Assembly: GCF_022568815.1 (NCBI RefSeq)
Contig: NZ_JAKZHX010000005.1
Coordinates: 62,001-126,000, forward strand
Direction: 5' to 3'
DNA from: Undibacterium paludis
Lineage (GTDB): Bacteria > Pseudomonadota > Gammaproteobacteria > Burkholderiales > Burkholderiaceae_D
DNA: 64,000 nt
Translations under genes and position numbers: made by a program
Part shown: piece by piece, positions 1 through 64,000 of the stretch
Position numbering within the stretch: position 1 is the stretch's first letter
How the letters are laid out: every line of letters begins with the position of its first letter
Notes under the pieces: generated by a model
Databases searched by the model: none
Seen by the model: the letters and a program-made list of their open reading frames with translations, nothing else
What the model was told of the DNA's origin: nothing

Positions 1-989
1 GCGAAGCCTTCGACCTGGTCGACGCCGCCATACGTGAATTGCCGGGTGTGGAACATACCGAAAGCACCAGGGACAGCCTGCAAATACGCACCAAGATCAA
101 ACGCATAGACCCGTATCAGCCTAATTTCATCGATGAACTGAAGTTGTTGGACTTTCTGACGACCAAACGCAATCAGATCCTGGCGACGATCACACCCGGT
201 GATGGCGTCGGTAGTCTGACCCTGATCTGCGAACCGGAGCGTCCGGCCTGGACAGATTTATTCCTGGTCGATAATGGCACCAACCTGGAAAATGCCGAAG
301 CCATCACTCGCGCCATCACCCGGCGCATCGCAGAGCGCAGGCGCAAGGAAAAAGCCAGCGTTACCCAATCCGTCACCGAAAAAGAATTGACCGTCGCCAA
401 ACTCAATCTGCTGCATGCCCAGGTGGAGCCGCACTTTCTGTACAATACCCTGGCCAGCGCACAATTGCTGACGCGGGCTGATCCGGCAGCAGCCGACCAG
501 ATGCTGGGTAACCTGATCACCTATTTGCGCCACTCCCTGCCACGTACCGAGGACACCGCTTCCAGCATAGGGGAAGAACTGGAACGTTCCGTCGCCTATC
601 TGGACATCATGAAGATACGCATGGGTGCCCGCCTGAATATACAAATTCAGGTACCGGCAGAGCTGAAAACCCTGCCCTTTCCCATGATGATGCTGCAAAC
701 CCTGGTAGAAAACGCCATCAAGCACGGGCTGGAACCCAAGACCGGCGGCGGCACCATCTGGATCATCGCCAGGCTGCATGAAAACAATGTCGCCGTCACG
801 GTTGCTGACGACGGCAATGGCCTGGGTTCAGAAATCGCCGGGACCGGCATCGGCTTGAAAAATGTCAGGGAAAGGCTGCGTCTGGCCTATGGCAACCGGG
901 CCAGTTTTGTCCTGGTTGGCAATTTCCCCAGCGGGGTGGCGGCGACCATCACCGTACCGGCCGACGAGACCGGAGATCATCATGCCTAA
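1..989 (+). CDS. LytS-type sensor histidine kinase (5' end cut by window edge)
   Basis: The reading frame is open to the left edge, so the N-terminus and any sensor domain lie outside. The visible part has the HisKA_7/LytS family H-box (HAQVEPHFLYNTLAS), in which the His before FLYN is the phospho-acceptor. A GHKL ATPase follows, with an N-box (LVENAIKHGLEP) and glycine boxes (DDGNGLG, GTGIGLKNVRERL). An internal TTG at 39 in this frame is not a credible start, because coding continues upstream of it. The stop overlaps the next gene, a LytTR response regulator, by 8 bp, so the two are translationally coupled and form a cognate two-component pair. The signal sensed cannot be judged from this fragment. 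Confidence 0.9.
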   Translation, partial: EAFDLVDAAIRELPGVEHTESTRDSLQIRTKIKRIDPYQPNFIDELKLLDFLTTKRNQILATITPGDGVGSLTLICEPERPAWTDLFLVDNGTNLENAEAITRAITRRIAERRRKEKASVTQSVTEKELTVAKLNLLHAQVEPHFLYNTLASAQLLTRADPAAADQMLGNLITYLRHSLPRTEDTASSIGEELERSVAYLDIMKIRMGARLNIQIQVPAELKTLPFPMMMLQTLVENAIKHGLEPKTGGGTIWIIARLHENNVAVTVADDGNGLGSEIAGTGIGLKNVRERLRLAYGNRASFVLVGNFPSGVAATITVPADETGDHHA

Positions 990-1752
990 ATGTGTTATCG
1001 CCGAAGACGAGAGCCTGTTGCGTGAAGCCCTGTTGCAGCAACTGAGCCTGGCCTGGCCAGAGCTGGACATCGTTGCTGCCTGCGATGATGGAGGCAGCGC
1101 CCTCGAGGCAATTGCCGAACACCAGCCCGACGTGGTTTTTCTGGACATACGCATGCCTGGCCTCAGCGGTCTGGAAGTCGCCTCGGCCATGAGCCAGGCC
1201 AGCCCGCACAGCCAGATAGTCTTTGTCACTGCCTATAACCAGTATGCCATTGACGCCTTTGAAAAAGGCGCCGTTGACTACCTGTTGAAACCAATCTCGC
1301 CAGAGCGTTTGCTGGCGACCGTGAAGCGCCTGCAACTGCGCATGATGACGGGCGCGGTCGACCTGCAAGCGATCAGCAGACTGGTCAGCCAGCTCAGCGG
1401 TGGTCCGGCCGACATGCCCAAACCGGAACCGCTGGTATGGATAACCGCCAGTGTCGGCAATGAAACCCGCCTGATCATGGTCGATGATATCGCCTACTTC
1501 CAGGCTGACAGCAAATACACCGTGGTCATGTCTGCCGAGGGTGAATCCCTGTTGCGCAAACCCATACGTGATCTGTTACAGGTGCTGGACAATTCCCTGT
1601 TCAAGCAAATCCACAGATCGACCATCGTCAATATGCGCGCCATTGCTTCCATCACCAGGGACGAATCAGGCAAGGGTATTGTCAGGCTGAAGAACCGGCC
1701 TGAGACACTGAGTGTCAGCCAGCCCTTCATGAACCTGTTCAGAAATATGTGA
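982..1752 (+). CDS. LytTR-family response regulator
   Basis: 256 aa. An N-terminal receiver domain (about 1-120) has the acidic pair ED near residues 8-9 and phospho-acceptor Asp55 in VVFLDIRMPG, followed by the conserved Thr in FVTAYN and Lys in LLKPIS. The C-terminal LytTR DNA-binding domain (about 150-256) includes DDIAYFQADSKYT and FKQIHRSTIVNM. I chose the ATG at 982 because the receiver domain begins exactly there; the frame is open further upstream but encodes nonsense. It overlaps the kinase stop by 8 bp. LytTR regulators bind direct repeats in promoters; in related bacteria they control pili, alginate or autolysis. The target here is unknown, but the downstream membrane gene starts 7 bp after this stop and is presumably co-transcribed. 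Confidence 0.93.
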   Translation: MPKCVIAEDESLLREALLQQLSLAWPELDIVAACDDGGSALEAIAEHQPDVVFLDIRMPGLSGLEVASAMSQASPHSQIVFVTAYNQYAIDAFEKGAVDYLLKPISPERLLATVKRLQLRMMTGAVDLQAISRLVSQLSGGPADMPKPEPLVWITASVGNETRLIMVDDIAYFQADSKYTVVMSAEGESLLRKPIRDLLQVLDNSLFKQIHRSTIVNMRAIASITRDESGKGIVRLKNRPETLSVSQPFMNLFRNM

Positions 1753-1759
1753 GTCATCC

Positions 1760-3169
1760 ATGACTGCAAAAATAATGAATGCTGCTGCCTGGGCGCAGAC
1801 AGCAAAGGCCTTGCTCGCCCTGTCGGCTGCTGTCAGCCTGAATGTACTTGACCAGCAGGACGACAAGGGTAATTACCTGTATGCCCGTGGCCGCCACAAA
1901 TATTTTGGCATAGGTGCGCTGGTGATCTTCTTCGCTGTATTTTCCGGCTATGGCATGGCGCATATGCTGGCCACCATGGCCAATGTCAGTGCGACAGGTG
2001 CGGTTATTGCAGGTTCCATCTGGGCGCTATTCCAGTGGTGCCTGGAAAGACAGATGATCATGAGCATTCATGCCGAATCCAGCCTGGCCAGCAAGTTACA
2101 GGGTTTCAGCTGGCGCGCCTTACTGGCGGCCTTGTCGGCAGTAACCATGGTCTACCCCTTCTTTGTCGACAGCAACCGTGCCGAGATTGATGTCAGGGTC
2201 GCTGAAATGTCCAGGGAAAAACAAATCCTGAATCTGCAAACCGCACAGGCAGCAAGCGGCGTACCAGACTTGCGGCAAGAGGCTGAAGAGCTGGGCGTAC
2301 AATTGCAAAAGGCGGAAGAAAACAGCCGCAGCGATCCGCCAAATCTTGCCGCATTGCGTACCCAGTTGCAGCAATGCCGTGAACATGCCAAAGAGCAGGA
2401 GCGCCGCGGCTTGCGCCAGATCCGGATATGGCAACAGGAACTGACTGCCTTGTCCGATACCTCTGCTGATGCAGTCAGGCTTGTCGGGAAAATCAGCCAG
2501 CAGCAAGCCAGCATTGATACGGCAAAAAGAATCTGTCAGCGCGACGAACAGCAGATCAACCACACCATACTCGCCTGGCGCAATGATAAACTGGCAGAGA
2601 AAACACACATCGCCACACAATTAAAACAAAGCCAGGTCAGCATGCAGGCGGCAAAAGCACACAGCATCGACCTGGCACAAGTCCAGGAGAAAAAGATAGC
2701 ACTGGCAGCGCAGGCAGGCTTTGCTGCTGACTTTGCCGCCACCTGGAATATGCTGCAAAACGATGATTACCGTCGCCTGCAATTCATCTGGTGGCTGCTG
2801 TGGTTTTTGACGATAGAACTGGTTGCCATCATCGTCAAGTTCAGTTCCAGTACCGATGTCGATGCCCGCCTGCATGCCGATGAAAGCCTGGTCAGGCTGG
2901 ATATCAACACCAACAGGGACATGCGTGCAGCACAAATACGCATGGAAGAATTGCGCCATGCCATGCGCATCAGGGGTGAAGAAATCGCCTTGCAGGCCGA
3001 TGCGGGCAAATCAACCGCAGCACTGCTGACGGTGCAGCAACTTTGCCAGTTGCAGGAGGTGATGGCGAACGCCGGTAAAGATCATGAGACTCCGGAAGTC
3101 GCCGACATCATGCACCAGACCATCTCGGCCATACAAGCCGCTTACCTGCGCCAGGTTGCAGCCCACTAA
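1760..3169 (+). CDS. DUF4407-like membrane protein with central coiled coil
   Basis: 469 aa. Predicted membrane segments lie near residues 50-70 and 78-95, a third near 117-136 (FSWRALLAALSAVTMVYPFFV), and a fourth near 338-360 (FIWWLLWFLTIELVAIIVKF). Between the third and fourth is a long, charged, Gln/Glu/Lys-rich helical stretch of about 190 residues that should form a coiled coil, and a charged C-terminal tail follows. This topology matches the DUF4407 family, whose function is unknown. The gene starts 7 bp after the LytTR regulator, so it is probably the third member of that operon. A periplasmic coiled coil coupled to a two-component system could be a sensor partner or an output; that is inference only. 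Confidence 0.75.
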   Translation: MTAKIMNAAAWAQTAKALLALSAAVSLNVLDQQDDKGNYLYARGRHKYFGIGALVIFFAVFSGYGMAHMLATMANVSATGAVIAGSIWALFQWCLERQMIMSIHAESSLASKLQGFSWRALLAALSAVTMVYPFFVDSNRAEIDVRVAEMSREKQILNLQTAQAASGVPDLRQEAEELGVQLQKAEENSRSDPPNLAALRTQLQQCREHAKEQERRGLRQIRIWQQELTALSDTSADAVRLVGKISQQQASIDTAKRICQRDEQQINHTILAWRNDKLAEKTHIATQLKQSQVSMQAAKAHSIDLAQVQEKKIALAAQAGFAADFAATWNMLQNDDYRRLQFIWWLLWFLTIELVAIIVKFSSSTDVDARLHADESLVRLDINTNRDMRAAQIRMEELRHAMRIRGEEIALQADAGKSTAALLTVQQLCQLQEVMANAGKDHETPEVADIMHQTISAIQAAYLRQVAAH

Positions 3170-3272
3170 TGAAGTCTGACAGCCCGCTAATACTACATAA
3201 TGATGCAAGAAGCCAATAGGCAAACAACATAAGGACATTTACAATACGGCAGCAAAACAAGCAGCGGATACC

Positions 3273-4307
3273 ATGAAAATTATCACCTCTTTATCTGTCA
3301 TCCTGGCAGGCAGTTTAACCTTCCTGCCTGCGCTGGCGGTGGAATACTGGTCGCCAGTCGATAGCGGCACCCAGGTGGAATTGCGCGGTCTGTCAGTGGT
3401 CAGCACAAAAGTCGCCTGGGCCAGCGGCGCCAAAGGCACAGTCCTGCGCACCAGCGATGGTGAGCATTGGACAGCAATGCAGGTAGCCGGTGCCGAAGCC
3501 CTCGATTTCCGTGACATCCAGGCCTTTGATCAAGACCATGCCATCATCATGAGCGCCGGGCCAGGCCCCTTGTCGAGGCTGTATATGACGACCAATGGCG
3601 GCGCGTCCTGGCAGTTGTTGAAAACCAATCAGGCAGCAAGCGGTTTCTGGAACGCCATGACATTTCCTGATGCCAGGACCGGCCTGCTGTTTGGCGACCC
3701 CGTTGATGGCAGCTTCCAGGTTTTGCTGAGCACTGACGGTGGCTTGCACTGGCAGGAGCAGACGCATGAAGGTCTGGCCGCCTTAAGCAATGAAGGCGGC
3801 TTTGCCGCCAGCGGTACCTGCATTACCAGCCACGGCAGCAAGAATGCCTGGATAGTCAGTGGTGGCGCAGACAAGACCAGGGTGTTTTCCAGTCATGACC
3901 AGGCCAAAACCTGGTCAGCAGTAAATTTGCCCATCCCTGCCGGGGCACCCAGCAAAGGTGCTTTTTCTGTCGCCTTTCTCAATGAAAAAAACGGTATGGC
4001 TGTGGGTGGTGATTATAAATTGCCACAACTCAACACCATGAATGGTGCACGTACAGAAGATGGGGGCCAGTCCTGGCAGGCAGTGCAGGTATTGCCGCAG
4101 GGTTTCATGTCTGTCATTGCCACCGTACCTGGCGCTGCCAATACCTATGTAGCAGCAGGCCTCGCCGGCTCAGGCATATCGCGCGACGCGGGTAAGACCT
4201 GGCAGGTTTTGTCCAGCACCCCAATGAACACGGTCGCCTTTGCCAATGCAGAACTGGGATGGGCAGTCGGACCAAAAGGTTTGCTGATGAAACTTCAAAA
4301 CAGGTAA
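3273..4307 (+). CDS. secreted YCF48/BNR-repeat beta-propeller protein
   Basis: 344 aa with a Sec signal peptide (about residues 1-22, ending near PALAVEYW). The mature part is built of repeats carrying the BNR/Asp-box-like pattern S/T-x-D-G-G-x-x-W: TSDGEHW, TTNGGASW, STDGGLHW, TEDGGQSW and SRDAGKTW. Between them are turns of the type NEKNGMAVGG and ANAELGWAVG, typical of the YCF48/photosystem II assembly-factor-like family, also annotated as oxidoreductase or exo-sialidase-like. A six- or seven-bladed propeller in the periplasm is expected. No catalytic sialidase arginine triad is recognisable, so I do not assign an enzyme activity. Two further proteins of this type occur in the window (25733-26884 and 38621-39742). 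Confidence 0.8.
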   Translation: MKIITSLSVILAGSLTFLPALAVEYWSPVDSGTQVELRGLSVVSTKVAWASGAKGTVLRTSDGEHWTAMQVAGAEALDFRDIQAFDQDHAIIMSAGPGPLSRLYMTTNGGASWQLLKTNQAASGFWNAMTFPDARTGLLFGDPVDGSFQVLLSTDGGLHWQEQTHEGLAALSNEGGFAASGTCITSHGSKNAWIVSGGADKTRVFSSHDQAKTWSAVNLPIPAGAPSKGAFSVAFLNEKNGMAVGGDYKLPQLNTMNGARTEDGGQSWQAVQVLPQGFMSVIATVPGAANTYVAAGLAGSGISRDAGKTWQVLSSTPMNTVAFANAELGWAVGPKGLLMKLQNR

Positions 4308-4524
4308 TGCTGTCCTATACTGGTCAAGATGTCCGTAGTGTACGCCTTGTCCGAAAATGAGCAGCAACAGCGGACAGTCAGACAGGTTTTTTTGCCAACC
4401 CCGCTGTCTAAGTGATTGTTTTTTATCAGTATATGGTGCTGTCAGGTTTCTGGCATAATCTTTGCTGGTACAGTATCGGGCTAGAATACGGCCATGATTT
4501 GCCTGGAACAAAGGAAATAAAAAA

Positions 4525-4872
4525 ATGAAAACGAGACTGAATTTCTTAGCAAGACTGGGACTTGCCTGCGCCATGCTGATGATAGTCATTGGCAGCAAGG
4601 CAGAGCCATTGGCAGTATCGACCATGGATGCGCAATTGATTTCTTACTTCAGGCCCTATGCACCGGCGGCAGAAGTGCTGGTCAACAAGGTGGAGAAAAA
4701 CCTGCCTGCCAATCCAGCGGACAAAACCGATGTCAGTCAGAAATCAACCAATAATGGCAGCAATAGCAAGTCTTTGAACGGCACCCAGGTTTGCACCGAA
4801 ACCACCGGCGACAAGGCAACTGAGGCAGAGGGCATGGACAGCAAATTACCCAAAGCGCCCAAGCTGCGTTGA
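4525..4872 (+). CDS. small secreted hypothetical protein
   Basis: 115 aa. The N-terminus MKTRLNFLARLGLACAMLML-like segment (basic, then hydrophobic, ending near GSKAEP) looks like a signal peptide. The remainder is hydrophilic, Asn/Ser/Lys-rich and probably disordered, with one Cys near the C-terminus. An AAGGAAAT-like ribosome binding site precedes the ATG. The gene converges on pcp, with only 4 bp between the two stops and no visible terminator. I recognise no family. Confidence 0.6.
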   Translation: MKTRLNFLARLGLACAMLMIVIGSKAEPLAVSTMDAQLISYFRPYAPAAEVLVNKVEKNLPANPADKTDVSQKSTNNGSNSKSLNGTQVCTETTGDKATEAEGMDSKLPKAPKLR

Positions 4873-4876
4873 AGAT

Positions 4877-5527
4877 TTAGTGGGTAGCCCCGCCAGCAAT
4901 ACGCAAGTCCTTGTCGGTCTTCAGTATACTTTCCAGCACTTTCAGGATCGCGGTTTTCAGCATGTCCAGCGGCATGCAGGCCGTTGCCGCGTGGGCCACG
5001 GCCTGCTCCGGCAAATAGGGGATATGGATAAAGCCCGCCCTTTGTATATTGTCCATCGCGCTGGCGCAATGCATGAGCCCGTAAAACACATGGTTGCAGA
5101 CAAAGGTGCCGGCGGTCTGTGATACCGAAGCCGGTATGCCTGCCAGATGCAATTCCTGCACAATGGCCTTGATGGGCAGACTGCTGAAATAAGCCGCCGG
5201 GCCACCCTGGATAACCGGCGTATCGACAGGTTGTGCACCGGCATTATCTGGCATGCGAGCATCGTCAACATTGATGGCGATGCGCTCCAGACTGATGTCA
5301 GGCCTGCCACCAGCCTGCCCCAGACACACGACGATGGAAGGTTGATGTTGCCGCAAAGCAGCCTCAAGCAAATGCAGGGAGCTGACAAATTCACAGGGCA
5401 GGCGGGCGCTGACGATCTGGTGACTGTCCCCGATCAGCAAACCATCGAGCCTGCGCACTACCTCCCACGAAGGATTGCTCTGTTCGCCACCAAAGGGATC
5501 AAAACCTGTCAGCAGTATGCGCTTCAT
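4877..5527 (-). CDS. pcp: pyrrolidone-carboxylate peptidase (pyroglutamyl peptidase I)
   Basis: 216 aa, normal length for peptidase family C15. It removes N-terminal pyroglutamate (5-oxoproline) from peptides in the cytoplasm. The start motif MKRILLTGFDPFGG and the catalytic triad are visible: Glu81 in the ISLERIAINVDDARMPDN region, Cys144 in GTFVCNHVFYGLMH, and His168 in GFIHIPYLPEQ. It is the last gene of a three-gene minus-strand operon, 20 bp after the DUF979 gene, with DUF969 first. The pairing with these two membrane proteins suggests they move the peptidase substrate or product. The distant ggt gene (53.8 kb) would feed the same 5-oxoproline/gamma-glutamyl pool. Confidence 0.95.
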   Translation of the reverse strand: MKRILLTGFDPFGGEQSNPSWEVVRRLDGLLIGDSHQIVSARLPCEFVSSLHLLEAALRQHQPSIVVCLGQAGGRPDISLERIAINVDDARMPDNAGAQPVDTPVIQGGPAAYFSSLPIKAIVQELHLAGIPASVSQTAGTFVCNHVFYGLMHCASAMDNIQRAGFIHIPYLPEQAVAHAATACMPLDMLKTAILKVLESILKTDKDLRIAGGATH

Positions 5528-5547
5528 TGATAGCCTTCGTTAAGTCT

Positions 5548-6531
5548 CTATGGAAACACCAGGAAGTGTATAAGCAAAATATTACAAATCAAGACAAGCA
5601 AGGCAGTCGGAACCTGTATCTTGATGACCTGGTACTTGTCCTGCAATTCCAGCAGGGCTGCCGGCACGATATTGAAATTGGCTGCCATCGGCGTCATCAG
5701 TGTTCCACAATAGCCCGAAAACATGCCTATCGCAACCAGTGCTGCCGGATTGGCATGGTGCTGGTTGATCAGGAATGGCAGGGCAATACCGGCTGTCATG
5801 ACAGGGAAAGCAGCAAAAGCATTGCCCATGATCATGGTGAACAGGGCCATGCCCACACAGTACATGATGATCAGGGCAAAGCGGCTGTCAGGGTTGACGA
5901 ATAATTGCACGATAGACTGTATGGATTGCCCTGTCCTGGCAGCCACAAACACCCCTCCCAACATGGCCAGCATTTGCGGCAATATCAGCGCCCAGCCTAT
6001 GGAATCGACCAGTCGGCGTGATTCACGCACGGCCTGCAAAGGCGTGCCGCCAGTGTAATAGTAAGCAAGACCGAGTGCGCACATGCAGGCAATCGCCAGT
6101 GCTGCCAGGGTCAGGTTTTTTTGATCGAGCAGATAGTTGCTTCCAATCTGCAAGTCTTTCAACGCAACCGTAAAAATCACTGTCACAAGCGGTATTGCCA
6201 GAGCCGGTATGAACAGACGGTTGCCAAGCATGCTGACCCTTTGCAATCTGGCCGCGCGGTCTACATCCACGTGTTTGCCTGCCCCCAGCAGATGAAAGCC
6301 TGCCAGCGCCGCCAGCACCAGCACGATCACGCCAGTCAGCTTATAGGCAAGCGGCTTGCCCAGGCTGGACACCATCAGGTCACCAAACACGAATGTAAAA
6401 CCAAACAGCAGCCAGAATAGGGCCGTGGTATGGCGTCGCGGATTGCTTGCATCACGCCAGCTCATGACCGCGACCAGCAGCACGATAATGCCGATCAGGT
6501 AAAACACCTGGTTGATGTTGATGATACTCAT
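5548..6531 (-). CDS. DUF979 family multi-spanning membrane protein
   Basis: 327 aa, very hydrophobic, with about nine or ten predicted membrane helices (for example FYLIGIIVLLVAVMSW at the N-terminus and ALLVLICNILLIHFLVFP at the C-terminus). The pattern and partner gene match the DUF979 family, which is usually paired with DUF969 and resembles subunits of a secondary permease. The ATG overlaps the stop of the DUF969 gene by 4 bp (ATGA), implying coupled translation and probably a two-subunit transporter. Next to pcp, a substrate such as 5-oxoproline or pyroglutamyl peptides is a reasonable guess but is not shown by the sequence. Confidence 0.85.
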   Translation of the reverse strand: MSIININQVFYLIGIIVLLVAVMSWRDASNPRRHTTALFWLLFGFTFVFGDLMVSSLGKPLAYKLTGVIVLVLAALAGFHLLGAGKHVDVDRAARLQRVSMLGNRLFIPALAIPLVTVIFTVALKDLQIGSNYLLDQKNLTLAALAIACMCALGLAYYYTGGTPLQAVRESRRLVDSIGWALILPQMLAMLGGVFVAARTGQSIQSIVQLFVNPDSRFALIIMYCVGMALFTMIMGNAFAAFPVMTAGIALPFLINQHHANPAALVAIGMFSGYCGTLMTPMAANFNIVPAALLELQDKYQVIKIQVPTALLVLICNILLIHFLVFP

Positions 6532-7259
6532 GCCTGGCCCCCGGTCTCGGCTGCATCTTGCCTGGCGCTACGCCAGGCAGCAATGTCGCGGGCGATGCGG
6601 GTATCGAGCAAGGACAGGCGGAACAGGTGGATGAACAGGGCGCACAAGGCCGTCGGTATCCCCCAGATGCCTATGCTGAGCGGTTCTATGCCCTGTATGC
6701 CGTTTTCCTTGAGAAAGGCTGTCATCAGCAATACGGCGCCAAAGGCGATGAAGATATCTTCGCCAAAGAACAGGGCCACATTGTCACAGGCAGCGGCGTG
6801 TGCCGCAATACGGTCACGAATGGCTACCGGCAAATCACCATGCTCATTGCTGGCGGCCCCTTCCGCCATCGGCGCCAGCAGAGGGCGCACCGTTTGCGCC
6901 TGCCCGCCCAGGCTCAGCAGGCCCATGGCGGCACTGGCTTCGCGCACGACAAAGTACAGCATCAGGATACGGCCCGTGGTGGCGCTGCGTATACTTGCCA
7001 CCCATTGCTGGGCCTGTTCGCGCAAGCCGTAACGCTCCAGCAAACCAATGACAGGCAAGATCAGCAAGGCACTGGCCAATTGCCGGCTATTGAGGAATTT
7101 TTCACCAAAGGTTTCCAGCAGACTGCTGACATCCATGCCTGCCGACAGACCTGTCACAAGACCTGCAACCGTCACCACCAGCAGCGGGTTAAAGCGCAAG
7201 GCAAAACCAAGGACAACCACGGGTATGCCTATCAATGGCAATAGTAACGCCAGGTCCAT
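6528..7259 (-). CDS. DUF969 family membrane protein
   Basis: 243 aa with about six hydrophobic segments, starting MDLALLLPLIGIPVVVLGFALRF. It matches the DUF969 family, the usual partner of DUF979 (here overlapping by 4 bp). A conserved-looking cytoplasmic stretch, LRPLLAPMAEGAA-like near the middle, precedes the helices ending in FGEDIFIAFGAVLLM. It is the first gene of the DUF969-DUF979-pcp operon, so the promoter should lie in 7260-7320. Transport function is inferred from hydrophobicity and context only. Confidence 0.83.
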   Translation of the reverse strand: MDLALLLPLIGIPVVVLGFALRFNPLLVVTVAGLVTGLSAGMDVSSLLETFGEKFLNSRQLASALLILPVIGLLERYGLREQAQQWVASIRSATTGRILMLYFVVREASAAMGLLSLGGQAQTVRPLLAPMAEGAASNEHGDLPVAIRDRIAAHAAACDNVALFFGEDIFIAFGAVLLMTAFLKENGIQGIEPLSIGIWGIPTALCALFIHLFRLSLLDTRIARDIAAWRSARQDAAETGGQA

Positions 7260-7320
7260 TTTGTCTCCTGTAATTTCTTGTCGTTTTCGTGGATCTTGTT
7301 GCCCACCTTGGATACTGCTG

Positions 7321-7356
7321 AACGGCTGGTTTAACGGCTGGCTTAACGGCTGGTTT
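7321..7356. repeat. three tandem 12-bp repeats
   Basis: Three head-to-tail copies of AACGGCTGGTTT, the middle one with a single T-to-C change. They lie directly after the pssA stop (7358, minus strand) and upstream of the DUF969 start (7259). The period is a multiple of three, but no gene covers it. Confidence 0.9.
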
Positions 7357-7357
7357 G

Positions 7358-8707
7358 TCAGAGTACCCGATAGGCCAGCCTGTCCAGCCGCGTGCCGCTG
7401 AGCCGGCCCAGCAGCTTGCGTACCGGATCAGGGTATTCACTGGTTTTTTCAATCTGGCGATAATGGCTGATCACCGTAGTTCTTTCCATTATGCTATTCA
7501 ACTCGTCTTGCCTCTGTTGTTGCAAAAGCTGCTGCGGATCATGGATCAGCAAGGCATTTTCCAGATCCAGCCTGAACGCCCGTGGATTAAGATTATTGCC
7601 CGTCATCAAGGCATAATTCCTGTCTATCCACATTCCCTTCAAGTGGTAGGTATTGTCATCATCCTTCCACAAGCGCAACTGCAATTGCTCGGTATTGATC
7701 TGCGGCTGGTGCTTCTTGGCAAAACGGCGCAGATTGACTTCATACAGGTAAGGCAAGGCGGCAATCGCCTTGAAAGGCTGGTCAGGCGGGATAAAGAAAT
7801 CATTGGCAGTCTTGTCGCCAACGATGATGCAAATGTGCACACCGCGTTTCAGGGCACGGTTGATTTCACGCGTCACCGCCAGCGGAAAATTGAAGTATGG
7901 CGTGCATATCGTAATCTGTTCCGTACTTGCTGCCAGCAACTGGCAGATCAGCTTATTGAGCGGATTGTTTTTGCCAACGCCAACCAGTGGCGTAATGGTC
8001 AGGCCATTCTCTGGCAGGTCCGGCTCTATACCATGGTGTTCATAACGGGCACGCTTGAGCTTGTCACGGAACAGTTTTATCTCACGGCGTATGCTGCGGG
8101 TTGCCGGGATCTCCGGCATATCCAGTCTGTGCACGGCAGCGGCTGACAGGATGTGCTCGCGAATGAACTGCACCATGCTGTTGGCCAGCAGCTTGTTGTG
8201 CACCAGCAGATAGCGGTCGTGCCGGTATTTATCATGCTTGTGCAGGTAGACATTATTGAGGCTGGCGCCGCTATAGATGACTTCATCATCAATAACAAAC
8301 CCTTTCAGGTGCAGCACGCCGAACAACTCCCTGGTCTGCACCGGTATGCCATACAGCGGCACGGCATAGGCATGGGCTTTGCTGATCTCCTGGTACCAGG
8401 CGGCATTACCGCCGCATTTGGCTGCGCCGATCAACCCACGTTGCGCCCTGTGCCAATCAACCAGTACGGCAATGTCCAACGCAGGATGCCGCTTTTTTGC
8501 GTCATACAGAGCTTGCATGATTTCTGCGCCGGCCTCGTCATTTTGCAGGTAGAGGCTGCACAGATAGATGCGGTGCCTGGCGCGGGCAATTTTATCCAGC
8601 AATTCGGTACGGTAGCTTGCTGCACTGTGCAGGGTGCGCACCGTGTCGGCCGCCAAAGGTATGGCGTTGACATGAATAGAATCGGGAGAAGACTTGAATA
8701 AACGCAT
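7358..8707 (-). CDS. pssA: CDP-diacylglycerol-serine O-phosphatidyltransferase (phosphatidylserine synthase, PLD type)
   Basis: 449 aa, close to the E. coli enzyme. It makes phosphatidylserine from CDP-diacylglycerol and serine, the committed step to phosphatidylethanolamine; E. coli PssA associates peripherally with ribosomes and the membrane. Two phospholipase-D HKD motifs are present: His133-x-Lys...Asp140 followed by GASLNN, and His355-x-Lys...Asp362 followed by TGNNLNPRAF. Spacing matches E. coli PssA. I chose the ATG at 8707 because it gives the family's normal N-terminus; the frame extends upstream to 8962 but overlaps the patatin gene and has no similarity there. It lies 127 bp downstream of the patatin-like gene. 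Confidence 0.92.
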   Translation of the reverse strand: MRLFKSSPDSIHVNAIPLAADTVRTLHSAASYRTELLDKIARARHRIYLCSLYLQNDEAGAEIMQALYDAKKRHPALDIAVLVDWHRAQRGLIGAAKCGGNAAWYQEISKAHAYAVPLYGIPVQTRELFGVLHLKGFVIDDEVIYSGASLNNVYLHKHDKYRHDRYLLVHNKLLANSMVQFIREHILSAAAVHRLDMPEIPATRSIRREIKLFRDKLKRARYEHHGIEPDLPENGLTITPLVGVGKNNPLNKLICQLLAASTEQITICTPYFNFPLAVTREINRALKRGVHICIIVGDKTANDFFIPPDQPFKAIAALPYLYEVNLRRFAKKHQPQINTEQLQLRLWKDDDNTYHLKGMWIDRNYALMTGNNLNPRAFRLDLENALLIHDPQQLLQQQRQDELNSIMERTTVISHYRQIEKTSEYPDPVRKLLGRLSGTRLDRLAYRVL

Positions 8708-8834
8708 GGCTGTATACAAATACCAGTGAAAACCTGATGATGGTAACACTAGTGAGCTGCAACAGTTGAAACGAAAGTGTCTGTTACATGCGAAAATTTC
8801 AGCCAGGATTGCGAATTTGCGAACCTGCCCGCGT

Positions 8835-9860
8835 TCACCTGAACAGGCCCGCCAGCCGGAAACTGGAGGTCTGGCCGACTTGTTCGAAATGCTGATCCAG
8901 CCATAGCTGGGCACGTTGCCGCCCCTCGGCATGCAAGCTGTGCAAAAAACCTGACTGCGCATTCATCTTGCTGTGTGCACTCAACTGGCTCATCAATTCC
9001 GGCGCTGAAATGACGTGCAGATTAAGCCTGCGCAAACGTCTTTCCAGCTTGCCCCAGGCCAGCCAGCCACGCTGTGCTTCCCTTTTTGCCAGCAATACCC
9101 CTTGCAGTTCCGTATGGAAGGTGGAGCTGAAACCCATTTCCGTCAATCTATGCCAGATGTCGTTTGCCGACGTCGGTGTCTGTGCATGCGGTTGTGCGTG
9201 CAGGAGGATGGCGATAATATCGCGCGCCGCGCACTTGTGCACCAGCGGGAACAGCGGAGGATTGGCAGTCAATCCTCCATCCCAGTAGGCCTCCCCTTCG
9301 ATGTCCACTGCCCTGTGCAACATCGGCAGACAGGCAGAGGCCAGCAAGACATCCAGGCTTAACTGGCGGTTGCGAAACAGCTTCAGGGTGCCGGTACTGA
9401 CCTGTGTCGTGGCGATGAACAGTTGCATGCCAGCCTGCTTGCGCAGGCGATCGAAATCAATCTGCGCAGCCAGGATGTCACGCAGGGGATTGATGTCAAA
9501 AGGATTGAGCTGGACAGGCGAAAAGAAACGCGTCAGTCCGAACAGATGCTTGATACCACTGGGCAGTTCAGATTGTGCGGCAATGCCCGCTGTCAGTACA
9601 TGTTCATCGACGGGCAGGCTGAACGGTGCACTGCTGGCAACACTGTCCCAAAAGGTTTTCAGCGCCTGTCGTGCGCCATCTCGGCCATCTTGCAGATAAC
9701 CGTGCGCCAAAGCTACCGCATTCATGGCACCGGCACTGGCGCCACTGATGGCTTCGATATCGATACGGCCGTCTTCCAGCAGCCTGTCCAGCACACCCCA
9801 GGTCAGCGCCCCATGCGAACCACCGCCCTGCAGGGCCAGCGAAACAGTTTTGTTTGACAT
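8835..9860 (-). CDS. patatin-like phospholipase
   Basis: 341 aa. It has the patatin Ser/Asp dyad architecture: a glycine-rich oxyanion loop (QGGGSHG, residues 11-17), the nucleophile elbow GASAG with Ser42, and Asp194 in YWDGGLTANPP. Such proteins are lipid acyl hydrolases. No signal peptide is visible, so the protein is probably cytoplasmic or membrane-peripheral. Its position beside phosphatidylserine synthase suggests a role in phospholipid turnover. The C-terminal part (about 240-341) is basic and poorly conserved. Bacterial patatins range from housekeeping enzymes to secreted toxins; the lack of a secretion signal favours the former. Confidence 0.88.
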   Translation of the reverse strand: MSNKTVSLALQGGGSHGALTWGVLDRLLEDGRIDIEAISGASAGAMNAVALAHGYLQDGRDGARQALKTFWDSVASSAPFSLPVDEHVLTAGIAAQSELPSGIKHLFGLTRFFSPVQLNPFDINPLRDILAAQIDFDRLRKQAGMQLFIATTQVSTGTLKLFRNRQLSLDVLLASACLPMLHRAVDIEGEAYWDGGLTANPPLFPLVHKCAARDIIAILLHAQPHAQTPTSANDIWHRLTEMGFSSTFHTELQGVLLAKREAQRGWLAWGKLERRLRRLNLHVISAPELMSQLSAHSKMNAQSGFLHSLHAEGRQRAQLWLDQHFEQVGQTSSFRLAGLFR

Positions 9861-10100
9861 ATGACTTTCCTTTCTTTGCCATGCAGCTTGAAGGAGAGTG
9901 GATCAGGCACGTGACCGTACGATGACGTTGACGATGTGGGCAATACAGATTACCTGGCCTGAATGAAGAACGCGCTTACTGCCTGTCAACAGATCAGGAT
10001 GGCAAGCACGAGTGCTAACGATAACACTATTGAAAAAAACGGGCAGGTAAATATTCGCTTAATCAAAGAATCCGACCGGATGTCTGGAGATGGTCCTTCA

Positions 10101-10715
10101 TCAGACAGCCTTGCGCTGCCATACTTGCCAATACTCTTTACCGGCAAATACCGGTAATGAATCACTGACAGCATGCTCTTCCAGCAATTCAAAAAAGGGA
10201 AACATCAGTTTTGCAAATTCTGCTGAATGGATAGTGAATGGCGGCCCCTTTTTTGAGGCACCATCTGTATCATCAAAAAAGAAATACCCGGCCAGGGTAG
10301 CACCAGCAGGCAATAAAGCTGCCCAGCGCATCACTATGGCAGGGCGGATCTCCGGCGGCAAGGCACAGAAAAATGCGCGTTCATAAATCAGGTCCAGCAT
10401 CTGCCCCGGCTGGTACGTAAAGAAATCAGCTTCCAGCACATACTTGCCCCACTCACCAATTGCTGCTTTTGCACTCTGTACGGCAGCAGGTGAAAAATCG
10501 ATGGCAACCACCGGCCAGCCGGCTTGCGCCAGATAAGCCGCTTCATAACCATTACCGCAACCAGGGATCAGGCAGGCGAGCGGTCTGGCTGCAGCTTCGA
10601 CAAATCGCTGCAAGTCATGCGGCACGGCGCCTTTGTCCCAGGGGGTGAAATTTCGGTTGAAACGCTCGTCCCAGAAATCAGGATGGCGCGGGTCGCGGGT
10701 TGTAAAATCAGCCAT
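10101..10715 (-). CDS. TPMT-family SAM-dependent methyltransferase
   Basis: 204 aa. The start (PDFWDERFNRNFTPWDKGAVP) and the SAM-binding motif I (CLIPGCGNGYEAAYLAQAG) followed by VVAIDFSPAAV are typical of the thiopurine/thiol methyltransferase (TPMT) fold family. Members methylate thiols, tellurite/selenite or halides; the substrate here cannot be told. It begins 21 bp after the ubiB stop, so it may be the last gene of the ubi transcript, but nothing indicates a role in quinone synthesis. Confidence 0.85.
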   Translation of the reverse strand: MADFTTRDPRHPDFWDERFNRNFTPWDKGAVPHDLQRFVEAAARPLACLIPGCGNGYEAAYLAQAGWPVVAIDFSPAAVQSAKAAIGEWGKYVLEADFFTYQPGQMLDLIYERAFFCALPPEIRPAIVMRWAALLPAGATLAGYFFFDDTDGASKKGPPFTIHSAEFAKLMFPFFELLEEHAVSDSLPVFAGKEYWQVWQRKAV

Positions 10716-10736
10716 GGTGCAATGTCAGCATGAGAA

Positions 10737-12302
10737 TCAGTGCCTGAAGTAAAAACGTAGCAACACTTGTGCTACGACCAGTCCAGAAAACAGACCTATC
10801 GTGAAATACACGATAGTGCGCAGCAGGCGATTGGTGCGGCGCTGTTCATTGAGCAAGGCAACCATCAGCTCATCGCTCGCCGGTGGCTCGGCAGCGCGGC
10901 TCAGAACCTGGTGGGCCAGGCGTGGCAATTGCGGGAAAATATGGCTGTAGCGCGGCGCCTCGTCCTTGAGCTTTTCCAGCAGGCCACGCCAGCCGACCTG
11001 CTCGCTCATCCAGCGTTCCAGGTAGGGCTTGGCCGTCTTCCACAGGTCCAGATCGGGGTCGAGCTGGCGGCCCAGTCCCTCAATGTTCAGCAGGGTTTTT
11101 TGCAGGAGCACCAGTTGTGGCTGCACTTCCACATTGAAGCGGCGTGAAGTCTGGAACAGGCGCAGCAGGACCTGTCCAAAGGAGATGTCTTTCAGTGGAC
11201 GGTCGAAGATGGGTTCGCAGCAGGCACGTACTGCCGCTTCAAGTTCATCGACACGGGTTTCTTTCGGCGCCCAGCCTGACTCTATATGAGCTTCTGCCAC
11301 GCGTTTGTAGTCGCGACGGAAAAAGGCCAGGAAGTTTTGTGACAGATAGTCTTTGTCGAAATCATTGAGTGTGCCGACGATACCAAAATCAAGGGCGATA
11401 TATCGACCCAGGGTCTCTGGCCTGGTTGATACCAGGATATTCCCCGGATGCATGTCGGCATGGAAGAATCCATCGCGAAATACCTGGGTAAAGAAAATCG
11501 TCACGCCATCGCGTGAGAGTTTTTCCAGGTTGACACCGGCATCGCGCAACTTGTCCAGCTGCGAAATCGGTATGCCCTGCATGCGCTCCATCACGATCAC
11601 GGAAGACGAGCAATAGTCCCAGTACATCTCTGGCACCAGCAGCAGATCAGAATCAGCAAAATTGCGGCGCAACTGGCTGCCATTGGCAGCCTCACGCATG
11701 AGATCAAGTTCATCATGCAGATATTTGTCAAACTCCGCCACAACTTCTTTGGCCTTTAGGCGTTTGCCATCAGCCCATAATGTTTCCAGCCAGCCGGCGG
11801 CAATCTGCATCAGTGCCACGTCGTCATCAATGGCTTCTTTCATGCCCGGACGCAGCACCTTGACGGCCACTTCGCGGCCATCCTTGAGCGTGGCAAAATG
11901 CACCTGGGCGATGGATGCCGACGCCACCGGGATACGTTCAAAACTGGCAAACAGCTGATCGGGATGCGCCCCCAGGGACTTGGTAATTTGCGCAATCGCC
12001 AGGTCAGGGTCAAATGGCGGTACACGGTCTTGCAGGCTGGCCAGTTCATCGGCAATATCGGGGGGCATCAGGTCACGGCGGGTCGACAGGACCTGGCCAA
12101 ACTTGACGAAGATAGGCCCGAGTTCTTCCAGCGCACGGCGCAAACGCTCGCCGCGCGGCGCCGACAGGTCGCGCCAGAACAGCACAATATCAATAAAACG
12201 GGCAATACGCGGCACAGCCAGGCCAGAAATCGCAATCTGATCAATGCCGTATTTAACGGCAATACGTATGATCTTGGAGAGCCTCAGGAATTTCAATATC
12301 AT
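10737..12302 (-). CDS. ubiB: ubiquinone biosynthesis protein UbiB (ABC1/ADCK-type atypical kinase)
   Basis: 521 aa, within the usual length range. The ABC1-family signature KxGQ is present ([16 protein letters not shown]), as are the Ala-rich loop [11 protein letters not shown], the kinase-like Lys in VAVKVLRPG, the catalytic-loop-like [11 protein letters not shown] and the metal-binding ALDFGIVG. A hydrophobic segment near the C-terminus ([19 protein letters not shown]) anchors it in the membrane. UbiB is an ATPase needed for ubiquinone synthesis, thought to help extract or present lipid intermediates. Its ATG overlaps the ubiJ stop by 4 bp. Confidence 0.95.
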
Positions 12303-12871
12303 CCGCGCATCCTTTCCAGTTTTTCGATGCGCTTGGTCAGACGCTCGACATCATCCCGCGTCCTGTTGACTTCATTGCTCAGGCCCTGTACGGCAACGGG
12401 CCTGACCAGCATGGGGTTTTCTTCCAAAAAATATTCGGCCAGGTTTTCCTGGATTTTCTGATGGGTTTCCAGTGCAGTCTGGTGCACTGTTTTTGCCAGG
12501 CTTACCATGCGCACGGCCGCGACATCACCAAACAGTTTACTCAGGTCTTCTTCTACCTCCCAGCGCAGGTTCTGGCTCAGGTGGGATATGGTGTTGGCGA
12601 AATCTGCGTCACCTTCTATCTTCACATAAGAAAAAGCGCGCTCGCGATTTTGCGCCATCAGTGGCAGGTCACTGAGTTTGACGTAGATAGTCACCTGCGT
12701 TGCTGTTCCGGCGTCGGCATCCTCAACCAAGCCATTGGCAGCTACCTTGAGGCGCAACTGCATGGTTTGCAAGTCAATACAGGCAACCTTGCCTGCATGT
12801 GGCAGGAGTTTGTTTTTGGCCCAGTTTTCCTGCGCCAGCAGATGATTGATAAAAGGTGCGATGGGGATCAT
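12299..12871 (-). CDS. ubiJ: ubiquinone biosynthesis accessory factor UbiJ (SCP2 domain)
   Basis: 190 aa. It is SCP2-like in the N-terminal two thirds and ends in a coiled coil ([20 protein letters not shown]) that in UbiJ mediates assembly. UbiJ binds lipid intermediates and organises the soluble Ubi complex with UbiK. I selected the ATG at 12871 ([17 protein letters not shown]) as the normal family start; the frame stays open to 13105 but crosses the terminator of the gene upstream. It is coupled to ubiB by an ATGA overlap. Because a strong terminator lies at 13022-13053, ubiJ-ubiB probably have their own promoter within 12872-13021. Confidence 0.88.
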
Positions 12872-13021
12872 GTTCAAATCAGGACAATTGCAAAATAAAG
12901 AACTTATCGCTTGTTGCGTATTCGTTGCAGGCCAGGCAGATAATCCGGGGCTGCAATTGGCTGCAATTGGCAGCAAAGCTGGTGACAGGCATGATTCAGG
13001 CGACCGGCACTTATATTTTGC

Positions 13022-13053
13022 AAATAAAAAACCGCCCAGCAAATGCGGGCGGT
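13022..13053 (-). terminator. rho-independent terminator downstream of the Tim44-like gene
   Basis: Read on the minus strand: a 7-bp GC stem (ACCGCCC/GGGCGGT, arms 13031-13037 and 13047-13053) followed by a T-rich tail (A-tract 13022-13030 on the plus strand). It separates the Tim44-like gene from ubiJ-ubiB. Confidence 0.8.
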
Positions 13054-13104
13054 CATAGTTTAACAGCTTATCGCAGTGGCATACCTGCGACGTATCAAAC
13101 TTCA

Positions 13105-14004
13105 TTACATTTGTTGGATACCTGCCAGTACCCAGCCACCTTGTCCATTGACTGGCTTGGACAGGTTCCAGACTTCGGTAAAGGCTTCGGCAGGGGCATT
13201 TTGTGCCTCCTTGATCATGCCGGTGAACTTGATGCTGGCCAGGTAATCTGCGCCAACCGTTTCGATACCGAGCAGGTCTGCGTTCAAGGTCACCACGTCG
13301 GTCACGTTGGGCGAAGCACCGCGTTCCTGTATCTGCAGTTTCAATTCGGCATACATTTCTGCCGAGGTGAATTCACGCAAATCATTGATGTCAGCCTTGT
13401 CCCAGGCCGCTTGCAGGCGGATGAAATAAGTCTTGGCATTACGCAAAAAGCCTGGCACATCAAAATCAGCAGGCACACCCCAAGGGGCGGCTGGCGCTGC
13501 ACTGGCAACTGGCGCCGCATGGCTCTGGAATGCCACGGGTTCCTGTGTGGAGGGCGGCATACCTGCATAAGCAGGCTGATTAAAACTTGATACTCCTGCA
13601 TTGTTATTTCGACGGAACAGACGTATCACAAAGAAAATCGCAAAGCCTATCAAGGCAAAGGTCAGCAAACTACCCAGCATGCCAGCCGCTGCGCCACCAA
13701 GGCCAAAGTGTGACAGTACACCGGCCAGCAAGGCGCCGCCGATCAGGCCACCGGCGATACCCTTCCAGGGAATGCCCGGTTTAGGCGGGGTAACTGCAGG
13801 CGTTGCCGCCGCAGGAGCAGTAGGTCTGGCTTGATTGAAACCGCTGGTATTGGATGGCGCTGGCGGTGCAGCCTGACGTGTCACATTATTGGACTGTCGG
13901 CCTATGGAGCCGCCACCGCCCAGACGCTTGGCTTCTGCGTCAGACACTGTCATTGCCAGCGTACTTGCCACAACCATCATGGCGATCAGAAACTTTTTCA
14001 TCAT
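13105..14004 (-). CDS. Tim44-like domain membrane/secreted protein
   Basis: 299 aa. A signal peptide or N-terminal anchor (about 1-25, MVVASTLAMTVSDAEA) is followed by a Gly/Pro/Ala/Thr-rich, low-complexity stretch and a glycine-rich transmembrane hairpin (about 95-135, GGLIGGALLAGVL ... LLTFALIGFAIFFVIRLF). The C-terminal Tim44/MRPL45-like domain spans about 170-299 (FLRNAKTYFIRLQAAWDKADINDLREFTSAEMYAEL). The bacterial function is unknown; the domain belongs to the NTF2-like superfamily. A clear AGGAG lies 6 nt before the first of two consecutive ATGs. It sits between ubiE and ubiJ, an arrangement that I recall as common in Burkholderiales. Confidence 0.85.
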   Translation of the reverse strand: MMKKFLIAMMVVASTLAMTVSDAEAKRLGGGGSIGRQSNNVTRQAAPPAPSNTSGFNQARPTAPAAATPAVTPPKPGIPWKGIAGGLIGGALLAGVLSHFGLGGAAAGMLGSLLTFALIGFAIFFVIRLFRRNNNAGVSSFNQPAYAGMPPSTQEPVAFQSHAAPVASAAPAAPWGVPADFDVPGFLRNAKTYFIRLQAAWDKADINDLREFTSAEMYAELKLQIQERGASPNVTDVVTLNADLLGIETVGADYLASIKFTGMIKEAQNAPAEAFTEVWNLSKPVNGQGGWVLAGIQQM

Positions 14005-14044
14005 TTGACTCCTGTCTGTTTCAATGTTTTTACTGCAAACTCAT

Positions 14045-14779
14045 TCAATACTTGATACCCGTGTGTAATGCGGCCACACCTGCCGTCAGATTAAAATACT
14101 GCACGCTTTCCAGGCCTGCCGTTTGCATCATACCCTTCAGGGTTTCCTGATCGGGGTGCATGCGTATCGATTCAGCCAGGTACTTATAGCTTTCGGCATC
14201 ACCGGCTATCTTTTGCCCCATCCACGGCAAGACCTTGAAAGAGTACAGGTCATATGGTTTTTGCAAGGCTTCCGGCACTTTGGAAAATTCCAGCACCAGC
14301 AATTTGCCGCCTGGTTTCAGCACACGTCGCATTTCTGCCAGTGCCTGTTCCTTGTGTGTCATGTTGCGCAAACCAAATGCCACGGTCACCCTGTCAAAGT
14401 AATTGTCTTGGAAGGGCAATTTCTCAGCGTCGCAAAGTAAAGTGGGGGTAATCAGCCCCTTATTCAAGAGGCGATCACGACCTACCCTGAGCATGGATTC
14501 ATTGATATCGGTATGCCAGACTTCGCCTGTCTTGCCGGCCTGACGCACGAATTCCTTGGTCAGGTCGCCCGTTCCACCGGCAATGTCGAGTACCTTGAAG
14601 CCAGGGCGTACACCGGCCTGTGCCACAGTAAACACCTTCCATACGCGGTGCAGGCCAGCCGACATGACATCGTTCATGACATCATATTTGGCTGCCACTG
14701 AATGAAACACTTCGGCCACCTTGTGGACTTTTTGATCTTCTTCTACGGTGGTATAACCAAAATGTGTGGTGTTGCTCAT
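14045..14779 (-). CDS. ubiE: bifunctional demethylmenaquinone/2-methoxy-6-polyprenyl-1,4-benzoquinol methylase
   Basis: 244 aa. It performs the SAM-dependent C-methylation in ubiquinone synthesis (and of demethylmenaquinone where present). The UbiE/COQ5 signatures are visible: [20 protein letters not shown] motif [15 protein letters not shown], and [39 protein letters not shown]. It precedes the Tim44-like gene by 40 bp on the minus strand and is followed by ubiJ and ubiB. In many Burkholderiales I would expect the HIT and DUF971 genes immediately upstream; here they are about 5.4 kb away at 20.2-21.1 kb. Confidence 0.96.
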
Positions 14780-14927
14780 GTTATTTGCCCTGTTTTCTTC
14801 AAGAATCCTGAATTATCACGGTTTTCAAGCTGATATAGAAAATTCCCGCTGCCAGACATTCATCTTCTTATGTAACGGATTGTATCTCAAGCGCCGGAAA
14901 TTTCTATGCTCCGTCCAAAAAATCAAT

Positions 14928-15836
14928 TCACGCCCCTGCCAGCGCCTTGACCACGGCCTGCTGCCACTGTGCCGCGTTCCGGGTATTCCAGACCAGGTGA
15001 ACTTCTTCCATACACTGGAAACCGCAGTCTGTCACCTCCAGACGAACCAGGTTGGCATCGTCCAGGGCAAAATCAGGCAGGTATGCCAGGGCCTTGCCTG
15101 ACCTGACCATGGCCAGCAGCAGTTGCAAATCATCTATCCAGTAGACAATACGGCGCGGGAATTGATCATCACGCCAGCCGTCAGAATGGCTGCCACGCTG
15201 CTTGCCGCAAAACAGGGAGCGTGCCGGACTGACGAAATCATGCGCCAGCACCTGCTCGCTACTGAAACACCTTGCTTCTGCACCGGCAGGTGTCGCCAGC
15301 AAGGGATGCTGTTGTCCGGCCAGCAATTGCAGCTTCAGCATGCCCAGCGAAACGCTGGCCCAGTCCGCCGACCAATGGCCCGCACGGCCATGCAAGACCT
15401 CGCCGGTGACCAGGGCATGGCTGACCTCCCCCCTGGCCAGTGCCGCCAGGGCATCTTCTTCATACAGGCTGAGCAGGTGCAGGCTGGCGGCAGGATAGGC
15501 TGCCATGGCCTGTGCCAGTTGGTCTGCATGCCGCCACAGCAAGATGGCAGGGCCGGCGACACGGCAACTGATGCGGGCATCTTCACCGCGCACGTCCGCC
15601 TTGGCCTGATCAGCCATGGACAGCATATTGCGAGCAAACTCCAGCATGCGCTGGCCACTGGTATTGAGACTCAATTGCTTGGCGGAACGATCAAACAAGA
15701 CAGTATCAAGATCGCCCTCCAGCCTGCGCAGCGCTTTGGAAATAGCGGAAGGTGTCAGATGCAGCTCGAGTGCTGCCGCTCCCAGTGAGGGTTGCCTTGC
15801 CACACAGGCAAAGATTTTCAGGTCTATCAGGTTCAT
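14928..15836 (-). CDS. LysR-family transcriptional regulator
   Basis: 302 aa. The N-terminal winged HTH (about 1-60) reads LKIFACVARQPSLGAAALELHLTPSAISKALRRLEGDL...LFDR, the LysR signature. A LysR substrate-binding domain occupies about 90-300. It is divergent from the NADP-dependent oxidoreductase at 15953, and their 116-bp shared region holds a perfect 17-bp palindrome at 15858-15874. This arrangement is typical of a LysR regulator controlling the divergent gene and itself. The effector is unknown. Confidence 0.92.
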   Translation of the reverse strand: MNLIDLKIFACVARQPSLGAAALELHLTPSAISKALRRLEGDLDTVLFDRSAKQLSLNTSGQRMLEFARNMLSMADQAKADVRGEDARISCRVAGPAILLWRHADQLAQAMAAYPAASLHLLSLYEEDALAALARGEVSHALVTGEVLHGRAGHWSADWASVSLGMLKLQLLAGQQHPLLATPAGAEARCFSSEQVLAHDFVSPARSLFCGKQRGSHSDGWRDDQFPRRIVYWIDDLQLLLAMVRSGKALAYLPDFALDDANLVRLEVTDCGFQCMEEVHLVWNTRNAAQWQQAVVKALAGA

Positions 15837-15857
15837 TTTACGAAAATGCCCAAGAAA

Positions 15858-15874
15858 ATGTCCAATTTGGACAT
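15858..15874. promoter_or_regulatory. palindromic operator candidate between LysR gene and oxidoreductase
   Basis: ATGTCCAATTTGGACAT is a perfect palindrome with 8-bp arms around one central base. It begins 21 bp upstream of the LysR start codon and 79 bp upstream of the oxidoreductase ATG. It is longer than the classical T-N11-A LysR box but is in the expected place for the regulator's binding site. Confidence 0.6.
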
Positions 15875-15952
15875 AAAAAGTGAATATTTATTGCTTTACG
15901 AGACATTTTAACAGGTCTAGCATGCTGCCATCTCATCCTTTTTTACCCCATC

Positions 15953-16987
15953 ATGAACAACAGTCCAGACACCTTGCACCAGCAATGGCTATACACCAGC
16001 CACCCAACTGCCACCGTCAGCGCCGAACACTACACTTTGCACAAACAGCCGCTCGATACAGCCCTGGACCGTGATGAAGTGCTGATCGCCGCCCGCTATA
16101 TCAGCGTTGATCCCTATATGCGCATCAACCAGTCATCCAAGCCCACCTATAACCCGGAACCGCATGCCCTTCATACTGTACAGACCGCTGGCGTGGTCGG
16201 TCAGGTACTTGCATCAAATGCCGCCAGTCTCAAAGCAGGTGACTGGGTCTTTGGCATGACAGGCTGGCAAAGCCATGCCCGCGTGCATGTCAGTTCACTG
16301 ACAAAAATAGACCCGGCAATCGCCCCGGTCAGCACGGCCCTGGGTGTACTGGGCATGCCGGGCCGCACAGCCTGGTTTGGTCTGACCGAAGCAGGCAAAC
16401 CACATGCCGGTGAAGTGGTCGTCGTATCCGGTGCTGCCGGGGCAGTTGGCTCACTGGTCGTGCAATTTGCCAAACGCCATGGGGCAAAAGTCCTGGGCAT
16501 CGCAGGTGGGGCGGAAAAATGCGCCTGGCTGACAGACAAACTGGGGGCCAACTGGGCACTCGATTACAAGGCCTTTGCTGACGCCGATGCACTGAGCCAG
16601 CAGATACAGGCACTGACAGGCGGTGTTGACGTATATTTCGATAATGTAGGTGGCATGGTCACCGACGCCATCATCCCCATCATCAAACGCCGTGCCCGCA
16701 TCATCATCTGCGGCCAGATCAGCCAGTACAACGGCGGCCTCGACGTACCGGAGATGGGGCCACGCCTGTTGCACCACATGCTTTACCAGCGCGCCACCAT
16801 ACAGGGCATACTTGCACGCGACTACCTGCACCGCATGGATGAAATGCTGGCTATAGTTGCCCCCTGGGTCAAGGCTGGCGAGCTGGTATTTGAAGAAACC
16901 GTCATCGACGGCTTTGAACAATTGCCTGCTGCCTTGAATTCGCTGTTCACCGGGGAGCATCGTGGCAAACTGCTGGTCAGAGTCTGA
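15953..16987 (+). CDS. NADP-dependent oxidoreductase, MDR superfamily (CurA/leukotriene B4 dehydrogenase-like)
   Basis: 344 aa. It is a zinc-free medium-chain reductase: the substrate-binding N-domain includes ISVDPYMRINQ and a GVVGQVLAS segment. The Rossmann motif is VVVSGAAGAVGSLVVQFAKRHGAKVLGIAGG, followed by LGANWALDYK and VDVYFDNVGG, typical of the YncB/CurA/prostaglandin reductase group. These enzymes reduce the double bond of alpha,beta-unsaturated carbonyls with NADPH. It is probably controlled by the divergent LysR gene. The following secreted-protein gene begins 4 bp after this stop. Confidence 0.9.
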   Translation: MNNSPDTLHQQWLYTSHPTATVSAEHYTLHKQPLDTALDRDEVLIAARYISVDPYMRINQSSKPTYNPEPHALHTVQTAGVVGQVLASNAASLKAGDWVFGMTGWQSHARVHVSSLTKIDPAIAPVSTALGVLGMPGRTAWFGLTEAGKPHAGEVVVVSGAAGAVGSLVVQFAKRHGAKVLGIAGGAEKCAWLTDKLGANWALDYKAFADADALSQQIQALTGGVDVYFDNVGGMVTDAIIPIIKRRARIIICGQISQYNGGLDVPEMGPRLLHHMLYQRATIQGILARDYLHRMDEMLAIVAPWVKAGELVFEETVIDGFEQLPAALNSLFTGEHRGKLLVRV

Positions 16988-16991
16988 GGCC

Positions 16992-17699
16992 ATGACGATG
17001 AAACGCCTGCTTCACCTGCTTGTTCTTGCCCTGTCACTTTGCCTGCTTGCCAGCAGCCAGTCGGCAGAAAAACACGGGGCCACTTATGGTGTGCACGGCA
17101 TGGTACTGTTTGGCAACAGCGAAGGCATGTACGTCTCGCACCTGCCCATGTTCCACGCGCCGCATGACTACCAGGTAGTTTTGCAGATACGCTGCGCCGA
17201 TGCAAAACTCGACAAGCTCATCAAACGAAGACTGGAACAGAAGCCGGTCCTATGGACCATGGAACCAGAGCAATTCGAGATGGCAAGACTGGCTCTGGAT
17301 GCGAAAGTACCGTTGAACATTTTCAGGGCGAATGTTGTCCTTGGCCATTTTGAGCGAGGTGGCACAACCGAATACAGGAACGTGCCGGTGGTGGTTGAAA
17401 AGACAGTCATTTTTCGCCAGCTGTCCCCAGCCATGCGCAACAGCGATATGACGAAATACCAGCAAATAGGCAAGGGCCAGAAACGCTTTCTGCTGAAGGA
17501 AATCGACAGCCGTCCAGACTTTGATCATGTGCTGGCCGTCAGCCTGCCTGCCAACGTCACCACGGAAGACATTCAACTGAAAAAAACAGGTCTACACGCC
17601 GCCAGTGAAGCTGATTTCTTAAAAGTGCTGCAAGACAAAGTAGGGAAGCCAGTCAGCATACTGGGGACCGTCTACCTCGACCATGCCGATCTGGAATAA
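16992..17699 (+). CDS. secreted protein of unknown function
   Basis: 235 aa from the ATG at 16992. The start gives a typical signal peptide (MTMKRLLHLLVLALSLCLLASSQSA); the frame extends 30 bp upstream into the end of the oxidoreductase gene, which I reject because it would delay the signal sequence. The mature protein is mixed alpha/beta with no motif I recognise (VHGMVLFGNSEGMYVSHLPMFHAPHDYQ near its N-terminus is the most distinctive stretch and is His/Met-rich). It starts 4 bp after the oxidoreductase stop, so the two are probably co-transcribed, and it converges on the aldehyde dehydrogenase with 2 bp between stops. Confidence 0.75.
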   Translation: MTMKRLLHLLVLALSLCLLASSQSAEKHGATYGVHGMVLFGNSEGMYVSHLPMFHAPHDYQVVLQIRCADAKLDKLIKRRLEQKPVLWTMEPEQFEMARLALDAKVPLNIFRANVVLGHFERGGTTEYRNVPVVVEKTVIFRQLSPAMRNSDMTKYQQIGKGQKRFLLKEIDSRPDFDHVLAVSLPANVTTEDIQLKKTGLHAASEADFLKVLQDKVGKPVSILGTVYLDHADLE

Positions 17700-17701
17700 G
17701 A

Positions 17702-19183
17702 TCACAGCATGGGCAGGCGCAGCATATCAACCGTCTTGCGTATGAGGTAGCGGCGTTTTTCCGTATAGGGTGGGAAGAACAGCTTAATCAGCATCAACGG
17801 CGAAGAGCGCAACACAGCGCGCTCGTGCGAAAAAGTTCTGAAACCGTATTCACCATGGGCATTGCCTATGCCGGAATTATTGACGCCACCGAAAGGCAGA
17901 TTGCCATGGGCAAATTGGGCCACACAATGATTGACACATGCACCGCCAGAACTGGTCATGGTCAACACCTTGCCGGTACTGGCCTTGCTGCGGCTCCATA
18001 TATACAGAGCCAGAGGTTTGGGTCCAGCATTGATCTTGGCAATTACCTCATCGAGATCGCTATAAGCCATGATGGGCAGCAAGGGTCCAAAAATTTCTTC
18101 TGACAATATGGCGGCATCGTCTGGGATATGCTCAAGCAGGGTCGGTGCGACATAACATTGCGCCACATCCACCTCACCACCCGCATGAACAATCGCTCCA
18201 TGTTCCAGCGCGTCGGACAACAGGCCCGCTAAGCGCTCGGTATGGCGCCTGTTGACAATGCGTGTCAGGTCGGGACTATGCTTTTGCTCGGCGGCAGTCT
18301 TGCCATAGCGGTTTTCCAGAACCTGTTTGCAGGCTGCTATAAAATCCTGTTTGACGCTCTCGTGTACATACACATGATCAGGGGCAACACAGGTCTGTCC
18401 ATTGTTGAGGAACTTACCCCAGATGAGCGTTTCGGCAGCCAGTGTCAGATCAGCTGTTTCATCAACGATCGTTGGCGACTTGCCGCCCAGTTCCAGCGTC
18501 ACGCTGGTCAGGTGTTTGGCGGCAGCCGCCATGACCACCTTGCCGACAGAGGGCGAGCCGGTGAAGAAGATATGGTCAAACGGCAGGTTCAACAAAACCT
18601 GTGAGGTAGGCTGGCCGCCTTGAAACAGGGCGACCTCGTCACCGGCAAACATGCTGGCAATGATGTCCGCCATCAGGGCTGATACCGCCGGAGTCATCTC
18701 TGACGGTTTGATAATAACAGTATTGCCTGCTGCCAGTGCCGACACCAGGGGGCCAAAGCACAGACTCAATGGATAATTCCAGGGGGCGATGATCAATACC
18801 CGCCCGCGTGGCTGGTACTGCACCCAGGCCGATGTCCCCAGCATGGTGGAAGTCGGCCATTTCTTTTGCGGTTTCATCCAGCGCTTCAGGGCCCCGGTTG
18901 CATGACGGATTTCATCCATGATGGGCAAGAATTCGGATACCTCCACTTCAGAAGCAGATTTGCGATAGTCCTGAGCGAAAGCGGCATAAAATGCTTCACG
19001 GTGCGCCAGCATAGCGTCACGCAGACGCCGGATACGCGCGAGTCTCTCGCCAGCCGTTGAAGCACGCCAGGCCAGCGCTTTTGCCTGCTGCGACTCAAAT
19101 ACTGCCCGGATATTCTGAGGATCAGCTTCGCTCGCTTGAAACGAGGCCAAAGGTGTCTGCCGCAAATCTTGTGGTGCGTTCAT
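17702..19183 (-). CDS. coniferyl-aldehyde dehydrogenase-like aldehyde dehydrogenase
   Basis: 493 aa. It is a class 3-like aldehyde dehydrogenase oxidising aldehydes to acids with NAD(P)+. Visible motifs include NAD-binding PWNYPLSLCFGPLVSALAAGN, FTGSPSVGKVV, the general-base Glu in LELGGKSP, the catalytic Cys in NNGQTCVAPD, and EEIFGPLLPI. The C-terminal part (HGEYGFRTFSHERAV...FFPPYTEKRRYLIRK) resembles coniferyl-aldehyde dehydrogenases and membrane-associated fatty aldehyde dehydrogenases. The physiological substrate is not determined. Confidence 0.9.
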   Translation of the reverse strand: MNAPQDLRQTPLASFQASEADPQNIRAVFESQQAKALAWRASTAGERLARIRRLRDAMLAHREAFYAAFAQDYRKSASEVEVSEFLPIMDEIRHATGALKRWMKPQKKWPTSTMLGTSAWVQYQPRGRVLIIAPWNYPLSLCFGPLVSALAAGNTVIIKPSEMTPAVSALMADIIASMFAGDEVALFQGGQPTSQVLLNLPFDHIFFTGSPSVGKVVMAAAAKHLTSVTLELGGKSPTIVDETADLTLAAETLIWGKFLNNGQTCVAPDHVYVHESVKQDFIAACKQVLENRYGKTAAEQKHSPDLTRIVNRRHTERLAGLLSDALEHGAIVHAGGEVDVAQCYVAPTLLEHIPDDAAILSEEIFGPLLPIMAYSDLDEVIAKINAGPKPLALYIWSRSKASTGKVLTMTSSGGACVNHCVAQFAHGNLPFGGVNNSGIGNAHGEYGFRTFSHERAVLRSSPLMLIKLFFPPYTEKRRYLIRKTVDMLRLPML

Positions 19184-19385
19184 GCAAAAGCCTCCTTGAG
19201 ATTGTTATCGCTTCACAACAGCTTTATTGTCCCGTCCCTCGACGTTTTGTAAGGAAACACGTGTTGCCACGACAAACCATAGCAGATCAAGTTGACCAGA
19301 TAACACCAGCACTTATCAACTGCTACAAGCAGCATAGGATATAACGATCGCCGTTAGTAAAAAAACTCTAGAAAGATAAAATCCC

Positions 19386-20123
19386 ATGGACATATCGACA
19401 GCCATCATCAGCTCATTCACTGGTAAGGTTATCACCAGGACCTTCTGCGCCCTGATGATTTCCTCATTACTGGCTTGCAGTCCGGTATCATCCGCTCAAA
19501 GCAGTTTCGTCGTACCTGCCCCTTTCAGCGATGAAAAACCGGCAAGTACTGGCCGCAGCGAAACCCTGCTGCTTGCCGGTGGCTGTTTCTGGGGTGTGCA
19601 GGGCGTATTCCAGCACGTACGCGGGGTCAGCGATGCCGTGTCCGGTTATGCTGGCGGCAACCGTGACACGGCGCACTATGACAAAGTGGGATCAGGCAGG
19701 ACCGGCCATGCAGAAACCGTGCAGATCACCTATGACCCATCACAGGTCAGTTACGGTAAGCTATTGCAAATCTTTTTCTCTGTTGCCCATGATCCCACAG
19801 AATTAAATCGCCAGGGGCCGGATACCGGTACACAGTACCGCTCTGCGATTTTCCCCATGAATGAGATGCAACGCAAAATCGCCCAAGACTATGTCGATCA
19901 ACTGAACCAGGGCAAGACATTCCATCACCCGGTGGTGACAACCATAGAGACCTTCAAAGGTTTTTACCCTGCCGAAAACTATCACCAGAACTTTTTGACG
20001 CTGCACCCCGACCATGGCTACATCGTCGTCAACGACCTGCCCAAAGTGGAGGCGCTGAAGCGGCTATTTCCTGCAATGTATAACACCGAACCCGTACTGG
20101 TCAGACTGGCCTCTGCCAAATGA
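19386..20123 (+). CDS. msrA: peptide-methionine (S)-S-oxide reductase, predicted lipoprotein
   Basis: 245 aa. The catalytic motif GGCFWGVQGVF and the family blocks VSGYAGG, YDPSQVSYGKLLQIFF and YHQNF are present. MsrA reduces the S-epimer of methionine sulfoxide in proteins. The first 31 residues form a signal peptide ending in a lipobox (SSLLAC, Cys31), so this copy should be exported and lipidated, acting in the periplasm or outer membrane rather than the cytoplasm. The residue after Cys is Ser, which favours outer-membrane sorting by Lol. Confidence 0.93.
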   Translation: MDISTAIISSFTGKVITRTFCALMISSLLACSPVSSAQSSFVVPAPFSDEKPASTGRSETLLLAGGCFWGVQGVFQHVRGVSDAVSGYAGGNRDTAHYDKVGSGRTGHAETVQITYDPSQVSYGKLLQIFFSVAHDPTELNRQGPDTGTQYRSAIFPMNEMQRKIAQDYVDQLNQGKTFHHPVVTTIETFKGFYPAENYHQNFLTLHPDHGYIVVNDLPKVEALKRLFPAMYNTEPVLVRLASAK

Positions 20124-20211
20124 TGTGAAGCCGACGGTAACAATCTTGCCGACGGTAAGTGTGTGGCCGTCCGGTGAAATGATGGCTATTTAATTGTGGC
20201 GGGCCAGCACT

Positions 20212-20631
20212 TCAGTGTTTGGTCGCACACCCACCACCTGTTTTTGGCAACATCGGTGCATCACGCCCGCTCTCGCCAGGGTGCCCGGCTGCCTGCAATT
20301 TCTCCAGGTACTCCTGCCAGACCTGGGTCTGGTTTTCACCCAGCCAGTACAGGTAATCCCAGGTAAAAATCCCCGAGCTGTGCTGGTCGGAAAAAATCGG
20401 TTTGATGGCGTAATTGCCGACTGGCTCTATGCCAACGATGCCGACCTCACGCTTGCCGGTCTGCAAGGTCTCTTGTCCAGGACCGTGGCCGCGCACTTCG
20501 GCGGACGGAGAATACACGCGTAACAACTCAAAAGGCAAAGAGAATTCCTTGCCATCATCAAAACTGATTTCAAGCACACGCGACAGTGTGCGTGCGTTCA
20601 AGGCGGTCGGTTGCGGGTTGCCCTTGCTCAT
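20212..20631 (-). CDS. DUF971 domain protein (gamma-butyrobetaine hydroxylase N-domain-like)
   Basis: 139 aa. The DUF971 fold is recognisable from LEISFDDGKEFSLPFELLRVYSPSAEVRGHG near the N-terminus and the conserved SSGIFTWDYLYWLG near residues 84-98. The function is unknown; the domain is found free-standing in proteobacteria next to HIT and ubiE genes and in Fe-S-related proteins. It overlaps the HIT gene by 4 bp (ATGA), forming the last gene of a three-gene operon beginning at 25036. The C-terminal tail is Gly/Lys-rich. Confidence 0.88.
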   Translation of the reverse strand: MSKGNPQPTALNARTLSRVLEISFDDGKEFSLPFELLRVYSPSAEVRGHGPGQETLQTGKREVGIVGIEPVGNYAIKPIFSDQHSSGIFTWDYLYWLGENQTQVWQEYLEKLQAAGHPGESGRDAPMLPKTGGGCATKH

Positions 20632-21065
20632 GGCTGAAAACTGGTAATAATGGTTTGTCGTAATAGCGGCAGCAGGCTACGGCGTGCAGCCAGACCTGCT
20701 TCATCTGGTCCCTCTGCGCGCGCTGTCGCCCAGACTGGATTGGGGAAGTGCGCATCATCGGCATAGCGTGGAATAATATGCCAGTGCAGATGCGGCACCA
20801 TATTCCCCAAACTGGCCAGATTCATTTTATGCGGTTGCATGATCTGTCTGACCGCAGCCTCGACTTGCCAGACTGCCTGCATGAAAACATTGCGGTCCGA
20901 TGCATCAAGGTCAGTCATCTCCCTGACATGGGTATTCCAGATGACACGACAAAACCCAGGGTAACTGGCATCATCAACGAGTATCACCCTGAATTGCGCC
21001 GTCCGGACGATCACGTCGCCCAGACTCGCGTCACATAATTCACAATTCGCAGCTTGCACACCCAT
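20628..21065 (-). CDS. HIT-family nucleotide-binding hydrolase
   Basis: 145 aa. The histidine triad HLHWHII (H-x-H-x-H) lies in LGNMVPHLHWHIIPRY, preceded by the usual N-terminal CELCDASLG. HIT proteins hydrolyse or transfer nucleotide phosphoramidates and dinucleoside polyphosphates. The start overlaps the stop of the FAD/Fe-S gene by one base and its stop overlaps the DUF971 start by four, so translation of the three genes is coupled. The substrate is unknown. Confidence 0.92.
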   Translation of the reverse strand: MGVQAANCELCDASLGDVIVRTAQFRVILVDDASYPGFCRVIWNTHVREMTDLDASDRNVFMQAVWQVEAAVRQIMQPHKMNLASLGNMVPHLHWHIIPRYADDAHFPNPVWATARAEGPDEAGLAARRSLLPLLRQTIITSFQP

Positions 21066-24000
21066 TACACCAGCACCCTTTCTATACCACCGTTATTGGC
21101 ACGCTCCACATAGTCGGGCAGCCAGTTTTCACCGAGCACATGCTTGGCCATCTCGACGACAATATAGTCTGCCGTCGTGCCACTGTCTTCGTTGTAACGC
21201 GTCAGTCCCTGCATGCAGGCCGGGCACGAAGTCAGTATCTTGACGTCTCCGTTGAAGCCATCAGCACGCAGCTTGTCTGCACCCTTCAACATTTCCTGCT
21301 CTTTGCGGAAGCGTATCTGTGTAGAAATATCCGGGCGCGACACTGCCAGCGTACCTGCCTCACCACAACAGCGATCATTCTTTTCTATCTTGACATTGTC
21401 CACCGTGGTGATGAGGGCATTCACCGTTTTCAGCGGGTCCTGCAATTTCATCGGTGTATGGCAAGGGTCGTGATACATATAACGGGTGCCGTTGACGCCT
21501 TCGAGCTTCATGCCTTTTTCCAGCAGGAATTCATGGATATCGATGATGCGACAGCCAGGGAATATCTTGTCGAATTCATAGGTAGCCAACTGGTCGTAAC
21601 AGGTGCCGCAAGACACAACAACAGTTTTGATGTCGAGATAATTGAGTGTATTCGCCATGCGATGGAACAGCACACGATTATCAGTGATCATCTTTTCGGC
21701 CTTGTCATACTGCCCGGCGCTGCGTTGCGGATAACCGCAGCACAGATAACCTGGCGGTAAAACGGTTTGCACACCAACGTTCCACAACATGGCCTGGGTT
21801 GCCAGACCGACCTGCGAAAACAGGCGTTCGGAACCACAGCCGGGGAAGTAAAACACGGCTTCGGTATCAGCAGTGGTGGTCTGCGGATTACGGATGATGG
21901 GGATGATCTTGTCATCTTCAATATCAAGCAAGGCGCGTGCAGTTTTCTTGGGCAGGTTACCCGGCATCTTTTTATTGATGAAGTGGATGATCTGCTCTTT
22001 CATCGCAGGTTTGCCCAGCGATGCCGGCGGCGCCTTGGTCTGCTTTTTGGCCAGTTGCTTGAGCACCGTATTACCGAGGCGCTGTGCCGCCACACCCCAG
22101 CCGAATATGACCTCACGTGCCGCCTTGATGGTGGCCGGATCTTTGGCATTCAAGAAAAACATGGCCGATGCCGTGCCGGGGTTGAAGGATTTTTTATCCA
22201 TCTTGCGCAAGAGATTGCGCATGTTCATCGAGACATCACCAAAGTCGATATCAACCGGACAGGGGTTCACGCATTTGTGGCAGACCGTGCAGTGATCGGC
22301 CACGTCCTCAAATTCTTCCCAATGCTTGATGGAGATGCCACGACGGGTCTGTTCTTCATACAAAAAGGCTTCCACCAGCAGCGAAGTTGCCAAAATTTTG
22401 TTACGCGGCGAATACAGCAGGTTGGCACGCGGCACATGGGTGGCGCAGACAGGTTTACACTTGCCACAGCGCAGACAATCCTTGACGCTGTTGGCGATTG
22501 CTCCAATATCGCTTTGTTGCATGATCAGCGACTCATGCCCCATCAGGCCAAACGAAGGCGTGTAGGCGTTGCGCAAGTCGGCAGCAAAGTCAGGCAGATT
22601 TAGCAGTTTTCCCTTGTTGAAGCGACCTTCAGGATCAATGCGTAATTTGTAGGAGCGGAAATCCTTGATCTCGTCTTCGGTCAAGAATTCCAGCTTGGTG
22701 ATACCTATGCCATGCTCGCCCGAGATGACGCCATTGAGCGAACGGGCCAGCACCATGATGCGGGCAACGGCATGATGTGCCACCTGCAGCATTTCATAGT
22801 CGTCAGAGTTGACCGGCAAGTTGGTATGTACATTGCCGTCACCGGCATGCATATGCAAGGCAACGAACACACGGCTGCGCAAGACTTTTTTATGCACGGC
22901 CACACATTCATCAAGTATCAGCTTGAAGGCTGAACCGTTGAAAATCTGGCGCAATTGCGCACGAATTTCTGTCTTCCATGAAATCCGCACTGTCCTGTCC
23001 TGGACGATGGAAAACACGGTCGCATCGGGCTGGGTTTTCAGTCTTTCTTCAAAGACAAATTCCAGCTTGTCCAGGCCCAGTTGCAGTAATTCTGCCTTGG
23101 CTTCTGCCAGGGGTTTATCCAGATGATTGAGCAGATAAGTCCAGCGTGCCTCTGCTGCCTGCAACAAGGCATCGGCCTGGTTGACACGGTCTTCCAGCAA
23201 TTCTGCAGCAGGGATATCGTCACCGGCGGCATCTTCACTCTTGCCCAGCGGCAGGTTCTTTTGTGCAAAGAAATTCTTCAGCGCAGCCAACAGGGCCAAC
23301 TTGTTCTGTATCGACAGTTCGATATTGATGCGCTCTATGCCATCGGTGTATTCACCCATGCGGTTGAGCGGTATCACCACGTCTTCATTGATTTTGAAGG
23401 CATTGGTATGCTTGGAAATCGCCGCTGTCTTGGCACGGTCCAGCCAGAATTTCTTGCGCGCCTCAGGGCTGACAGCAACAAAACCTTCGCCGACACGGGT
23501 ATTGGCTATGCGTATGACTTCGGACGCGGCCTGGGCCACGGCGTTCTCGTCATCGCCAACGATGTCACCGAATAAGGCCATCTTGGGCAAGACACCGCGC
23601 TTGGATTTGGTGGTGTAACCTACGGCACGCAGATAACGCTCGTCCAGATGTTCCAGACCGGCCAGGATGGCGCCGCCTTTTCTGGTTTCACCGTCGAGAT
23701 AATCCTTGATCTCGACAATGCTCGGTATCGCATCGCGCGCCTGGCCAAAAAATTCCAGGCAGACGGTGCGCGCAAACTTGGGCATCTTGTGCAGGATCCA
23801 GCGCGCCGACGTAATCAGACCATCGCAGCCCTCTTTTTGCACGCCCGGCAAACCCGCGAGGAACTTGTCCGTCACATCCTTGCCCAGGCCCTCTTTACGG
23901 AAGACACGGCCCTTGATATCAAGCTGCTCGGTCTTGAACGGCTGTTTCTCGCCGGGGTGGGTCCATTCAAGCTTGAATTTAGCCACTTCCACATCATGGA

Positions 24001-25036
24001 TCTTGCCGAGATTATGCTCAAGGCGTGTGACTTCGAGCCAGTCACCATTGGGGTCCACCATCTTCCACGAAGCGAGATTGTCTAGCGCAGTGCCCCACAA
24101 AACCGCCTTCTTGCCTCCAGCATTCATGGCGACATTGCCGCCTACGCAGGAAGCTTCGGCAGAAGTCGGGTCAACCGCAAAGACAAAACCAGCCTTTTCT
24201 GCCGCATCCGACACGCGCTTGGTGACGACACCAGCACCGGAATAGATGACAGCATAATCGCGGTCCACACCAGGCAGGCGCGTCATTTCAACTTCGCCCA
24301 ACTGCTCCAGTTTTTCTGTATTGATGACAGCCGACAAAGGCGTCAGCGGAATAGCGCCACCTGTATAACCAGTGCCGCCGCCACGCGGGATAATCGTCAG
24401 ACCCAGCTCTATACAGCTTTTGACGAGGCCCGCCATTTCATCTTCAGTGTCCGGCGTCAGTACGACAAACGGGTACTCAACACGCCAGTCAGTCGCATCA
24501 GTCACATGCGAGACGCGGCTCAGGCCATCGAACTTGATATTGTCTTTGGCGGTGTAACGTGCCAGCAGCCTGTTGGCTTTTTTGCGCAAGTCATAGGTAT
24601 CGCGGAATTCCTTGGAGAAAGCGGCCACGGCCTTGCGGGCGGCCTGCACCAGTATCTCTACGCTATTGCTGCGCTCGGCATCGTCATTGACGGTACTGAG
24701 TCGGCGTTTCTCGACTTCTGCCAGCCTGTGGTTCAGGGCGTCAATCAAATCCTGGCGACGACGCGGGTTATCAAGCATGTCATCCTGCAGATAAGGATTG
24801 CGACGCACTACCCAGATATCCCCCAGCACTTCATACAGCATGCGCGCGGATCGCCCGGTCTGGCGCTTGCCGCGCAATTGATCGAGCAGTTGCCAGGCGT
24901 CTTCGCCCAGCAAACGAATCACGATCTCACGGTCAGAGAACGAAGTGTAGTTATAGGGAATTTCCCGCACGCGGGTCGGGGTAGCGCCTTGGGGTGCATC
25001 TGCGAGCAAGGCCTGTATCTGGGCTGGAGCATTCAT
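21065..25036 (-). CDS. large FAD-linked oxidase / Fe-S oxidoreductase fusion (DUF3683 type)
   Basis: 1323 aa. The domain order has a DUF3683-like N-terminus (about 15-150). Next is a PCMH-type FAD-binding domain (about 190-350, with [25 protein letters not shown]), then FAD-oxidase C-terminal segments ([29 protein letters not shown]). Two 4Fe-4S motifs follow ([11 protein letters not shown] and [14 protein letters not shown]), and then two CCG domains ([10 protein letters not shown]...LCCGYPQR and YHDPCHTP...RCCGEAGTL). This is the plan of D-lactate or glycolate dehydrogenases fused to their Fe-S subunit. It probably oxidises a D-2-hydroxyacid and passes electrons towards the quinone pool; the exact substrate is unproven. 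It is the first gene of an operon with HIT and DUF971. Confidence 0.9.
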
Positions 25037-25732
25037 CAGTGACGTGGTTGGACGGATATATAAAAGTCCATTCTAACTTATTGCGATGCACCACGCGCCA
25101 ACAGCCTTGAAGTTTATACGGTAATGAATGGTGATTCTGGCAATTTCCCGAATGGAATTCGGCATAAAGCCACAAAAATGCTAAAAATCTGGCTAAATTG
25201 CAAAATCATTACAATTAGAATTGCACAAAAGTCTGGCGGGCAAATTTGATTTACATCGATTGTCGTATTTTACACCTTTGCGCAGATAGATAGGCAGTAA
25301 TCCACAGGCAAAAGAGAATGCGTGCAGAACTGGCGTCACCTTTTTTTACGGCTTTTCGTCTTTGCCTCAGCGGTAAAATCTCTGGGCTATAAATCCACAG
25401 TCGGCCAGTCAAGCTTCAACCGTCCTAAGCTGATCGCCGGATGCCCATGAGGTAACAAGTAATAACAGACGAACCCAGGAACATAATCAAGCTTGTACCA
25501 ATTACATGCCAGCAACTGCCCTAATGATGCCATGTATTTGATGGCTCGTTTGCAGCTCCGCGATAATTCAAAGCATGGGAGCAATATGCCAAGCCTGACA
25601 CGAAATCCCGTGCAATAGACAAATCTTGGTTTTTTGCACATGAAATAATTTGTTACAATGCCGGCACTACTTACGATTGAAAGAACAAATCGTCGCCATG
25701 CTCAATCCAAGCAATCATTGATTACCAATAAT
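25037..25732. other. intergenic region upstream of two divergent genes
   Basis: About 700 bp with no convincing gene. It must hold the promoter of the FAD/Fe-S operon (minus) and of the BNR-like lipoprotein (plus). A TACAAT hexamer at 25654-25659 is a possible -10 box for the latter, but the nearest -35-like hexamers are badly spaced. A minus-strand frame at 25387-25641 encodes a Cys/Tyr-rich peptide with no ribosome site or family resemblance. Confidence 0.5.
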
Positions 25733-26884
25733 ATGAAATTAACACACGCAACAACTCTCTCTTTGACTCTTCTTTTATCTGCCTGTGGTGGTGGCAGCGG
25801 TGGCAACGGCCCTGTAAACAATACTGCCGTAGTTAACACTGGGACCAGTACCGGAACTAATACAAGTAGCGGAACAAATACGAGCACGGGTAATAACACA
25901 GGTACTGGTACCAATACGGGTATTAACACTGGCACGGTGACAGCCTATGGCTGCACAAACAAGTTTGGAACAACCTGGACAGAAATTGATGCAGCAAAGA
26001 ACGTACCTTATTTCAGTATCGTTGTGTATGGCAATGGCTTGTTTTTAGGTATGGGTTATGGAGATACCCTGGCAAGCACAGATGGTGAAAATTGGAGCAA
26101 GGTAAGCAATTCCTCCACCAACAGTCCGAATATCGCCTATGGTGGTGGGAAGTTTGTCAAAATTGGCAATGCGGGACTCAATTTCACCAATTTGATGGCC
26201 TCCATCACCAGCGATGGCGTGAAATGGGAAGATGTTTTGATCTCGGATGGCAACAACAAGTCTGCACAGGCAGTACCAGTTATTAAACCTGTAGATATTA
26301 CTTACGGTAATGGCAGGTTCGTTGTACTTGGCGAAAACGGCAATATCATCTGGAGTGCAGATGGCAGGAACTGGAATTTAGCAACCAGTCTGGCTAACAC
26401 CAAAGTAATAGGATCAGTATGGGTCGCCTTTGCCAATGGCAAATTCTTTACTTACGGCGGAAGTAAAAATCAGCTCAGTGTCAGCAGCGACGGCAGTACC
26501 TGGCAGACACAAGGAATCACCAGTGATGAAGGGTTTCCTGCCGATACCATCACCGGAATGCAATATGTCAACGGCAAGTATGTAGCGATAGACGCCAAAG
26601 GTGTGATTGCTTACAGCACTGATAGCATTAGCTGGAAAATCGGATACAGGGGCCGAGGCAGTACCCCTGTGCATGGCAACCAGATGGTCGCAGGTGGCGG
26701 GCAAGTCATGGCCGTTGATTATGCAAGCAGTTTTGTAGCCGATGACCACGCTGTCGTCTACAGTTGCGATGGTGTGCATTGGGACAAAACCGCAGCACCG
26801 CATGCCAACGTCAACTACATGATTGCCATTGGAGACAATGTAGCGGTACGCTCTTCAGGCAAGATGGCATTTTCCAGGCGCTGA
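25733..26884 (+). CDS. lipoprotein with Thr/Gly/Asn-rich linker and BNR/YCF48-like repeats
   Basis: 383 aa from the ATG at 25733, which places a lipoprotein signal at the very start (MKLTHATTLSLTLLLSAC, lipobox LSAC, Cys18); the frame is open 75 bp further upstream without a plausible N-terminus. After the Cys is GGGSGG and a low-complexity linker of about 50 residues dominated by G-T-N-T and S-T-G units. The remaining part has repeats of the form ASTDGENWSKV, ITSDGVKWEDV, WSADGRNW, SSDGSTWQT, STDSISWK and SCDGVHWDK, separated by FVKIGNAG or YGNGRFVVLG-type strands: a beta-propeller of the BNR/sialidase-like superfamily. Surface display on a flexible stalk is likely. It is more AT-rich than its neighbours. 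Confidence 0.8.
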   Translation: MKLTHATTLSLTLLLSACGGGSGGNGPVNNTAVVNTGTSTGTNTSSGTNTSTGNNTGTGTNTGINTGTVTAYGCTNKFGTTWTEIDAAKNVPYFSIVVYGNGLFLGMGYGDTLASTDGENWSKVSNSSTNSPNIAYGGGKFVKIGNAGLNFTNLMASITSDGVKWEDVLISDGNNKSAQAVPVIKPVDITYGNGRFVVLGENGNIIWSADGRNWNLATSLANTKVIGSVWVAFANGKFFTYGGSKNQLSVSSDGSTWQTQGITSDEGFPADTITGMQYVNGKYVAIDAKGVIAYSTDSISWKIGYRGRGSTPVHGNQMVAGGGQVMAVDYASSFVADDHAVVYSCDGVHWDKTAAPHANVNYMIAIGDNVAVRSSGKMAFSRR

Positions 26885-26970
26885 TCAGAACAGACTGAGA
26901 GAAAATAAGAGACTGACTAAAATTACTCTGGATTTCCGCAATTAGGAAAACGGCTTGTTATCAAGGATAT

Positions 26971-27000
26971 CTGCGGAAAGCTGTAGGCAAGCTTCCGCAG
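26971..27000. terminator. hairpin between convergent genes, probable terminator
   Basis: CTGCGGAA-A-GCT pairs with AGCTTCCGCAG (11 bp with one bulged A) around a short loop, in the 127-bp gap between the lipoprotein and HAD phosphatase genes. The T-tract after it is weak in both directions. Confidence 0.5.
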
Positions 27001-27011
27001 TTTCAATACAG

Positions 27012-28313
27012 TTATCCCAGCAAAGCAGGCGCTGTCTTGCCGTACTTCAGCGTAGTCTCAACAGGCAACCAGTTACCTGTCGATTCCTGGCGACCTTGCA
27101 GCAAGAAGCGTGGGTGCGCTTCTTTGGCGGCATCAGCAGCGGCTTTGGACAATTCACCGATCTTGCCTTTTTTGAGGCGGTTCACGACCAGGCCAATTTC
27201 GGTTTCGGTGAAATCGCGCAGCATGTCGTAGTCACCGTCGCTGTCGCCAGCAACAAATACCGGGCCGTAGCCTTTTTTGGCGACCAGTTCACGCTTGATC
27301 ACAACAGTCTTGCCTGGGCCCCAGTTCAGTGGCCAGTCTTTGCGGTAGGCGTTTTTATACACGTCGCCATTTTGCTCCAGGCGCAGGCCCAGGACGTTTT
27401 CACGTTGTACGTGGTAACCATATTTTGGATTGGTCGCGAATACGGCAACCACATCTTCCAGCGAAGCGGTGCTGACATACACGTCAAAACCGTTTTGACG
27501 GAAAGTGTTCATCAGTGTCGCCACTTCTGTACACAGGCGTATGCCGTGGAAGTGGGAAGTCGTGATGACGCCAGCCACACCTGGCAGAGATGCCGGGCTG
27601 GTGTATTTGGTCTTGGTCAGGCTCATGCCGAGGTTGGCGTCATTTGATGCTTCTGCCAGGGCGCTGACTTCAGCCACGGTCATGTTGGCAAAGAAGTAGA
27701 TCACCCATGGGTAGCCCACGTTCACGCCATGCGTGTCATTGACAGCTTCATACAGGAAGTAGAGCTTGGCGCGGAAGTCCTGGAACTGTGCGGTTTCAAC
27801 AATTTCTTCCAGGCTGCGGCTGCCTGCCATGCCCTTGTAGTTGGCGTGCAGGTAAGCGTAATCGCTGTCGAGGTCAGTACAGATGCTTTCGAGGTCCACT
27901 ACCTTGCCGGCTGCATTTTTGTAGTCAGCGGTGAAATTACCTGTTGGTACATTCTGGCGGATGATGGCGGAGAATTCTGTCGGGCTCAGTTTGAAAGCCA
28001 GGTGGTTGATCTGGTACATCAACAGCGCTTCTTCACAATCATTCATGATGCTGGTGTTGTCCCAGTCAAACACGGCATAAGGCTTGCGCTTGGCAGAATA
28101 GGTCTTGCTGGTGTTGCCATGCTTGGCGATCAGTGCAGCCACCAGTTCACGGTTGCGTGGCGACCATTTAGCCGCATCGAGGAATACTGCGGGCGCTGCC
28201 GCGGCTGGTTTAGCCAGTGCAGGCGCAGCCAGACTTACACCTGCGGCAGTGGCAACCAGACCTTGCAAAAAGCCACGGCGCGGCTGTTGACGGGTTTGTT
28301 TAGTATCTTGCAT
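27012..28313 (-). CDS. Tat-exported HAD-superfamily phosphatase (phosphorylcholine phosphatase-like)
   Basis: 433 aa from the ATG at 28313, which has an AAGGA site upstream. The N-terminus RRGFLQGLVATAAGVSLAAPALA is a twin-arginine signal peptide, so the enzyme should be folded before export to the periplasm. HAD motifs: motif I VFDWDNTS (D-x-D-x-T), motif II VSTASLE, a basic Lys region (VIKRELVAKKG), and motif III VAGDSDGDYDML. This set and the periplasmic location recall PchP, the phosphorylcholine phosphatase of Pseudomonas, but phosphoserine-phosphatase-like or other phosphomonoesterases are equally possible. It is monocistronic. Confidence 0.82.
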   Translation of the reverse strand: MQDTKQTRQQPRRGFLQGLVATAAGVSLAAPALAKPAAAAPAVFLDAAKWSPRNRELVAALIAKHGNTSKTYSAKRKPYAVFDWDNTSIMNDCEEALLMYQINHLAFKLSPTEFSAIIRQNVPTGNFTADYKNAAGKVVDLESICTDLDSDYAYLHANYKGMAGSRSLEEIVETAQFQDFRAKLYFLYEAVNDTHGVNVGYPWVIYFFANMTVAEVSALAEASNDANLGMSLTKTKYTSPASLPGVAGVITTSHFHGIRLCTEVATLMNTFRQNGFDVYVSTASLEDVVAVFATNPKYGYHVQRENVLGLRLEQNGDVYKNAYRKDWPLNWGPGKTVVIKRELVAKKGYGPVFVAGDSDGDYDMLRDFTETEIGLVVNRLKKGKIGELSKAAADAAKEAHPRFLLQGRQESTGNWLPVETTLKYGKTAPALLG

Positions 28314-28547
28314 TTTTATTTCCTTGTTGAGCGCGTGACATGCCATGTGCCCGGGCATGCATCTTTATTAAAAACCTGATTAAGCGTACAGAGCTTGCAT
28401 GCGTCATCGTGTGGATACCGCTTTGCTGACTACTTTCCGACAAGCATTATAGTCAAACATTGTGACATCCCTATAAATACACGCACAAATTTTAAGTAAA
28501 TTTGTATATACATTAATGTCGAAGCGATGGCTGCTCCTCCCGTTCTA

Positions 28548-29399
28548 CTACATCCGTGCAGAATACAAATGACATAAATGCACTTCGGAAGGGGCAAACA
28601 GGCGTATGGGTAAATCACTCATGCCTATGCCCTGGCTGGTCAGCAATTGACGTCCATGCGGCAAGGCAAACAAGCCCCTGGCATAACAGCGCTCACCCGA
28701 GCCCGGGGGCAAGACCAGCGGTTTGCCATTGGGTGTGGCAATTTGCCCGCCGTGGGTATGGCCGCAAAAGGCCACCTGGAAATCATGCCCGGCGACATGC
28801 CTGAGGCCCAGCGGCGAATGCATGAGCAGCAGACGCACCTCGCCTGCACCGGCAAATGTCTGGTCAGCGTCCGGCATGCCAACACCGGGTTCATCAAGGC
28901 CGCAAACCGAAATCATTTCAAAAGGTGCAGGCAAGAGCATGTTTTGATTGACCAGCACCTGCACGCCAGCTTCTTGCAAACAATCGACAATATGTACATC
29001 ATCAAGCCATAAGTCGTGGTTGCCCATGACGGCAAACTTGGGAGTGGCAGAGTCAAGCATAGCCAGGGGGTTTAGCAGATGCCGCATATGCCTGGCATGC
29101 AGCGAGACGAAATCACCGCCAAACAGGATCACATCTGGTGCAAAAGCAGCAATGGCAGCAAACGCCTGTTCCAGCAAACGCACATCCGTCAGCGGGCCTG
29201 CATGCAGGTCAGAAATAAAGGCCAGCTTGCAGTGAAAGCCTATTGGCAGGGGCAGGTAAAAATCACGCCTGTCTATATGCAAGCCACCTTGCAGTTTCAA
29301 CGCATAGGCTATGCGTGCTGCCCAGTTTTCCTGATAGAAAGCGGCCTCCAGCCCCTCACCTGCGCGCCGCCACCAGCCATAATATTTACCCCTGCCCAT
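28548..29399 (-). CDS. calcineurin-like metallophosphoesterase (YkuE/LpxG-like group)
   Basis: 283 aa. All dinuclear-metal motifs are visible: AFISDLHAG, LFGGDFVSLHA, VMGNHDLW, LLMHSP and FCGHTHGGQ. The sequence resembles membrane-peripheral phosphodiesterases of the YkuE type, some of which (LpxG/LpxH relatives) cleave UDP-diacylglucosamine; that assignment is not certain here. No clear signal peptide. The YqaA gene lies 6 bp upstream of its start, so the two form an operon. Confidence 0.85.
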   Translation of the reverse strand: MGRGKYYGWWRRAGEGLEAAFYQENWAARIAYALKLQGGLHIDRRDFYLPLPIGFHCKLAFISDLHAGPLTDVRLLEQAFAAIAAFAPDVILFGGDFVSLHARHMRHLLNPLAMLDSATPKFAVMGNHDLWLDDVHIVDCLQEAGVQVLVNQNMLLPAPFEMISVCGLDEPGVGMPDADQTFAGAGEVRLLLMHSPLGLRHVAGHDFQVAFCGHTHGGQIATPNGKPLVLPPGSGERCYARGLFALPHGRQLLTSQGIGMSDLPIRLFAPSEVHLCHLYSARM

Positions 29400-29405
29400 G
29401 CCGGA

Positions 29406-29897
29406 TCAAAAGATGAAGTTGGCGATTTTGGTCCAGTAACCTTCTGGTACTTTCAGCAACAGCCAGGTGATGACGATGTAACGCAGGCATTTGCCTACTG
29501 CCATGTAAAACACACTGGGCCAGAAAGGCATGCGCAACCAGCCCGCGAGTGTACAAATGGGGTCGCCTATGCCGGGCAGCCAGGCCAGCAACATGGTCTT
29601 GGGTCCAAAATGCTGCAGCCAGCGGTACCAGTAACTCTCACGCTCACGGTCAAAAGCCTGTTTGGCAGCATAACCCATACCGTAATCGACTATGCCACCG
29701 AGGGTATTACCTATGGTGGCGACGATGATCACTTGCCAAAAAATCGCCGGGTTAGCCTTGATGACGGCAAAAACCGCTGGCTCAGAGCCCAAAGGCAGCA
29801 AGGTGGCTGAAATAAAACTGACCAGAAATACCGAACTCAAACCGATTTCAGGCACTGCCAGAGCGTTTAATAACCAATGGACTGCGGTTTCTATCAT
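29406..29897 (-). CDS. yqaA: YqaA family inner-membrane protein (small DedA/VTT-like)
   Basis: 163 aa with about four hydrophobic segments. The motif FISATLLPLGSEPAVFAVI followed by ATIGNTLGGIVDYGMGY and LLAWLPGIGDPICTLAGWLRM is the SNARE-associated/VTT pattern of YqaA, a short relative of DedA lipid-flippase-like proteins. The function is not established. It is the first gene of the operon with the metallophosphoesterase and divergent from ilvA. Confidence 0.88.
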   Translation of the reverse strand: MIETAVHWLLNALAVPEIGLSSVFLVSFISATLLPLGSEPAVFAVIKANPAIFWQVIIVATIGNTLGGIVDYGMGYAAKQAFDRERESYWYRWLQHFGPKTMLLAWLPGIGDPICTLAGWLRMPFWPSVFYMAVGKCLRYIVITWLLLKVPEGYWTKIANFIF

Positions 29898-30042
29898 CGT
29901 GGTTTGATATGCCTGTAAAAGGCATACATTATAATGGCGCCTGCGATTTCAAATCAGCAAGTAAGTATTTAGACCTGAATTAGCTTGAATTAGCTTTGAA
30001 TCAGACCTGAATAAGCCATTTTTAACCAACAATAAGACATCC

Positions 30043-31578
30043 ATGAGCACCGATTATCTGAAGAAGATCCTGACAGCGCGCGTCTATGACGTCGCCTTTG
30101 AAACCCCGCTGGAATTTGCCACCAGCCTGTCGGCTCGCATGGATAACCGAATTTATTTTAAACGCGAAGACATGCAAAGCGTGTTCAGCTTCAAGCTGCG
30201 CGGTGCTTATAACAAGATTGCCCACCTGACGCCTGCGCAACTCAAGCGTGGCGTTATCTGCGCCTCTGCTGGTAACCATGCCCAGGGTGTGGCGCTGAGT
30301 GCGAGTAAAAAAGGCTGTAAGGCCGTGATCGTCATGCCAACGACCACACCGCCTGTCAAGATCGATGCCGTGCGTACCCATGGTGGTGATCTGGTTGAAA
30401 TTGTGCTGTTTGGTGATTCTTATACCGATGCTTATGGCCACGCCCTGGAACTGGAAAAGAAACGCAAGCTGACCTTCGTCCACCCATTTGATGACCCGGA
30501 CGTGATTGCCGGCCAGGGTACAGTGGGCATGGAGATTTTGCGCCAGCATGCCGAGCCTATCCATGCGATTTTCGTGGCTATTGGCGGCGGCGGCCTGATC
30601 TCTGGCGTGGCTGCTTACGTCAAGGCAGTGCGCCCTGATATCAAAATTATCGGCGTACAAACCACAGATTCCGATGCCATGGCGCGCAGCCTCAAGGCTG
30701 GCAAGCGCGTGACCTTGAATGATGTGGGTCTGTTTTCTGACGGCACAGCCGTCAAACTGGTCGGTGAGGAAACTTTCCGCCTGGCGAAACTATATGTCGA
30801 TGAAGTGATTACGGTTGATACCGACGCCGTCTGTGCCGCGATCAAGGATGTGTTCCAGGACACCCGCAGCATACTGGAACCCGCCGGTGCCTTGGCTGTA
30901 GCGGGTTGCAAGGCCTACATAGAACGCGCCAAGGCAGAGAAAAAACCGCTGAAGAATGAAACACTGGTCACCATCGCCTGCGGTGCCAACATGAATTTTG
31001 ACCGCCTGCGCTTTGTCGCCGAGCGTGCCGAGGTCGGTGAAGCGCGTGAAGCCGTGTTTGCCGTCACCATACCAGAAGAACGTGGCAGCTTCCGCCGTTT
31101 CTGCGAACTGGTGGGTGCGCGCAACGTCACAGAATTTAATTACCGCATCAGTGATGAAAAGACTGCCCATATTTTTGTGGGCATACAAGTACACGACAAG
31201 CTGGAATCTGGCAAAATTGCCAAGAATTTTGAAAAGCATGGCTTCCCCACCCTGGACCTGACCCATGATGAACTGGCCAAGCTGCATATACGCCACCTGG
31301 TCGGTGGCAAGAGCAGCCTGGCCAGGGATGAATTGCTGTACCGCTTTGAATTCCCTGAGCGTCCGGGTGCGTTGGGACGTTTCCTGAATAGCATGGCACC
31401 AAACTGGAACATCAGTTTGTTCCATTATCGTAACCACGGCGCTGATTACGGCAGAACTTTAGTCGGTTTACAGGTTCCAAAGAAAGAGATGAAGGCTTTC
31501 CGTGAATTTTTGGCGACCCTGGGTTACCGCTATTGGGATGAAAGCAAGAATCCCGTTTATCAATTATTTTTGGGCTAA
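30043..31578 (+). CDS. ilvA: threonine ammonia-lyase, biosynthetic
   Basis: 511 aa, the length of the long allosteric form. It deaminates L-threonine to 2-oxobutanoate, the first step of isoleucine synthesis, with pyridoxal phosphate. The PLP Lys51 lies in FSFKLRGAYNK; the phosphate-binding loop is SAGNHAQG and GGGGLISG binds the cofactor. The C-terminal regulatory region holds two ACT-like domains (about 325-510; GSFRRFCELVG and PGALGRFLNSM), the site of isoleucine inhibition. A perfect -10 hexamer TATAAT lies at 29930-29935, about 100 bp upstream. The leader between them contains imperfect AT-rich direct repeats (GAATTAGCTT). Confidence 0.96.
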   Translation: MSTDYLKKILTARVYDVAFETPLEFATSLSARMDNRIYFKREDMQSVFSFKLRGAYNKIAHLTPAQLKRGVICASAGNHAQGVALSASKKGCKAVIVMPTTTPPVKIDAVRTHGGDLVEIVLFGDSYTDAYGHALELEKKRKLTFVHPFDDPDVIAGQGTVGMEILRQHAEPIHAIFVAIGGGGLISGVAAYVKAVRPDIKIIGVQTTDSDAMARSLKAGKRVTLNDVGLFSDGTAVKLVGEETFRLAKLYVDEVITVDTDAVCAAIKDVFQDTRSILEPAGALAVAGCKAYIERAKAEKKPLKNETLVTIACGANMNFDRLRFVAERAEVGEAREAVFAVTIPEERGSFRRFCELVGARNVTEFNYRISDEKTAHIFVGIQVHDKLESGKIAKNFEKHGFPTLDLTHDELAKLHIRHLVGGKSSLARDELLYRFEFPERPGALGRFLNSMAPNWNISLFHYRNHGADYGRTLVGLQVPKKEMKAFREFLATLGYRYWDESKNPVYQLFLG

Positions 31579-31598
31579 TGTAGTCCACGCAAGAAAAA

Positions 31599-32447
31599 AT
31601 GACCGCATCTTCTACACCAAATTCGCCAGAGCAATCCTTGCTGGGCAAACCCGCGACCTACAAGGCCGAGTATGACGCCAGCCTGCTCTTCCCTATCCCT
31701 CGTTCCGGTAAAAGGGAAGAGATAGGCCTGACCGACAGCCTGCCGTTTTTTGGTGTCGATATCTGGAATGCCTATGAAGTCTCATGGCTGAACCTGCGTG
31801 GCAAGCCGCAGGTAGCCATTGCTGCCGTGACCGTACCGGCAGACTCACCCAACATCATAGAATCGAAGTCCTTCAAGCTCTATCTGAATTCTTTCAACCA
31901 GACCCGCCTGGCAGGCACCGATGCACTGGTCAGCCTGTTGCAAGCCGACCTGTCCGCCGGTTTTGGCGCGGCAGTCCAGGTAAAACTGACAACACCAGAT
32001 CATTTCGACAAACTGGCCATGCATGAATTGCCAGGCCAGTTGCTCGACAGGCTTGATATTGAAGTTGAATCCTATAGCCCCAATCCGGATTTGCTGGGTG
32101 CCAACTTTGACGAGGCGCCGGTGGAAGAAACCCTGGTTTCGCATCTGCTCAAATCCAACTGCCTGGTAACCGGCCAGCCAGACTGGGGCAGCGTACAGAT
32201 TCATTATGTAGGACCACAAATAGACCAGGAAAAACTGCTCAAATACCTGATCGGTTTTCGCGATCACAATGAATTCCACGAGCAATGTGTGGAACGCATT
32301 TTTGTCGACATCATGCGCCACTGCAAACCGCAGAAATTATCCGTCTATGCCCGCTACACCCGCAGGGGTGGGCTCGACATCAATCCATGGCGCAGCAATT
32401 TCAGTTCGGGCCAGGGTCCGGACAATCGCCGCAATGCCCGTCAGTAA
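31599..32447 (+). CDS. queF: NADPH-dependent 7-cyano-7-deazaguanine (preQ0) reductase
   Basis: 282 aa, the long two-domain (YqcD) type. It reduces the nitrile of preQ0 to preQ1 in queuosine synthesis. Cys188 in [17 protein letters not shown] is the nucleophile forming the thioimide, and Asp195 the proton donor. The NADPH-binding QueF motif [15 protein letters not shown] spans 88-102. It begins 20 bp after ilvA, too close for a preQ1 riboswitch, so it is probably transcribed with ilvA. Confidence 0.96.
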
Positions 32448-32492
32448 GCCTGACGGCATGCCTCATTTCCAACTATTCTTTTTTACTTATTT

Positions 32493-33119
32493 ATGTTGAA
32501 GTTGACCACTATTTCCCTGCGCGCCATCCTGTGCGCCTCCAGCCTGATGGTTTGCATGTCATCGCAGGCTCAGTCCCAAGCCAATAACCCGTCCAGCAAC
32601 CAGGCCAATAACCAGGCCACCAGCCAGGAAGAAATGGGCTGGTGGGACAGCGCCAAGGCCAAGACCAATAAAATCCTTGATGAAGGCGACCTTTCCATCA
32701 TGATCGCCGGCCACACCCACCATGGACGCGGCACTTATACCAGAGAAAGAATTGCAGAATTGAATGAACATACCTGGGGCATGGGATTTAGCAAAGCCAT
32801 ACGCACCAAGGAAGACAATGAAGAATCCCTGTTTGCGATGGTGATCTCCGATTCGCATTACAAACCCCAGCCCATGGCCGGTTATGCCTACCAATGGATG
32901 AAACCTCTGGGTGACAAGGTTGAGGTCGGCGGTGGCCTGACTGCTCTTTTGATCAGCCGTACCGATTATTTCAGCGGCATCCCCTTTCCTGCCATCCTGC
33001 CGGTGGCGTCCATAGGCACACGCAGCAGCAAGCTGATGGCAACCTATGTGCCGCGTTTTTCCAGGAACAAGGGTAATGGTGACGTATTGTTCCTGTTCGC
33101 CCGTTTTGAATTGAAATAA
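32493..33119 (+). CDS. pagP: lipid A palmitoyltransferase PagP
   Basis: 208 aa. A signal peptide (about 1-27) is followed by a Gln/Asn/Ser-rich insert of about 20 residues not found in the E. coli enzyme. The PagP fold then begins: catalytic His74 in IAGHTHHGRGTYTRERI, HTWGMGFSKA, Asp120-Ser121 in VISDSHYKPQPMAGYAYQW, and a C-terminal strand VLFLFARFELK ending in alternating hydrophobics, typical of an outer-membrane barrel. It transfers palmitate from phospholipid to lipid A at the cell surface, a defence against cationic peptides and membrane stress. It lies 45 bp after queF. Confidence 0.9.
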   Translation: MLKLTTISLRAILCASSLMVCMSSQAQSQANNPSSNQANNQATSQEEMGWWDSAKAKTNKILDEGDLSIMIAGHTHHGRGTYTRERIAELNEHTWGMGFSKAIRTKEDNEESLFAMVISDSHYKPQPMAGYAYQWMKPLGDKVEVGGGLTALLISRTDYFSGIPFPAILPVASIGTRSSKLMATYVPRFSRNKGNGDVLFLFARFELK

Positions 33120-33129
33120 AGCGTCATAG

Positions 33130-33152
33130 CGCCCGGCCAAGTCGGCCGGGCG
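33130..33152 (+). terminator. GC-rich hairpin after pagP
   Basis: Perfect 9-bp stem (CGCCCGGCC/GGCCGGGCG) 10 bp after the pagP stop. No T-run follows, so termination is only probable. Confidence 0.45.
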
Positions 33153-33344
33153 TGTCGGTCATTGCCATCTGGAAAACAGTCCCCCGGCTTGCATGAAAAA
33201 ATTTCAAGCCAAATTATTAACTTCCCCAACATCCATCCTCCCGGCATACGATATATTTTCGATATGCTAACTATTTACCATCATTGTCCTAAAAAGATGC
33301 TTGATGTAAAGTAGACCCACTTATTTGTTTTATAGATTGTCGTC

Positions 33345-36017
33345 GTGATCATTCCGGTACCGTTTTCAACTAACAGCACGCGCGAGCATGTGACCAGTCA
33401 TGACTGGCATATGGCCTTGCTGGAACATAATCCGGATGCCATGTATGTCCTGATTGACGACAGCCTGGTCTACGCCAATCCGGCCGGTACAGAGTTGCTG
33501 CGCGCTGCAGACCAGCAACAGTTGATAGGTCTCAAACCTGAAGCCTTTTTGCACGGGCGCTATCATGAAGGAGCGCGCACCATCCTGCAAAAATTGCGGC
33601 AGGAGGGTGCACAAAGCAAGCATGTCTGCCAGTGCATACGTCTCGACGGGCAATTGCTCGATATAGAAGTCCGGGGTACGCAGTTCAGTTTCCGTGAACA
33701 AACTGCCATCCTGCTGACTGTACGCGAAGTCAGTCCTTCTGTCAGCTCCCACTCCACCGTCACCGCCCTCCCCCTGTCTGACCAGGTCCGTTACAAATCC
33801 AGCCGCGTTCATGAAGCCCTGCATCACGAGAAAGAAATTCTCGAGATGATTGCGCTCGACAAACCCCTGGCCGATATTCTGGAAGACGTCTGTGACCGTA
33901 TGGAAAGGTTGCTCGACAATGGCGCCTTTTGCGCCATTACCCTGTTTGACGCCAGTACCGGGCAATTATCGTTTGGCGCCGGCCCTTCATTGCCAGATGG
34001 TTTTTGCGCCCTGCTCAGCAACCTGCCGGTTGATACCAGCTCAGGCTCGGCATCAGCAGCGATTTACTACCAGCGCACCACCATCGTGCAGGATATTGCC
34101 GTCAGTCCCTTGTGGCAGAACTTGCGCGAACCAGCCCTGCGCTATGGCTTGCGTTCGTGCTGGTCTTTGCCTATCACGACGGCCTTCAACAGCCTGCTGG
34201 GCACTATCGATGTCTACCACCAGATGGTGCATAGCCCGAATGAAGATGAACAGGCAATGATGATGGATGCCTGCGACCTGATCGGGCTGGCGATAGACAA
34301 AAAGAACATGGAGCAAAGCCTGGAAGAAAGCGAAGAACGCTATCGCTCCGTGGTCACCAATCTTAGTGAAGGGATCATGGTCATCAGCCCTACCGGCCAG
34401 ATCCTGACCTGCAATCCCAGCGCCCAGCGCATCCTGAAGATAGAAGACATCACGACAGTCGGCCGCCGCCATCGCTATTTCAAGAGCCTGCTCGGCGATG
34501 AGGGGCAGGCCATACGCATGGGTGAAGACCCGGCCTCACTGGTGTTCCGCAGCAAGACAGCCATCCTCAACCTGTCCATGGGTGTGGAATTGCGCGATGG
34601 CTCCCTCGTCTGGTTGCTGGTCAATGTGCTGCCCATCAACAAAAAAAGCAGCGCCAGTGTTTCTGCCGTACTGATCTCATTTACCGATACGACCGAAGTA
34701 CGCGAAACACAAAGGCAACTCCACTTCATGGCCTCGTATGATGCACTGACCGGCTTGCCCAATCGCCATCAACTGAATCAGCGCCTGGCCAAGGCCCTGT
34801 CGAGTGCAAAACGTACGCAACACCGGCTGGCCCTGCTCTTCCTCGACCTTGACAGGTTCAAGAACGTCAATGATACGGCTGGTCATGCCGCTGGCGATAC
34901 CTTGCTGCGCGACGTGTCTTCACGCCTGAGCTCCTGCATACGCACAACCGACATGCTGGCCCGTCTTGGCGGCGATGAATTCGTCATCGTCGCTGAAGCC
35001 TTTGAAGATGCCTCGCACCTGCGTGACCTGGCAGAACGTGTGCTGGCGCGCATGCGTGACCCCTTTGTCATTGACGGCAATGAATACCATCTGGGTACGT
35101 CGATAGGCATCAGTGTTTACCCGCATGATGGCGAAGATGGCCCAACCCTGATGCGCTGTGCCGATTCAGCCATGTACCACGCCAAAGAGTCTGGCCGCAA
35201 CAACTACCAGTTCTTCACGACAGAACTCAATGTACGCGCCCAGCACCGCTATGCACTGGAAACCAATCTGCGTCGCGCGCTGACGGATAATGAATTCCTG
35301 ATGTACTACCAGCCAAAAATCTGCCTGAGCACTTCACGTGTGGTCGGTGCAGAAGCCCTGATACGCTGGCAAATGCCTGACGTTGGTCTGGTGCCACCGA
35401 ATGAATTCATCCCCATTTCCGAAGAAATTGGCCTGATATTGCCGCTGGGCCGCTGGGTCTTGCGTGAAGTCTGCAAGCAAACCCAGCTATGGCGTCAAAA
35501 ATACATACCCGACCTGGTGGTCAGCGTCAACATCTCACCCAAGCAATTCCAGGACCCAGGTCTGCCCAAATACATACAGCAGGTATTACAGGAAACCGGT
35601 GTGCCGCCCTCGGCTTTGCAGCTGGAAATTACCGAAGGCCTCTTGATGGGTGACATCGATTTGCTGCTGCCAGTGTTCAATGCAATCAAGCAGCTGGGTG
35701 TCAGTATTTCCCTTGATGATTTTGGAACCGGCTTCTCATCTTTATCGTATTTGCAACGTTTCCCTATCGATAATTTGAAGATAGATCGCTCCTTCATTCG
35801 TGAAGTGCCGGAAAACCAGGATTCTGTTGTACTGACGCATGCCATTATTGCCATGGCCAATGCCCTGGGTATGAGCGTCACAGCAGAAGGTGTAGAAAAA
35901 GCAGATCAGATGTTCTTCCTGGCGGACTCGGGTTGTCAGGAAATGCAGGGTTTTTACTTCAGTCGCCCCTTGCCTGTAGAGAAATTTGAAATCTTACTAA
36001 GAGACAACGTTCGGTAA
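33345..36017 (+). CDS. PAS-GAF-PAS-GGDEF-EAL cyclic-di-GMP enzyme
   Basis: 890 aa from a GTG start; the first internal ATG in a sensible position is at 33411, so the true start may be slightly later. Order: PAS (about 22-130), GAF (about 175-320), PAS (about 330-455), GGDEF (about 460-620) and EAL (about 640-890). The GGDEF motif is intact at 542-546, with an RxxD inhibitory site (533-536) five residues before it, so diguanylate cyclase activity with product inhibition is plausible. The EAL motif (670-672) and downstream DDFGTGFSSLSYLQRFPIDNLKIDRSFI are intact, so phosphodiesterase activity is also expected. No membrane segment is visible: a cytoplasmic sensor. It lies directly upstream of ptsN. 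Confidence 0.93.
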   Translation: MIIPVPFSTNSTREHVTSHDWHMALLEHNPDAMYVLIDDSLVYANPAGTELLRAADQQQLIGLKPEAFLHGRYHEGARTILQKLRQEGAQSKHVCQCIRLDGQLLDIEVRGTQFSFREQTAILLTVREVSPSVSSHSTVTALPLSDQVRYKSSRVHEALHHEKEILEMIALDKPLADILEDVCDRMERLLDNGAFCAITLFDASTGQLSFGAGPSLPDGFCALLSNLPVDTSSGSASAAIYYQRTTIVQDIAVSPLWQNLREPALRYGLRSCWSLPITTAFNSLLGTIDVYHQMVHSPNEDEQAMMMDACDLIGLAIDKKNMEQSLEESEERYRSVVTNLSEGIMVISPTGQILTCNPSAQRILKIEDITTVGRRHRYFKSLLGDEGQAIRMGEDPASLVFRSKTAILNLSMGVELRDGSLVWLLVNVLPINKKSSASVSAVLISFTDTTEVRETQRQLHFMASYDALTGLPNRHQLNQRLAKALSSAKRTQHRLALLFLDLDRFKNVNDTAGHAAGDTLLRDVSSRLSSCIRTTDMLARLGGDEFVIVAEAFEDASHLRDLAERVLARMRDPFVIDGNEYHLGTSIGISVYPHDGEDGPTLMRCADSAMYHAKESGRNNYQFFTTELNVRAQHRYALETNLRRALTDNEFLMYYQPKICLSTSRVVGAEALIRWQMPDVGLVPPNEFIPISEEIGLILPLGRWVLREVCKQTQLWRQKYIPDLVVSVNISPKQFQDPGLPKYIQQVLQETGVPPSALQLEITEGLLMGDIDLLLPVFNAIKQLGVSISLDDFGTGFSSLSYLQRFPIDNLKIDRSFIREVPENQDSVVLTHAIIAMANALGMSVTAEGVEKADQMFFLADSGCQEMQGFYFSRPLPVEKFEILLRDNVR

Positions 36018-36118
36018 AACTGTTCCAGAAGTTTGCGCATACGGCCCAAAAGAAGCCTATAATTTGTCAAAACCTAATTTTGTGCGTCGCACCATTCGCT
36101 GTAAATCGACCTTGCACC

Positions 36119-36592
36119 ATGACGAATATTGCAAAAATCCTGCCTCTCAACAACGTACTTCTGGACCTGGAAGTTTCCAGCAAAAAAAGAGCATTTGAAC
36201 AGGCCGGGCTGTTATTCGAAAATAATTGCAGCATTGCTCGCTCGGTTGTCTCTGATAATCTTTTCGCCCGTGAGCGTCTGGGTTCTACCGGCCTCGGGCA
36301 TGGCGTCGCCATTCCGCATGGTCGCATCAAGGGCCTGAAGGTGCCGATTGCTGCCCTGGTCAGGTTAAAGGAAGCGATTCCCTTTGAATCCCCTGACAGC
36401 CAGCCAGTCAGCCTGCTGATTTTTTTGCTGATGCCTGATAATGTCACCCAGCAGCATCTGGAAATCCTGTCCGAAGTCGCAGAAATGCTATCGAACGAGA
36501 GTTTTCGCGATACCCTGAATACGGAAACCAGCGCCGCCTCGATTTATGAAAAAATCATGGCCTGGCGTCCGAACCTGCCAGGCACACCGTGA
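36119..36592 (+). CDS. ptsN: PTS IIA-like nitrogen-regulatory protein PtsN (EIIA-Ntr)
   Basis: 157 aa from the ATG at 36119; the open frame upstream to 36080 has no family resemblance. His67 in GLGHGVAIPHGRI is the phosphorylation site. EIIA-Ntr is the end acceptor of the PtsP-NPr relay and regulates potassium, nitrogen and stress functions through protein contacts. Together with hprK and rapZ downstream it forms the Burkholderiales Ntr-PTS block; rpoN and hpf, which often precede ptsN, are not here. Confidence 0.93.
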   Translation: MTNIAKILPLNNVLLDLEVSSKKRAFEQAGLLFENNCSIARSVVSDNLFARERLGSTGLGHGVAIPHGRIKGLKVPIAALVRLKEAIPFESPDSQPVSLLIFLLMPDNVTQQHLEILSEVAEMLSNESFRDTLNTETSAASIYEKIMAWRPNLPGTP

Positions 36593-36728
36593 ACAAGCCT
36601 GCTATCACAGCAATAAGCACAGAAGGTCATCGTCACCATTTGACATGGCAGGCATGCTTGTCCTCTGCCTGCACTAAGATTTAATTCATCATAACAACCC
36701 TATATCGTCAGATTCAGCCTATATAGCC

Positions 36729-37670
36729 ATGCCATCATTGACAGAACTCACGGTACAGAAAATCTACGACGATAACCGCGACACCATGCAACTGGGCTGG
36801 TTTGCCGGTTTTGCCGGGGCCGACAAGCAGATCACTGGCGACGCCGCATCCTCTGCCGACCAGGTCGGCCATTTGAACCTGATCCATCCTGGCCGCATCC
36901 AGGTATTGGGCCATCAGGAACTGTCGTATTACAACCGCCTGTCCAATGCCTCGCGCAATAACCTCATGCGCGAACTGGTCGCCGGCGCACCGCCGGCATT
37001 GATCGTGGCACAGGGGCTGGAATCACCACCGGCTTTTTTGACGACCTGCGACGACAATAATATCCCGCTGTTCTCCACACCTTATCCGTCTGCCCAGGTC
37101 ATCGATTACCTGCGCGTGTATCTGTCAAAAAAACTTGCACAGAAAATCACCATGCATGGCGTGTTCATGGACGTACTCGGCGTGGGCGTATTGATTACCG
37201 GCGAGTCTGGCCTGGGCAAAAGTGAACTCGGTCTGGAATTGATTTCGCGCAGCCACGGCCTGGTGGCTGACGATGCGGTCGAGTTCTCGCGCATTGCCCC
37301 CAACATGATAGAAGGCCGCTGCCACGAGCTATTGCAAAACTTGCTCGAAGTACGCGGCCTGGGCCTGCTCGATATCAAAACCATTTTCGGTGAAACTGCC
37401 GTGCGCCGCAAAATGCGCCTGAAGCTCATCGTACACCTGGTCAAACGCAGCACCCTGGAAGAAAATTACGAGCGACTGCCCATCGATTCGCAGACAGAAG
37501 AAGTGCTCGGCCTGCCCATCAGAAAAGTCGTCATCCCCGTTGCTGCCGGCCGCAATATCGCGGTATTGCTTGAAGCTGCGGTGCGCAATACCATCCTGCA
37601 ACTGCGCGGTATCAATACGCTGGAAGACTTCATGGAGCGCCAGCGCCGCGCCATGGAAAGCGGTGACTGA
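36729..37670 (+). CDS. hprK: HPr kinase/phosphorylase
   Basis: 313 aa. Walker A loop GESGLGKS (158-165), the nearby [11 protein letters not shown] and the HprK signature [16 protein letters not shown] are all present. It phosphorylates and dephosphorylates a serine of HPr-type carriers in response to energy status. It is followed by rapZ after a single base and preceded by ptsN with 136 bp between, so hprK-rapZ may have their own promoter. Confidence 0.96.
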
Positions 37671-37671
37671 A

Positions 37672-38535
37672 ATGCAAATCCTGCTTATTTCCGGCATCTC
37701 CGGCTCGGGCAAATCGGTCGCACTGAATGTGGTGGAAGACGCCGGTTTCTATTGCGTCGATAACCTGCCGCCCAGCCTGCTGGCTGAGCTGATCACTACC
37801 CTGACCAGGGAAGGCATCCCCTCGGCCGCCATCGCCATCGACACCCGCAGCGCCCATCAGCTGAACAACCTGCCGGACGCCATACTCAAACTACGCACCG
37901 AAGGCCATGATGTCAAAGTCCTGTTCCTGACTGCCAGTACCGAGTCACTGGTTGCGCGCTTTTCTGAAACCCGGCGCAGCCACCCACTGTCGCACCGCCT
38001 GGGCCTGGACAAAGAACCCGGGGACAGACTCAGCCTGACTGAATGCATACAGGAAGAGCGAGAAATACTCTCGGACATTCAACTCATCGCCCAGGTCATC
38101 GACACCAGCGACCTCTCCGCCAACAAACTGCGCGCCTGGGTCAAGGACGTCATAGAAATCGGCCATACCCCGCTGACGCTGATGTTTGAATCCTTCGCTT
38201 TCAAGATCGGTGTCCCGCTGGATGCCGACTTTGTTTTCGACGTGCGCATGCTGCCCAACCCGCACTATGATCCGTTGTTGCGCCCGCTGACCGGTCGCGA
38301 TGAGCCTGTCATCGCCTACCTGAAAGAGCAACCCATGGTGCAGGAAATGTTTGACGACATCAGCCAGCTGATCAGCAAATGGCTGCCCGCCTTCAAGCGC
38401 GACAACCGCAGCTACCTGACCGTCGCTATCGGCTGCACCGGCGGCCAGCACCGCTCAGTCTACATGGTGGAAAAACTCGCCGCCCTGTTCAAGGAGCAAG
38501 AACAGGTCCTGGTCAGGCACAGACGTTTGCCATAG
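37672..38535 (+). CDS. rapZ: RNase adapter protein / nucleotide-binding protein RapZ
   Basis: 287 aa from the ATG at 37672 (1 bp after the hprK stop). Walker A GISGSGKS (8-15), DNLPP and the conserved C-terminal domain ending in VAIGCTGGQHRSVYMVEKLA match RapZ. In E. coli it binds the sRNA GlmZ and glucosamine-6-phosphate and guides RNase E; whether an equivalent RNA exists here cannot be seen. Confidence 0.95.
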   Translation: MQILLISGISGSGKSVALNVVEDAGFYCVDNLPPSLLAELITTLTREGIPSAAIAIDTRSAHQLNNLPDAILKLRTEGHDVKVLFLTASTESLVARFSETRRSHPLSHRLGLDKEPGDRLSLTECIQEEREILSDIQLIAQVIDTSDLSANKLRAWVKDVIEIGHTPLTLMFESFAFKIGVPLDADFVFDVRMLPNPHYDPLLRPLTGRDEPVIAYLKEQPMVQEMFDDISQLISKWLPAFKRDNRSYLTVAIGCTGGQHRSVYMVEKLAALFKEQEQVLVRHRRLP

Positions 38536-38620
38536 AAATTTATCTGGCAAGCAAATAATTGTGCAACTTCCGGTATGCGGCCCAGTCCAAACTGGCCATG
38601 CATCTCATACCTGAAAGAAA

Positions 38621-39742
38621 ATGAAAACCACAACAATCTGGACGGCAACAATACTGGCATCCCTGCTGGGCTTGAGCGCCTGCAGCACAACCCCGACATC
38701 AACAACGCCCCGCTATCAACTGAGCAGCGACGCCAGCTGGAGCAAGCTCAACACCGTGCCATACAAGGGCAAGCAGGACGATATTTTCTTTGTACAGCCC
38801 GACCTGGGCTGGTACGTCAATGGCGGCGGCAAGATATACAAAACCACGGATGGTGGCAGCAACTGGCAGGAACAATTATCCAAACCCGGCACCTTCTTCC
38901 GCACCGTCGGCTTTGTCGATGCGCAGCATGGCTATGCCGGCAATATAGGCACCGACTACTACCCCGGCGTTACCGACACCACACCCTTGTATGAGACCTT
39001 TGACGGTGGCGCCAACTGGCAAGTTGCCAAGGGACTGGAAGGCATCAGCATCAAGGGCCTGTGCGCGATTGACGTTCTGCATGACAAATCCGGTGGGGCA
39101 ACATCAAAAACCATTATCCATGCCGGGGGCCGCGTCGGTGGCCCGGCTGCCCTGCTGCGCTCCGTTGATGGCGGCGCCAGCTGGAAGAACATAGACATGA
39201 CGCCTTACACAGGCATGATACTCGACGTCAAATTCTTCGATGCCAACACCGGCTTTGTGTTTGGCGCATCCAGCAATGACACCGAAAAATCCCACGCCCG
39301 CATTATCATGACAAAAGATGGCGGCCAGACCTGGAAGACTGTCTACGAATCCATCCGCCCGTTTGAAATCACCTGGAAAGCCAGCTTCCCCACCCGCGAC
39401 ACCGGCTATGTCACCATACAAAGCTACAACCCCGACCCGGCCACCAGCCAGCGCTACGTCGCCAAGACCGAAGACGGCGGCCAGACCTGGCGCGAAGTCC
39501 CCATGGTCAATGACCTGAAAGTCAGGGAATTCGGCATAGGCTTCATCGACGCCAATACCGGCTGGGTAGGTACCGTCGACGGCGCCTACCAGACCACAGA
39601 TGGCGGACAAAACTGGAAACACATCCCCATGGGCCGCGCCGTCAACAAGATACGCCTGCTGCCAACAGAAAAAGGTTTTGTCGGTTATGCGATAGGGGTA
39701 GATGTGTTCAAGCTGACGCAGGAGAATGCGCGTTTGCAGTGA
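38621..39742 (+). CDS. YCF48/BNR-repeat lipoprotein
   Basis: 373 aa. Lipoprotein signal with lipobox LSAC (Cys21) after LLGLSAC. Repeats of the form KTTDGGSNWQE, ETFDGGANWQV, RSVDGGASWKN, MTKDGGQTWKT, KTEDGGQTWRE and QTTDGGQNWKH alternate with GFVDAQHGYAG or GFIDANTGWVG strands, about six blades of a YCF48-type beta-propeller. It follows rapZ by 85 bp. Same family as 3273-4307, but lipid-anchored. The function is unknown; in other bacteria such propellers serve as scaffolds for membrane complexes. Confidence 0.83.
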   Translation: MKTTTIWTATILASLLGLSACSTTPTSTTPRYQLSSDASWSKLNTVPYKGKQDDIFFVQPDLGWYVNGGGKIYKTTDGGSNWQEQLSKPGTFFRTVGFVDAQHGYAGNIGTDYYPGVTDTTPLYETFDGGANWQVAKGLEGISIKGLCAIDVLHDKSGGATSKTIIHAGGRVGGPAALLRSVDGGASWKNIDMTPYTGMILDVKFFDANTGFVFGASSNDTEKSHARIIMTKDGGQTWKTVYESIRPFEITWKASFPTRDTGYVTIQSYNPDPATSQRYVAKTEDGGQTWREVPMVNDLKVREFGIGFIDANTGWVGTVDGAYQTTDGGQNWKHIPMGRAVNKIRLLPTEKGFVGYAIGVDVFKLTQENARLQ

Positions 39743-40012
39743 TCAGAAACGACTACCGCGAGGAATATAGTTGGCTGCCGAATGACGTTGAAGTTGTCGT
39801 TGTTTTTGACCTTTGCAGTTCCGATGTGTCGCTGCCTTTGATGCAAGGCAGAAAATGGAAAAAGAAGGATCGATGTTTGAGGTGTAGCAGGGATTTCGTG
39901 GTGCATGCACCACGCCTGCGTAACGGCATGCGCTTGCAAGCGCATGTTCCTCGGGCAAAGCCGAAGGCGAGTTTTCGAGCCTTCCCATTTTTTGACTTGC
40001 AGCAAAGGGACC

Positions 40013-40098
40013 CCCCTTCAGGGGGATGTTGGCAGGGTTTCGCAAAGCACGCTTTGCGCTGCCAGCATCTAAGCCGCATGCAAGCGGCGCAGTGGAAT
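40013..40098 (+). repeat. structured 86-bp repeat element, copy A
   Basis: Starts CCCCTTCAGGGG and ends GCAGTGGAAT. It folds into three hairpins: a C/G hairpin, a long stem (arms 40025-40035 and 40059-40069) enclosing CGCAAAGC/GCTTTGCG, and a third with arms 40073-40077 and 40084-40088. By my hand alignment it is ungapped and about 79 percent identical (68 of 86) to the reverse complement of 40275-40360. Confidence 0.8.
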
Positions 40099-40274
40099 CG
40101 ACGCCTTGTTGAAGCAGTGCTTCAACCCTTTTTGGCTTACCTTTTTGGCGAAGCAAAAAGGTAAGTAGCCGCCGGTCTACCACCGGCCGGTGATCGTCAG
40201 TCAACAAATGCAGGTTGAGAAAACAGTCCAACGTAAAATCCACATTGCGTCGAACACCCATCCCCATCCCAACC

Positions 40275-40360
40275 ATTCCACTGCGCTGCTTGCAAGCAGC
40301 TTAGAGATTGATGGCGCAAAGCATGCTTTGCGAATTCCCATCAATCTCCCCTTGAAGGGG
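40275..40360 (-). repeat. structured 86-bp repeat element, copy B (inverted)
   Basis: Reverse complement of the copy A type. The long stem has arms 40304-40314 and 40338-40348, the inner palindrome is CGCAAAGCATGCTTTGCG, and the end hairpin is GCTGCTTGCAAGCAGC. At least six stem positions differ from copy A in both partners so that pairing is kept. Confidence 0.8.
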
Positions 40361-40408
40361 ACGGAGCTTTACGGCTACGCTTGAAACCACAGCAAGCAAC
40401 ACCACAAT

Positions 40409-41572
40409 CTAATGCATCACCACCCTGCGCATCTTCTGCGAAATATACGCGAGGCTGACCACACTCATCAGGGCGCAGACGAGGAAAGCGATACCGACGG
40501 CCACAGGGCTCAGGGTTTCGCCCTTCAGGACCTGGTTCATCATCTGGTTTTGTGACAGCACCGGTACCCATTGAAACCAGGCTGGTTCACGGCCAGGGAA
40601 AATGATGGGGATCAAAGAAACGAAAGGGATGAACATCGTCACCATCTGATTGCGTACCTGCGCTTCTTTATAGCTCTTGCAGTCGAGCGATACGGCAATC
40701 TGTATGGCTGCCACACTGGCAGCCAGTGGCAGCAAGACCAGCAGAAAACCCATCGCATCCCTGAAGTTGAACTGGAATTCTGCCTTCAGGGTTTCATTAT
40801 TTATCAGCCATTGCGAAGGAAAAAAACTGAAGATGGTCAGCACTACCACGCCCATGCCGACCAAAGCCACAGCCCCCCATTTGCCCAGGGTCAGTTGCAG
40901 GCCGGTGACGGGGTTCATCATCAGCGGTTCCAGCGAGCCCCGTTCGCGTTCGCCTGCTGTCGTGTCGATGGCGGCATACATGCCGCCCAGCACGATGGCC
41001 ATCAGGACCATCATGGGTAGCATGGTGGTGATGGTCGCCTTGCGCTCTTCCGGTTTTTTCAAATGCTTTTCCCTGACTTCGATGCGCTGTAATAATTCCA
41101 GCGAAACACCGCGCATCATCAGTCCCATGGTGGCGGTTTCTTGTGCGTAGGCTTCAAGCAGGCGACGCAGGGGGCGCACGCCAAATTCAGCCTGGCGGTT
41201 GGAGGTATCGTAGGCGATTTCCAGCGTGCCTTTTTCACCGCTGGCGAGTTTGTCGTCAAAGTCGTCGGGGATCAGCAATACAGGTTGATCCAGCTCCTTG
41301 CTTTGTGACTTGGCTTCATAATCATCGGGGGCGGTCTTGATCTTGTAACCCTGGCGTTCTATGAAGTTTTGCAGGCCGACTGCATGGCTGATACCGCGCG
41401 CCATGATGGAGCGTTTTTCTTCCTGTGACTCCACTTGCGTCAGAACTACGGAAAAAATAAACAGCATCAGCGGCACCCCCAGCAGCGAGCTGATCAGGGC
41501 TACCAGCAGGGTGCGGCGGTCGCGCAGGGCGTCGCGGATTTCCTTACGCAATATGGCGAGCGTTGCATTCAT
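40409..41572 (-). CDS. ABC-2 type exporter permease, NatB-like
   Basis: 387 aa. One N-terminal helix (LLVALISSLLGVPLMLFIFSVVLT) is followed by a large extracytoplasmic domain (about 45-190), then about five helices in the C-terminal half. The block TTAGERERGSLEPLMMNPV between helices is the typical NatB/ABC-2 cytoplasmic element. NatAB systems export sodium or other cargo; the substrate is not determined here. It overlaps the ATPase gene by 4 bp and is the last gene of a three-gene operon. Confidence 0.88.
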   Translation of the reverse strand: MNATLAILRKEIRDALRDRRTLLVALISSLLGVPLMLFIFSVVLTQVESQEEKRSIMARGISHAVGLQNFIERQGYKIKTAPDDYEAKSQSKELDQPVLLIPDDFDDKLASGEKGTLEIAYDTSNRQAEFGVRPLRRLLEAYAQETATMGLMMRGVSLELLQRIEVREKHLKKPEERKATITTMLPMMVLMAIVLGGMYAAIDTTAGERERGSLEPLMMNPVTGLQLTLGKWGAVALVGMGVVVLTIFSFFPSQWLINNETLKAEFQFNFRDAMGFLLVLLPLAASVAAIQIAVSLDCKSYKEAQVRNQMVTMFIPFVSLIPIIFPGREPAWFQWVPVLSQNQMMNQVLKGETLSPVAVGIAFLVCALMSVVSLAYISQKMRRVVMH

Positions 41573-42411
41573 GATTTCACCCCATTCAGATTATGTGCCG
41601 CAGGCTGTGGATGCAAAAAGGCCAGCTTGACAAAGGCGTCTTCAAAATTATCTTCACCTGACTGCTGCAATAATTCATCAACCGTTCCGTGAGCAACATC
41701 ACAGCCTTTGGCGACGATCACCACCTGGTCGCACAGGCGTTCAACCTCCTGCATGATGTGGGTAGAGAAAATAATGCACTTGCCGCCGCCTTCGGGCGAG
41801 CGCAAGAAGCGCAAAAACTCGCGCAAGGCGCGGGTAGCAACAACGTCCAGGCCATTGGTGGGTTCATCAAGAATGATGTTCTTGGGGTCATGCACCAATG
41901 CGCGGGCCAGCGCGGTTTTCATGCGTTCGCCCTGGCTGAAGCCGTCGGTGCGGCGGTCCAGCAGTGCCTGCATGTCCAGCCATTGCGCCAGCTGTTCGGT
42001 GCGCTGCGCCGCATGGTCTGCATCCATGCCGTGCAAGAGGCCGTAGTAGTGAATATTTTCCCTGGCAGTCAGGCGCGGATACAGGCCACGCGCATCCGAC
42101 AAGACCCCCATATGTGACTGGGTTGATGATATACCCGCTTTTACTGTACTGCCATCAACACGGATGTCGCCGCTGTCAGGTTGCAGCAATGCAGCCACCA
42201 TGCGCAGTGTGGTGGTCTTGCCAGCGCCATTGGCGCCGAGCAGGCCGGTGATGCAGGCATCATTGGCGGTGAAGCTGACGCCATTGACGGCTTTTACCAC
42301 TTCCTGGGATTTTTTCATCAAACCAAGTTGACGGGCGGCATTCACGAGAGCATTGCCTTGTGATTTGCCAACGCGCACAAATTCCTTGTGCAAGTCTTTG
42401 ACGACGATCAT
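41569..42411 (-). CDS. ABC exporter ATP-binding protein, NatA-like
   Basis: 280 aa from the ATG at 42411 (the frame continues upstream into the peptidase gene but without family resemblance). Walker A GANGAGKTTT, signature DGFSQGERMKTALARAL (LSGGQ replaced by FSQGE), Walker B NIILDEPTNGLD and the switch His in FSTHIMQE. It drives the NatB-like permease encoded next. ATGA overlaps at both ends couple it to the peptidase upstream and the permease downstream. Confidence 0.92.
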   Translation of the reverse strand: MIVVKDLHKEFVRVGKSQGNALVNAARQLGLMKKSQEVVKAVNGVSFTANDACITGLLGANGAGKTTTLRMVAALLQPDSGDIRVDGSTVKAGISSTQSHMGVLSDARGLYPRLTARENIHYYGLLHGMDADHAAQRTEQLAQWLDMQALLDRRTDGFSQGERMKTALARALVHDPKNIILDEPTNGLDVVATRALREFLRFLRSPEGGGKCIIFSTHIMQEVERLCDQVVIVAKGCDVAHGTVDELLQQSGEDNFEDAFVKLAFLHPQPAAHNLNGVKS

Positions 42412-43913
42412 GGCTTGACCTCCTTGTTTTTGTCGGAGGCGGGCACATCGGCTACCTTGTCTGGTGTGCCGGTCTTCTTTGCGGGCACTGGCGCCTGCCA
42501 TGCGAGCGCACGCGGAATTTGCCGTACGCAACTGGCATCAATCTTGACTGCTTCGTCATCTTGTTTGGCGTTCAAAAAGCGATGCACCACGTCTCGCACA
42601 CAACCTTGCGCCAACAGGCCATGGCCAGCATTTTCTATCTGCACATGGCGTGCCTGCGGTCCTAGCGCTTTGGCAACCTGTTCACCATATCTGGTCGGTG
42701 TCACGGGATCTACACCACCGCTCAACAGCAAGGCGGGCGACGCGCTGGCGGGCACTTCAAAGAAGCCGGCCGGAATATCGGCGCGCGGCCATTTTTTACA
42801 GGTCTGGGTATACATCTGCACCATGAGTTTTTCAAATTCATCATTGGCCGGCAAGGTTGGTGATTGTGCAAAAGCTTCGCCACACCAGACAGAGAAATGC
42901 ATGCCGTACGAGACGCCACCAGGGCCTGGCAGGTTGGTAGCTCCGCTCATGGTGACCAGCGGGGCATAATTGCCCTGTTCTGCCTGGGTCAGTGCATAGG
43001 GCAGGGTCGACAGGCCGGTCGGGTTGTACAGGGTACCGTGTACCAGACCGATCAGGCCGTCATGCGTCATTTCAAACTTCAGGGGTGTGCCCAGGCGCGG
43101 ATGCAGCATGCTGACTTTTTGTGGCTGACTTGCCAGCAGTTTTTTCCAGCGGTTGGCCAGGTCAGGATAGCTGGCATTGCAGGCCGGTTCTTTGACACAA
43201 TCCTTGAACAGGGCATCGAGCGCTTTTTGCGCATCAGATATCGCCAGACGCATGCTCGGCGGCACCACGCCGTCAAGCACGATACGGCGTACCGATTGCG
43301 GATATTGGCGCAGGTATTCCAGGCCGGCACGTGTGCCATACGAAGCACCTACCAGGTTGATACGGCCATAGCCTTGCTGCTGGCGTACGGCTTCCAGGTC
43401 TTGCACGGCGATACTGGTGCTGAAGTACTGCAGCTCGCCATACGTCAGCTTCTGCAATTGCTGCAGGCATTCATCGGTGAGCCTGGTTTTTTGTTCGGGC
43501 GACAAAACCTCATCGGCCTTTTCCAGCGCCGGACATTCCAGTGGCGCACTGCGGCCGGTGCCGCGCTGATCAACAAACACCAGGTCACGGCGGCGGTTCA
43601 GGCGTGAGAGCAGACTGGTGCCCCAGCTTGCCACTTTGATGGCACTCTGCCCTGGCCCACCTGCCAGCAAGAAAACGGCATCGGGCAATTTGTTGCGGTC
43701 TTGTGAGGGGACGACGACATAGTGAATGTCTATCTGCTTGCCTTGCGGCTGGGCGGGATTCAGCGGCCTTTGTATCTGGCCACACTGCACTTCCTGCGGG
43801 AAGTCAGGCAAGCGACAAGCCCTGGTGGTCGCAGCATGGACTGTCACCGAGGTGCACAATGCCAACCCCGACAACAATCCGGACATCAGATTGTGCATCA
43901 GATTTTTGGACAA
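42408..43913 (-). CDS. secreted alpha/beta-hydrolase peptidase (TAP/proline-iminopeptidase-like, S33)
   Basis: 501 aa. Signal peptide (about 1-28, ending TVHAAT). Oxyanion motif LLAGGPGQSA, DQRGTGRSAPLECP, the nucleophile elbow GASYGT, an acid within LSGGVDPVTPTRYGEQVA and His in ENAGHGLLAQGC define a peptidase S33 with the TAP C-terminal domain. These enzymes release N-terminal residues, often tripeptides, in the periplasm. The C-terminus is a Lys/Pro-rich tail. It is the first gene of the operon with the NatAB-like exporter (4-bp overlap), which suggests a functional link between peptide processing and export that I cannot specify. Confidence 0.85.
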   Translation of the reverse strand: MSKNLMHNLMSGLLSGLALCTSVTVHAATTRACRLPDFPQEVQCGQIQRPLNPAQPQGKQIDIHYVVVPSQDRNKLPDAVFLLAGGPGQSAIKVASWGTSLLSRLNRRRDLVFVDQRGTGRSAPLECPALEKADEVLSPEQKTRLTDECLQQLQKLTYGELQYFSTSIAVQDLEAVRQQQGYGRINLVGASYGTRAGLEYLRQYPQSVRRIVLDGVVPPSMRLAISDAQKALDALFKDCVKEPACNASYPDLANRWKKLLASQPQKVSMLHPRLGTPLKFEMTHDGLIGLVHGTLYNPTGLSTLPYALTQAEQGNYAPLVTMSGATNLPGPGGVSYGMHFSVWCGEAFAQSPTLPANDEFEKLMVQMYTQTCKKWPRADIPAGFFEVPASASPALLLSGGVDPVTPTRYGEQVAKALGPQARHVQIENAGHGLLAQGCVRDVVHRFLNAKQDDEAVKIDASCVRQIPRALAWQAPVPAKKTGTPDKVADVPASDKNKEVKP

Positions 43914-43972
43914 ATTGATCTCCTGAGATTTGTTATTTTGTATCGACAGGGCGATAGTCTAAGCGCTATTTG

Positions 43973-45220
43973 CTACTCAGTAAATGATGGTGTGACAGAC
44001 GCGCCGAAAGGGAGCATGGCTTGCGAGCCTGCTGCTGGTGAAGACAGGCCGGTCTGTTCAGCCAGGTTGAGCAACAGGGTCTTGACCGGCGCTGGCAAAC
44101 CCAGCTCGGCAACATCGCCAAGGTTTTGCCAGCTGTGGGCAGTCTCGGCAATCTGGTTGTGACGTCTCGCCAGATTTACCTGCACCGGCAGGACATGCAG
44201 TTTGAAATGCGTGAAGACATGGCTAAATACCGGCAATACGGTCATGCTGGCAACTTCGCCAAAGCGGCCCGCGCTTTGCCTGACCATCGCTACCTGGGCA
44301 TCTATCGATGTGATGACTTCATTGCTTTCTTGCATGCCTGCCAGTTCCGGCAATGACAGCAAGCCACCCCAGATGCCGGTTGGCGGGCGGCGCTCCAGCA
44401 AGACCTGTACACCATCCTGCACGACTAGCATGACGGCATGTTTTTCTTTCACGGCCTGTTTGGGCTTGCGCACAGGCAGTTCAGCCGTGCGCCCGTCGAG
44501 ATAGGCAACGCAGCGCGCCACAAACGGGCATTGCCGGCATTTGGGGCTGCTGCGTGTACATACTGTAGCTCCCAGGTCCATCAGGCCCTGGGTATAGGCT
44601 CGTATATCCTGTTCAGGCAACAGCGCCTGTGCACGTTTCCACATCTGGTCTTCTACCGGTTTGCTGCCAGGGTAGCCATCGATGCCGAATACGCGGGCGA
44701 AGACACGTTTGACATTGCCATCGAGGATAGCCGCCACCGTACCATACGAAAAAGCCGTGACAGCCGCCGCCGTGGAGCGGCCTATGCCCGGCAATTGCTG
44801 CAACAGTACAGGGTCAGCCGGGAAATGCCCCTGATAGCGCTCTACCACCTGCTTGGCACATTGATGCAGATTGCGGGCGCGGGTGTAATAGCCTAGCCCG
44901 CTCCAGTGCGCCATGACATCATCAACAGGCGCTGCAGCCAGATCAAATACGGTAGGAAAAGACTCCAGGAAACGCTGGTAATAGGGGATGACGGCAGTCA
45001 CCTGGGTCTGCTGCAACATGATTTCAGACAGCCACACGCGATAAGCTTCGCGGCTTTGCTGCCAGGGCAAACCATGCCTGCCATGTTGTTTTTGCCATTC
45101 GATGAGGGCGGATGAAAAGCTCGGGTCACTATAGTCGCTGCCTGTCACAACAACAGCATCAGAAGATAAACCAGGGTGACCCTGCGGGGTCACCCTGTTC
45201 TTTGCAACGGAAGATTTCAT
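43973..45220 (-). CDS. mutY: A/G-specific adenine DNA glycosylase
   Basis: 415 aa. It removes adenine mispaired with 8-oxoguanine. Catalytic Glu in WLSEIMLQQTQV, helix-hairpin-helix LPGIGRSTAAAV, Asp in ILDGNVKRV, and the 4Fe-4S loop C-x6-C-x2-C-x5-C (CTRSSPKCRQCPFVARC). The C-terminal MutT-like domain for 8-oxoG recognition is present. The N-terminus is about 30 residues longer than in E. coli, so a later start is possible. It lies 9 bp after the dynamin-like gene. Confidence 0.95.
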   Translation of the reverse strand: MKSSVAKNRVTPQGHPGLSSDAVVVTGSDYSDPSFSSALIEWQKQHGRHGLPWQQSREAYRVWLSEIMLQQTQVTAVIPYYQRFLESFPTVFDLAAAPVDDVMAHWSGLGYYTRARNLHQCAKQVVERYQGHFPADPVLLQQLPGIGRSTAAAVTAFSYGTVAAILDGNVKRVFARVFGIDGYPGSKPVEDQMWKRAQALLPEQDIRAYTQGLMDLGATVCTRSSPKCRQCPFVARCVAYLDGRTAELPVRKPKQAVKEKHAVMLVVQDGVQVLLERRPPTGIWGGLLSLPELAGMQESNEVITSIDAQVAMVRQSAGRFGEVASMTVLPVFSHVFTHFKLHVLPVQVNLARRHNQIAETAHSWQNLGDVAELGLPAPVKTLLLNLAEQTGLSSPAAGSQAMLPFGASVTPSFTE

Positions 45221-45229
45221 TGATTTATA

Positions 45230-47167
45230 TCAGGCAGCAACCCTGAGTGCGCTCAGCTCGGCTGTCAGTGCAGATTTCAGGCTGTCTTCCAGTTCGGTCA
45301 ATGCCTTTTTCTGCGCTTCGACTTCAGCCTGCATGCTTTCAAAGGAGGTGATCTTGTCTTCCAGGCTATCGGTCGCCACATGGATGCGCTGTATTGATTG
45401 CATGCGGTTTTTCAACTGTCCCTTATGCTCACGTATCTGCGCTTCCAGCGGCGCCATGACGACTTTCTGCCACGCCTCGACGTCACGGTTTGCCTGCAAG
45501 AAGCTTTGCTTGACGCGGGCAGCAACAGAGTCAAAGAACTTATGCATGAGCACTACCTGCGGTGTCGTCAGCAAGGTCGCGGTACTGAACTGCTTCTGGT
45601 ATACGCCTTCTATTGCCTCGATTTCCTTGATGTATTTATCCAGCGAGAACGACATCGGCGAAGACAGGGCCAGACCATGTTCGGTAGAGAACTTGCGGTA
45701 CATGACCGTCATCATTTCTGAAATCTCGTCAGTCTTTTTGTTCGAAGTCAGGAGGTTATGCTTGACCTGGCTGAAGAACTGTCTGACCGAGTCACGCAGG
45801 CCAACCGAGAACTTGCTCTTTTCCATGGATTCGCGTGCCTGGCGGATTTCTTCGCGCAGGATGTCCATGCCCAGACTGGTATACACCTCGGTGGACAAGC
45901 GGGTAAAGACTGAACGTGTGCCCTGCATGCGCAAGAGGCTGGCGTCGAATTCTTTTTTCTCGGCATCGACACGTTTCATCATGTGTTCGATGACATTCAT
46001 ATTCTTGCCGCGCAGGCTCTTCAATTCCATCATCTGTTCAATCACGCTGCGGCTGCGCGCCGTGATCACGGCTTGCTGGGCGCTGGTGATTTCATTGATT
46101 TCTGAAGTCAGCTGCGCGCGGATAATGCTTTGCTTGGCCGGTATCAATTCCTTGGATAGCGCATATTCCAGCGTGGGCAGGCGGCTCCTGGCCAGCAAAG
46201 GCGCATCCTTGTTGATCTTGGCCAGCAAACCTTTTTGTGCCGAGATGGGGAATACCTGTTTTTCTTCCAGACCCAGGTTATGGGCAACGGTAGCGATCTG
46301 GCGGACGATCTGCGCTTCCACTTCTTCAGGTGTGCGCAATTCATCCCACATGCTGTCTATCTTGTTCAGGACTGCCATGCGGCCAGGTCCGTTGCCGATA
46401 TGGTTGCGCCAGACATCGATGTCGCTCTTGGTGACGCCGGTATCCGCTGCCAGGATGAACAGCACAGCATGGGCATTCGGGATCAGGTTCAGTGTCAGTT
46501 CAGGTTCGGTACCGATGGCGTTCAAACCGGGAGTATCGACAATGATCAACCCTTCCTTCAGCAGAGGGTGAGGGAAATTGATGATGGCGTGACGCCACTG
46601 TGAAATCTCGACCAGGCCGTCTTCATCAACTTCCAGACTGGCATCAGGGTCGTTTTCATCAAACAGGCCATATTGCTTGGCGATGTCGGTACTGACCTTT
46701 TTGGTCAGGCTGACCTGTTTGAAGGCTTCCAGCATGCCGTCGCCGGAATTGATGTTCAAAGGCAGCACCGTCCAGACGTGGCTCTGGCCCTTGTATTCAC
46801 TGGTGGACTGCGCTTCTGCCCGGGTTTCTATGGGCAGCAGCCGTATGCATGGGGGTATGGTGTCATCATATAGCAGCTCGGTTGGGCACATGGTAGTGCG
46901 GCCTGCAGAAGATGGCAGGATACGCTGGCCGTAATCGGCAAAGAATATGGCGTTGATCAGTTCAGACTTGCCGCGTGAAAATTCTGCGACAAAAGCGATA
47001 GACAATTTGTCATCTACCAGCCTTTCCATCAGGCGGGCTATGCGCTGGTCACTGGCGGCGTCGGCCATATCCGATCCATGTATCCATGTACGATACTGCT
47101 CGAGCGCTTTGACCACTCCTTTGCGCCAGTCGCTGTACTCCTGGAATTTCTGAACCAGATTGCTCAT
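45230..47167 (-). CDS. bacterial dynamin-like GTPase
   Basis: 645 aa. GTPase motifs: G1 AEFSRGKSE (the first Gly of GxxxxGKS is Ala), a threonine-rich G2 region (AGRTTMCPTELL), G3 DTPGL and G4 NKID. After the G domain (about 50-310) comes a long helical part with repeated coiled-coil character (about 340-645), ending in an alanine-rich tail. Dynamin-like proteins remodel membranes; in bacteria they act in membrane repair, division or phage defence. No transmembrane helix is visible. It sits between mutM and mutY on the same strand. Confidence 0.88.
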   Translation of the reverse strand: MSNLVQKFQEYSDWRKGVVKALEQYRTWIHGSDMADAASDQRIARLMERLVDDKLSIAFVAEFSRGKSELINAIFFADYGQRILPSSAGRTTMCPTELLYDDTIPPCIRLLPIETRAEAQSTSEYKGQSHVWTVLPLNINSGDGMLEAFKQVSLTKKVSTDIAKQYGLFDENDPDASLEVDEDGLVEISQWRHAIINFPHPLLKEGLIIVDTPGLNAIGTEPELTLNLIPNAHAVLFILAADTGVTKSDIDVWRNHIGNGPGRMAVLNKIDSMWDELRTPEEVEAQIVRQIATVAHNLGLEEKQVFPISAQKGLLAKINKDAPLLARSRLPTLEYALSKELIPAKQSIIRAQLTSEINEITSAQQAVITARSRSVIEQMMELKSLRGKNMNVIEHMMKRVDAEKKEFDASLLRMQGTRSVFTRLSTEVYTSLGMDILREEIRQARESMEKSKFSVGLRDSVRQFFSQVKHNLLTSNKKTDEISEMMTVMYRKFSTEHGLALSSPMSFSLDKYIKEIEAIEGVYQKQFSTATLLTTPQVVLMHKFFDSVAARVKQSFLQANRDVEAWQKVVMAPLEAQIREHKGQLKNRMQSIQRIHVATDSLEDKITSFESMQAEVEAQKKALTELEDSLKSALTAELSALRVAA

Positions 47168-47282
47168 GTTCCCCTCAGTTAACTTTTTTCAATTGTCCAA
47201 GTATATATGCAAGCTCTGTGTAAGCTCTGAAAAAAAATACTTAAAATTGGATTTTGCCTACATTTCAGATGTTTTTGTGCAT

Positions 47283-48104
47283 TTATTTTTGACATTTTTT
47301 GCAATAAAAGCTACTACGCTGGCCTTGTCGTATTTGACTTATGGTTTCGCCGCAGACCCGGCAAGCCTCGCCGGCACGGTCATAAACGAAGTAAGATTGC
47401 TGAAAATACCCACTTTGTCCGTCCACACCGATGAAATCCTTGAGGGTGCTGCCCCCCTGTTCTATCGCCGCAGCCAGGGTTTCCCGTATTGCCGCTACCA
47501 ATAAAGTATAGCGCGCCAGACTGATGCGTCCAGCCTGAATTTTGGGATTGATGCCTGCCCTGAACAGGCTTTCAGAGGCATAGATATTGCCTACCCCGAC
47601 CACGATATCGCCTGCCAGCAGGACTTGTTTGATGGGAGCGCTGCGCTGGCGGGTCATTTTATACAGCAGGGTGGCATCAAATCCGGGCTCCAGCGGCTCT
47701 ACTCCTAATTGTCTTAGCAACAGATGCTCTTCCAGATTCCCATCTGCCTGGTCATGCCAGAGTACCGCGCCAAAACGGCGCGGATCAGTCATGCGCAAGG
47801 CCTGGCTGCCAATAACAATGTCAATATGATCATGTTTTTGTGGCGGCACATCTTTGTCGAGCACCCGCAGATGGCCAGACATGCCCAGATGTATCAGCAC
47901 AGTACCATGCTGGAAATGCAATAAAAGATATTTACCACGCCGACCAGTCGCCAGGATGCGATAACCGCAGAGCAAAGTCGGCAGCCTGGCAGGAAAAGGC
48001 CAGCGCAGACCTTCACGCCGCAAGATCACTGCGGTGACCTGTTTGCCGTCAAGATGAGGCGCCACACCGCGCCGGGTGACTTCTACTTCAGGTAATTCTG
48101 GCAT
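47283..48104 (-). CDS. mutM: formamidopyrimidine-DNA glycosylase
   Basis: 273 aa. The N-terminus MPELPEVEVTRRG carries the catalytic Pro2 and Glu3. The conserved Lys for beta-elimination is in HLGMSGHLRV or nearby, the H2TH domain includes VVGVGNIYASESLF, and the C-terminal zinc finger is C-x2-C...C-x2-C (CRVCGETISQIRQGQRSSFYCKKCQ). It removes 8-oxoguanine and FaPy lesions and complements MutY, encoded two genes downstream on the same strand. Confidence 0.96.
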   Translation of the reverse strand: MPELPEVEVTRRGVAPHLDGKQVTAVILRREGLRWPFPARLPTLLCGYRILATGRRGKYLLLHFQHGTVLIHLGMSGHLRVLDKDVPPQKHDHIDIVIGSQALRMTDPRRFGAVLWHDQADGNLEEHLLLRQLGVEPLEPGFDATLLYKMTRQRSAPIKQVLLAGDIVVGVGNIYASESLFRAGINPKIQAGRISLARYTLLVAAIRETLAAAIEQGGSTLKDFIGVDGQSGYFQQSYFVYDRAGEACRVCGETISQIRQGQRSSFYCKKCQK

Positions 48105-48139
48105 GAGAGGGAACTTTTACCATTACAATTTGACACAGT

Positions 48140-50074
48140 GTGAAAGCACTGTCGAACCCACAGTTCTTCAGCTTCGGCGTAAAATCAGTTATCAATGTCA
48201 TTTCCGGATTCGTTTTGAAAACACTGTCACTACCTTTATCTGCCTCTATTGTATCCGCTGTGTCGCGTTTACGGCCTGCTGCCCTGCTGATCAGCGCAGC
48301 ACTGCTGAGCGGATGCGCAAGCATGGGCCAGCAAGGCAGCACCGCTGTCGATGATACACATCATGTCAGCGCCGCTGCCCAGGCTGCCCTGTCGGCTGAA
48401 CAAACCCTGCATGGCGTGAGCACGACGGCACCGGCCAATGAAGACAAACTACCGGCGGTCGCCCTGTCGGAAGAGATATTCTACAAACTCCTGACTGCAG
48501 AAATCGCCTTCCAGCGTGGCAGCTGGCAGGGTGCCTATGTGACGCTGTATTCGCTTGCCCAGCAAACGCGTGACCCGCGCATTGCCAGACGCTCAGCGGA
48601 GATTGCCCTGGCCGCCAAGCAGTCGGGGGAAGCCCTTGCAGCAGTACGCTTATGGCGCGACCTGGCGCCAAATTCGAATGAAGCGACCCAGTATTACCTG
48701 GGTTTTATGGTGATGAATAACAACCTGGCGGAAATCCAGGAGGTTTTTGCCGACAAGCTCAAGTCTGCCGACAGCAAACAGGCCGGTATCATCATGTTGC
48801 AAGCCCAGCGCCTGTTATCACGGGCACGCGACAAGAATGCCGCCTTCACTACCCTGGAAACCCTGCTCGAACCCTACAAGGACAGTGCCGATGCCCACAT
48901 GGCGCTGGCACAGGGCGCGTATACGAGGGGTGACAACAAGCGAGCGACGACTGAAGCGCAAGCCGTCCTGAAGAGCAAACCTGATTCGCAGCTGGCTATC
49001 CTGACGATAGCCCAGGCGTCATCACAGCCTGAAGCAGCCAAGGCGCTGGCTGCATTTTTGGCCAAGAACCCCGGGGCGCGCGACGTACGCCTGGCCTATG
49101 CCAGCATACTGATAGACTTGAAACAGCTTGATGCGGCAACGCATGAATTCGAGCAGTTGTCGCGTGAAAAGCCTGACGATATCAACAATATCTATACCCT
49201 GGGCGTGCTGGCCATGGAGCGTAACCACTCGCAGGAAGCCGAAAAATACTTCCTGCAATACCTGAGGGCGCAAGAGAGCAAGGCCGGCGAAGAACGCGAC
49301 CCGACCACGGCCCTGGTCAACCTGTCGCGCATCGCCGCAGAACGCAAGGACTACAAGGCAGCGCAGGAATGGCTGTCCCAGGTTGAATCCTATGACGGCC
49401 GCAATACTGCCTGGTTCAACGTGCAGGTGCGCCGTGCCTTCCTGTATGCCAAAGAAGGCAAGCAGGATGAGGCGCTGAATTTCCTGCGCAGTATCAAGGC
49501 AACGTCCGAGGCCGAGCAGGTGCAGCTGGTGCAGAGCGAAGCCCAGTTATTGCGCGATGCCGGCAAGGCAGACCAGGCCAAAGCGGTACTCGAAGAAGGT
49601 ATCAAGCAACAGCCGAACAACCCTGATCTGCTGTATGACTTTGCCATGCTGGCCGAATCGCAAAAAGAACTGGACCGCATGGAAGCTTCGCTGCGCAAGG
49701 TAATAGAACTGGCGCCCAACAGCCAGCATGCCTACAATGCCCTTGGCTATTCCTTTGCCGACCGCAATGTGCGCCTTGATGAAGCAGTCACACTGATAGA
49801 AAAGGCCAACCAGATCGCCCCGGATGATCCCTTTATCCTCGACAGCCTGGGCTGGGTGAACTTCAGGTTATCCAAGTTTCCGGAAGCCGAACAAGCGCTG
49901 CGCCGCGCCTACCAGATGCGACCCGATGCTGAAATTGCCGTACACCTTGGTGAAGTCTTGTGGACCATGGGACAGAAAGACAATGCAAAAAAAATCTGGC
50001 GCGATGCCCAGCAAAAAGACCCGGACAACCTTACCTTGAAAGAAACACTGGACAGGCTCAAGGTCAAACCCTGA
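48140..50074 (+). CDS. tetratricopeptide-repeat lipoprotein
   Basis: Up to 644 aa from the GTG at 48140. A lipobox (LLSGCAS) suggests the real start is later: a TTG at 48215 gives MKTLSLPLSASIVSA..., and a further GTG would give a 19-residue lipoprotein signal (MSRLRPAALLISAALLSGC). I keep the longest frame because no ribosome site decides. The mature protein is almost entirely TPR repeats (for example YNALGYSFADRNVRLDEAVTLIEKANQIAPDDPFILDSLGWVNFRLSKFPEAEQALRRAY). Probably outer-membrane anchored and a scaffold for envelope assembly. Divergent from mutM and followed by lolB, a conserved betaproteobacterial arrangement. Confidence 0.85.
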   Translation: MKALSNPQFFSFGVKSVINVISGFVLKTLSLPLSASIVSAVSRLRPAALLISAALLSGCASMGQQGSTAVDDTHHVSAAAQAALSAEQTLHGVSTTAPANEDKLPAVALSEEIFYKLLTAEIAFQRGSWQGAYVTLYSLAQQTRDPRIARRSAEIALAAKQSGEALAAVRLWRDLAPNSNEATQYYLGFMVMNNNLAEIQEVFADKLKSADSKQAGIIMLQAQRLLSRARDKNAAFTTLETLLEPYKDSADAHMALAQGAYTRGDNKRATTEAQAVLKSKPDSQLAILTIAQASSQPEAAKALAAFLAKNPGARDVRLAYASILIDLKQLDAATHEFEQLSREKPDDINNIYTLGVLAMERNHSQEAEKYFLQYLRAQESKAGEERDPTTALVNLSRIAAERKDYKAAQEWLSQVESYDGRNTAWFNVQVRRAFLYAKEGKQDEALNFLRSIKATSEAEQVQLVQSEAQLLRDAGKADQAKAVLEEGIKQQPNNPDLLYDFAMLAESQKELDRMEASLRKVIELAPNSQHAYNALGYSFADRNVRLDEAVTLIEKANQIAPDDPFILDSLGWVNFRLSKFPEAEQALRRAYQMRPDAEIAVHLGEVLWTMGQKDNAKKIWRDAQQKDPDNLTLKETLDRLKVKP

Positions 50075-50134
50075 AACATTCCGCGATACAGCCAGGACAA
50101 GCGGCTGACGTAACGACCATAGACCATACGCGCG

Positions 50135-50165
50135 ATGGCAGGCGGTCAGCAATACCGCCTGCCAT
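50135..50165. other. 12-bp perfect inverted repeat between TPR gene and lolB
   Basis: Arms ATGGCAGGCGGT (50135-50146) and ACCGCCTGCCAT (50154-50165) with a 7-nt loop. No T-run follows, so it may be an attenuating or mRNA-stabilising hairpin within the transcript rather than a terminator. Confidence 0.6.
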
Positions 50166-50225
50166 TGACTAGCGACTAGCAAGACTGGCCAGGGCTTCGC
50201 CCACCGCGACATATGACAATCATCC

Positions 50226-50861
50226 ATGCCTGACAAACACAACTCATCCGGCCTGATTGCAGCAGTCTGCTGCTTGCTGTTGAGCAGCGCCTGCACCAGC
50301 CTGCATCCGCCCGTAGAAACAGCTGCAACAAAGCCTGCAATATCCGCCCTGCCAACCACAACAAATGGACAGCGCAGCTATCAGGAGCAAATACAGCTCA
50401 ATGGCAAAATCAATATTCAATACCGCCAGGCTGACAAGCCGCAAAGCATGACCGTCAACTTTGAATGGGAGCAGGACAACAACAGCATACACGTCAGGCT
50501 CCTTTCACCGCTGGGGCAAACCATGGCAATCATCACCCAGACTGCCAACCTGGCGATACTTGAACAGGCCGGAAAAGAACCACAACAGGCAGACAATCTC
50601 GACCAGCTAATGCAAAACACCCTGGGCTGGCCCCTGCCTGTAGCAGGCTTGCGTGACTGGCTGCAAGGTTTTGTCGCCATCGACGGCAAAACCGCGAAGC
50701 CGTTGAAGCCGGAAGACCAGACCCTGATGACTCAGGGCTGGAAATTGCGCTACGTCAGTTGGCATGAAAACTCCAGCCTTCCCAAGCTGATAAACTTGCA
50801 AAGATATACCGAACAGGCGGGTGAAGTGTCCATCCGTATCGCGCTTGACCAGGGTCAATGA
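50226..50861 (+). CDS. lolB: outer-membrane lipoprotein receptor LolB
   Basis: 211 aa. Lipobox LSSAC (Cys23) after a hydrophobic signal. The mature LolB fold is recognised from QLNGKINIQYRQADKPQSMTVNFEWEQ, a GLRDWLQGF segment and the C-terminal beta strands. LolB accepts lipoproteins from LolA and inserts them in the outer membrane, so it should serve the several lipoproteins encoded here. Its stop overlaps ispE by 4 bp. Confidence 0.92.
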   Translation: MPDKHNSSGLIAAVCCLLLSSACTSLHPPVETAATKPAISALPTTTNGQRSYQEQIQLNGKINIQYRQADKPQSMTVNFEWEQDNNSIHVRLLSPLGQTMAIITQTANLAILEQAGKEPQQADNLDQLMQNTLGWPLPVAGLRDWLQGFVAIDGKTAKPLKPEDQTLMTQGWKLRYVSWHENSSLPKLINLQRYTEQAGEVSIRIALDQGQ

Positions 50862-51718
50862 TGTCGCCAACACCACAATTAAACAACTGCCCTGCCCCGG
50901 CAAAACTCAATCTGTTCCTGCATGTCACCGGCCGCCGTGCCGATGGTTACCATCTGCTGCAAACGGCATTCCAGTTGATAGACCGTTGCGATTACCTTGA
51001 TGTGGCCGTGCGCGATGACGGACTCATCCACAGATGCAATGAAGTCCCCGGCGTAGCTGCCGAAAACGACCTGATCGTACGGGCGGCAAAGCTCTTGCAA
51101 AGCCACAGCGGCTGCAAACTGGGGGCCAACCTGACCCTGCACAAGCACCTGCCCATGGGTGGCGGCCTGGGTGGCGGCTCTTCGGATGCAGCCACTGCAT
51201 TGATGGCTTTAAATCATTTATGGAATACCGGCCTGACACGAAGCGAATTGATGGCGCTGGCCCTGCAGCTCGGTGCCGACGTGCCGTTCTTCCTGTTTGG
51301 CGAAAATGCCTTTGCCGAAGGCATAGGCGAAGAATTGCAGGCTTTAGACACCCCTTCATGCTGGTTTGTGGTGATAGAACCGGGCGTGCAGGTGCCAACG
51401 CCAGCAATTTTTTCAGCAAAGGAGTTGACAAGAGACACGAAGCCAGTCAGAATAGCGGACTTTTCCAGCACTGAAGAAATTCACTGGAAAAATGATCTGC
51501 AAACAGTTGCCTGTGCATTGTTTCCGCAAGTTGAAGCAGCCATACAATGGCTGTCGAAATACGGACATGCAAGGATGACAGGATCAGGAGCTTGTGTTTT
51601 TTGCGCGTTTGCTGAAGAATCAGCAGCCGACAAAGTGTTGGAACAAGTGCCGGATTGCTGGACATCATGGAAGGCAAAAGCACTGAATCGCCATCCAATG
51701 GCGCAGTATGTGAAGTAA
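50858..51718 (+). CDS. ispE: 4-diphosphocytidyl-2-C-methyl-D-erythritol kinase
   Basis: 286 aa. GHMP kinase: PAKLNLFLHVTGRRADGYHLLQT at the N-terminus and the ATP loop MGGGLGGGSSDAATAL near residues 90-105, then GADVPFFLFGENAFAEGIGE. It catalyses the ATP-dependent phosphorylation of CDP-methylerythritol in the MEP isoprenoid pathway, which supplies the ubiquinone tail. Two ATGs (50858, 50861) begin the frame; the first overlaps lolB. Confidence 0.95.
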   Translation: MMSPTPQLNNCPAPAKLNLFLHVTGRRADGYHLLQTAFQLIDRCDYLDVAVRDDGLIHRCNEVPGVAAENDLIVRAAKLLQSHSGCKLGANLTLHKHLPMGGGLGGGSSDAATALMALNHLWNTGLTRSELMALALQLGADVPFFLFGENAFAEGIGEELQALDTPSCWFVVIEPGVQVPTPAIFSAKELTRDTKPVRIADFSSTEEIHWKNDLQTVACALFPQVEAAIQWLSKYGHARMTGSGACVFCAFAEESAADKVLEQVPDCWTSWKAKALNRHPMAQYVK

Positions 51719-51799
51719 GCAGTATCGCGAAATATTTGGTCTGATGCCAGTTTAACGCTAAAATAGCGGTGAATTTTGGAAGCAGGCAAACGGTTGTGT

Positions 51800-51876
51800 A
51801 GGGGAGTCGCCAAGCTGGTTAAGGCACCGGATTTTGATTCCGGCATGCGAAGGTTCGAATCCTTCTTCCCCTGCCA
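51800..51876 (+). tRNA. tRNA-Gln (anticodon TTG)
   Basis: A 77-nt cloverleaf with encoded CCA. The acceptor AGGGGAG pairs with TTCCCCT, the discriminator is G, the anticodon stem is CCGGA/TCCGG with loop TTTTGAT (anticodon 51834-51836), and the T loop is GGTTCGAATCC. It lies between ispE and prs, as in many betaproteobacteria. Confidence 0.97.
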
Positions 51877-51884
51877 TTAAATTG

Positions 51885-51916
51885 AAGCCGCCGCATAGAT
51901 TGTGCGGCGGCTTTTT
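51885..51916 (+). terminator. rho-independent terminator after tRNA-Gln
   Basis: 11-bp stem AAGCCGCCGCA (51885-51895) with TGCGGCGGCTT (51903-51913), followed by T residues. It separates the tRNA from prs. Confidence 0.85.
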
Positions 51917-51997
51917 CAGTTTTATCAGCGGCTTTTTTTGCATAAAACCCATGCAAAATAAGCCAGACCCACAAAATCTCAGCCGATAGGTCCAGCC

Positions 51998-52960
51998 ATG
52001 GCAAATGCGCGCGCAAATGACAACATGATGGTTTTCACTGGCAATGCCAATCCTGCACTGGCTGCCGGTGTCGCCAAACAGTTGGGCATTCCCCTCGGCA
52101 AAGCAGATGTTTCCAAGTTCTCTGACGGTGAAGTCATGGTCGAGATCAATGAGAACGTCCGCGGCAAAGATGTTTTCGTTCTGCAATCCACCTGCGCGCC
52201 AACCAATGACAACCTGATGGAAATCATGTTGATGGTTGATGCCTTGAAACGTGCTTCTGCCGGCCGCATCACCGCTGCCATCCCCTACTTTGGTTATGCC
52301 CGCCAGGACCGTCGTCCGCGTTCTGCACGCGTGGCGATTTCTGCCAAGGTAGTTGCCAATATGCTGGAAGAAGCTGGCGTTGGCCGTGTACTGATCATGG
52401 ACTTGCATGCGGACCAGATTCAGGGTTTCTTTGACATCCCGGTTGACAATATCTATGCGTCCCCGATTTTGCTCGGCGACCTGGTAGCAAAAAATTATGA
52501 CGACCTGCTGGTCGTGTCACCAGACGTTGGCGGTGTGGTACGTGCCCGCGCCCTGGCTAAACGCCTCGGTTGCGACCTGGCCATCATCGACAAACGCCGT
52601 CCTAAAGCCAATGTCTCTGAAGTCATGAACATCATCGGTGAAGTCGAAGGCCGTAACTGCGTCATCATGGATGACATGGTCGATACTGCCGGCACCCTGA
52701 CCAAGGCAGCAGAAGTACTGAAAGAACGCGGCGCCAAGAAGGTATTGGCCTATTGTACGCACCCTGTACTGTCCGGTCCGGCAATTCAGCGTATTTCGCA
52801 ATCGCCGCTGGATGAACTGGTCGTGACCGACACCATACCACTGACAGAAGCCGCACGCGCCTGCTCCAAGATACGTCAGTTGTCTTGCGACAGCCTGCTG
52901 GCAGAGACTTTCCGCCGCATTACCAAAGGTGAGTCTGTCATTTCTTTGTTCACAGATTAA
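51998..52960 (+). CDS. prs: ribose-phosphate pyrophosphokinase (PRPP synthetase)
   Basis: 320 aa, class I length. It makes PRPP from ribose 5-phosphate and ATP for nucleotide, histidine and tryptophan synthesis. Family motifs: [43 protein letters not shown] (ATP loop), [17 protein letters not shown] and the PRPP-binding [14 protein letters not shown]. Its promoter should lie after the tRNA terminator. Confidence 0.97.
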
Positions 52961-53079
52961 GTTTGACAAGTTTCCGGCATCATCATGTTCATATGATGGT
53001 GCTTTTTTCTGGGCCCCTGGTCGCGGGGGTTCAATACCGCAAAACCATATGACAGTTTTGCATTTTTTGGAGTAACACC

Positions 53080-53667
53080 ATGAAAGTAATCGCATTTGCA
53101 CGCAAAGAACAGGGGACCGGAGCGAGCCGCCGCCTGCGCAATGCTGGCCAAACACCTGGCATCATCTACGGCGGCACAGAAGCCCCGGTAGCTATCACTC
53201 TGGACCACAATGCGCTGTACCATGCATTGAAGAAAGAAGCCTTCCACTCTTCCATCCTGGATATGGAAGTTGATGGCAAAGCAGAAAAAGTATTGTTGCG
53301 CGACTTCCAGGTCCACGCCTACAAACAACTGGTATTGCACGCTGACTTCCAGCGCGTTGATCCTAACCAGAAGATCCACGTTAAAGTGCCTCTGCACTTT
53401 GTCAACGCTGAAGTTTCTCCAGCAGTGAAACTGTCTTCTGCCGTGATCAGCCACGTTGCAGTTGAACTGGACGTTTCCTGCCTGCCAGCAGACTTGCCAG
53501 AATTCGTTGAAGTTGATCTGTCCAAACTGGAAGCCGGTCAATCCATCCACGTATCCCAACTGACATTGCCAAAAGGCGTGACAGCTGTTGTACACGGTGG
53601 TGACGTTACTGTTGCTATCGCTGTTGTTCCAGCTGGCGCAGCTTCCGCTGAAGCCGAAGCAAAATAA
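53080..53667 (+). CDS. rplY: 50S ribosomal protein L25/general stress protein Ctc
   Basis: 195 aa: an L25 domain (about 1-95, binding 5S rRNA; starting [32 protein letters not shown]) plus the C-terminal TL5/Ctc beta domain. The codon usage is biased, as expected for a ribosomal gene, and GGAGTAACACC precedes the ATG. In related genomes pth usually follows; here ggt does. Confidence 0.96.
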
Positions 53668-53696
53668 TTTGCGCTGTTAAAAGTTCGCAAATGAAC

Positions 53697-53726
53697 AAAA
53701 GCCATCCTCCGGGATGGCTTTTTTGT
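53697..53726 (+). terminator. rho-independent terminator after rplY
   Basis: GCCATCC (53701-53707) pairs with GGATGGC (53712-53718), the stem being extended by A4/T4, followed by a T-rich tail. Confidence 0.9.
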
Positions 53727-53826
53727 TTTGTGAATTTGAAAATGCAGTAAACAGAATACGCAATTTGCAAGTTCGTGTCAGAATTGTCTGCATTCTTATT
53801 GAACATCTGTCATTGGAGTTTTTGCC

Positions 53827-55566
53827 ATGCCCATTCTGAAGAAGCTGTCTCTCAGCCTGCTTATCCCCCTTTGCTTCAGCCTTGCCAGCCCCGCCAGCCA
53901 GGCACAATTGGCGGCAGGCATCAAATACGATAGCAGTTACCCTCTCATCAGCCCGGTGTATGCGAAACAAGGCATGGTGGTCAGCGAACAAGCCCTGGCC
54001 AGCCAGGTTGGTCTTGACATACTCAAGCGTGGTGGCAATGCCGTAGACGCCGCCGTGGCAGTCGGTTTTGCCCTGGCCGTGGTCTTGCCAAACGCCGGCA
54101 ATATAGGTGGTGGCGGATTCATGGTGATACACGACAGCAAGTCAGGCAAGGATATTGCACTCGACTTTCGCGAACTGGCGCCGGAAAAAGCCACGCGCGA
54201 CATGTATCTGGATGCCGATGGTAAAGTTGTTCCCGGCAAATCCCTGTACAGCCATCTGGCTGTCGGCGTACCGGGCACCGTTGCCGGCATGGATGTCGCC
54301 TTGCGCAAATATGGCAGCATGAAGTGGCGCGACGTCATCGCCCCGTCAATACGCCTGGCCGAGCAAGGCTTCGAAATCAGCCCGCATCTGGCAGAGACCA
54401 TCGATTCCAGCAAAGCCCAGCTTGGCAAATGGCCAGCCAGCAGCGCCATCTTCTTCAGGGATGGCAAACCCCTGCAAGCTGGCGAACGCCTGATTCAGAA
54501 GGATCTGGCAGCCTCACTGCGCCTGATTGCCGAACAGGGACCATCTGCCTTCTATGAAGGTGCGATTGCCAAAAAAATCGTTGCCGAGATGCAGCAGCAC
54601 CAGGGGCTGATCTCCGCCGCTGACCTGAAAAACTACCGCGCCGTTGAGCGCATACCGGTACGCGGCAACTATCGCGGCTATGAAGTGGTGTCGATGCCGC
54701 CACCAAGCTCCGGCGGCGTACACATCATCGAAATGCTCAACATGCTTGAACATTTTCCCTTGAAGGAACAGGGAGCAAACAGTGCCCAGACCCTGCATCA
54801 GCTCAGTGAAGTGATGAAGCTGGCCTATGCCGACCGTTCAGAATTCCTTGGTGACCCGGACTATTACAAAGTGCCGGTCAAGGGCCTGACCTCACGCAGC
54901 TATGCGGACGAGCTGGTCAAGAAAATCCAGCCTGACCGCGCCACCCCTTCTGCAGAAATCAAGCCGGGCAAACCACAGCCCTATGAAAGCGATCAGACCA
55001 CGCATTACAGCGTGGCCGACAAATTTGGCAACGTGGTAGCGACCACTTACACCCTGAACCTGAATTTCGGCAGCGGCATCGTCGCCACCGGCACCGGCAT
55101 CATGCTCAACAATGAAATGGATGATTTCTCGGTCAAGGCCGGTGTCCCGAATGCCTTTGGCCTGGTCGGCGGTGACGCCAATGCCGTACAGGGCTGGAAA
55201 CGCCCCCTGAGTTCAATGTCACCGACCATCGTCCTCAAGGATGGCAAACCCTTCCTGGTCACCGGCAGTCCTGGTGGCAGCCGCATCATCACCACGACCC
55301 TGCAAATCATATTGAACGTTATCGATCACGGCATGAATGCCGCAGAAGCCACCGTAGCGCCACGCGTGCACCAGCAGTGGGTGCCGGACCAGTTACGCGT
55401 GGAAAAAGGCATCAGCGCCGATACCTTGCGCCTGCTGGAGCAAAAAGGTCAGGTCCTGAAACCCGCCGCCACACTGGGTAAAACCCAGACCATACAGATC
55501 ACCAGCCAGGGCTTTTCCGGTTTTTCTGATACCCGCAATCCCGATGGCAGCGCTGTGGGCTTTTAA
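53827..55566 (+). CDS. ggt: periplasmic gamma-glutamyltransferase
   Basis: 579 aa. Signal peptide (about 1-27, ending SQAQ). The precursor self-cleaves before Thr391 in ESDQTTHYSVAD, the same residue number as in E. coli Ggt. Substrate-binding features include GGNAVDAAVAVGFALAVV, NIGGGGFMV, the small-subunit LNNEMDDFS and SPGGSRI. It hydrolyses or transfers the gamma-glutamyl group of glutathione in the periplasm. Monocistronic, after the rplY terminator; GGAG lies about 9 nt before the ATG. Confidence 0.96.
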   Translation: MPILKKLSLSLLIPLCFSLASPASQAQLAAGIKYDSSYPLISPVYAKQGMVVSEQALASQVGLDILKRGGNAVDAAVAVGFALAVVLPNAGNIGGGGFMVIHDSKSGKDIALDFRELAPEKATRDMYLDADGKVVPGKSLYSHLAVGVPGTVAGMDVALRKYGSMKWRDVIAPSIRLAEQGFEISPHLAETIDSSKAQLGKWPASSAIFFRDGKPLQAGERLIQKDLAASLRLIAEQGPSAFYEGAIAKKIVAEMQQHQGLISAADLKNYRAVERIPVRGNYRGYEVVSMPPPSSGGVHIIEMLNMLEHFPLKEQGANSAQTLHQLSEVMKLAYADRSEFLGDPDYYKVPVKGLTSRSYADELVKKIQPDRATPSAEIKPGKPQPYESDQTTHYSVADKFGNVVATTYTLNLNFGSGIVATGTGIMLNNEMDDFSVKAGVPNAFGLVGGDANAVQGWKRPLSSMSPTIVLKDGKPFLVTGSPGGSRIITTTLQIILNVIDHGMNAAEATVAPRVHQQWVPDQLRVEKGISADTLRLLEQKGQVLKPAATLGKTQTIQITSQGFSGFSDTRNPDGSAVGF

Positions 55567-55602
55567 GATTTTTATTACCCTGGCCTGCTGGTTGAGCAGT
55601 TC

Positions 55603-58600
55603 TCAGGCCGGGGCGTCGCACCACTTATTCCACATAGAGCGATATGCACTTTCGACTTCTTGAGTAAAACCAGATTCATTCATCAAGGGGCTGTTTTGCA
55701 TTTCTCTGCGTAAAGTTGATCTGATCTCAGCCAGTCTAGGAATATCCTGCGCCATTGTCACGACTTTATCTACGTACTCTTCTTCCGTAGTTGCAATCCA
55801 CTCAGGATGCCCAGCCCCCGCAAGTATACTCCCGCCCAAACGCCCCACACCGGGACGTCCAGCCAAAGTCACATAGGGGACACCCATATACAGAGTTTCA
55901 AACAATGTTGTACCAGAGTTATGCGGGAAACAGTCCAGTCCAATATCAAGCGACCTTAGAACGTCCCACGGCGGACTGTGATAACCAATATCAAGTCTTG
56001 ATTCATCGATACCGTGAGCGGCAAATTTATCAATCAGCGCCTGACGCAACGCTACATCTTGATAATTAGCACTATCCACAACCAGCACTGCATTTTCAAC
56101 TCGCTTCAGAATTGCAGCCCATGCCCTGATAGTCTTATAGTTCACCCGTATCGATCTCGTCAAAGTCCCTATGCGAATACAATTTGCAGTCAGCGCTGGA
56201 AGTTGGTTGACCTCTCCCATACCTTCCGCTGGTCGGTAAACAATCAGTGGCGTATTGAGCCTCCATACTTGCTCAGCAAATAAGTGATCCGTACCCGGTG
56301 GAGCACTCATTTCATCAGCAAGAAAATAAGTAATGGCTGTCAAGCCCGTTGTATAGGCAAATCCCAACCATGACACCTGGACCGGCGCAGGTCTGCGCGC
56401 AAATACTGACAAACGGTTATTAGCGGTATGACCAGCAAGGTCAATCAAGATATCGATACCGTCATTACGTATGCGCTGACATAACATGTCGTCACTCAGA
56501 CCATTCGTCTCTACCCAATGGTCTGCATATCCCTTATAGCGTTCAGTAACATTGTCCTGCGCACTCAGTTGCGCATAGGCATAAACCTCGACCAATGCCT
56601 TATTATGGTGACTCATCAAGGGTTCTAAAAAATACTGAACAGGGTGGCGACAGAAATCCGGCGACACATAACCGATTTTAAGACGGCGCTGGCGGGTCAG
56701 ATCATTTTTAAAAGGCAATTGATCGTCCTTATAGCGAAGCGCATATCTCCTTTCATACTCCTGATATGCCGCAAAAATATCTTCCGCACTGCGATCAGGA
56801 TCGTAGTTAAGCATGAACAGCAAATTGCTATAGGTTTGAGCATAATCGGGGGCCAGATTGACCGCATGAAGATTCTTGTTTGCTGCCTCCTCAAACTTCC
56901 CCTGACCGGCAAGCAAACCTGCAAGATTGGTATAAACTTTGGTAACCTCACTGCCCATCTGCAAAGCTTTGGCAAAACACGCTTCTGCCTCCTCAAAGCG
57001 ATTGGCCGAGCAATGTGCTGTCCCCAGATTGTTATATAACATGACTGACGTAGCATTATTAGCAATACCTTGCTCATAAATCTCTATCGCCATGTTGTAT
57101 TGCTTCTGTTCAAATAAGAGAACACCCAGGTTGCAGTAAGCGGCGGGGTTTGTCGGTTGCAAGGTTATTACCCTGCGATAAACCGCTTCGGCTTCTTTTA
57201 GCATTTTTTGCTTGGTATAAATGCTCCCCAAACCTATCATTGCCTCTGCGAAGTCAGGTCGCAAACCCAGGGCCTGTTTGAAATAGGCAAGTGCAACATC
57301 CATCTCTTCAAGTTTGAGTGCGATCAGCCCCAGGTTGTAAATAGTTTCGACATGCTCAGGATTACTTTCCAAGGATAGTAAAAAATTCTCACGAGCAAGG
57401 ATAAAGTCGCCTTTTTCCAGGTGGAGCAAGCCGAGATTTGAATAGGTAGGCGCTTGATCGCTACTGACAAGGCCAACCATGCCTGCATCTTTATCCAGAT
57501 CCTTGCTGCCAATCTGCAATGCCTGGTTGTAGCAGACCTCGGCTTCAGACAATCGATTGATGGAGCTATAGGTATTGCCAAGATTATTATATAGCAGCAC
57601 GGATTGGGCATTATTGGCCATTCCCTGCGTATAAACTATGATTGCTTCCTGATATTTTTTCTGCTCATGCAACAGAGCCCCCAAATTACAATATGCCGCG
57701 GGATGTTCCGGTCGAAAATGAATGGCTTGACGATAGCTCGACTCAGCCTCCTGCAACAAATGTAATTTGTTATAGGCATTCCCCAAACTGACAATTGCAT
57801 CAATATAATCAGGGCGCAGTTTCAATGCTTGTTTGAAATAGTCAACAGCTGCGTCCGTCTGACCCAGTGCAAATGCAACCTTGCCAAGATTGTAGATTGT
57901 CTCTACATGCTGAGGATTGATGCTCAAGGATTGCAACAATTTCTCACGCGCCACAAGGTATTCCTGTTTCTCCAGATGAAGAATACCAAGATTGCAATAA
58001 GCCAAAAAATGCGCAGGGTTAACGGATAAAGTTTGAAGATAATGCGCCTCCGCATCCACTAATTTACCTTGACGCTGGAACAAGACCGCAAGGTTAAAAT
58101 GAGCATGGCTAAAATCTGGTTTGATTGAGATTGCCTTGAGATAAGCAGACTGCGCCTCTGTCACGTTGCCCAGTGAAGTTTGGGTAACAGCAAAATTATA
58201 GAAAGCAATGTGGTTATTTGGCTGATTTTGAATAACGTGCTCATAGCAAACCAGGGCTTCCTGAAATCGGCCCATCGCGTCCAGGCATAACCCAAGATTG
58301 ATTTCAGCATCAAAAAAATTGGGCTGTATTACAAGCGCACGACGATACTGAACCTCGGCTTGTACAAAATCTTGCTGTTCATAAAAGACATCCCCAAGCT
58401 TATTATTCAAAGTTGCATCAGCGCTTTTATCTTCGATAGCCAATTGAAAATACTTGATCGCAGCAGGTAAGTTGCCATCTTTAAAACTCGCGTCGCCCAG
58501 TTGCTCTGGTCCCAATTCCTGAACAGTTTTTACAGCGCCATCAGCAAGATCGCCATCCTGCTCGTTTTTCTTATTAGCGGCTTTATTTTGGTCTGCAGAA

Positions 58601-58629
58601 AAAAACTGTTTCTTAAACCAGCTCAGCAT
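55603..58629 (-). CDS. TPR-containing GT41-family glycosyltransferase (OGT/SPINDLY-like)
   Basis: 1008 aa. About 15 TPR units fill residues 40-610; the C-terminal OGT-like catalytic region (about 645-1005) begins RRLKIGYVSPDF and includes DILIDLAGHTANNRLSVFARRPAPVQVSWLGFAYTTG, LDCFPHNSGTTLFETLYMGVPYVTLAG and GRLGGSIL. GT41 enzymes transfer a sugar (GlcNAc or related) from a nucleotide donor to Ser/Thr of proteins in the cytoplasm; the TPR superhelix selects the target. Residues 211-375 and 396-560 are an internal duplication (offset 185 residues). AT-richer than upstream genes. The next genes are three pilins on the same strand, making pilin or another surface protein a candidate substrate (inference). 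Confidence 0.88.
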   Translation of the reverse strand: MLSWFKKQFFSADQNKAANKKNEQDGDLADGAVKTVQELGPEQLGDASFKDGNLPAAIKYFQLAIEDKSADATLNNKLGDVFYEQQDFVQAEVQYRRALVIQPNFFDAEINLGLCLDAMGRFQEALVCYEHVIQNQPNNHIAFYNFAVTQTSLGNVTEAQSAYLKAISIKPDFSHAHFNLAVLFQRQGKLVDAEAHYLQTLSVNPAHFLAYCNLGILHLEKQEYLVAREKLLQSLSINPQHVETIYNLGKVAFALGQTDAAVDYFKQALKLRPDYIDAIVSLGNAYNKLHLLQEAESSYRQAIHFRPEHPAAYCNLGALLHEQKKYQEAIIVYTQGMANNAQSVLLYNNLGNTYSSINRLSEAEVCYNQALQIGSKDLDKDAGMVGLVSSDQAPTYSNLGLLHLEKGDFILARENFLLSLESNPEHVETIYNLGLIALKLEEMDVALAYFKQALGLRPDFAEAMIGLGSIYTKQKMLKEAEAVYRRVITLQPTNPAAYCNLGVLLFEQKQYNMAIEIYEQGIANNATSVMLYNNLGTAHCSANRFEEAEACFAKALQMGSEVTKVYTNLAGLLAGQGKFEEAANKNLHAVNLAPDYAQTYSNLLFMLNYDPDRSAEDIFAAYQEYERRYALRYKDDQLPFKNDLTRQRRLKIGYVSPDFCRHPVQYFLEPLMSHHNKALVEVYAYAQLSAQDNVTERYKGYADHWVETNGLSDDMLCQRIRNDGIDILIDLAGHTANNRLSVFARRPAPVQVSWLGFAYTTGLTAITYFLADEMSAPPGTDHLFAEQVWRLNTPLIVYRPAEGMGEVNQLPALTANCIRIGTLTRSIRVNYKTIRAWAAILKRVENAVLVVDSANYQDVALRQALIDKFAAHGIDESRLDIGYHSPPWDVLRSLDIGLDCFPHNSGTTLFETLYMGVPYVTLAGRPGVGRLGGSILAGAGHPEWIATTEEEYVDKVVTMAQDIPRLAEIRSTLRREMQNSPLMNESGFTQEVESAYRSMWNKWCDAPA

Positions 58630-58790
58630 AAGCGAATTCCCATTTTTTAATTTGCACGATCACAAGATGATGGACTGTAAATCCGTTTCCCTTGGCAGTA
58701 GGCTAGTTTACTCTTTCCATTGTAAGTTGCAGAACAAAAACTATGGATAAATCTCCAGACTCCACCAGATGGCTAATTCTCATCAGTATA

Positions 58791-58820
58791 AAAAAAGCCC
58801 TTCGGATTGAAGGGCTTTTT
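58791..58820 (-). terminator. terminator of pilin gene 1
   Basis: Stem GCCCTTC (58797-58803) with GAAGGGC (58809-58815), flanked by A6 and T5, so it works in both directions. Lies 20 bp after the pilin stop on the minus strand. Confidence 0.9.
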
Positions 58821-58840
58821 AATGTACAACCAGAAACCTA

Positions 58841-59311
58841 TTATGGGCAACCACCTGCACCAGATTTCAGGCCGCGTTGACCATTGCAGATCGTATCAGC
58901 GGCACCAAAGGACCAGAGCATATTTGCCTGGTTTGTTACTGTTGTTGGTGTCAATGTACCTGTCAATTGTGTCGAAGCACCGCCACCTGCTGTTGCGGCA
59001 CTGACTACCTGTACTGAGCCAGCAGCAACTGTAGGCAAGGATGGCAGGAATTTAGATGTTCTAACTTGAGGAATACCGTTAGTACCCATTGTAAAACAGC
59101 CTGTCCAAACGCCATTGTTTTCTTGATAGCACAGAGACATCGAAGTCAGTAAGCTATCTATCTCAGCCCTTGCACCAGCAGCACGTGTACGAGATGTGTA
59201 GTCAGAATACTGGGGGATAGCAATCGCTGCCAAGATACCGATAATTGCAACAACAATCATCAATTCGATCAGTGTGAAGCCGCGTTGCAGCTGTTTGGAG
59301 AGAGTTTTCAT
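58841..59311 (-). CDS. pilA: type IV major pilin, copy 1
   Basis: 156 aa. A 10-residue basic leader ends in Gly, and the prepilin peptidase site is [10 protein letters not shown] with Glu at +5. The hydrophobic helix [24 protein letters not shown] is followed by a globular domain with four Cys: a pair in [14 protein letters not shown] and a C-terminal disulfide region ([17 protein letters not shown]). It differs from copy 3 at only 8 of 156 positions by my hand count. Its own sigma-54-like promoter (59349-59364) and terminator make it a single-gene unit. Major subunit of type IV pili: twitching, adhesion, DNA uptake. Confidence 0.93.
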
Positions 59312-59348
59312 TTAGATTCCATAAAAATTAACATCGGAACTCGAATTC

Positions 59349-59364
59349 AGCAAGTTTCATGCCC
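59349..59364 (-). promoter_or_regulatory. sigma-54-type promoter of pilin 1
   Basis: Minus-strand GGGCATGAAACTTGCT: -24 GG and -12 GC with the required 10-bp spacing; weaker -24 box than copy 3. 38 bp upstream of the ATG. Confidence 0.65.
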
Positions 59365-59757
59365 ATTTCAATATGAATCGAAAATTGAAACTGCTGCATA
59401 CCAAAGGGATTATCAATATGCAAAAACTTCTAAGAATTAATTACCACAAAGCATGGCAGATCATTGTCAAGCATCATAAATCCTGCTCATTACGCCCAAC
59501 CCCAACTTTTTTGAAAATCCACACTCACTCCTATGAAAAGGAATCATTTCTGACTACAGTACTCCGAGATCACCTTAGATCAGACTCATAGAAAATGAGT
59601 GCAGGTAATCTTTCCGACATTTGCTTAAGTAAATTACCGCAACAGCAACCATGTCTTGAAACATCGCTAGCACAGTTCTAAACTCTACCAATAATTAAAA
59701 TACAACGACATGATGACTGCGTTAATTTGCTTACGAAAGTCATGCCTTAACCTACAT
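59365..59757. other. AT-rich spacer upstream of pilin 1
   Basis: About 390 bp between the pilin 1 promoter and the terminator of pilin 2. No gene is supported; a 72-codon plus-strand frame at 59373-59591 lacks any recognisable character. It could hold activator (PilR-type) sites for the sigma-54 promoter. Confidence 0.5.
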
Positions 59758-59788
59758 AAAAAAGCCCTTCAGTTGAAGGGCTTTTTTT
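59758..59788 (-). terminator. terminator of pilin gene 2
   Basis: Stem GCCCTTCA (59764-59771) with TGAAGGGC (59774-59781), A6 before and T7 after; nearly identical to the terminators of the other two pilin genes. Confidence 0.9.
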
Positions 59789-59806
59789 ACGGACAACCAA
59801 AACTTA

Positions 59807-60277
59807 TTATGGGCAACCACCCGCACCAGACTTCAAGCCACGCTGACCATTGCAGATAGTATCAGCTGCGCCAAAAGCCCAAATCATATTTGCCTGGTTG
59901 GTCACCGTCGTTGCATTCAATGTCCCCGATAATTGCGTCGAAGCACCTCCACCAGCCGTAGCACTACTGGTATATGCGACAGAGCCCGCACCAAGCGTCG
60001 GCGCAACAGCAATAAATTTAGAAGTAACCACGGCTGGGATGCCATTTGTCCCCATCGTTGTACAGTTCGTCCAGACACCATTATTATCCTGGTAGCACAT
60101 AGTCATGGCAGTAAGCAGGCTATCAATCTCGGCCCTGCTACCAGCTGCACGAGTACGCGAGGTGTAGTCAGAATATTGAGGAATAGCAATCGCTGCCAAG
60201 ATGCCGATGATTGCGACAACAATCATCAATTCGATCAGCGTAAAACCGCGTTGCAGTTGTTTGATGGTCATTTTCAT
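59807..60277 (-). CDS. pilA: type IV major pilin, copy 2 (divergent middle)
   Basis: 156 aa from the ATG at 60277, which has CTGGAG 8 nt upstream; the frame is open to 60319 but only into the promoter. The leader [18 protein letters not shown] and N-terminal helix are identical to the other two copies. The C-terminal region from [12 protein letters not shown] onward is almost identical. The central surface region (about residues 57-113) has many substitutions, including NC for GC and AVAPTLGAG for PSLPTVAAG, although the four Cys are kept. Own sigma-54-like promoter at 60319-60334. Confidence 0.93.
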
Positions 60278-60318
60278 CAGTATCTCCAGAAAAAATTTAC
60301 CCAGCTGATGCACAACCA

Positions 60319-60334
60319 AGCAAATCCCGTACCA
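60319..60334 (-). promoter_or_regulatory. sigma-54-type promoter of pilin 2
   Basis: Minus-strand TGGTACGGGATTTGCT: -24 TGG and -12 TTGCT with correct spacing, one change from TGGCAC. 42 bp upstream of the ATG. Confidence 0.75.
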
Positions 60335-60480
60335 TTTTCATTTATGTTCAAATGGTTTCAAAAAATGGAAATAATCGCCAAAAATCGTCAATTACGGCAA
60401 AAAAAGTCACTTATTACTATTAAAAACTTGTTTCTCGTAAAAAAGCTGTCTACAACATTTTTTCATAAAATATGTGCCAT

Positions 60481-60512
60481 AAAAAAAGCCCTTCAAATTG
60501 AAGGGCTTTTTT
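60481..60512 (-). terminator. terminator of pilin gene 3
   Basis: Stem GCCCTTCAA (60488-60496) with TTGAAGGGC (60498-60506) flanked by A7 and T6. Confidence 0.92.
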
Positions 60513-60531
60513 ATGTACAAGCAGAAACCTA

Positions 60532-61002
60532 TTATGGGCAGCCGCCTGCACCAGATTTCAAACCACGTTGACCATTGCAGATCGTGTCAGCAGCACCGAA
60601 AGCCCAGATCATATTTGCTTGATTGGTCACTGTTGTTGGTGTCAATGTACCTGTCAACTGTGTCGAAGCACCGCCGCCTGCTGTTGCAGCGCTAACCAGT
60701 TGTACAGAACCAGCTGCGACTGTAGGCAGAGATGGCAAGAATTTGGATGTTTGAACTTGAGGAATACCATTAGTACCCATTGTAAAACAGCCTGTCCAAA
60801 CGCCATTGTTTTCTTGGTAGCACAGAGCCATCGATGTCAGCAAGCTATCTATTTCAGCTCTTGCGCCAGCAGCACGTGTACGGGATGTATAGTCAGAATA
60901 CTGAGGGATAGCGATCGCTGCCAGGATACCGATGATTGCAACAACAATCATCAATTCGATCAGTGTGAAGCCGCGTTGCAGCTGTTTAGGGATAGCTTTC
61001 AT
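60532..61002 (-). CDS. pilA: type IV major pilin, copy 3
   Basis: 156 aa, [18 protein letters not shown] leader, same architecture as copy 1 with 8 differences (three in the leader). CTGGAG lies 10 nt before the ATG. It has the best promoter of the three: a consensus sigma-54 site at 61050-61065. It is the first pilin of the tandem set and therefore a candidate for the main expressed copy. Confidence 0.94.
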
Positions 61003-61463
61003 TATGAACTCCAGGAAAAAGTTAAAATCAGGAACTACGCTTCACATGTAGCAAGCACTGTGCCAGTTTCTGTTTACTGATAGAAACAAGCGATTCTCAT
61101 ATAGAAATACAAAAATTTCGTCTTTACTTATGACATTAACATGAACAGACTGACGAAAACCGTCATTACCTATTCTTTTAGCCATACAAATTTTGTCAGC
61201 TCCACGTCAATTCACGGATGCAGCTGACAAGTCTGTCAGTTATGTAAAAAATTGTATCTTCAATAGAGAGAATATGTAAATTATGGGTGCAAAAATGATG
61301 CCGAGAATCAATCTCCGGCAGGCAGAGGCATAAAAGAGAATTGAAGCAAAACGCAATAAAATCAAATACTTATTGCTTGCTCTTTTTGATATTCACCAGG
61401 GCATGAGCATCTAAGCAGCTCTACCCCGGTTAACAATAGACGTTCCAATAGACGTTCTTGAAT
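61003..61463. other. AT-rich upstream region of pilin 3
   Basis: About 460 bp without a gene. The part next to pilin 3 is its leader and sigma-54 promoter; beyond 61066 it is AT-rich and may hold enhancer sites for a PilR-type activator, but I see no clear repeat that would mark them. The end near 61400-61463 lies after the FHA gene stop, without an obvious terminator. Confidence 0.5.
61050..61065 (-). promoter_or_regulatory. consensus sigma-54 promoter of pilin 3
   Basis: Minus-strand TGGCACAGTGCTTGCT, an exact match to TGGCAC-N5-TTGCT, 48 bp upstream of the pilin ATG. PilA genes are classically controlled by RpoN with PilS/PilR. Confidence 0.88.
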
Positions 61464-62069
61464 TTAATAAAAGATAACAGCCATTTTTGTGCCGGACAAT
61501 TCAATCATGTCGGCATGCTTGAGTTTATGCGGCGTGTTCTTGATGGAATTGGTATTGACGGTTGCAGACACGTCTCCATCAACTTGCGCAATGACAAAAT
61601 CCTGACCTTGCTGGGTAATGGCGACGACCTGGGTGCCAGGGCTGCCTATCGTTGTGACTGGTTTGACCAGTTTCAGTTCTTTACCGGCATTGGGGCCATT
61701 CATAACTTTAATCTTGGCATTTGGCCTTTCATTCTGAGTCGCAGCGGACGCACTATCGGCCACAAAGCTTTGTTTGCTCGCCTGCTCTACCTGAAAGCGC
61801 AACTTGTATTTGCCAATATCAATGACATCGTCATCTTGCAGCAAGTGCTTTTTGACGGGCTGCCCGTTCACCATGGTGCCATTGGTACTGCCAAGGTCAA
61901 GTACGAACGAGCCATTGGATGAAGTGTCAATCGCCGCATGCTGGCCGCTGACTGTCAGGTGATCAATGACGATATCGTTGCTGGGTCGCCGCCCTACGGT
62001 CAGGCGTGATTTGCTGATTGTGATTTCTTGTTGAACCAGACCATTAAAGGTGACGATAATTTTCGCCAT
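61464..62069 (-). CDS. FHA domain protein
   Basis: 201 aa. The N-terminal FHA domain (about 20-95) has the phosphothreonine-binding motif: VGRRPSNDIVIDHLTVSGQHAAI ... LDLGSTNGTMVNGQPV (conserved Gly-Arg, Ser-x-x-His and Asn-Gly). After a short Ala/Gln-rich linker, a second half (about 115-201, MNGPNAGKELKLVKPVTTIGSPG) looks like a degenerate FHA repeat without the binding residues. No membrane segment or transcription domain. It is encoded 29 bp after a PP2C phosphatase, suggesting a Ser/Thr phosphorylation circuit whose kinase is not in the window. Confidence 0.9.
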   Translation of the reverse strand: MAKIIVTFNGLVQQEITISKSRLTVGRRPSNDIVIDHLTVSGQHAAIDTSSNGSFVLDLGSTNGTMVNGQPVKKHLLQDDDVIDIGKYKLRFQVEQASKQSFVADSASAATQNERPNAKIKVMNGPNAGKELKLVKPVTTIGSPGTQVVAITQQGQDFVIAQVDGDVSATVNTNSIKNTPHKLKHADMIELSGTKMAVIFY

Positions 62070-62098
62070 AAATCTCTCATCAATTCATAATCCCCGCA

Positions 62099-62905
62099 CT
62101 AGCGGGTAAAAGTTCTTTGCAACCAGGATTTATTCTCTTCGCTCACCAGCCGGAACAGGATCGCAGAGATATTGTCCAGGCCCCCTCTGCTTTTGGCTCT
62201 GTCTATCAGTACTTCGCAGCATCGATTTAAATCGGCATGGTGCTGGTCAATGATGGAGAGGATTTCATCATGCTCCAGCATATCGGTCAATCCATCCGAA
62301 CACATCAGATACAAATCTTGTTCTTCGGTATGGTGAGTATGCAACTCAGTCTGCACCGCTTCCATGGTACCAACGGCCCTGGTGATCAAATTCTTGATCG
62401 AAGAATAGCGTGCATCTTCTTCCGATATCAGACCGGCATTGATCTGCTCTTGCAAGACAGAGTGATCCTGTGTCAGGCGCGTCAGCAGCCCGTCGCGGTA
62501 GCGGTAGGCGCGCGAGTCTCCCACATGCCCAAGCAGGAGTTTATCTTGCAAACAACATGCCACCACCACGGTAGTCCCCATGCCGGCACAATCAGGATTG
62601 GTTTGCGCCGTATACAAGACATTGAGATTGGCCATCTCTATGGCTTCGCTCATCCAGCGCGCCATCGCCAGGGGCCTGGGCCCCATGGAAGGGAACCAGA
62701 TGGCATCCATCTTGCTACACAGATAATCTGCAATGATCTGCACCGTCATGGCGCTGGCAACTTCGCCCGCGTTATACCCTCCCATGCCGTCAGCCAGAAT
62801 GGCGCAGCCATAGTCAGCACAAACGATGATGGCATCTTCGTTATGCGACCTGACGAGGCCCGTATCAGAAAGGGCGGCAAATTCTAAAACACGCTGGTAT
62901 GGCAT
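62099..62905 (-). CDS. PP2C-family protein serine/threonine phosphatase
   Basis: 268 aa from the ATG at 62905 (a TTG just before it is not needed). Metal-binding and catalytic motifs: SDTGLVRSHNEDA, ILADGMGGYNAGEVAS, CAGMGTTVVVA, GHVGDSRAYRYRDG, LMCSDGLTDML and GGLDNISAILFRL. It dephosphorylates pSer/pThr proteins and is the first gene of an operon with the FHA protein. PP2C/FHA pairs occur with Hanks kinases or type VI secretion; neither is seen here. Confidence 0.93.
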   Translation of the reverse strand: MPYQRVLEFAALSDTGLVRSHNEDAIIVCADYGCAILADGMGGYNAGEVASAMTVQIIADYLCSKMDAIWFPSMGPRPLAMARWMSEAIEMANLNVLYTAQTNPDCAGMGTTVVVACCLQDKLLLGHVGDSRAYRYRDGLLTRLTQDHSVLQEQINAGLISEEDARYSSIKNLITRAVGTMEAVQTELHTHHTEEQDLYLMCSDGLTDMLEHDEILSIIDQHHADLNRCCEVLIDRAKSRGGLDNISAILFRLVSEENKSWLQRTFTR

Positions 62906-63050
62906 CAATAAACGCTGTGCTGGAACCTTGAATTAATTAAATTGCATTAATCCGGATATACGATTTGGATTGTTTTTTTCTCTTTAGGACAAGCTTAACA
63001 TTAAGGAAATCTATTTGCACTGGATATCCATAGTAAACCGGCCCTGAAAC

Positions 63051-63081
63051 AAAAAAGAGTCGCATAAAATGCGACTCTTTT
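63051..63081 (-). terminator. terminator downstream of sucD
   Basis: 13-bp stem AAAAGAGTCGCAT (63053-63065) with ATGCGACTCTTTT (63069-63081) around AAA; a classical bidirectional structure. Confidence 0.92.
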
Positions 63082-63147
63082 CCGGTAAAGCTCTGATAAA
63101 GCAACGCTATGCAAGACCAGGCCTGCAAAAGTTGCCTTATTGACTGA

Positions 63148-64000
63148 TTACAGCATGGCTTTCAGCAAACGTGCCATTTCTGACGGGTTCTTCGTCGCCT
63201 TGATGCCGCATTCTTCCATGATGTCGAGCTTGGCTTGTGCCGTGTCAGCACCGCCAGAGATCAGCGCGCCAGCATGGCCCATGCGTTTGCCCGGAGGCGC
63301 AGTCACACCGGCGATGAAGCCGACAACTGGCTTCTTCATGTTGTCGCGTACCCAGTAAGAAGCATTCGCTTCGTCCGGGCCACCGATTTCACCGATCATG
63401 ATCACTGCATCAGTATCCGGATCATCATTGAACATCTTCATGACGTCGATGTGCTTCAGACCATTGATAGGGTCACCACCAATACCAACAGCAGAAGACT
63501 GGCCCAGACCCAGTGCAGTCAATTGACCTACTGCTTCATAAGTCAGCGTACCGGAACGGGAAACCACGCCGATACGACCTTTACGGTGGATGTGGCCTGG
63601 CATGATGCCGATCTTGATTTCGTCTGGAGTGATCAGACCTGGGCAGTTAGGGCCGAGCAATTTTGTTTTGCTACCGGCTTTAGCCATGCGGTCTTTCAGC
63701 ATCATCATGTCACGGACAGGGATGCCTTCAGTAATGCAGATGGCCAGATCCAGGTCAGCTTCAACGGCTTCCCAGATCGCAGCGGCAGCGCCTGCTGGTG
63801 GAACATAGATAACAGAAACTGTCGCGCCAGTTGCTGCTTTAGCTTCTGTCACGTTAGCGAAAATCGGGATACCTTCAAAATCTTCGCCCGCTTTTTTCGG
63901 GTTCACGCCAGCGACGAAACAGTTTTTACCGTTTGCGTAATCGCGGCACATACGTGTATGGAACTGGCCAGTTTTGCCAGTGATACCTTGGGTGATGACT
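63148..64000 (-). CDS. sucD: succinate-CoA ligase alpha subunit (5' end beyond the window)
   Basis: The frame continues to the right edge (VITQGITGKTGQFHTRM...), so the first few residues lie outside and an internal ATG at 63951 is not the start. About 284 residues are visible. The CoA-binding region (GVNPKKAGEDFEGIPIF), ACTEGIP-like CITEGIPVRDM, GPNCPG and the phospho-His in MGHAGALISGG are present. It converts succinyl-CoA to succinate with nucleotide phosphorylation in the TCA cycle; sucC is expected just upstream (to the right). Confidence 0.97.
   Translation of the reverse strand, partial: VITQGITGKTGQFHTRMCRDYANGKNCFVAGVNPKKAGEDFEGIPIFANVTEAKAATGATVSVIYVPPAGAAAAIWEAVEADLDLAICITEGIPVRDMMMLKDRMAKAGSKTKLLGPNCPGLITPDEIKIGIMPGHIHRKGRIGVVSRSGTLTYEAVGQLTALGLGQSSAVGIGGDPINGLKHIDVMKMFNDDPDTDAVIMIGEIGGPDEANASYWVRDNMKKPVVGFIAGVTAPPGKRMGHAGALISGGADTAQAKLDIMEECGIKATKNPSEMARLLKAML

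Follow-up and report, generated by a model that had tools for sequence, protein, structure and literature searches.

REPs, BIMEs and REPINs are small, palindromic and dispersed, often paired or clustered, and biased to gene ends (PMC3733652, PMC3116915). The GTAG and CGTC super-families of REPs were defined by Di Nocera and colleagues; in the parts of that paper drawn on here, a REP is a single hairpin of 20-40 nt, stem changes within families are complementary, and some REP dimers sit inside other palindromes (PMC3733652). REPs are in turn targets of insertion sequences (Tobes and Pareja, PMC1525189), IS110 elements among them (PMC11208160), with palindromic repeats serving as insertion hot spots. 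MITEs are short, non-coding, dispersed and non-autonomous (PMC10969869, PMC5896051), and quasipalindromes under template switching show paired multi-base changes, perfect stems and snap-back scars (PMC8794818).

How does the repeat described here compare? It is a module of about 70 nt from Undibacterium paludis and its relatives, and it shares with REPs each of the traits listed above except for its architecture, which fits three helices into ~70 nt where a REP has a single hairpin. It further differs from REPs in having a conserved bulge, two palindromic loops, no strict GTAG or CGTC tag and no RAYT link that we could find, and in residing within GTAG- and CGTC-REPs themselves as well as in unrelated repeats. 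As with the REP-targeting insertion sequences, palindromic repeats are its insertion hot spots, but it has no transposase gene, the insert is ~70 nt, and its hosts are hairpins of many sequences. It resembles MITEs in all four respects named, yet lacks family-wide terminal inverted repeats; its ends and helix letters vary, and target-site duplications are rare. Like quasipalindromes, it has paired multi-base changes, perfect stems and a snap-back scar; unlike them, it preserves its unpaired letters and the spacing of its three helices throughout a bacterial family and is found in many places.

Organization of the Locus

The window, the whole 64,000-nt stretch of U. paludis DNA that was analyzed, belongs to a genome of 6.5 Mb in 76 contigs (G000). 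A gene for a YCF48/BNR-repeat protein (38621..39742, + strand; Pfam PF14870, E 1.1e-16) and a convergent gene for an ABC-2 transporter permease (40409..41572, - strand; Pfam PF12698, E 2.3e-22) are separated by a 666-base gap, in which a repeat search finds two inverted arms of 86 nt (40013-40098 and 40275-40360) that are 79% complementary. A preliminary description had named these arms copies A and B, and its hand count of equal positions, 68/86 without gaps, was reproduced by direct count. The same holds for the changes it reported in the outer stem (40025-40035 with 40059-40069), where five pairs carry changes in both partners and one T-G pair is replaced by T-A (G-U to A-U), and for the one double change in the third hairpin, which we read as C-G to T-A.

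That description overlooked the nesting of copy A in element 2 and of copy B in element 3, as well as a third, diverged copy. Element 2 is a host repeat at 39800..40215 (+ strand), and half of element 3, the palindromic repeat CCTTCCCCTTCAAGGGGAAGGTTGGGATGGGGATGGG, lies at 40256..40366 (- strand); the ends of both are approximate and were set by eye. Module A (40027..40096, + strand), of E1 type and ~70 nt, with boundaries set by hand and good to 1-3 nt, stands directly behind the mini hairpin of element 2, CCCCTTCAGGGGG plus A (40013..40026, + strand), its putative insertion point. Module B (40277..40346, - strand), of the same type and 70 nt long, stands directly behind CCCCTTCAAGGGGA of element 3 (40347..40360, - strand), the corresponding putative insertion point. 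The third copy, module C (39879..39951, + strand), has other helix letters and occupies the apical loop of element 2; it is matched by the covariance model R2 described below (G000:C45:101879-101951, E 1.6e-17) and forms a row of alignment A5.

A DNA search of the whole genome for more copies returned 16 places, some holding module sequence and some host repeat only. The part of element 2 at 40005-40175 has a 98% identical second copy at C4:244327-244497, with partial copies elsewhere in the genome. This second locus (L002; G000:C4:244158-244497) carries the same inverted module pair around element 2 as the window, its copy B being degraded on the 5' side. Open frames of 106-177 aa cross the repeats in 39.7-40.4 kb, including one at 39743-40276 (- strand); the 177-aa frame, which matches no Pfam family, is probably spurious and could be annotated as a protein by mistake. 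Promoter- and terminator-like sites number one each in 39700-40420, against 0.3 and 1.1 in shuffles.

Fold and Covariation

The fold of the module comprises helices P1, P2 and P3; P2 has a 5' bulge and a CATG loop, and P3 is centred on CTTGCAAG. With 8-10 flanking bases, copies A and B have folding z-scores of -2.29 and -2.69, and 5 and 2 of 200 shuffles, respectively, fold as well as they do; both of these copies fold better than most shuffles, more than expected by chance. Among seven aligned copies from the same genome, eight pairs are changed on both sides (4.2 in shuffles) and 96.3% of cells pair, against 87.3% in shuffles and at most 45.8% when the structure is slid along the alignment; further pair types (17 against 14.9) do not stand out from the shuffles. 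Alignment A3 was assembled purely by similarity, and all seven of its copies retain the 5' bulge of 5 nt and TGCAAG at the centre of P3.

The covariance model R1 was built from the seven aligned copies. In its own genome it matches 28 places at E up to 10, ten of them above 56 bits, and the weaker matches show the same architecture with other stem letters. This architecture was written as a free-stem pattern, GGGTTTC-N6-CATG-N6-GCC-N13..19-CTTGCAAG; the N6 arms of the inner hairpin are free in it, and each of their six positions pairs in 129-139 of 141 distinct matches, which were not thinned for relatedness. Alignment A5 combines 49 of the 128 distinct 73-mers fitting the pattern (chosen greedily at 14 or more differences) with the three window copies. 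Its pattern-fixed letters are constant by construction except in the window rows, so only the other columns count as covariation; pairs 13-37, 19-36, 55-62 and 56-61 are constant because GGGTTTC, CATG, GCC and CTTGCAAG are fixed in the pattern.

Across these 52 sequences, 94.7% of the cells of a 22-pair structure are paired (at most 41.7% in slid versions). There are 354 two-sided cells, compared with 102.1 after shuffling, and the covariation score is 0.747 compared with 0.177; further pair types, at 56 against 54.1, again do not stand out from the shuffles. Given the alignment and no structure, RNAalifold returns the same fold plus two more pairs. Between P1 and an outer two-pair helix, a G stands opposite an A in 37/52 sequences and an A opposite a G in 28/52, with the middle position free, a 3x3 loop beside P1 that we take to be of the GNA type. 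The E1 type seen in the window has ordinary pairs in place of this 3x3 G.A loop.

The second model, R2, was built from the 52 sequences of A5. The preliminary description had staked its reading, that the folded form itself is selected or copied, on further copies and on covariation. Covariance models have now been built, covariation is clear in the seven-copy alignment and very strong in A5, and R2 finds at least 39 matches in the genome and matches in at least 214/293 genomes of the family. Because further copies exist and covary, that reading is supported.

Distribution

With R1, matches occur in 22 of 60 genomes including U. paludis itself: 20/36 in the genus and 2/24 in other families of the order. 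The free-stem pattern matches 13 of the same 60 genomes, all within the genus, and its reversed control none. Applied to GTDB species genomes, it returns at least 116 stretches, at least 80 of them from named records; among the matches listed, these 80 are from genera that we take to belong to the Oxalobacteraceae or from MAGs labelled Oxalobacteraceae, Burkholderiales, Betaproteobacteria or Proteobacteria.

Copy numbers from R2 are floors and weak members may be missed, given the limited number of candidates scored per genome. The at least 39 matches in the own genome were obtained at E up to 0.01 with 150 candidates scored. In the family survey, where E was up to 1e-4 and ~16 candidates were scored per genome, the at least 214 positive genomes fall into at least 30/40 genera. 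A class sample was held to a different threshold, E up to 1e-6 with 13 candidates scored per genome, and gave matches in the own genome plus at least 1 of 369 others. The module is thus found mainly in one bacterial family, within which its presence is patchy among related genomes; matches outside are rare, and it is not strictly confined. Copies in two other families of the order, L072 (G045) and L078 (G055), score 72.2 and 51.6 bits with R2, are GC-rich and have another P3 loop, and they may represent either spread or old relatives of the module.

Plasmids gave no blastn match to the element-2/module-A stretch and one partial match to the element-2/module-C stretch, covering 43% of the query, in a Variovorax replicon. 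The strict pattern is found in one viral contig, IMGVR_UViG_3300042090_003126, which carries two full modules (L410, L411; R2 85-86 bits) and may be host or prophage sequence. Module copy number follows genome size (rho 0.60), which might be expected of any repeat.

Filled and Empty Sites

The same unit is seen at unrelated hairpin sites that also exist empty, and by such sequence comparisons the module appears to behave as an insertion. One host is element 3 (CCTTCCCCTTCAAGGGGA-AGGTTGGGATGGGG), for which the loci examined hold 14 distinct filled and 13 distinct empty sites, both states occurring within one locus in L063, L068, L082, L084 and L232. The insert lies right behind the hairpin and measures 70-71 nt in 14/14. 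Element 2 has 24 distinct copies without a module in the apical loop and 16 distinct empty sites at its second hairpin, which then has the form GGGAACCCC..GGGGCAGCGACGCC. A GTAG-REP is present in filled (L128) and empty (L189) form in a single strain, Massilia cavernae K1S02-61.

Modules also reside in CGTC-REPs, in GGGTCAG..CTGACCC palindromes, in CCCTCTCCC hairpins and in a MITE-like repeat with ends AGGACTTACGCAAAA. In the genus, this last repeat holds one or two tandem modules (L042-L046, L091, L093, L095, L120). Tandem arrays with a period of 69 nt, close to the 70-71 nt of the element-3 insert, are found in Noviherbaspirillum humi (L161) and in a genome of the genus Undibacterium (L075). 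The latter has 3.5 units of 69 nt at L075:1500-1790, between genes that we read as thiS and thiG, and in its later units the inner hairpin is partly missing.

How general is the association with hairpins? We took 106 sites with dissimilar upstream flanks from 191 distinct modules. An outer inverted repeat of at least 8 nt encloses the module at 17/106 of them (4.0 expected), and one of at least 10 nt at 8/106 (0.47 expected). Sorting by loose patterns places 49 sites in host repeats of eight kinds, 9 beside another module and leaves 48 unassigned; by these patterns window copy A falls under element 3 though it is located in element 2, and L207, under GTAG-REP, looks misassigned, its match being part of a neighbouring hairpin. 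That modules nest in palindromes has a precedent in the REP dimers that, in the part of the paper cited here, sit inside other palindromes (PMC3733652).

Direct repeats of at least 8 nt stand at the predicted ends of 6/106 modules, against 1.4 expected by permutation and 2-4 at shifted positions; two of the six cases (L369, L356) adjoin another module. In one subfamily, some copies (L043, L163, L128, L273) have direct repeats of 8-11 nt on either side. As signs of target-site duplication these repeats are suggestive in this one subfamily only and do not amount to a general rule. No recent transposition of the module was seen in the loci compared.

DNA Palindrome or RNA Strand?

Might the module be a structured RNA, acting in gene leaders or tails as a messenger stabilizer, attenuator or terminator, kept folded by selection and spread only secondarily? 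Its position would fit. Modules lie mostly between genes: in the own genome, where 29/39 copies were scored, open frames of at least 120 aa cover 12, compared with 1096/1297 random places, and over a wider set 17/84 modules are inside open frames of at least 180 aa. The gaps that hold modules are convergent in 21 cases and divergent in 9. Modules tend, at borderline significance, to share their strand with the gene upstream, (+,+) 22 vs (-,-) 10 (p 0.05), among the 62/84 modules scored with rough gene calls, 17 others being inside open frames and 5 lacking a gene on one side.

In 30 gaps between ispG and hisS (L300-L329), sorted by eye, a module, a module-like form or a remnant is present in 12, a GTAG-REP in 7 and a CGTC-like REP in 4, and the other 7 contain nothing of these kinds. 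It looks as though hairpins could replace one another there across species and any of them would serve; the loci are the best 30 of 279 genomes with a match, so the sample leans to the query's relatives. Three short module-free gaps (L306, L310, L317) are also without the hisS leader, and the empty state there may be a deletion. In L321 (G150), near-identical copies of the hisS start lie on both sides of the module, with 21 exact bases within a longer match of ~30 bases; the target may have been duplicated when the module inserted or when the insertion was repaired. At the Massilia-type locus L198 the open frame of ispG extends into the module.

Selection on a single RNA strand should tolerate G-U pairs but not A-C mismatches. 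In A5, the two are equally rare, at 14 each of 1144 cells, which suggests DNA palindromes and not one RNA strand. Two other counts put G-U a little ahead, with 30 vs 17 in another pair set and 12 vs 8 in that set without near-duplicates. The loci contain too few tRNAs for their stems to serve as a yardstick. The balance leans towards stems kept as palindromes at the DNA level and is not decisive. Also against an RNA, no gene family recurs beside modules among the nine largest protein clusters, presence among related genomes is patchy, and Rfam offers no convincing family: a tRNA is the sole Rfam 15 match in the window at gathering score, and the three matches in 39700-40450 at E up to 5 are all far below their gathering scores. 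We therefore consider a structured RNA unlikely. Of the three readings that the preliminary description had left side by side, a REP-like element, a structured RNA and a hairpin-recognized mobile element, the evidence favours, without proving it, a mobile DNA repeat associated with hairpins over an RNA.

Template Switching

Another suggestion is that there is no selection on the fold at all, the stems being quasipalindromes kept perfect by replicative template switching and spread by the same replication errors. One locus suggests how this might work. In L313 (G316), again an ispG-hisS gap, an exact reverse copy of the module's 5' arm stands where its 3' half would be. The result is a 50-nt perfect palindrome that is absent from all other loci compared, and the relatives L198 and L305 keep the usual module form. 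It looks like one template-switch event; a footprint of this kind is ascribed to template switching, and the mechanism described, in the portion of PMC8794818 used here. One argument of the preliminary description, that drift would not preserve pairing in this way, does not hold: it overlooks that template switching is able to make paired changes mechanically. The rarity of both G-U and A-C would also follow. However, correction to perfect palindromes should erase the bulge, as in L313, and bulge and TGCAAG are kept in all seven rows of A3, where no pattern constrained the unpaired letters. Bulge-free copies may have been missed, because R1 and R2 both contain the bulge. On these grounds we regard template switching by itself as quite improbable.

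Search for a Mobilizing Factor

What moves the module? Around modules at 116 loci, 3933 open frames were clustered and the nine largest clusters annotated. No transposase is among them. Six are ordinary proteins by Pfam; the other three have no Pfam match and overlap modules, and are therefore read as frames through the repeats. The ordinary proteins are ABC exporters, GGDEF/EAL proteins, dehydrogenases, LysR regulators, kinases and the like.

The preliminary description had also pointed to a RAYT transposase, and this link was not borne out: in 30 Y1 loci examined over up to 1.5 kb not one module was present, module and Y1 counts are uncorrelated (rho 0.18, p 0.30, n 36), and the own genome has one Y1 match against at least 39 module matches. 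As far as these tests reach, a RAYT is not supported as the mobilizing enzyme. That the module is a GTAG-type REP mobilized by a RAYT (Y1) transposase is very unlikely, for although GTAG precedes P1 in 14/52 sequences and inverted pairs and clusters occur as in BIMEs (e.g., L161), the exact tag is limited to those 14, the second letter of the tag is variable, and the tag's G and A lie mostly opposite A and G within the 3x3 loop. Candidates for the mover are a shape-recognizing recombinase or replication itself.

Discussion

In the wide sense, a REP is a dispersed palindromic repeat with many copies mostly between genes, and the module is all of these. It differs from the described types. For a GTAG-type REP, the unpaired tag at one end is absent from most members (14/52 rows of A5 have GTAG). 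For a CGTC-type REP, the A5 consensus is without the CGTC tag and the 8-9 bp stem with a 4-5 nt loop, and CGTC-REPs appear as its hosts. For a MITE, terminal inverted repeats shared by all members are lacking, the module ends, by reading, differing by subfamily (..GTGGA, ..TCCTNA, ..GCGCCCTGCAAGGG). Given the three-helix fold, the conserved bulge and loops, the free tag letter and the range of host hairpins, we infer that the module is a new family of REP-like, hairpin-targeted repeats, with REPs as its nearest kin and a mobility mechanism that is itself a matter of inference. The titles and abstract openings searched, with most subscription papers outside their scope, contain no description of such a family, which is weak evidence of novelty.

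We think it probable that the module is a non-autonomous, REP-like mobile repeat of ~70 nt, a single DNA strand of which folds into three helices and integrates at DNA hairpins. The filled sites would then have arisen by insertion. The site of integration would be either the apical loop of a short stem-loop or the position immediately after it. A trans-acting enzyme or the replication machinery may recognize and copy the strand in its folded state, for instance on the lagging-strand template, with the unpaired constants (the bulge, the loops and the G.A pairs beside P1) as presumptive recognition marks. Fast drift of the stem letters without loss of perfect pairing could come from repeated template switching between the arms. 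A resident copy would then behave as REPs in general do near the ends of genes, and might have accidental effects on messenger ends. Several observations weigh against this explanation: the mobilizing gene was not found, clear target-site duplication is lacking in most copies, 48/106 sites are unassigned to a host repeat, no recent transposition was seen, the three module-free ispG-hisS gaps without the hisS leader may be deletions, G-U leads a little in the other pair sets, there is a borderline strand bias, modules do occur inside open frames, and copy number follows genome size.

A bolder version, which we put forward tentatively and with considerable doubt, is a mobile element that recognizes shape and not sequence. 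A three-helix strand of ~70 nt would be able to integrate at nearly every hairpin in DNA. It would carry no gene and might need no special enzyme; stalled forks and template switching at hairpins would both move it and maintain its shape. If this were true, the sequence could vary almost everywhere except in a few loops, and nesting would make palindromic repeats grow.

The family is a clean, naturally occurring system in which to test how palindromes of the REP kind originate and multiply. The many filled and empty sites in several backgrounds, a fold that can be read from covariation and the failure to find a RAYT nearby make the search for a factor that recognizes folded DNA a concrete one. 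The module also carries a warning. Strong covariation is usually taken as proof of a functional RNA, and here, with G-U about as rare as A-C and one template-switch-like scar, it may stem from DNA palindromes. Finally, with the ispG-hisS gap one can ask if hairpins of this sort are interchangeable in use within bacterial operons.
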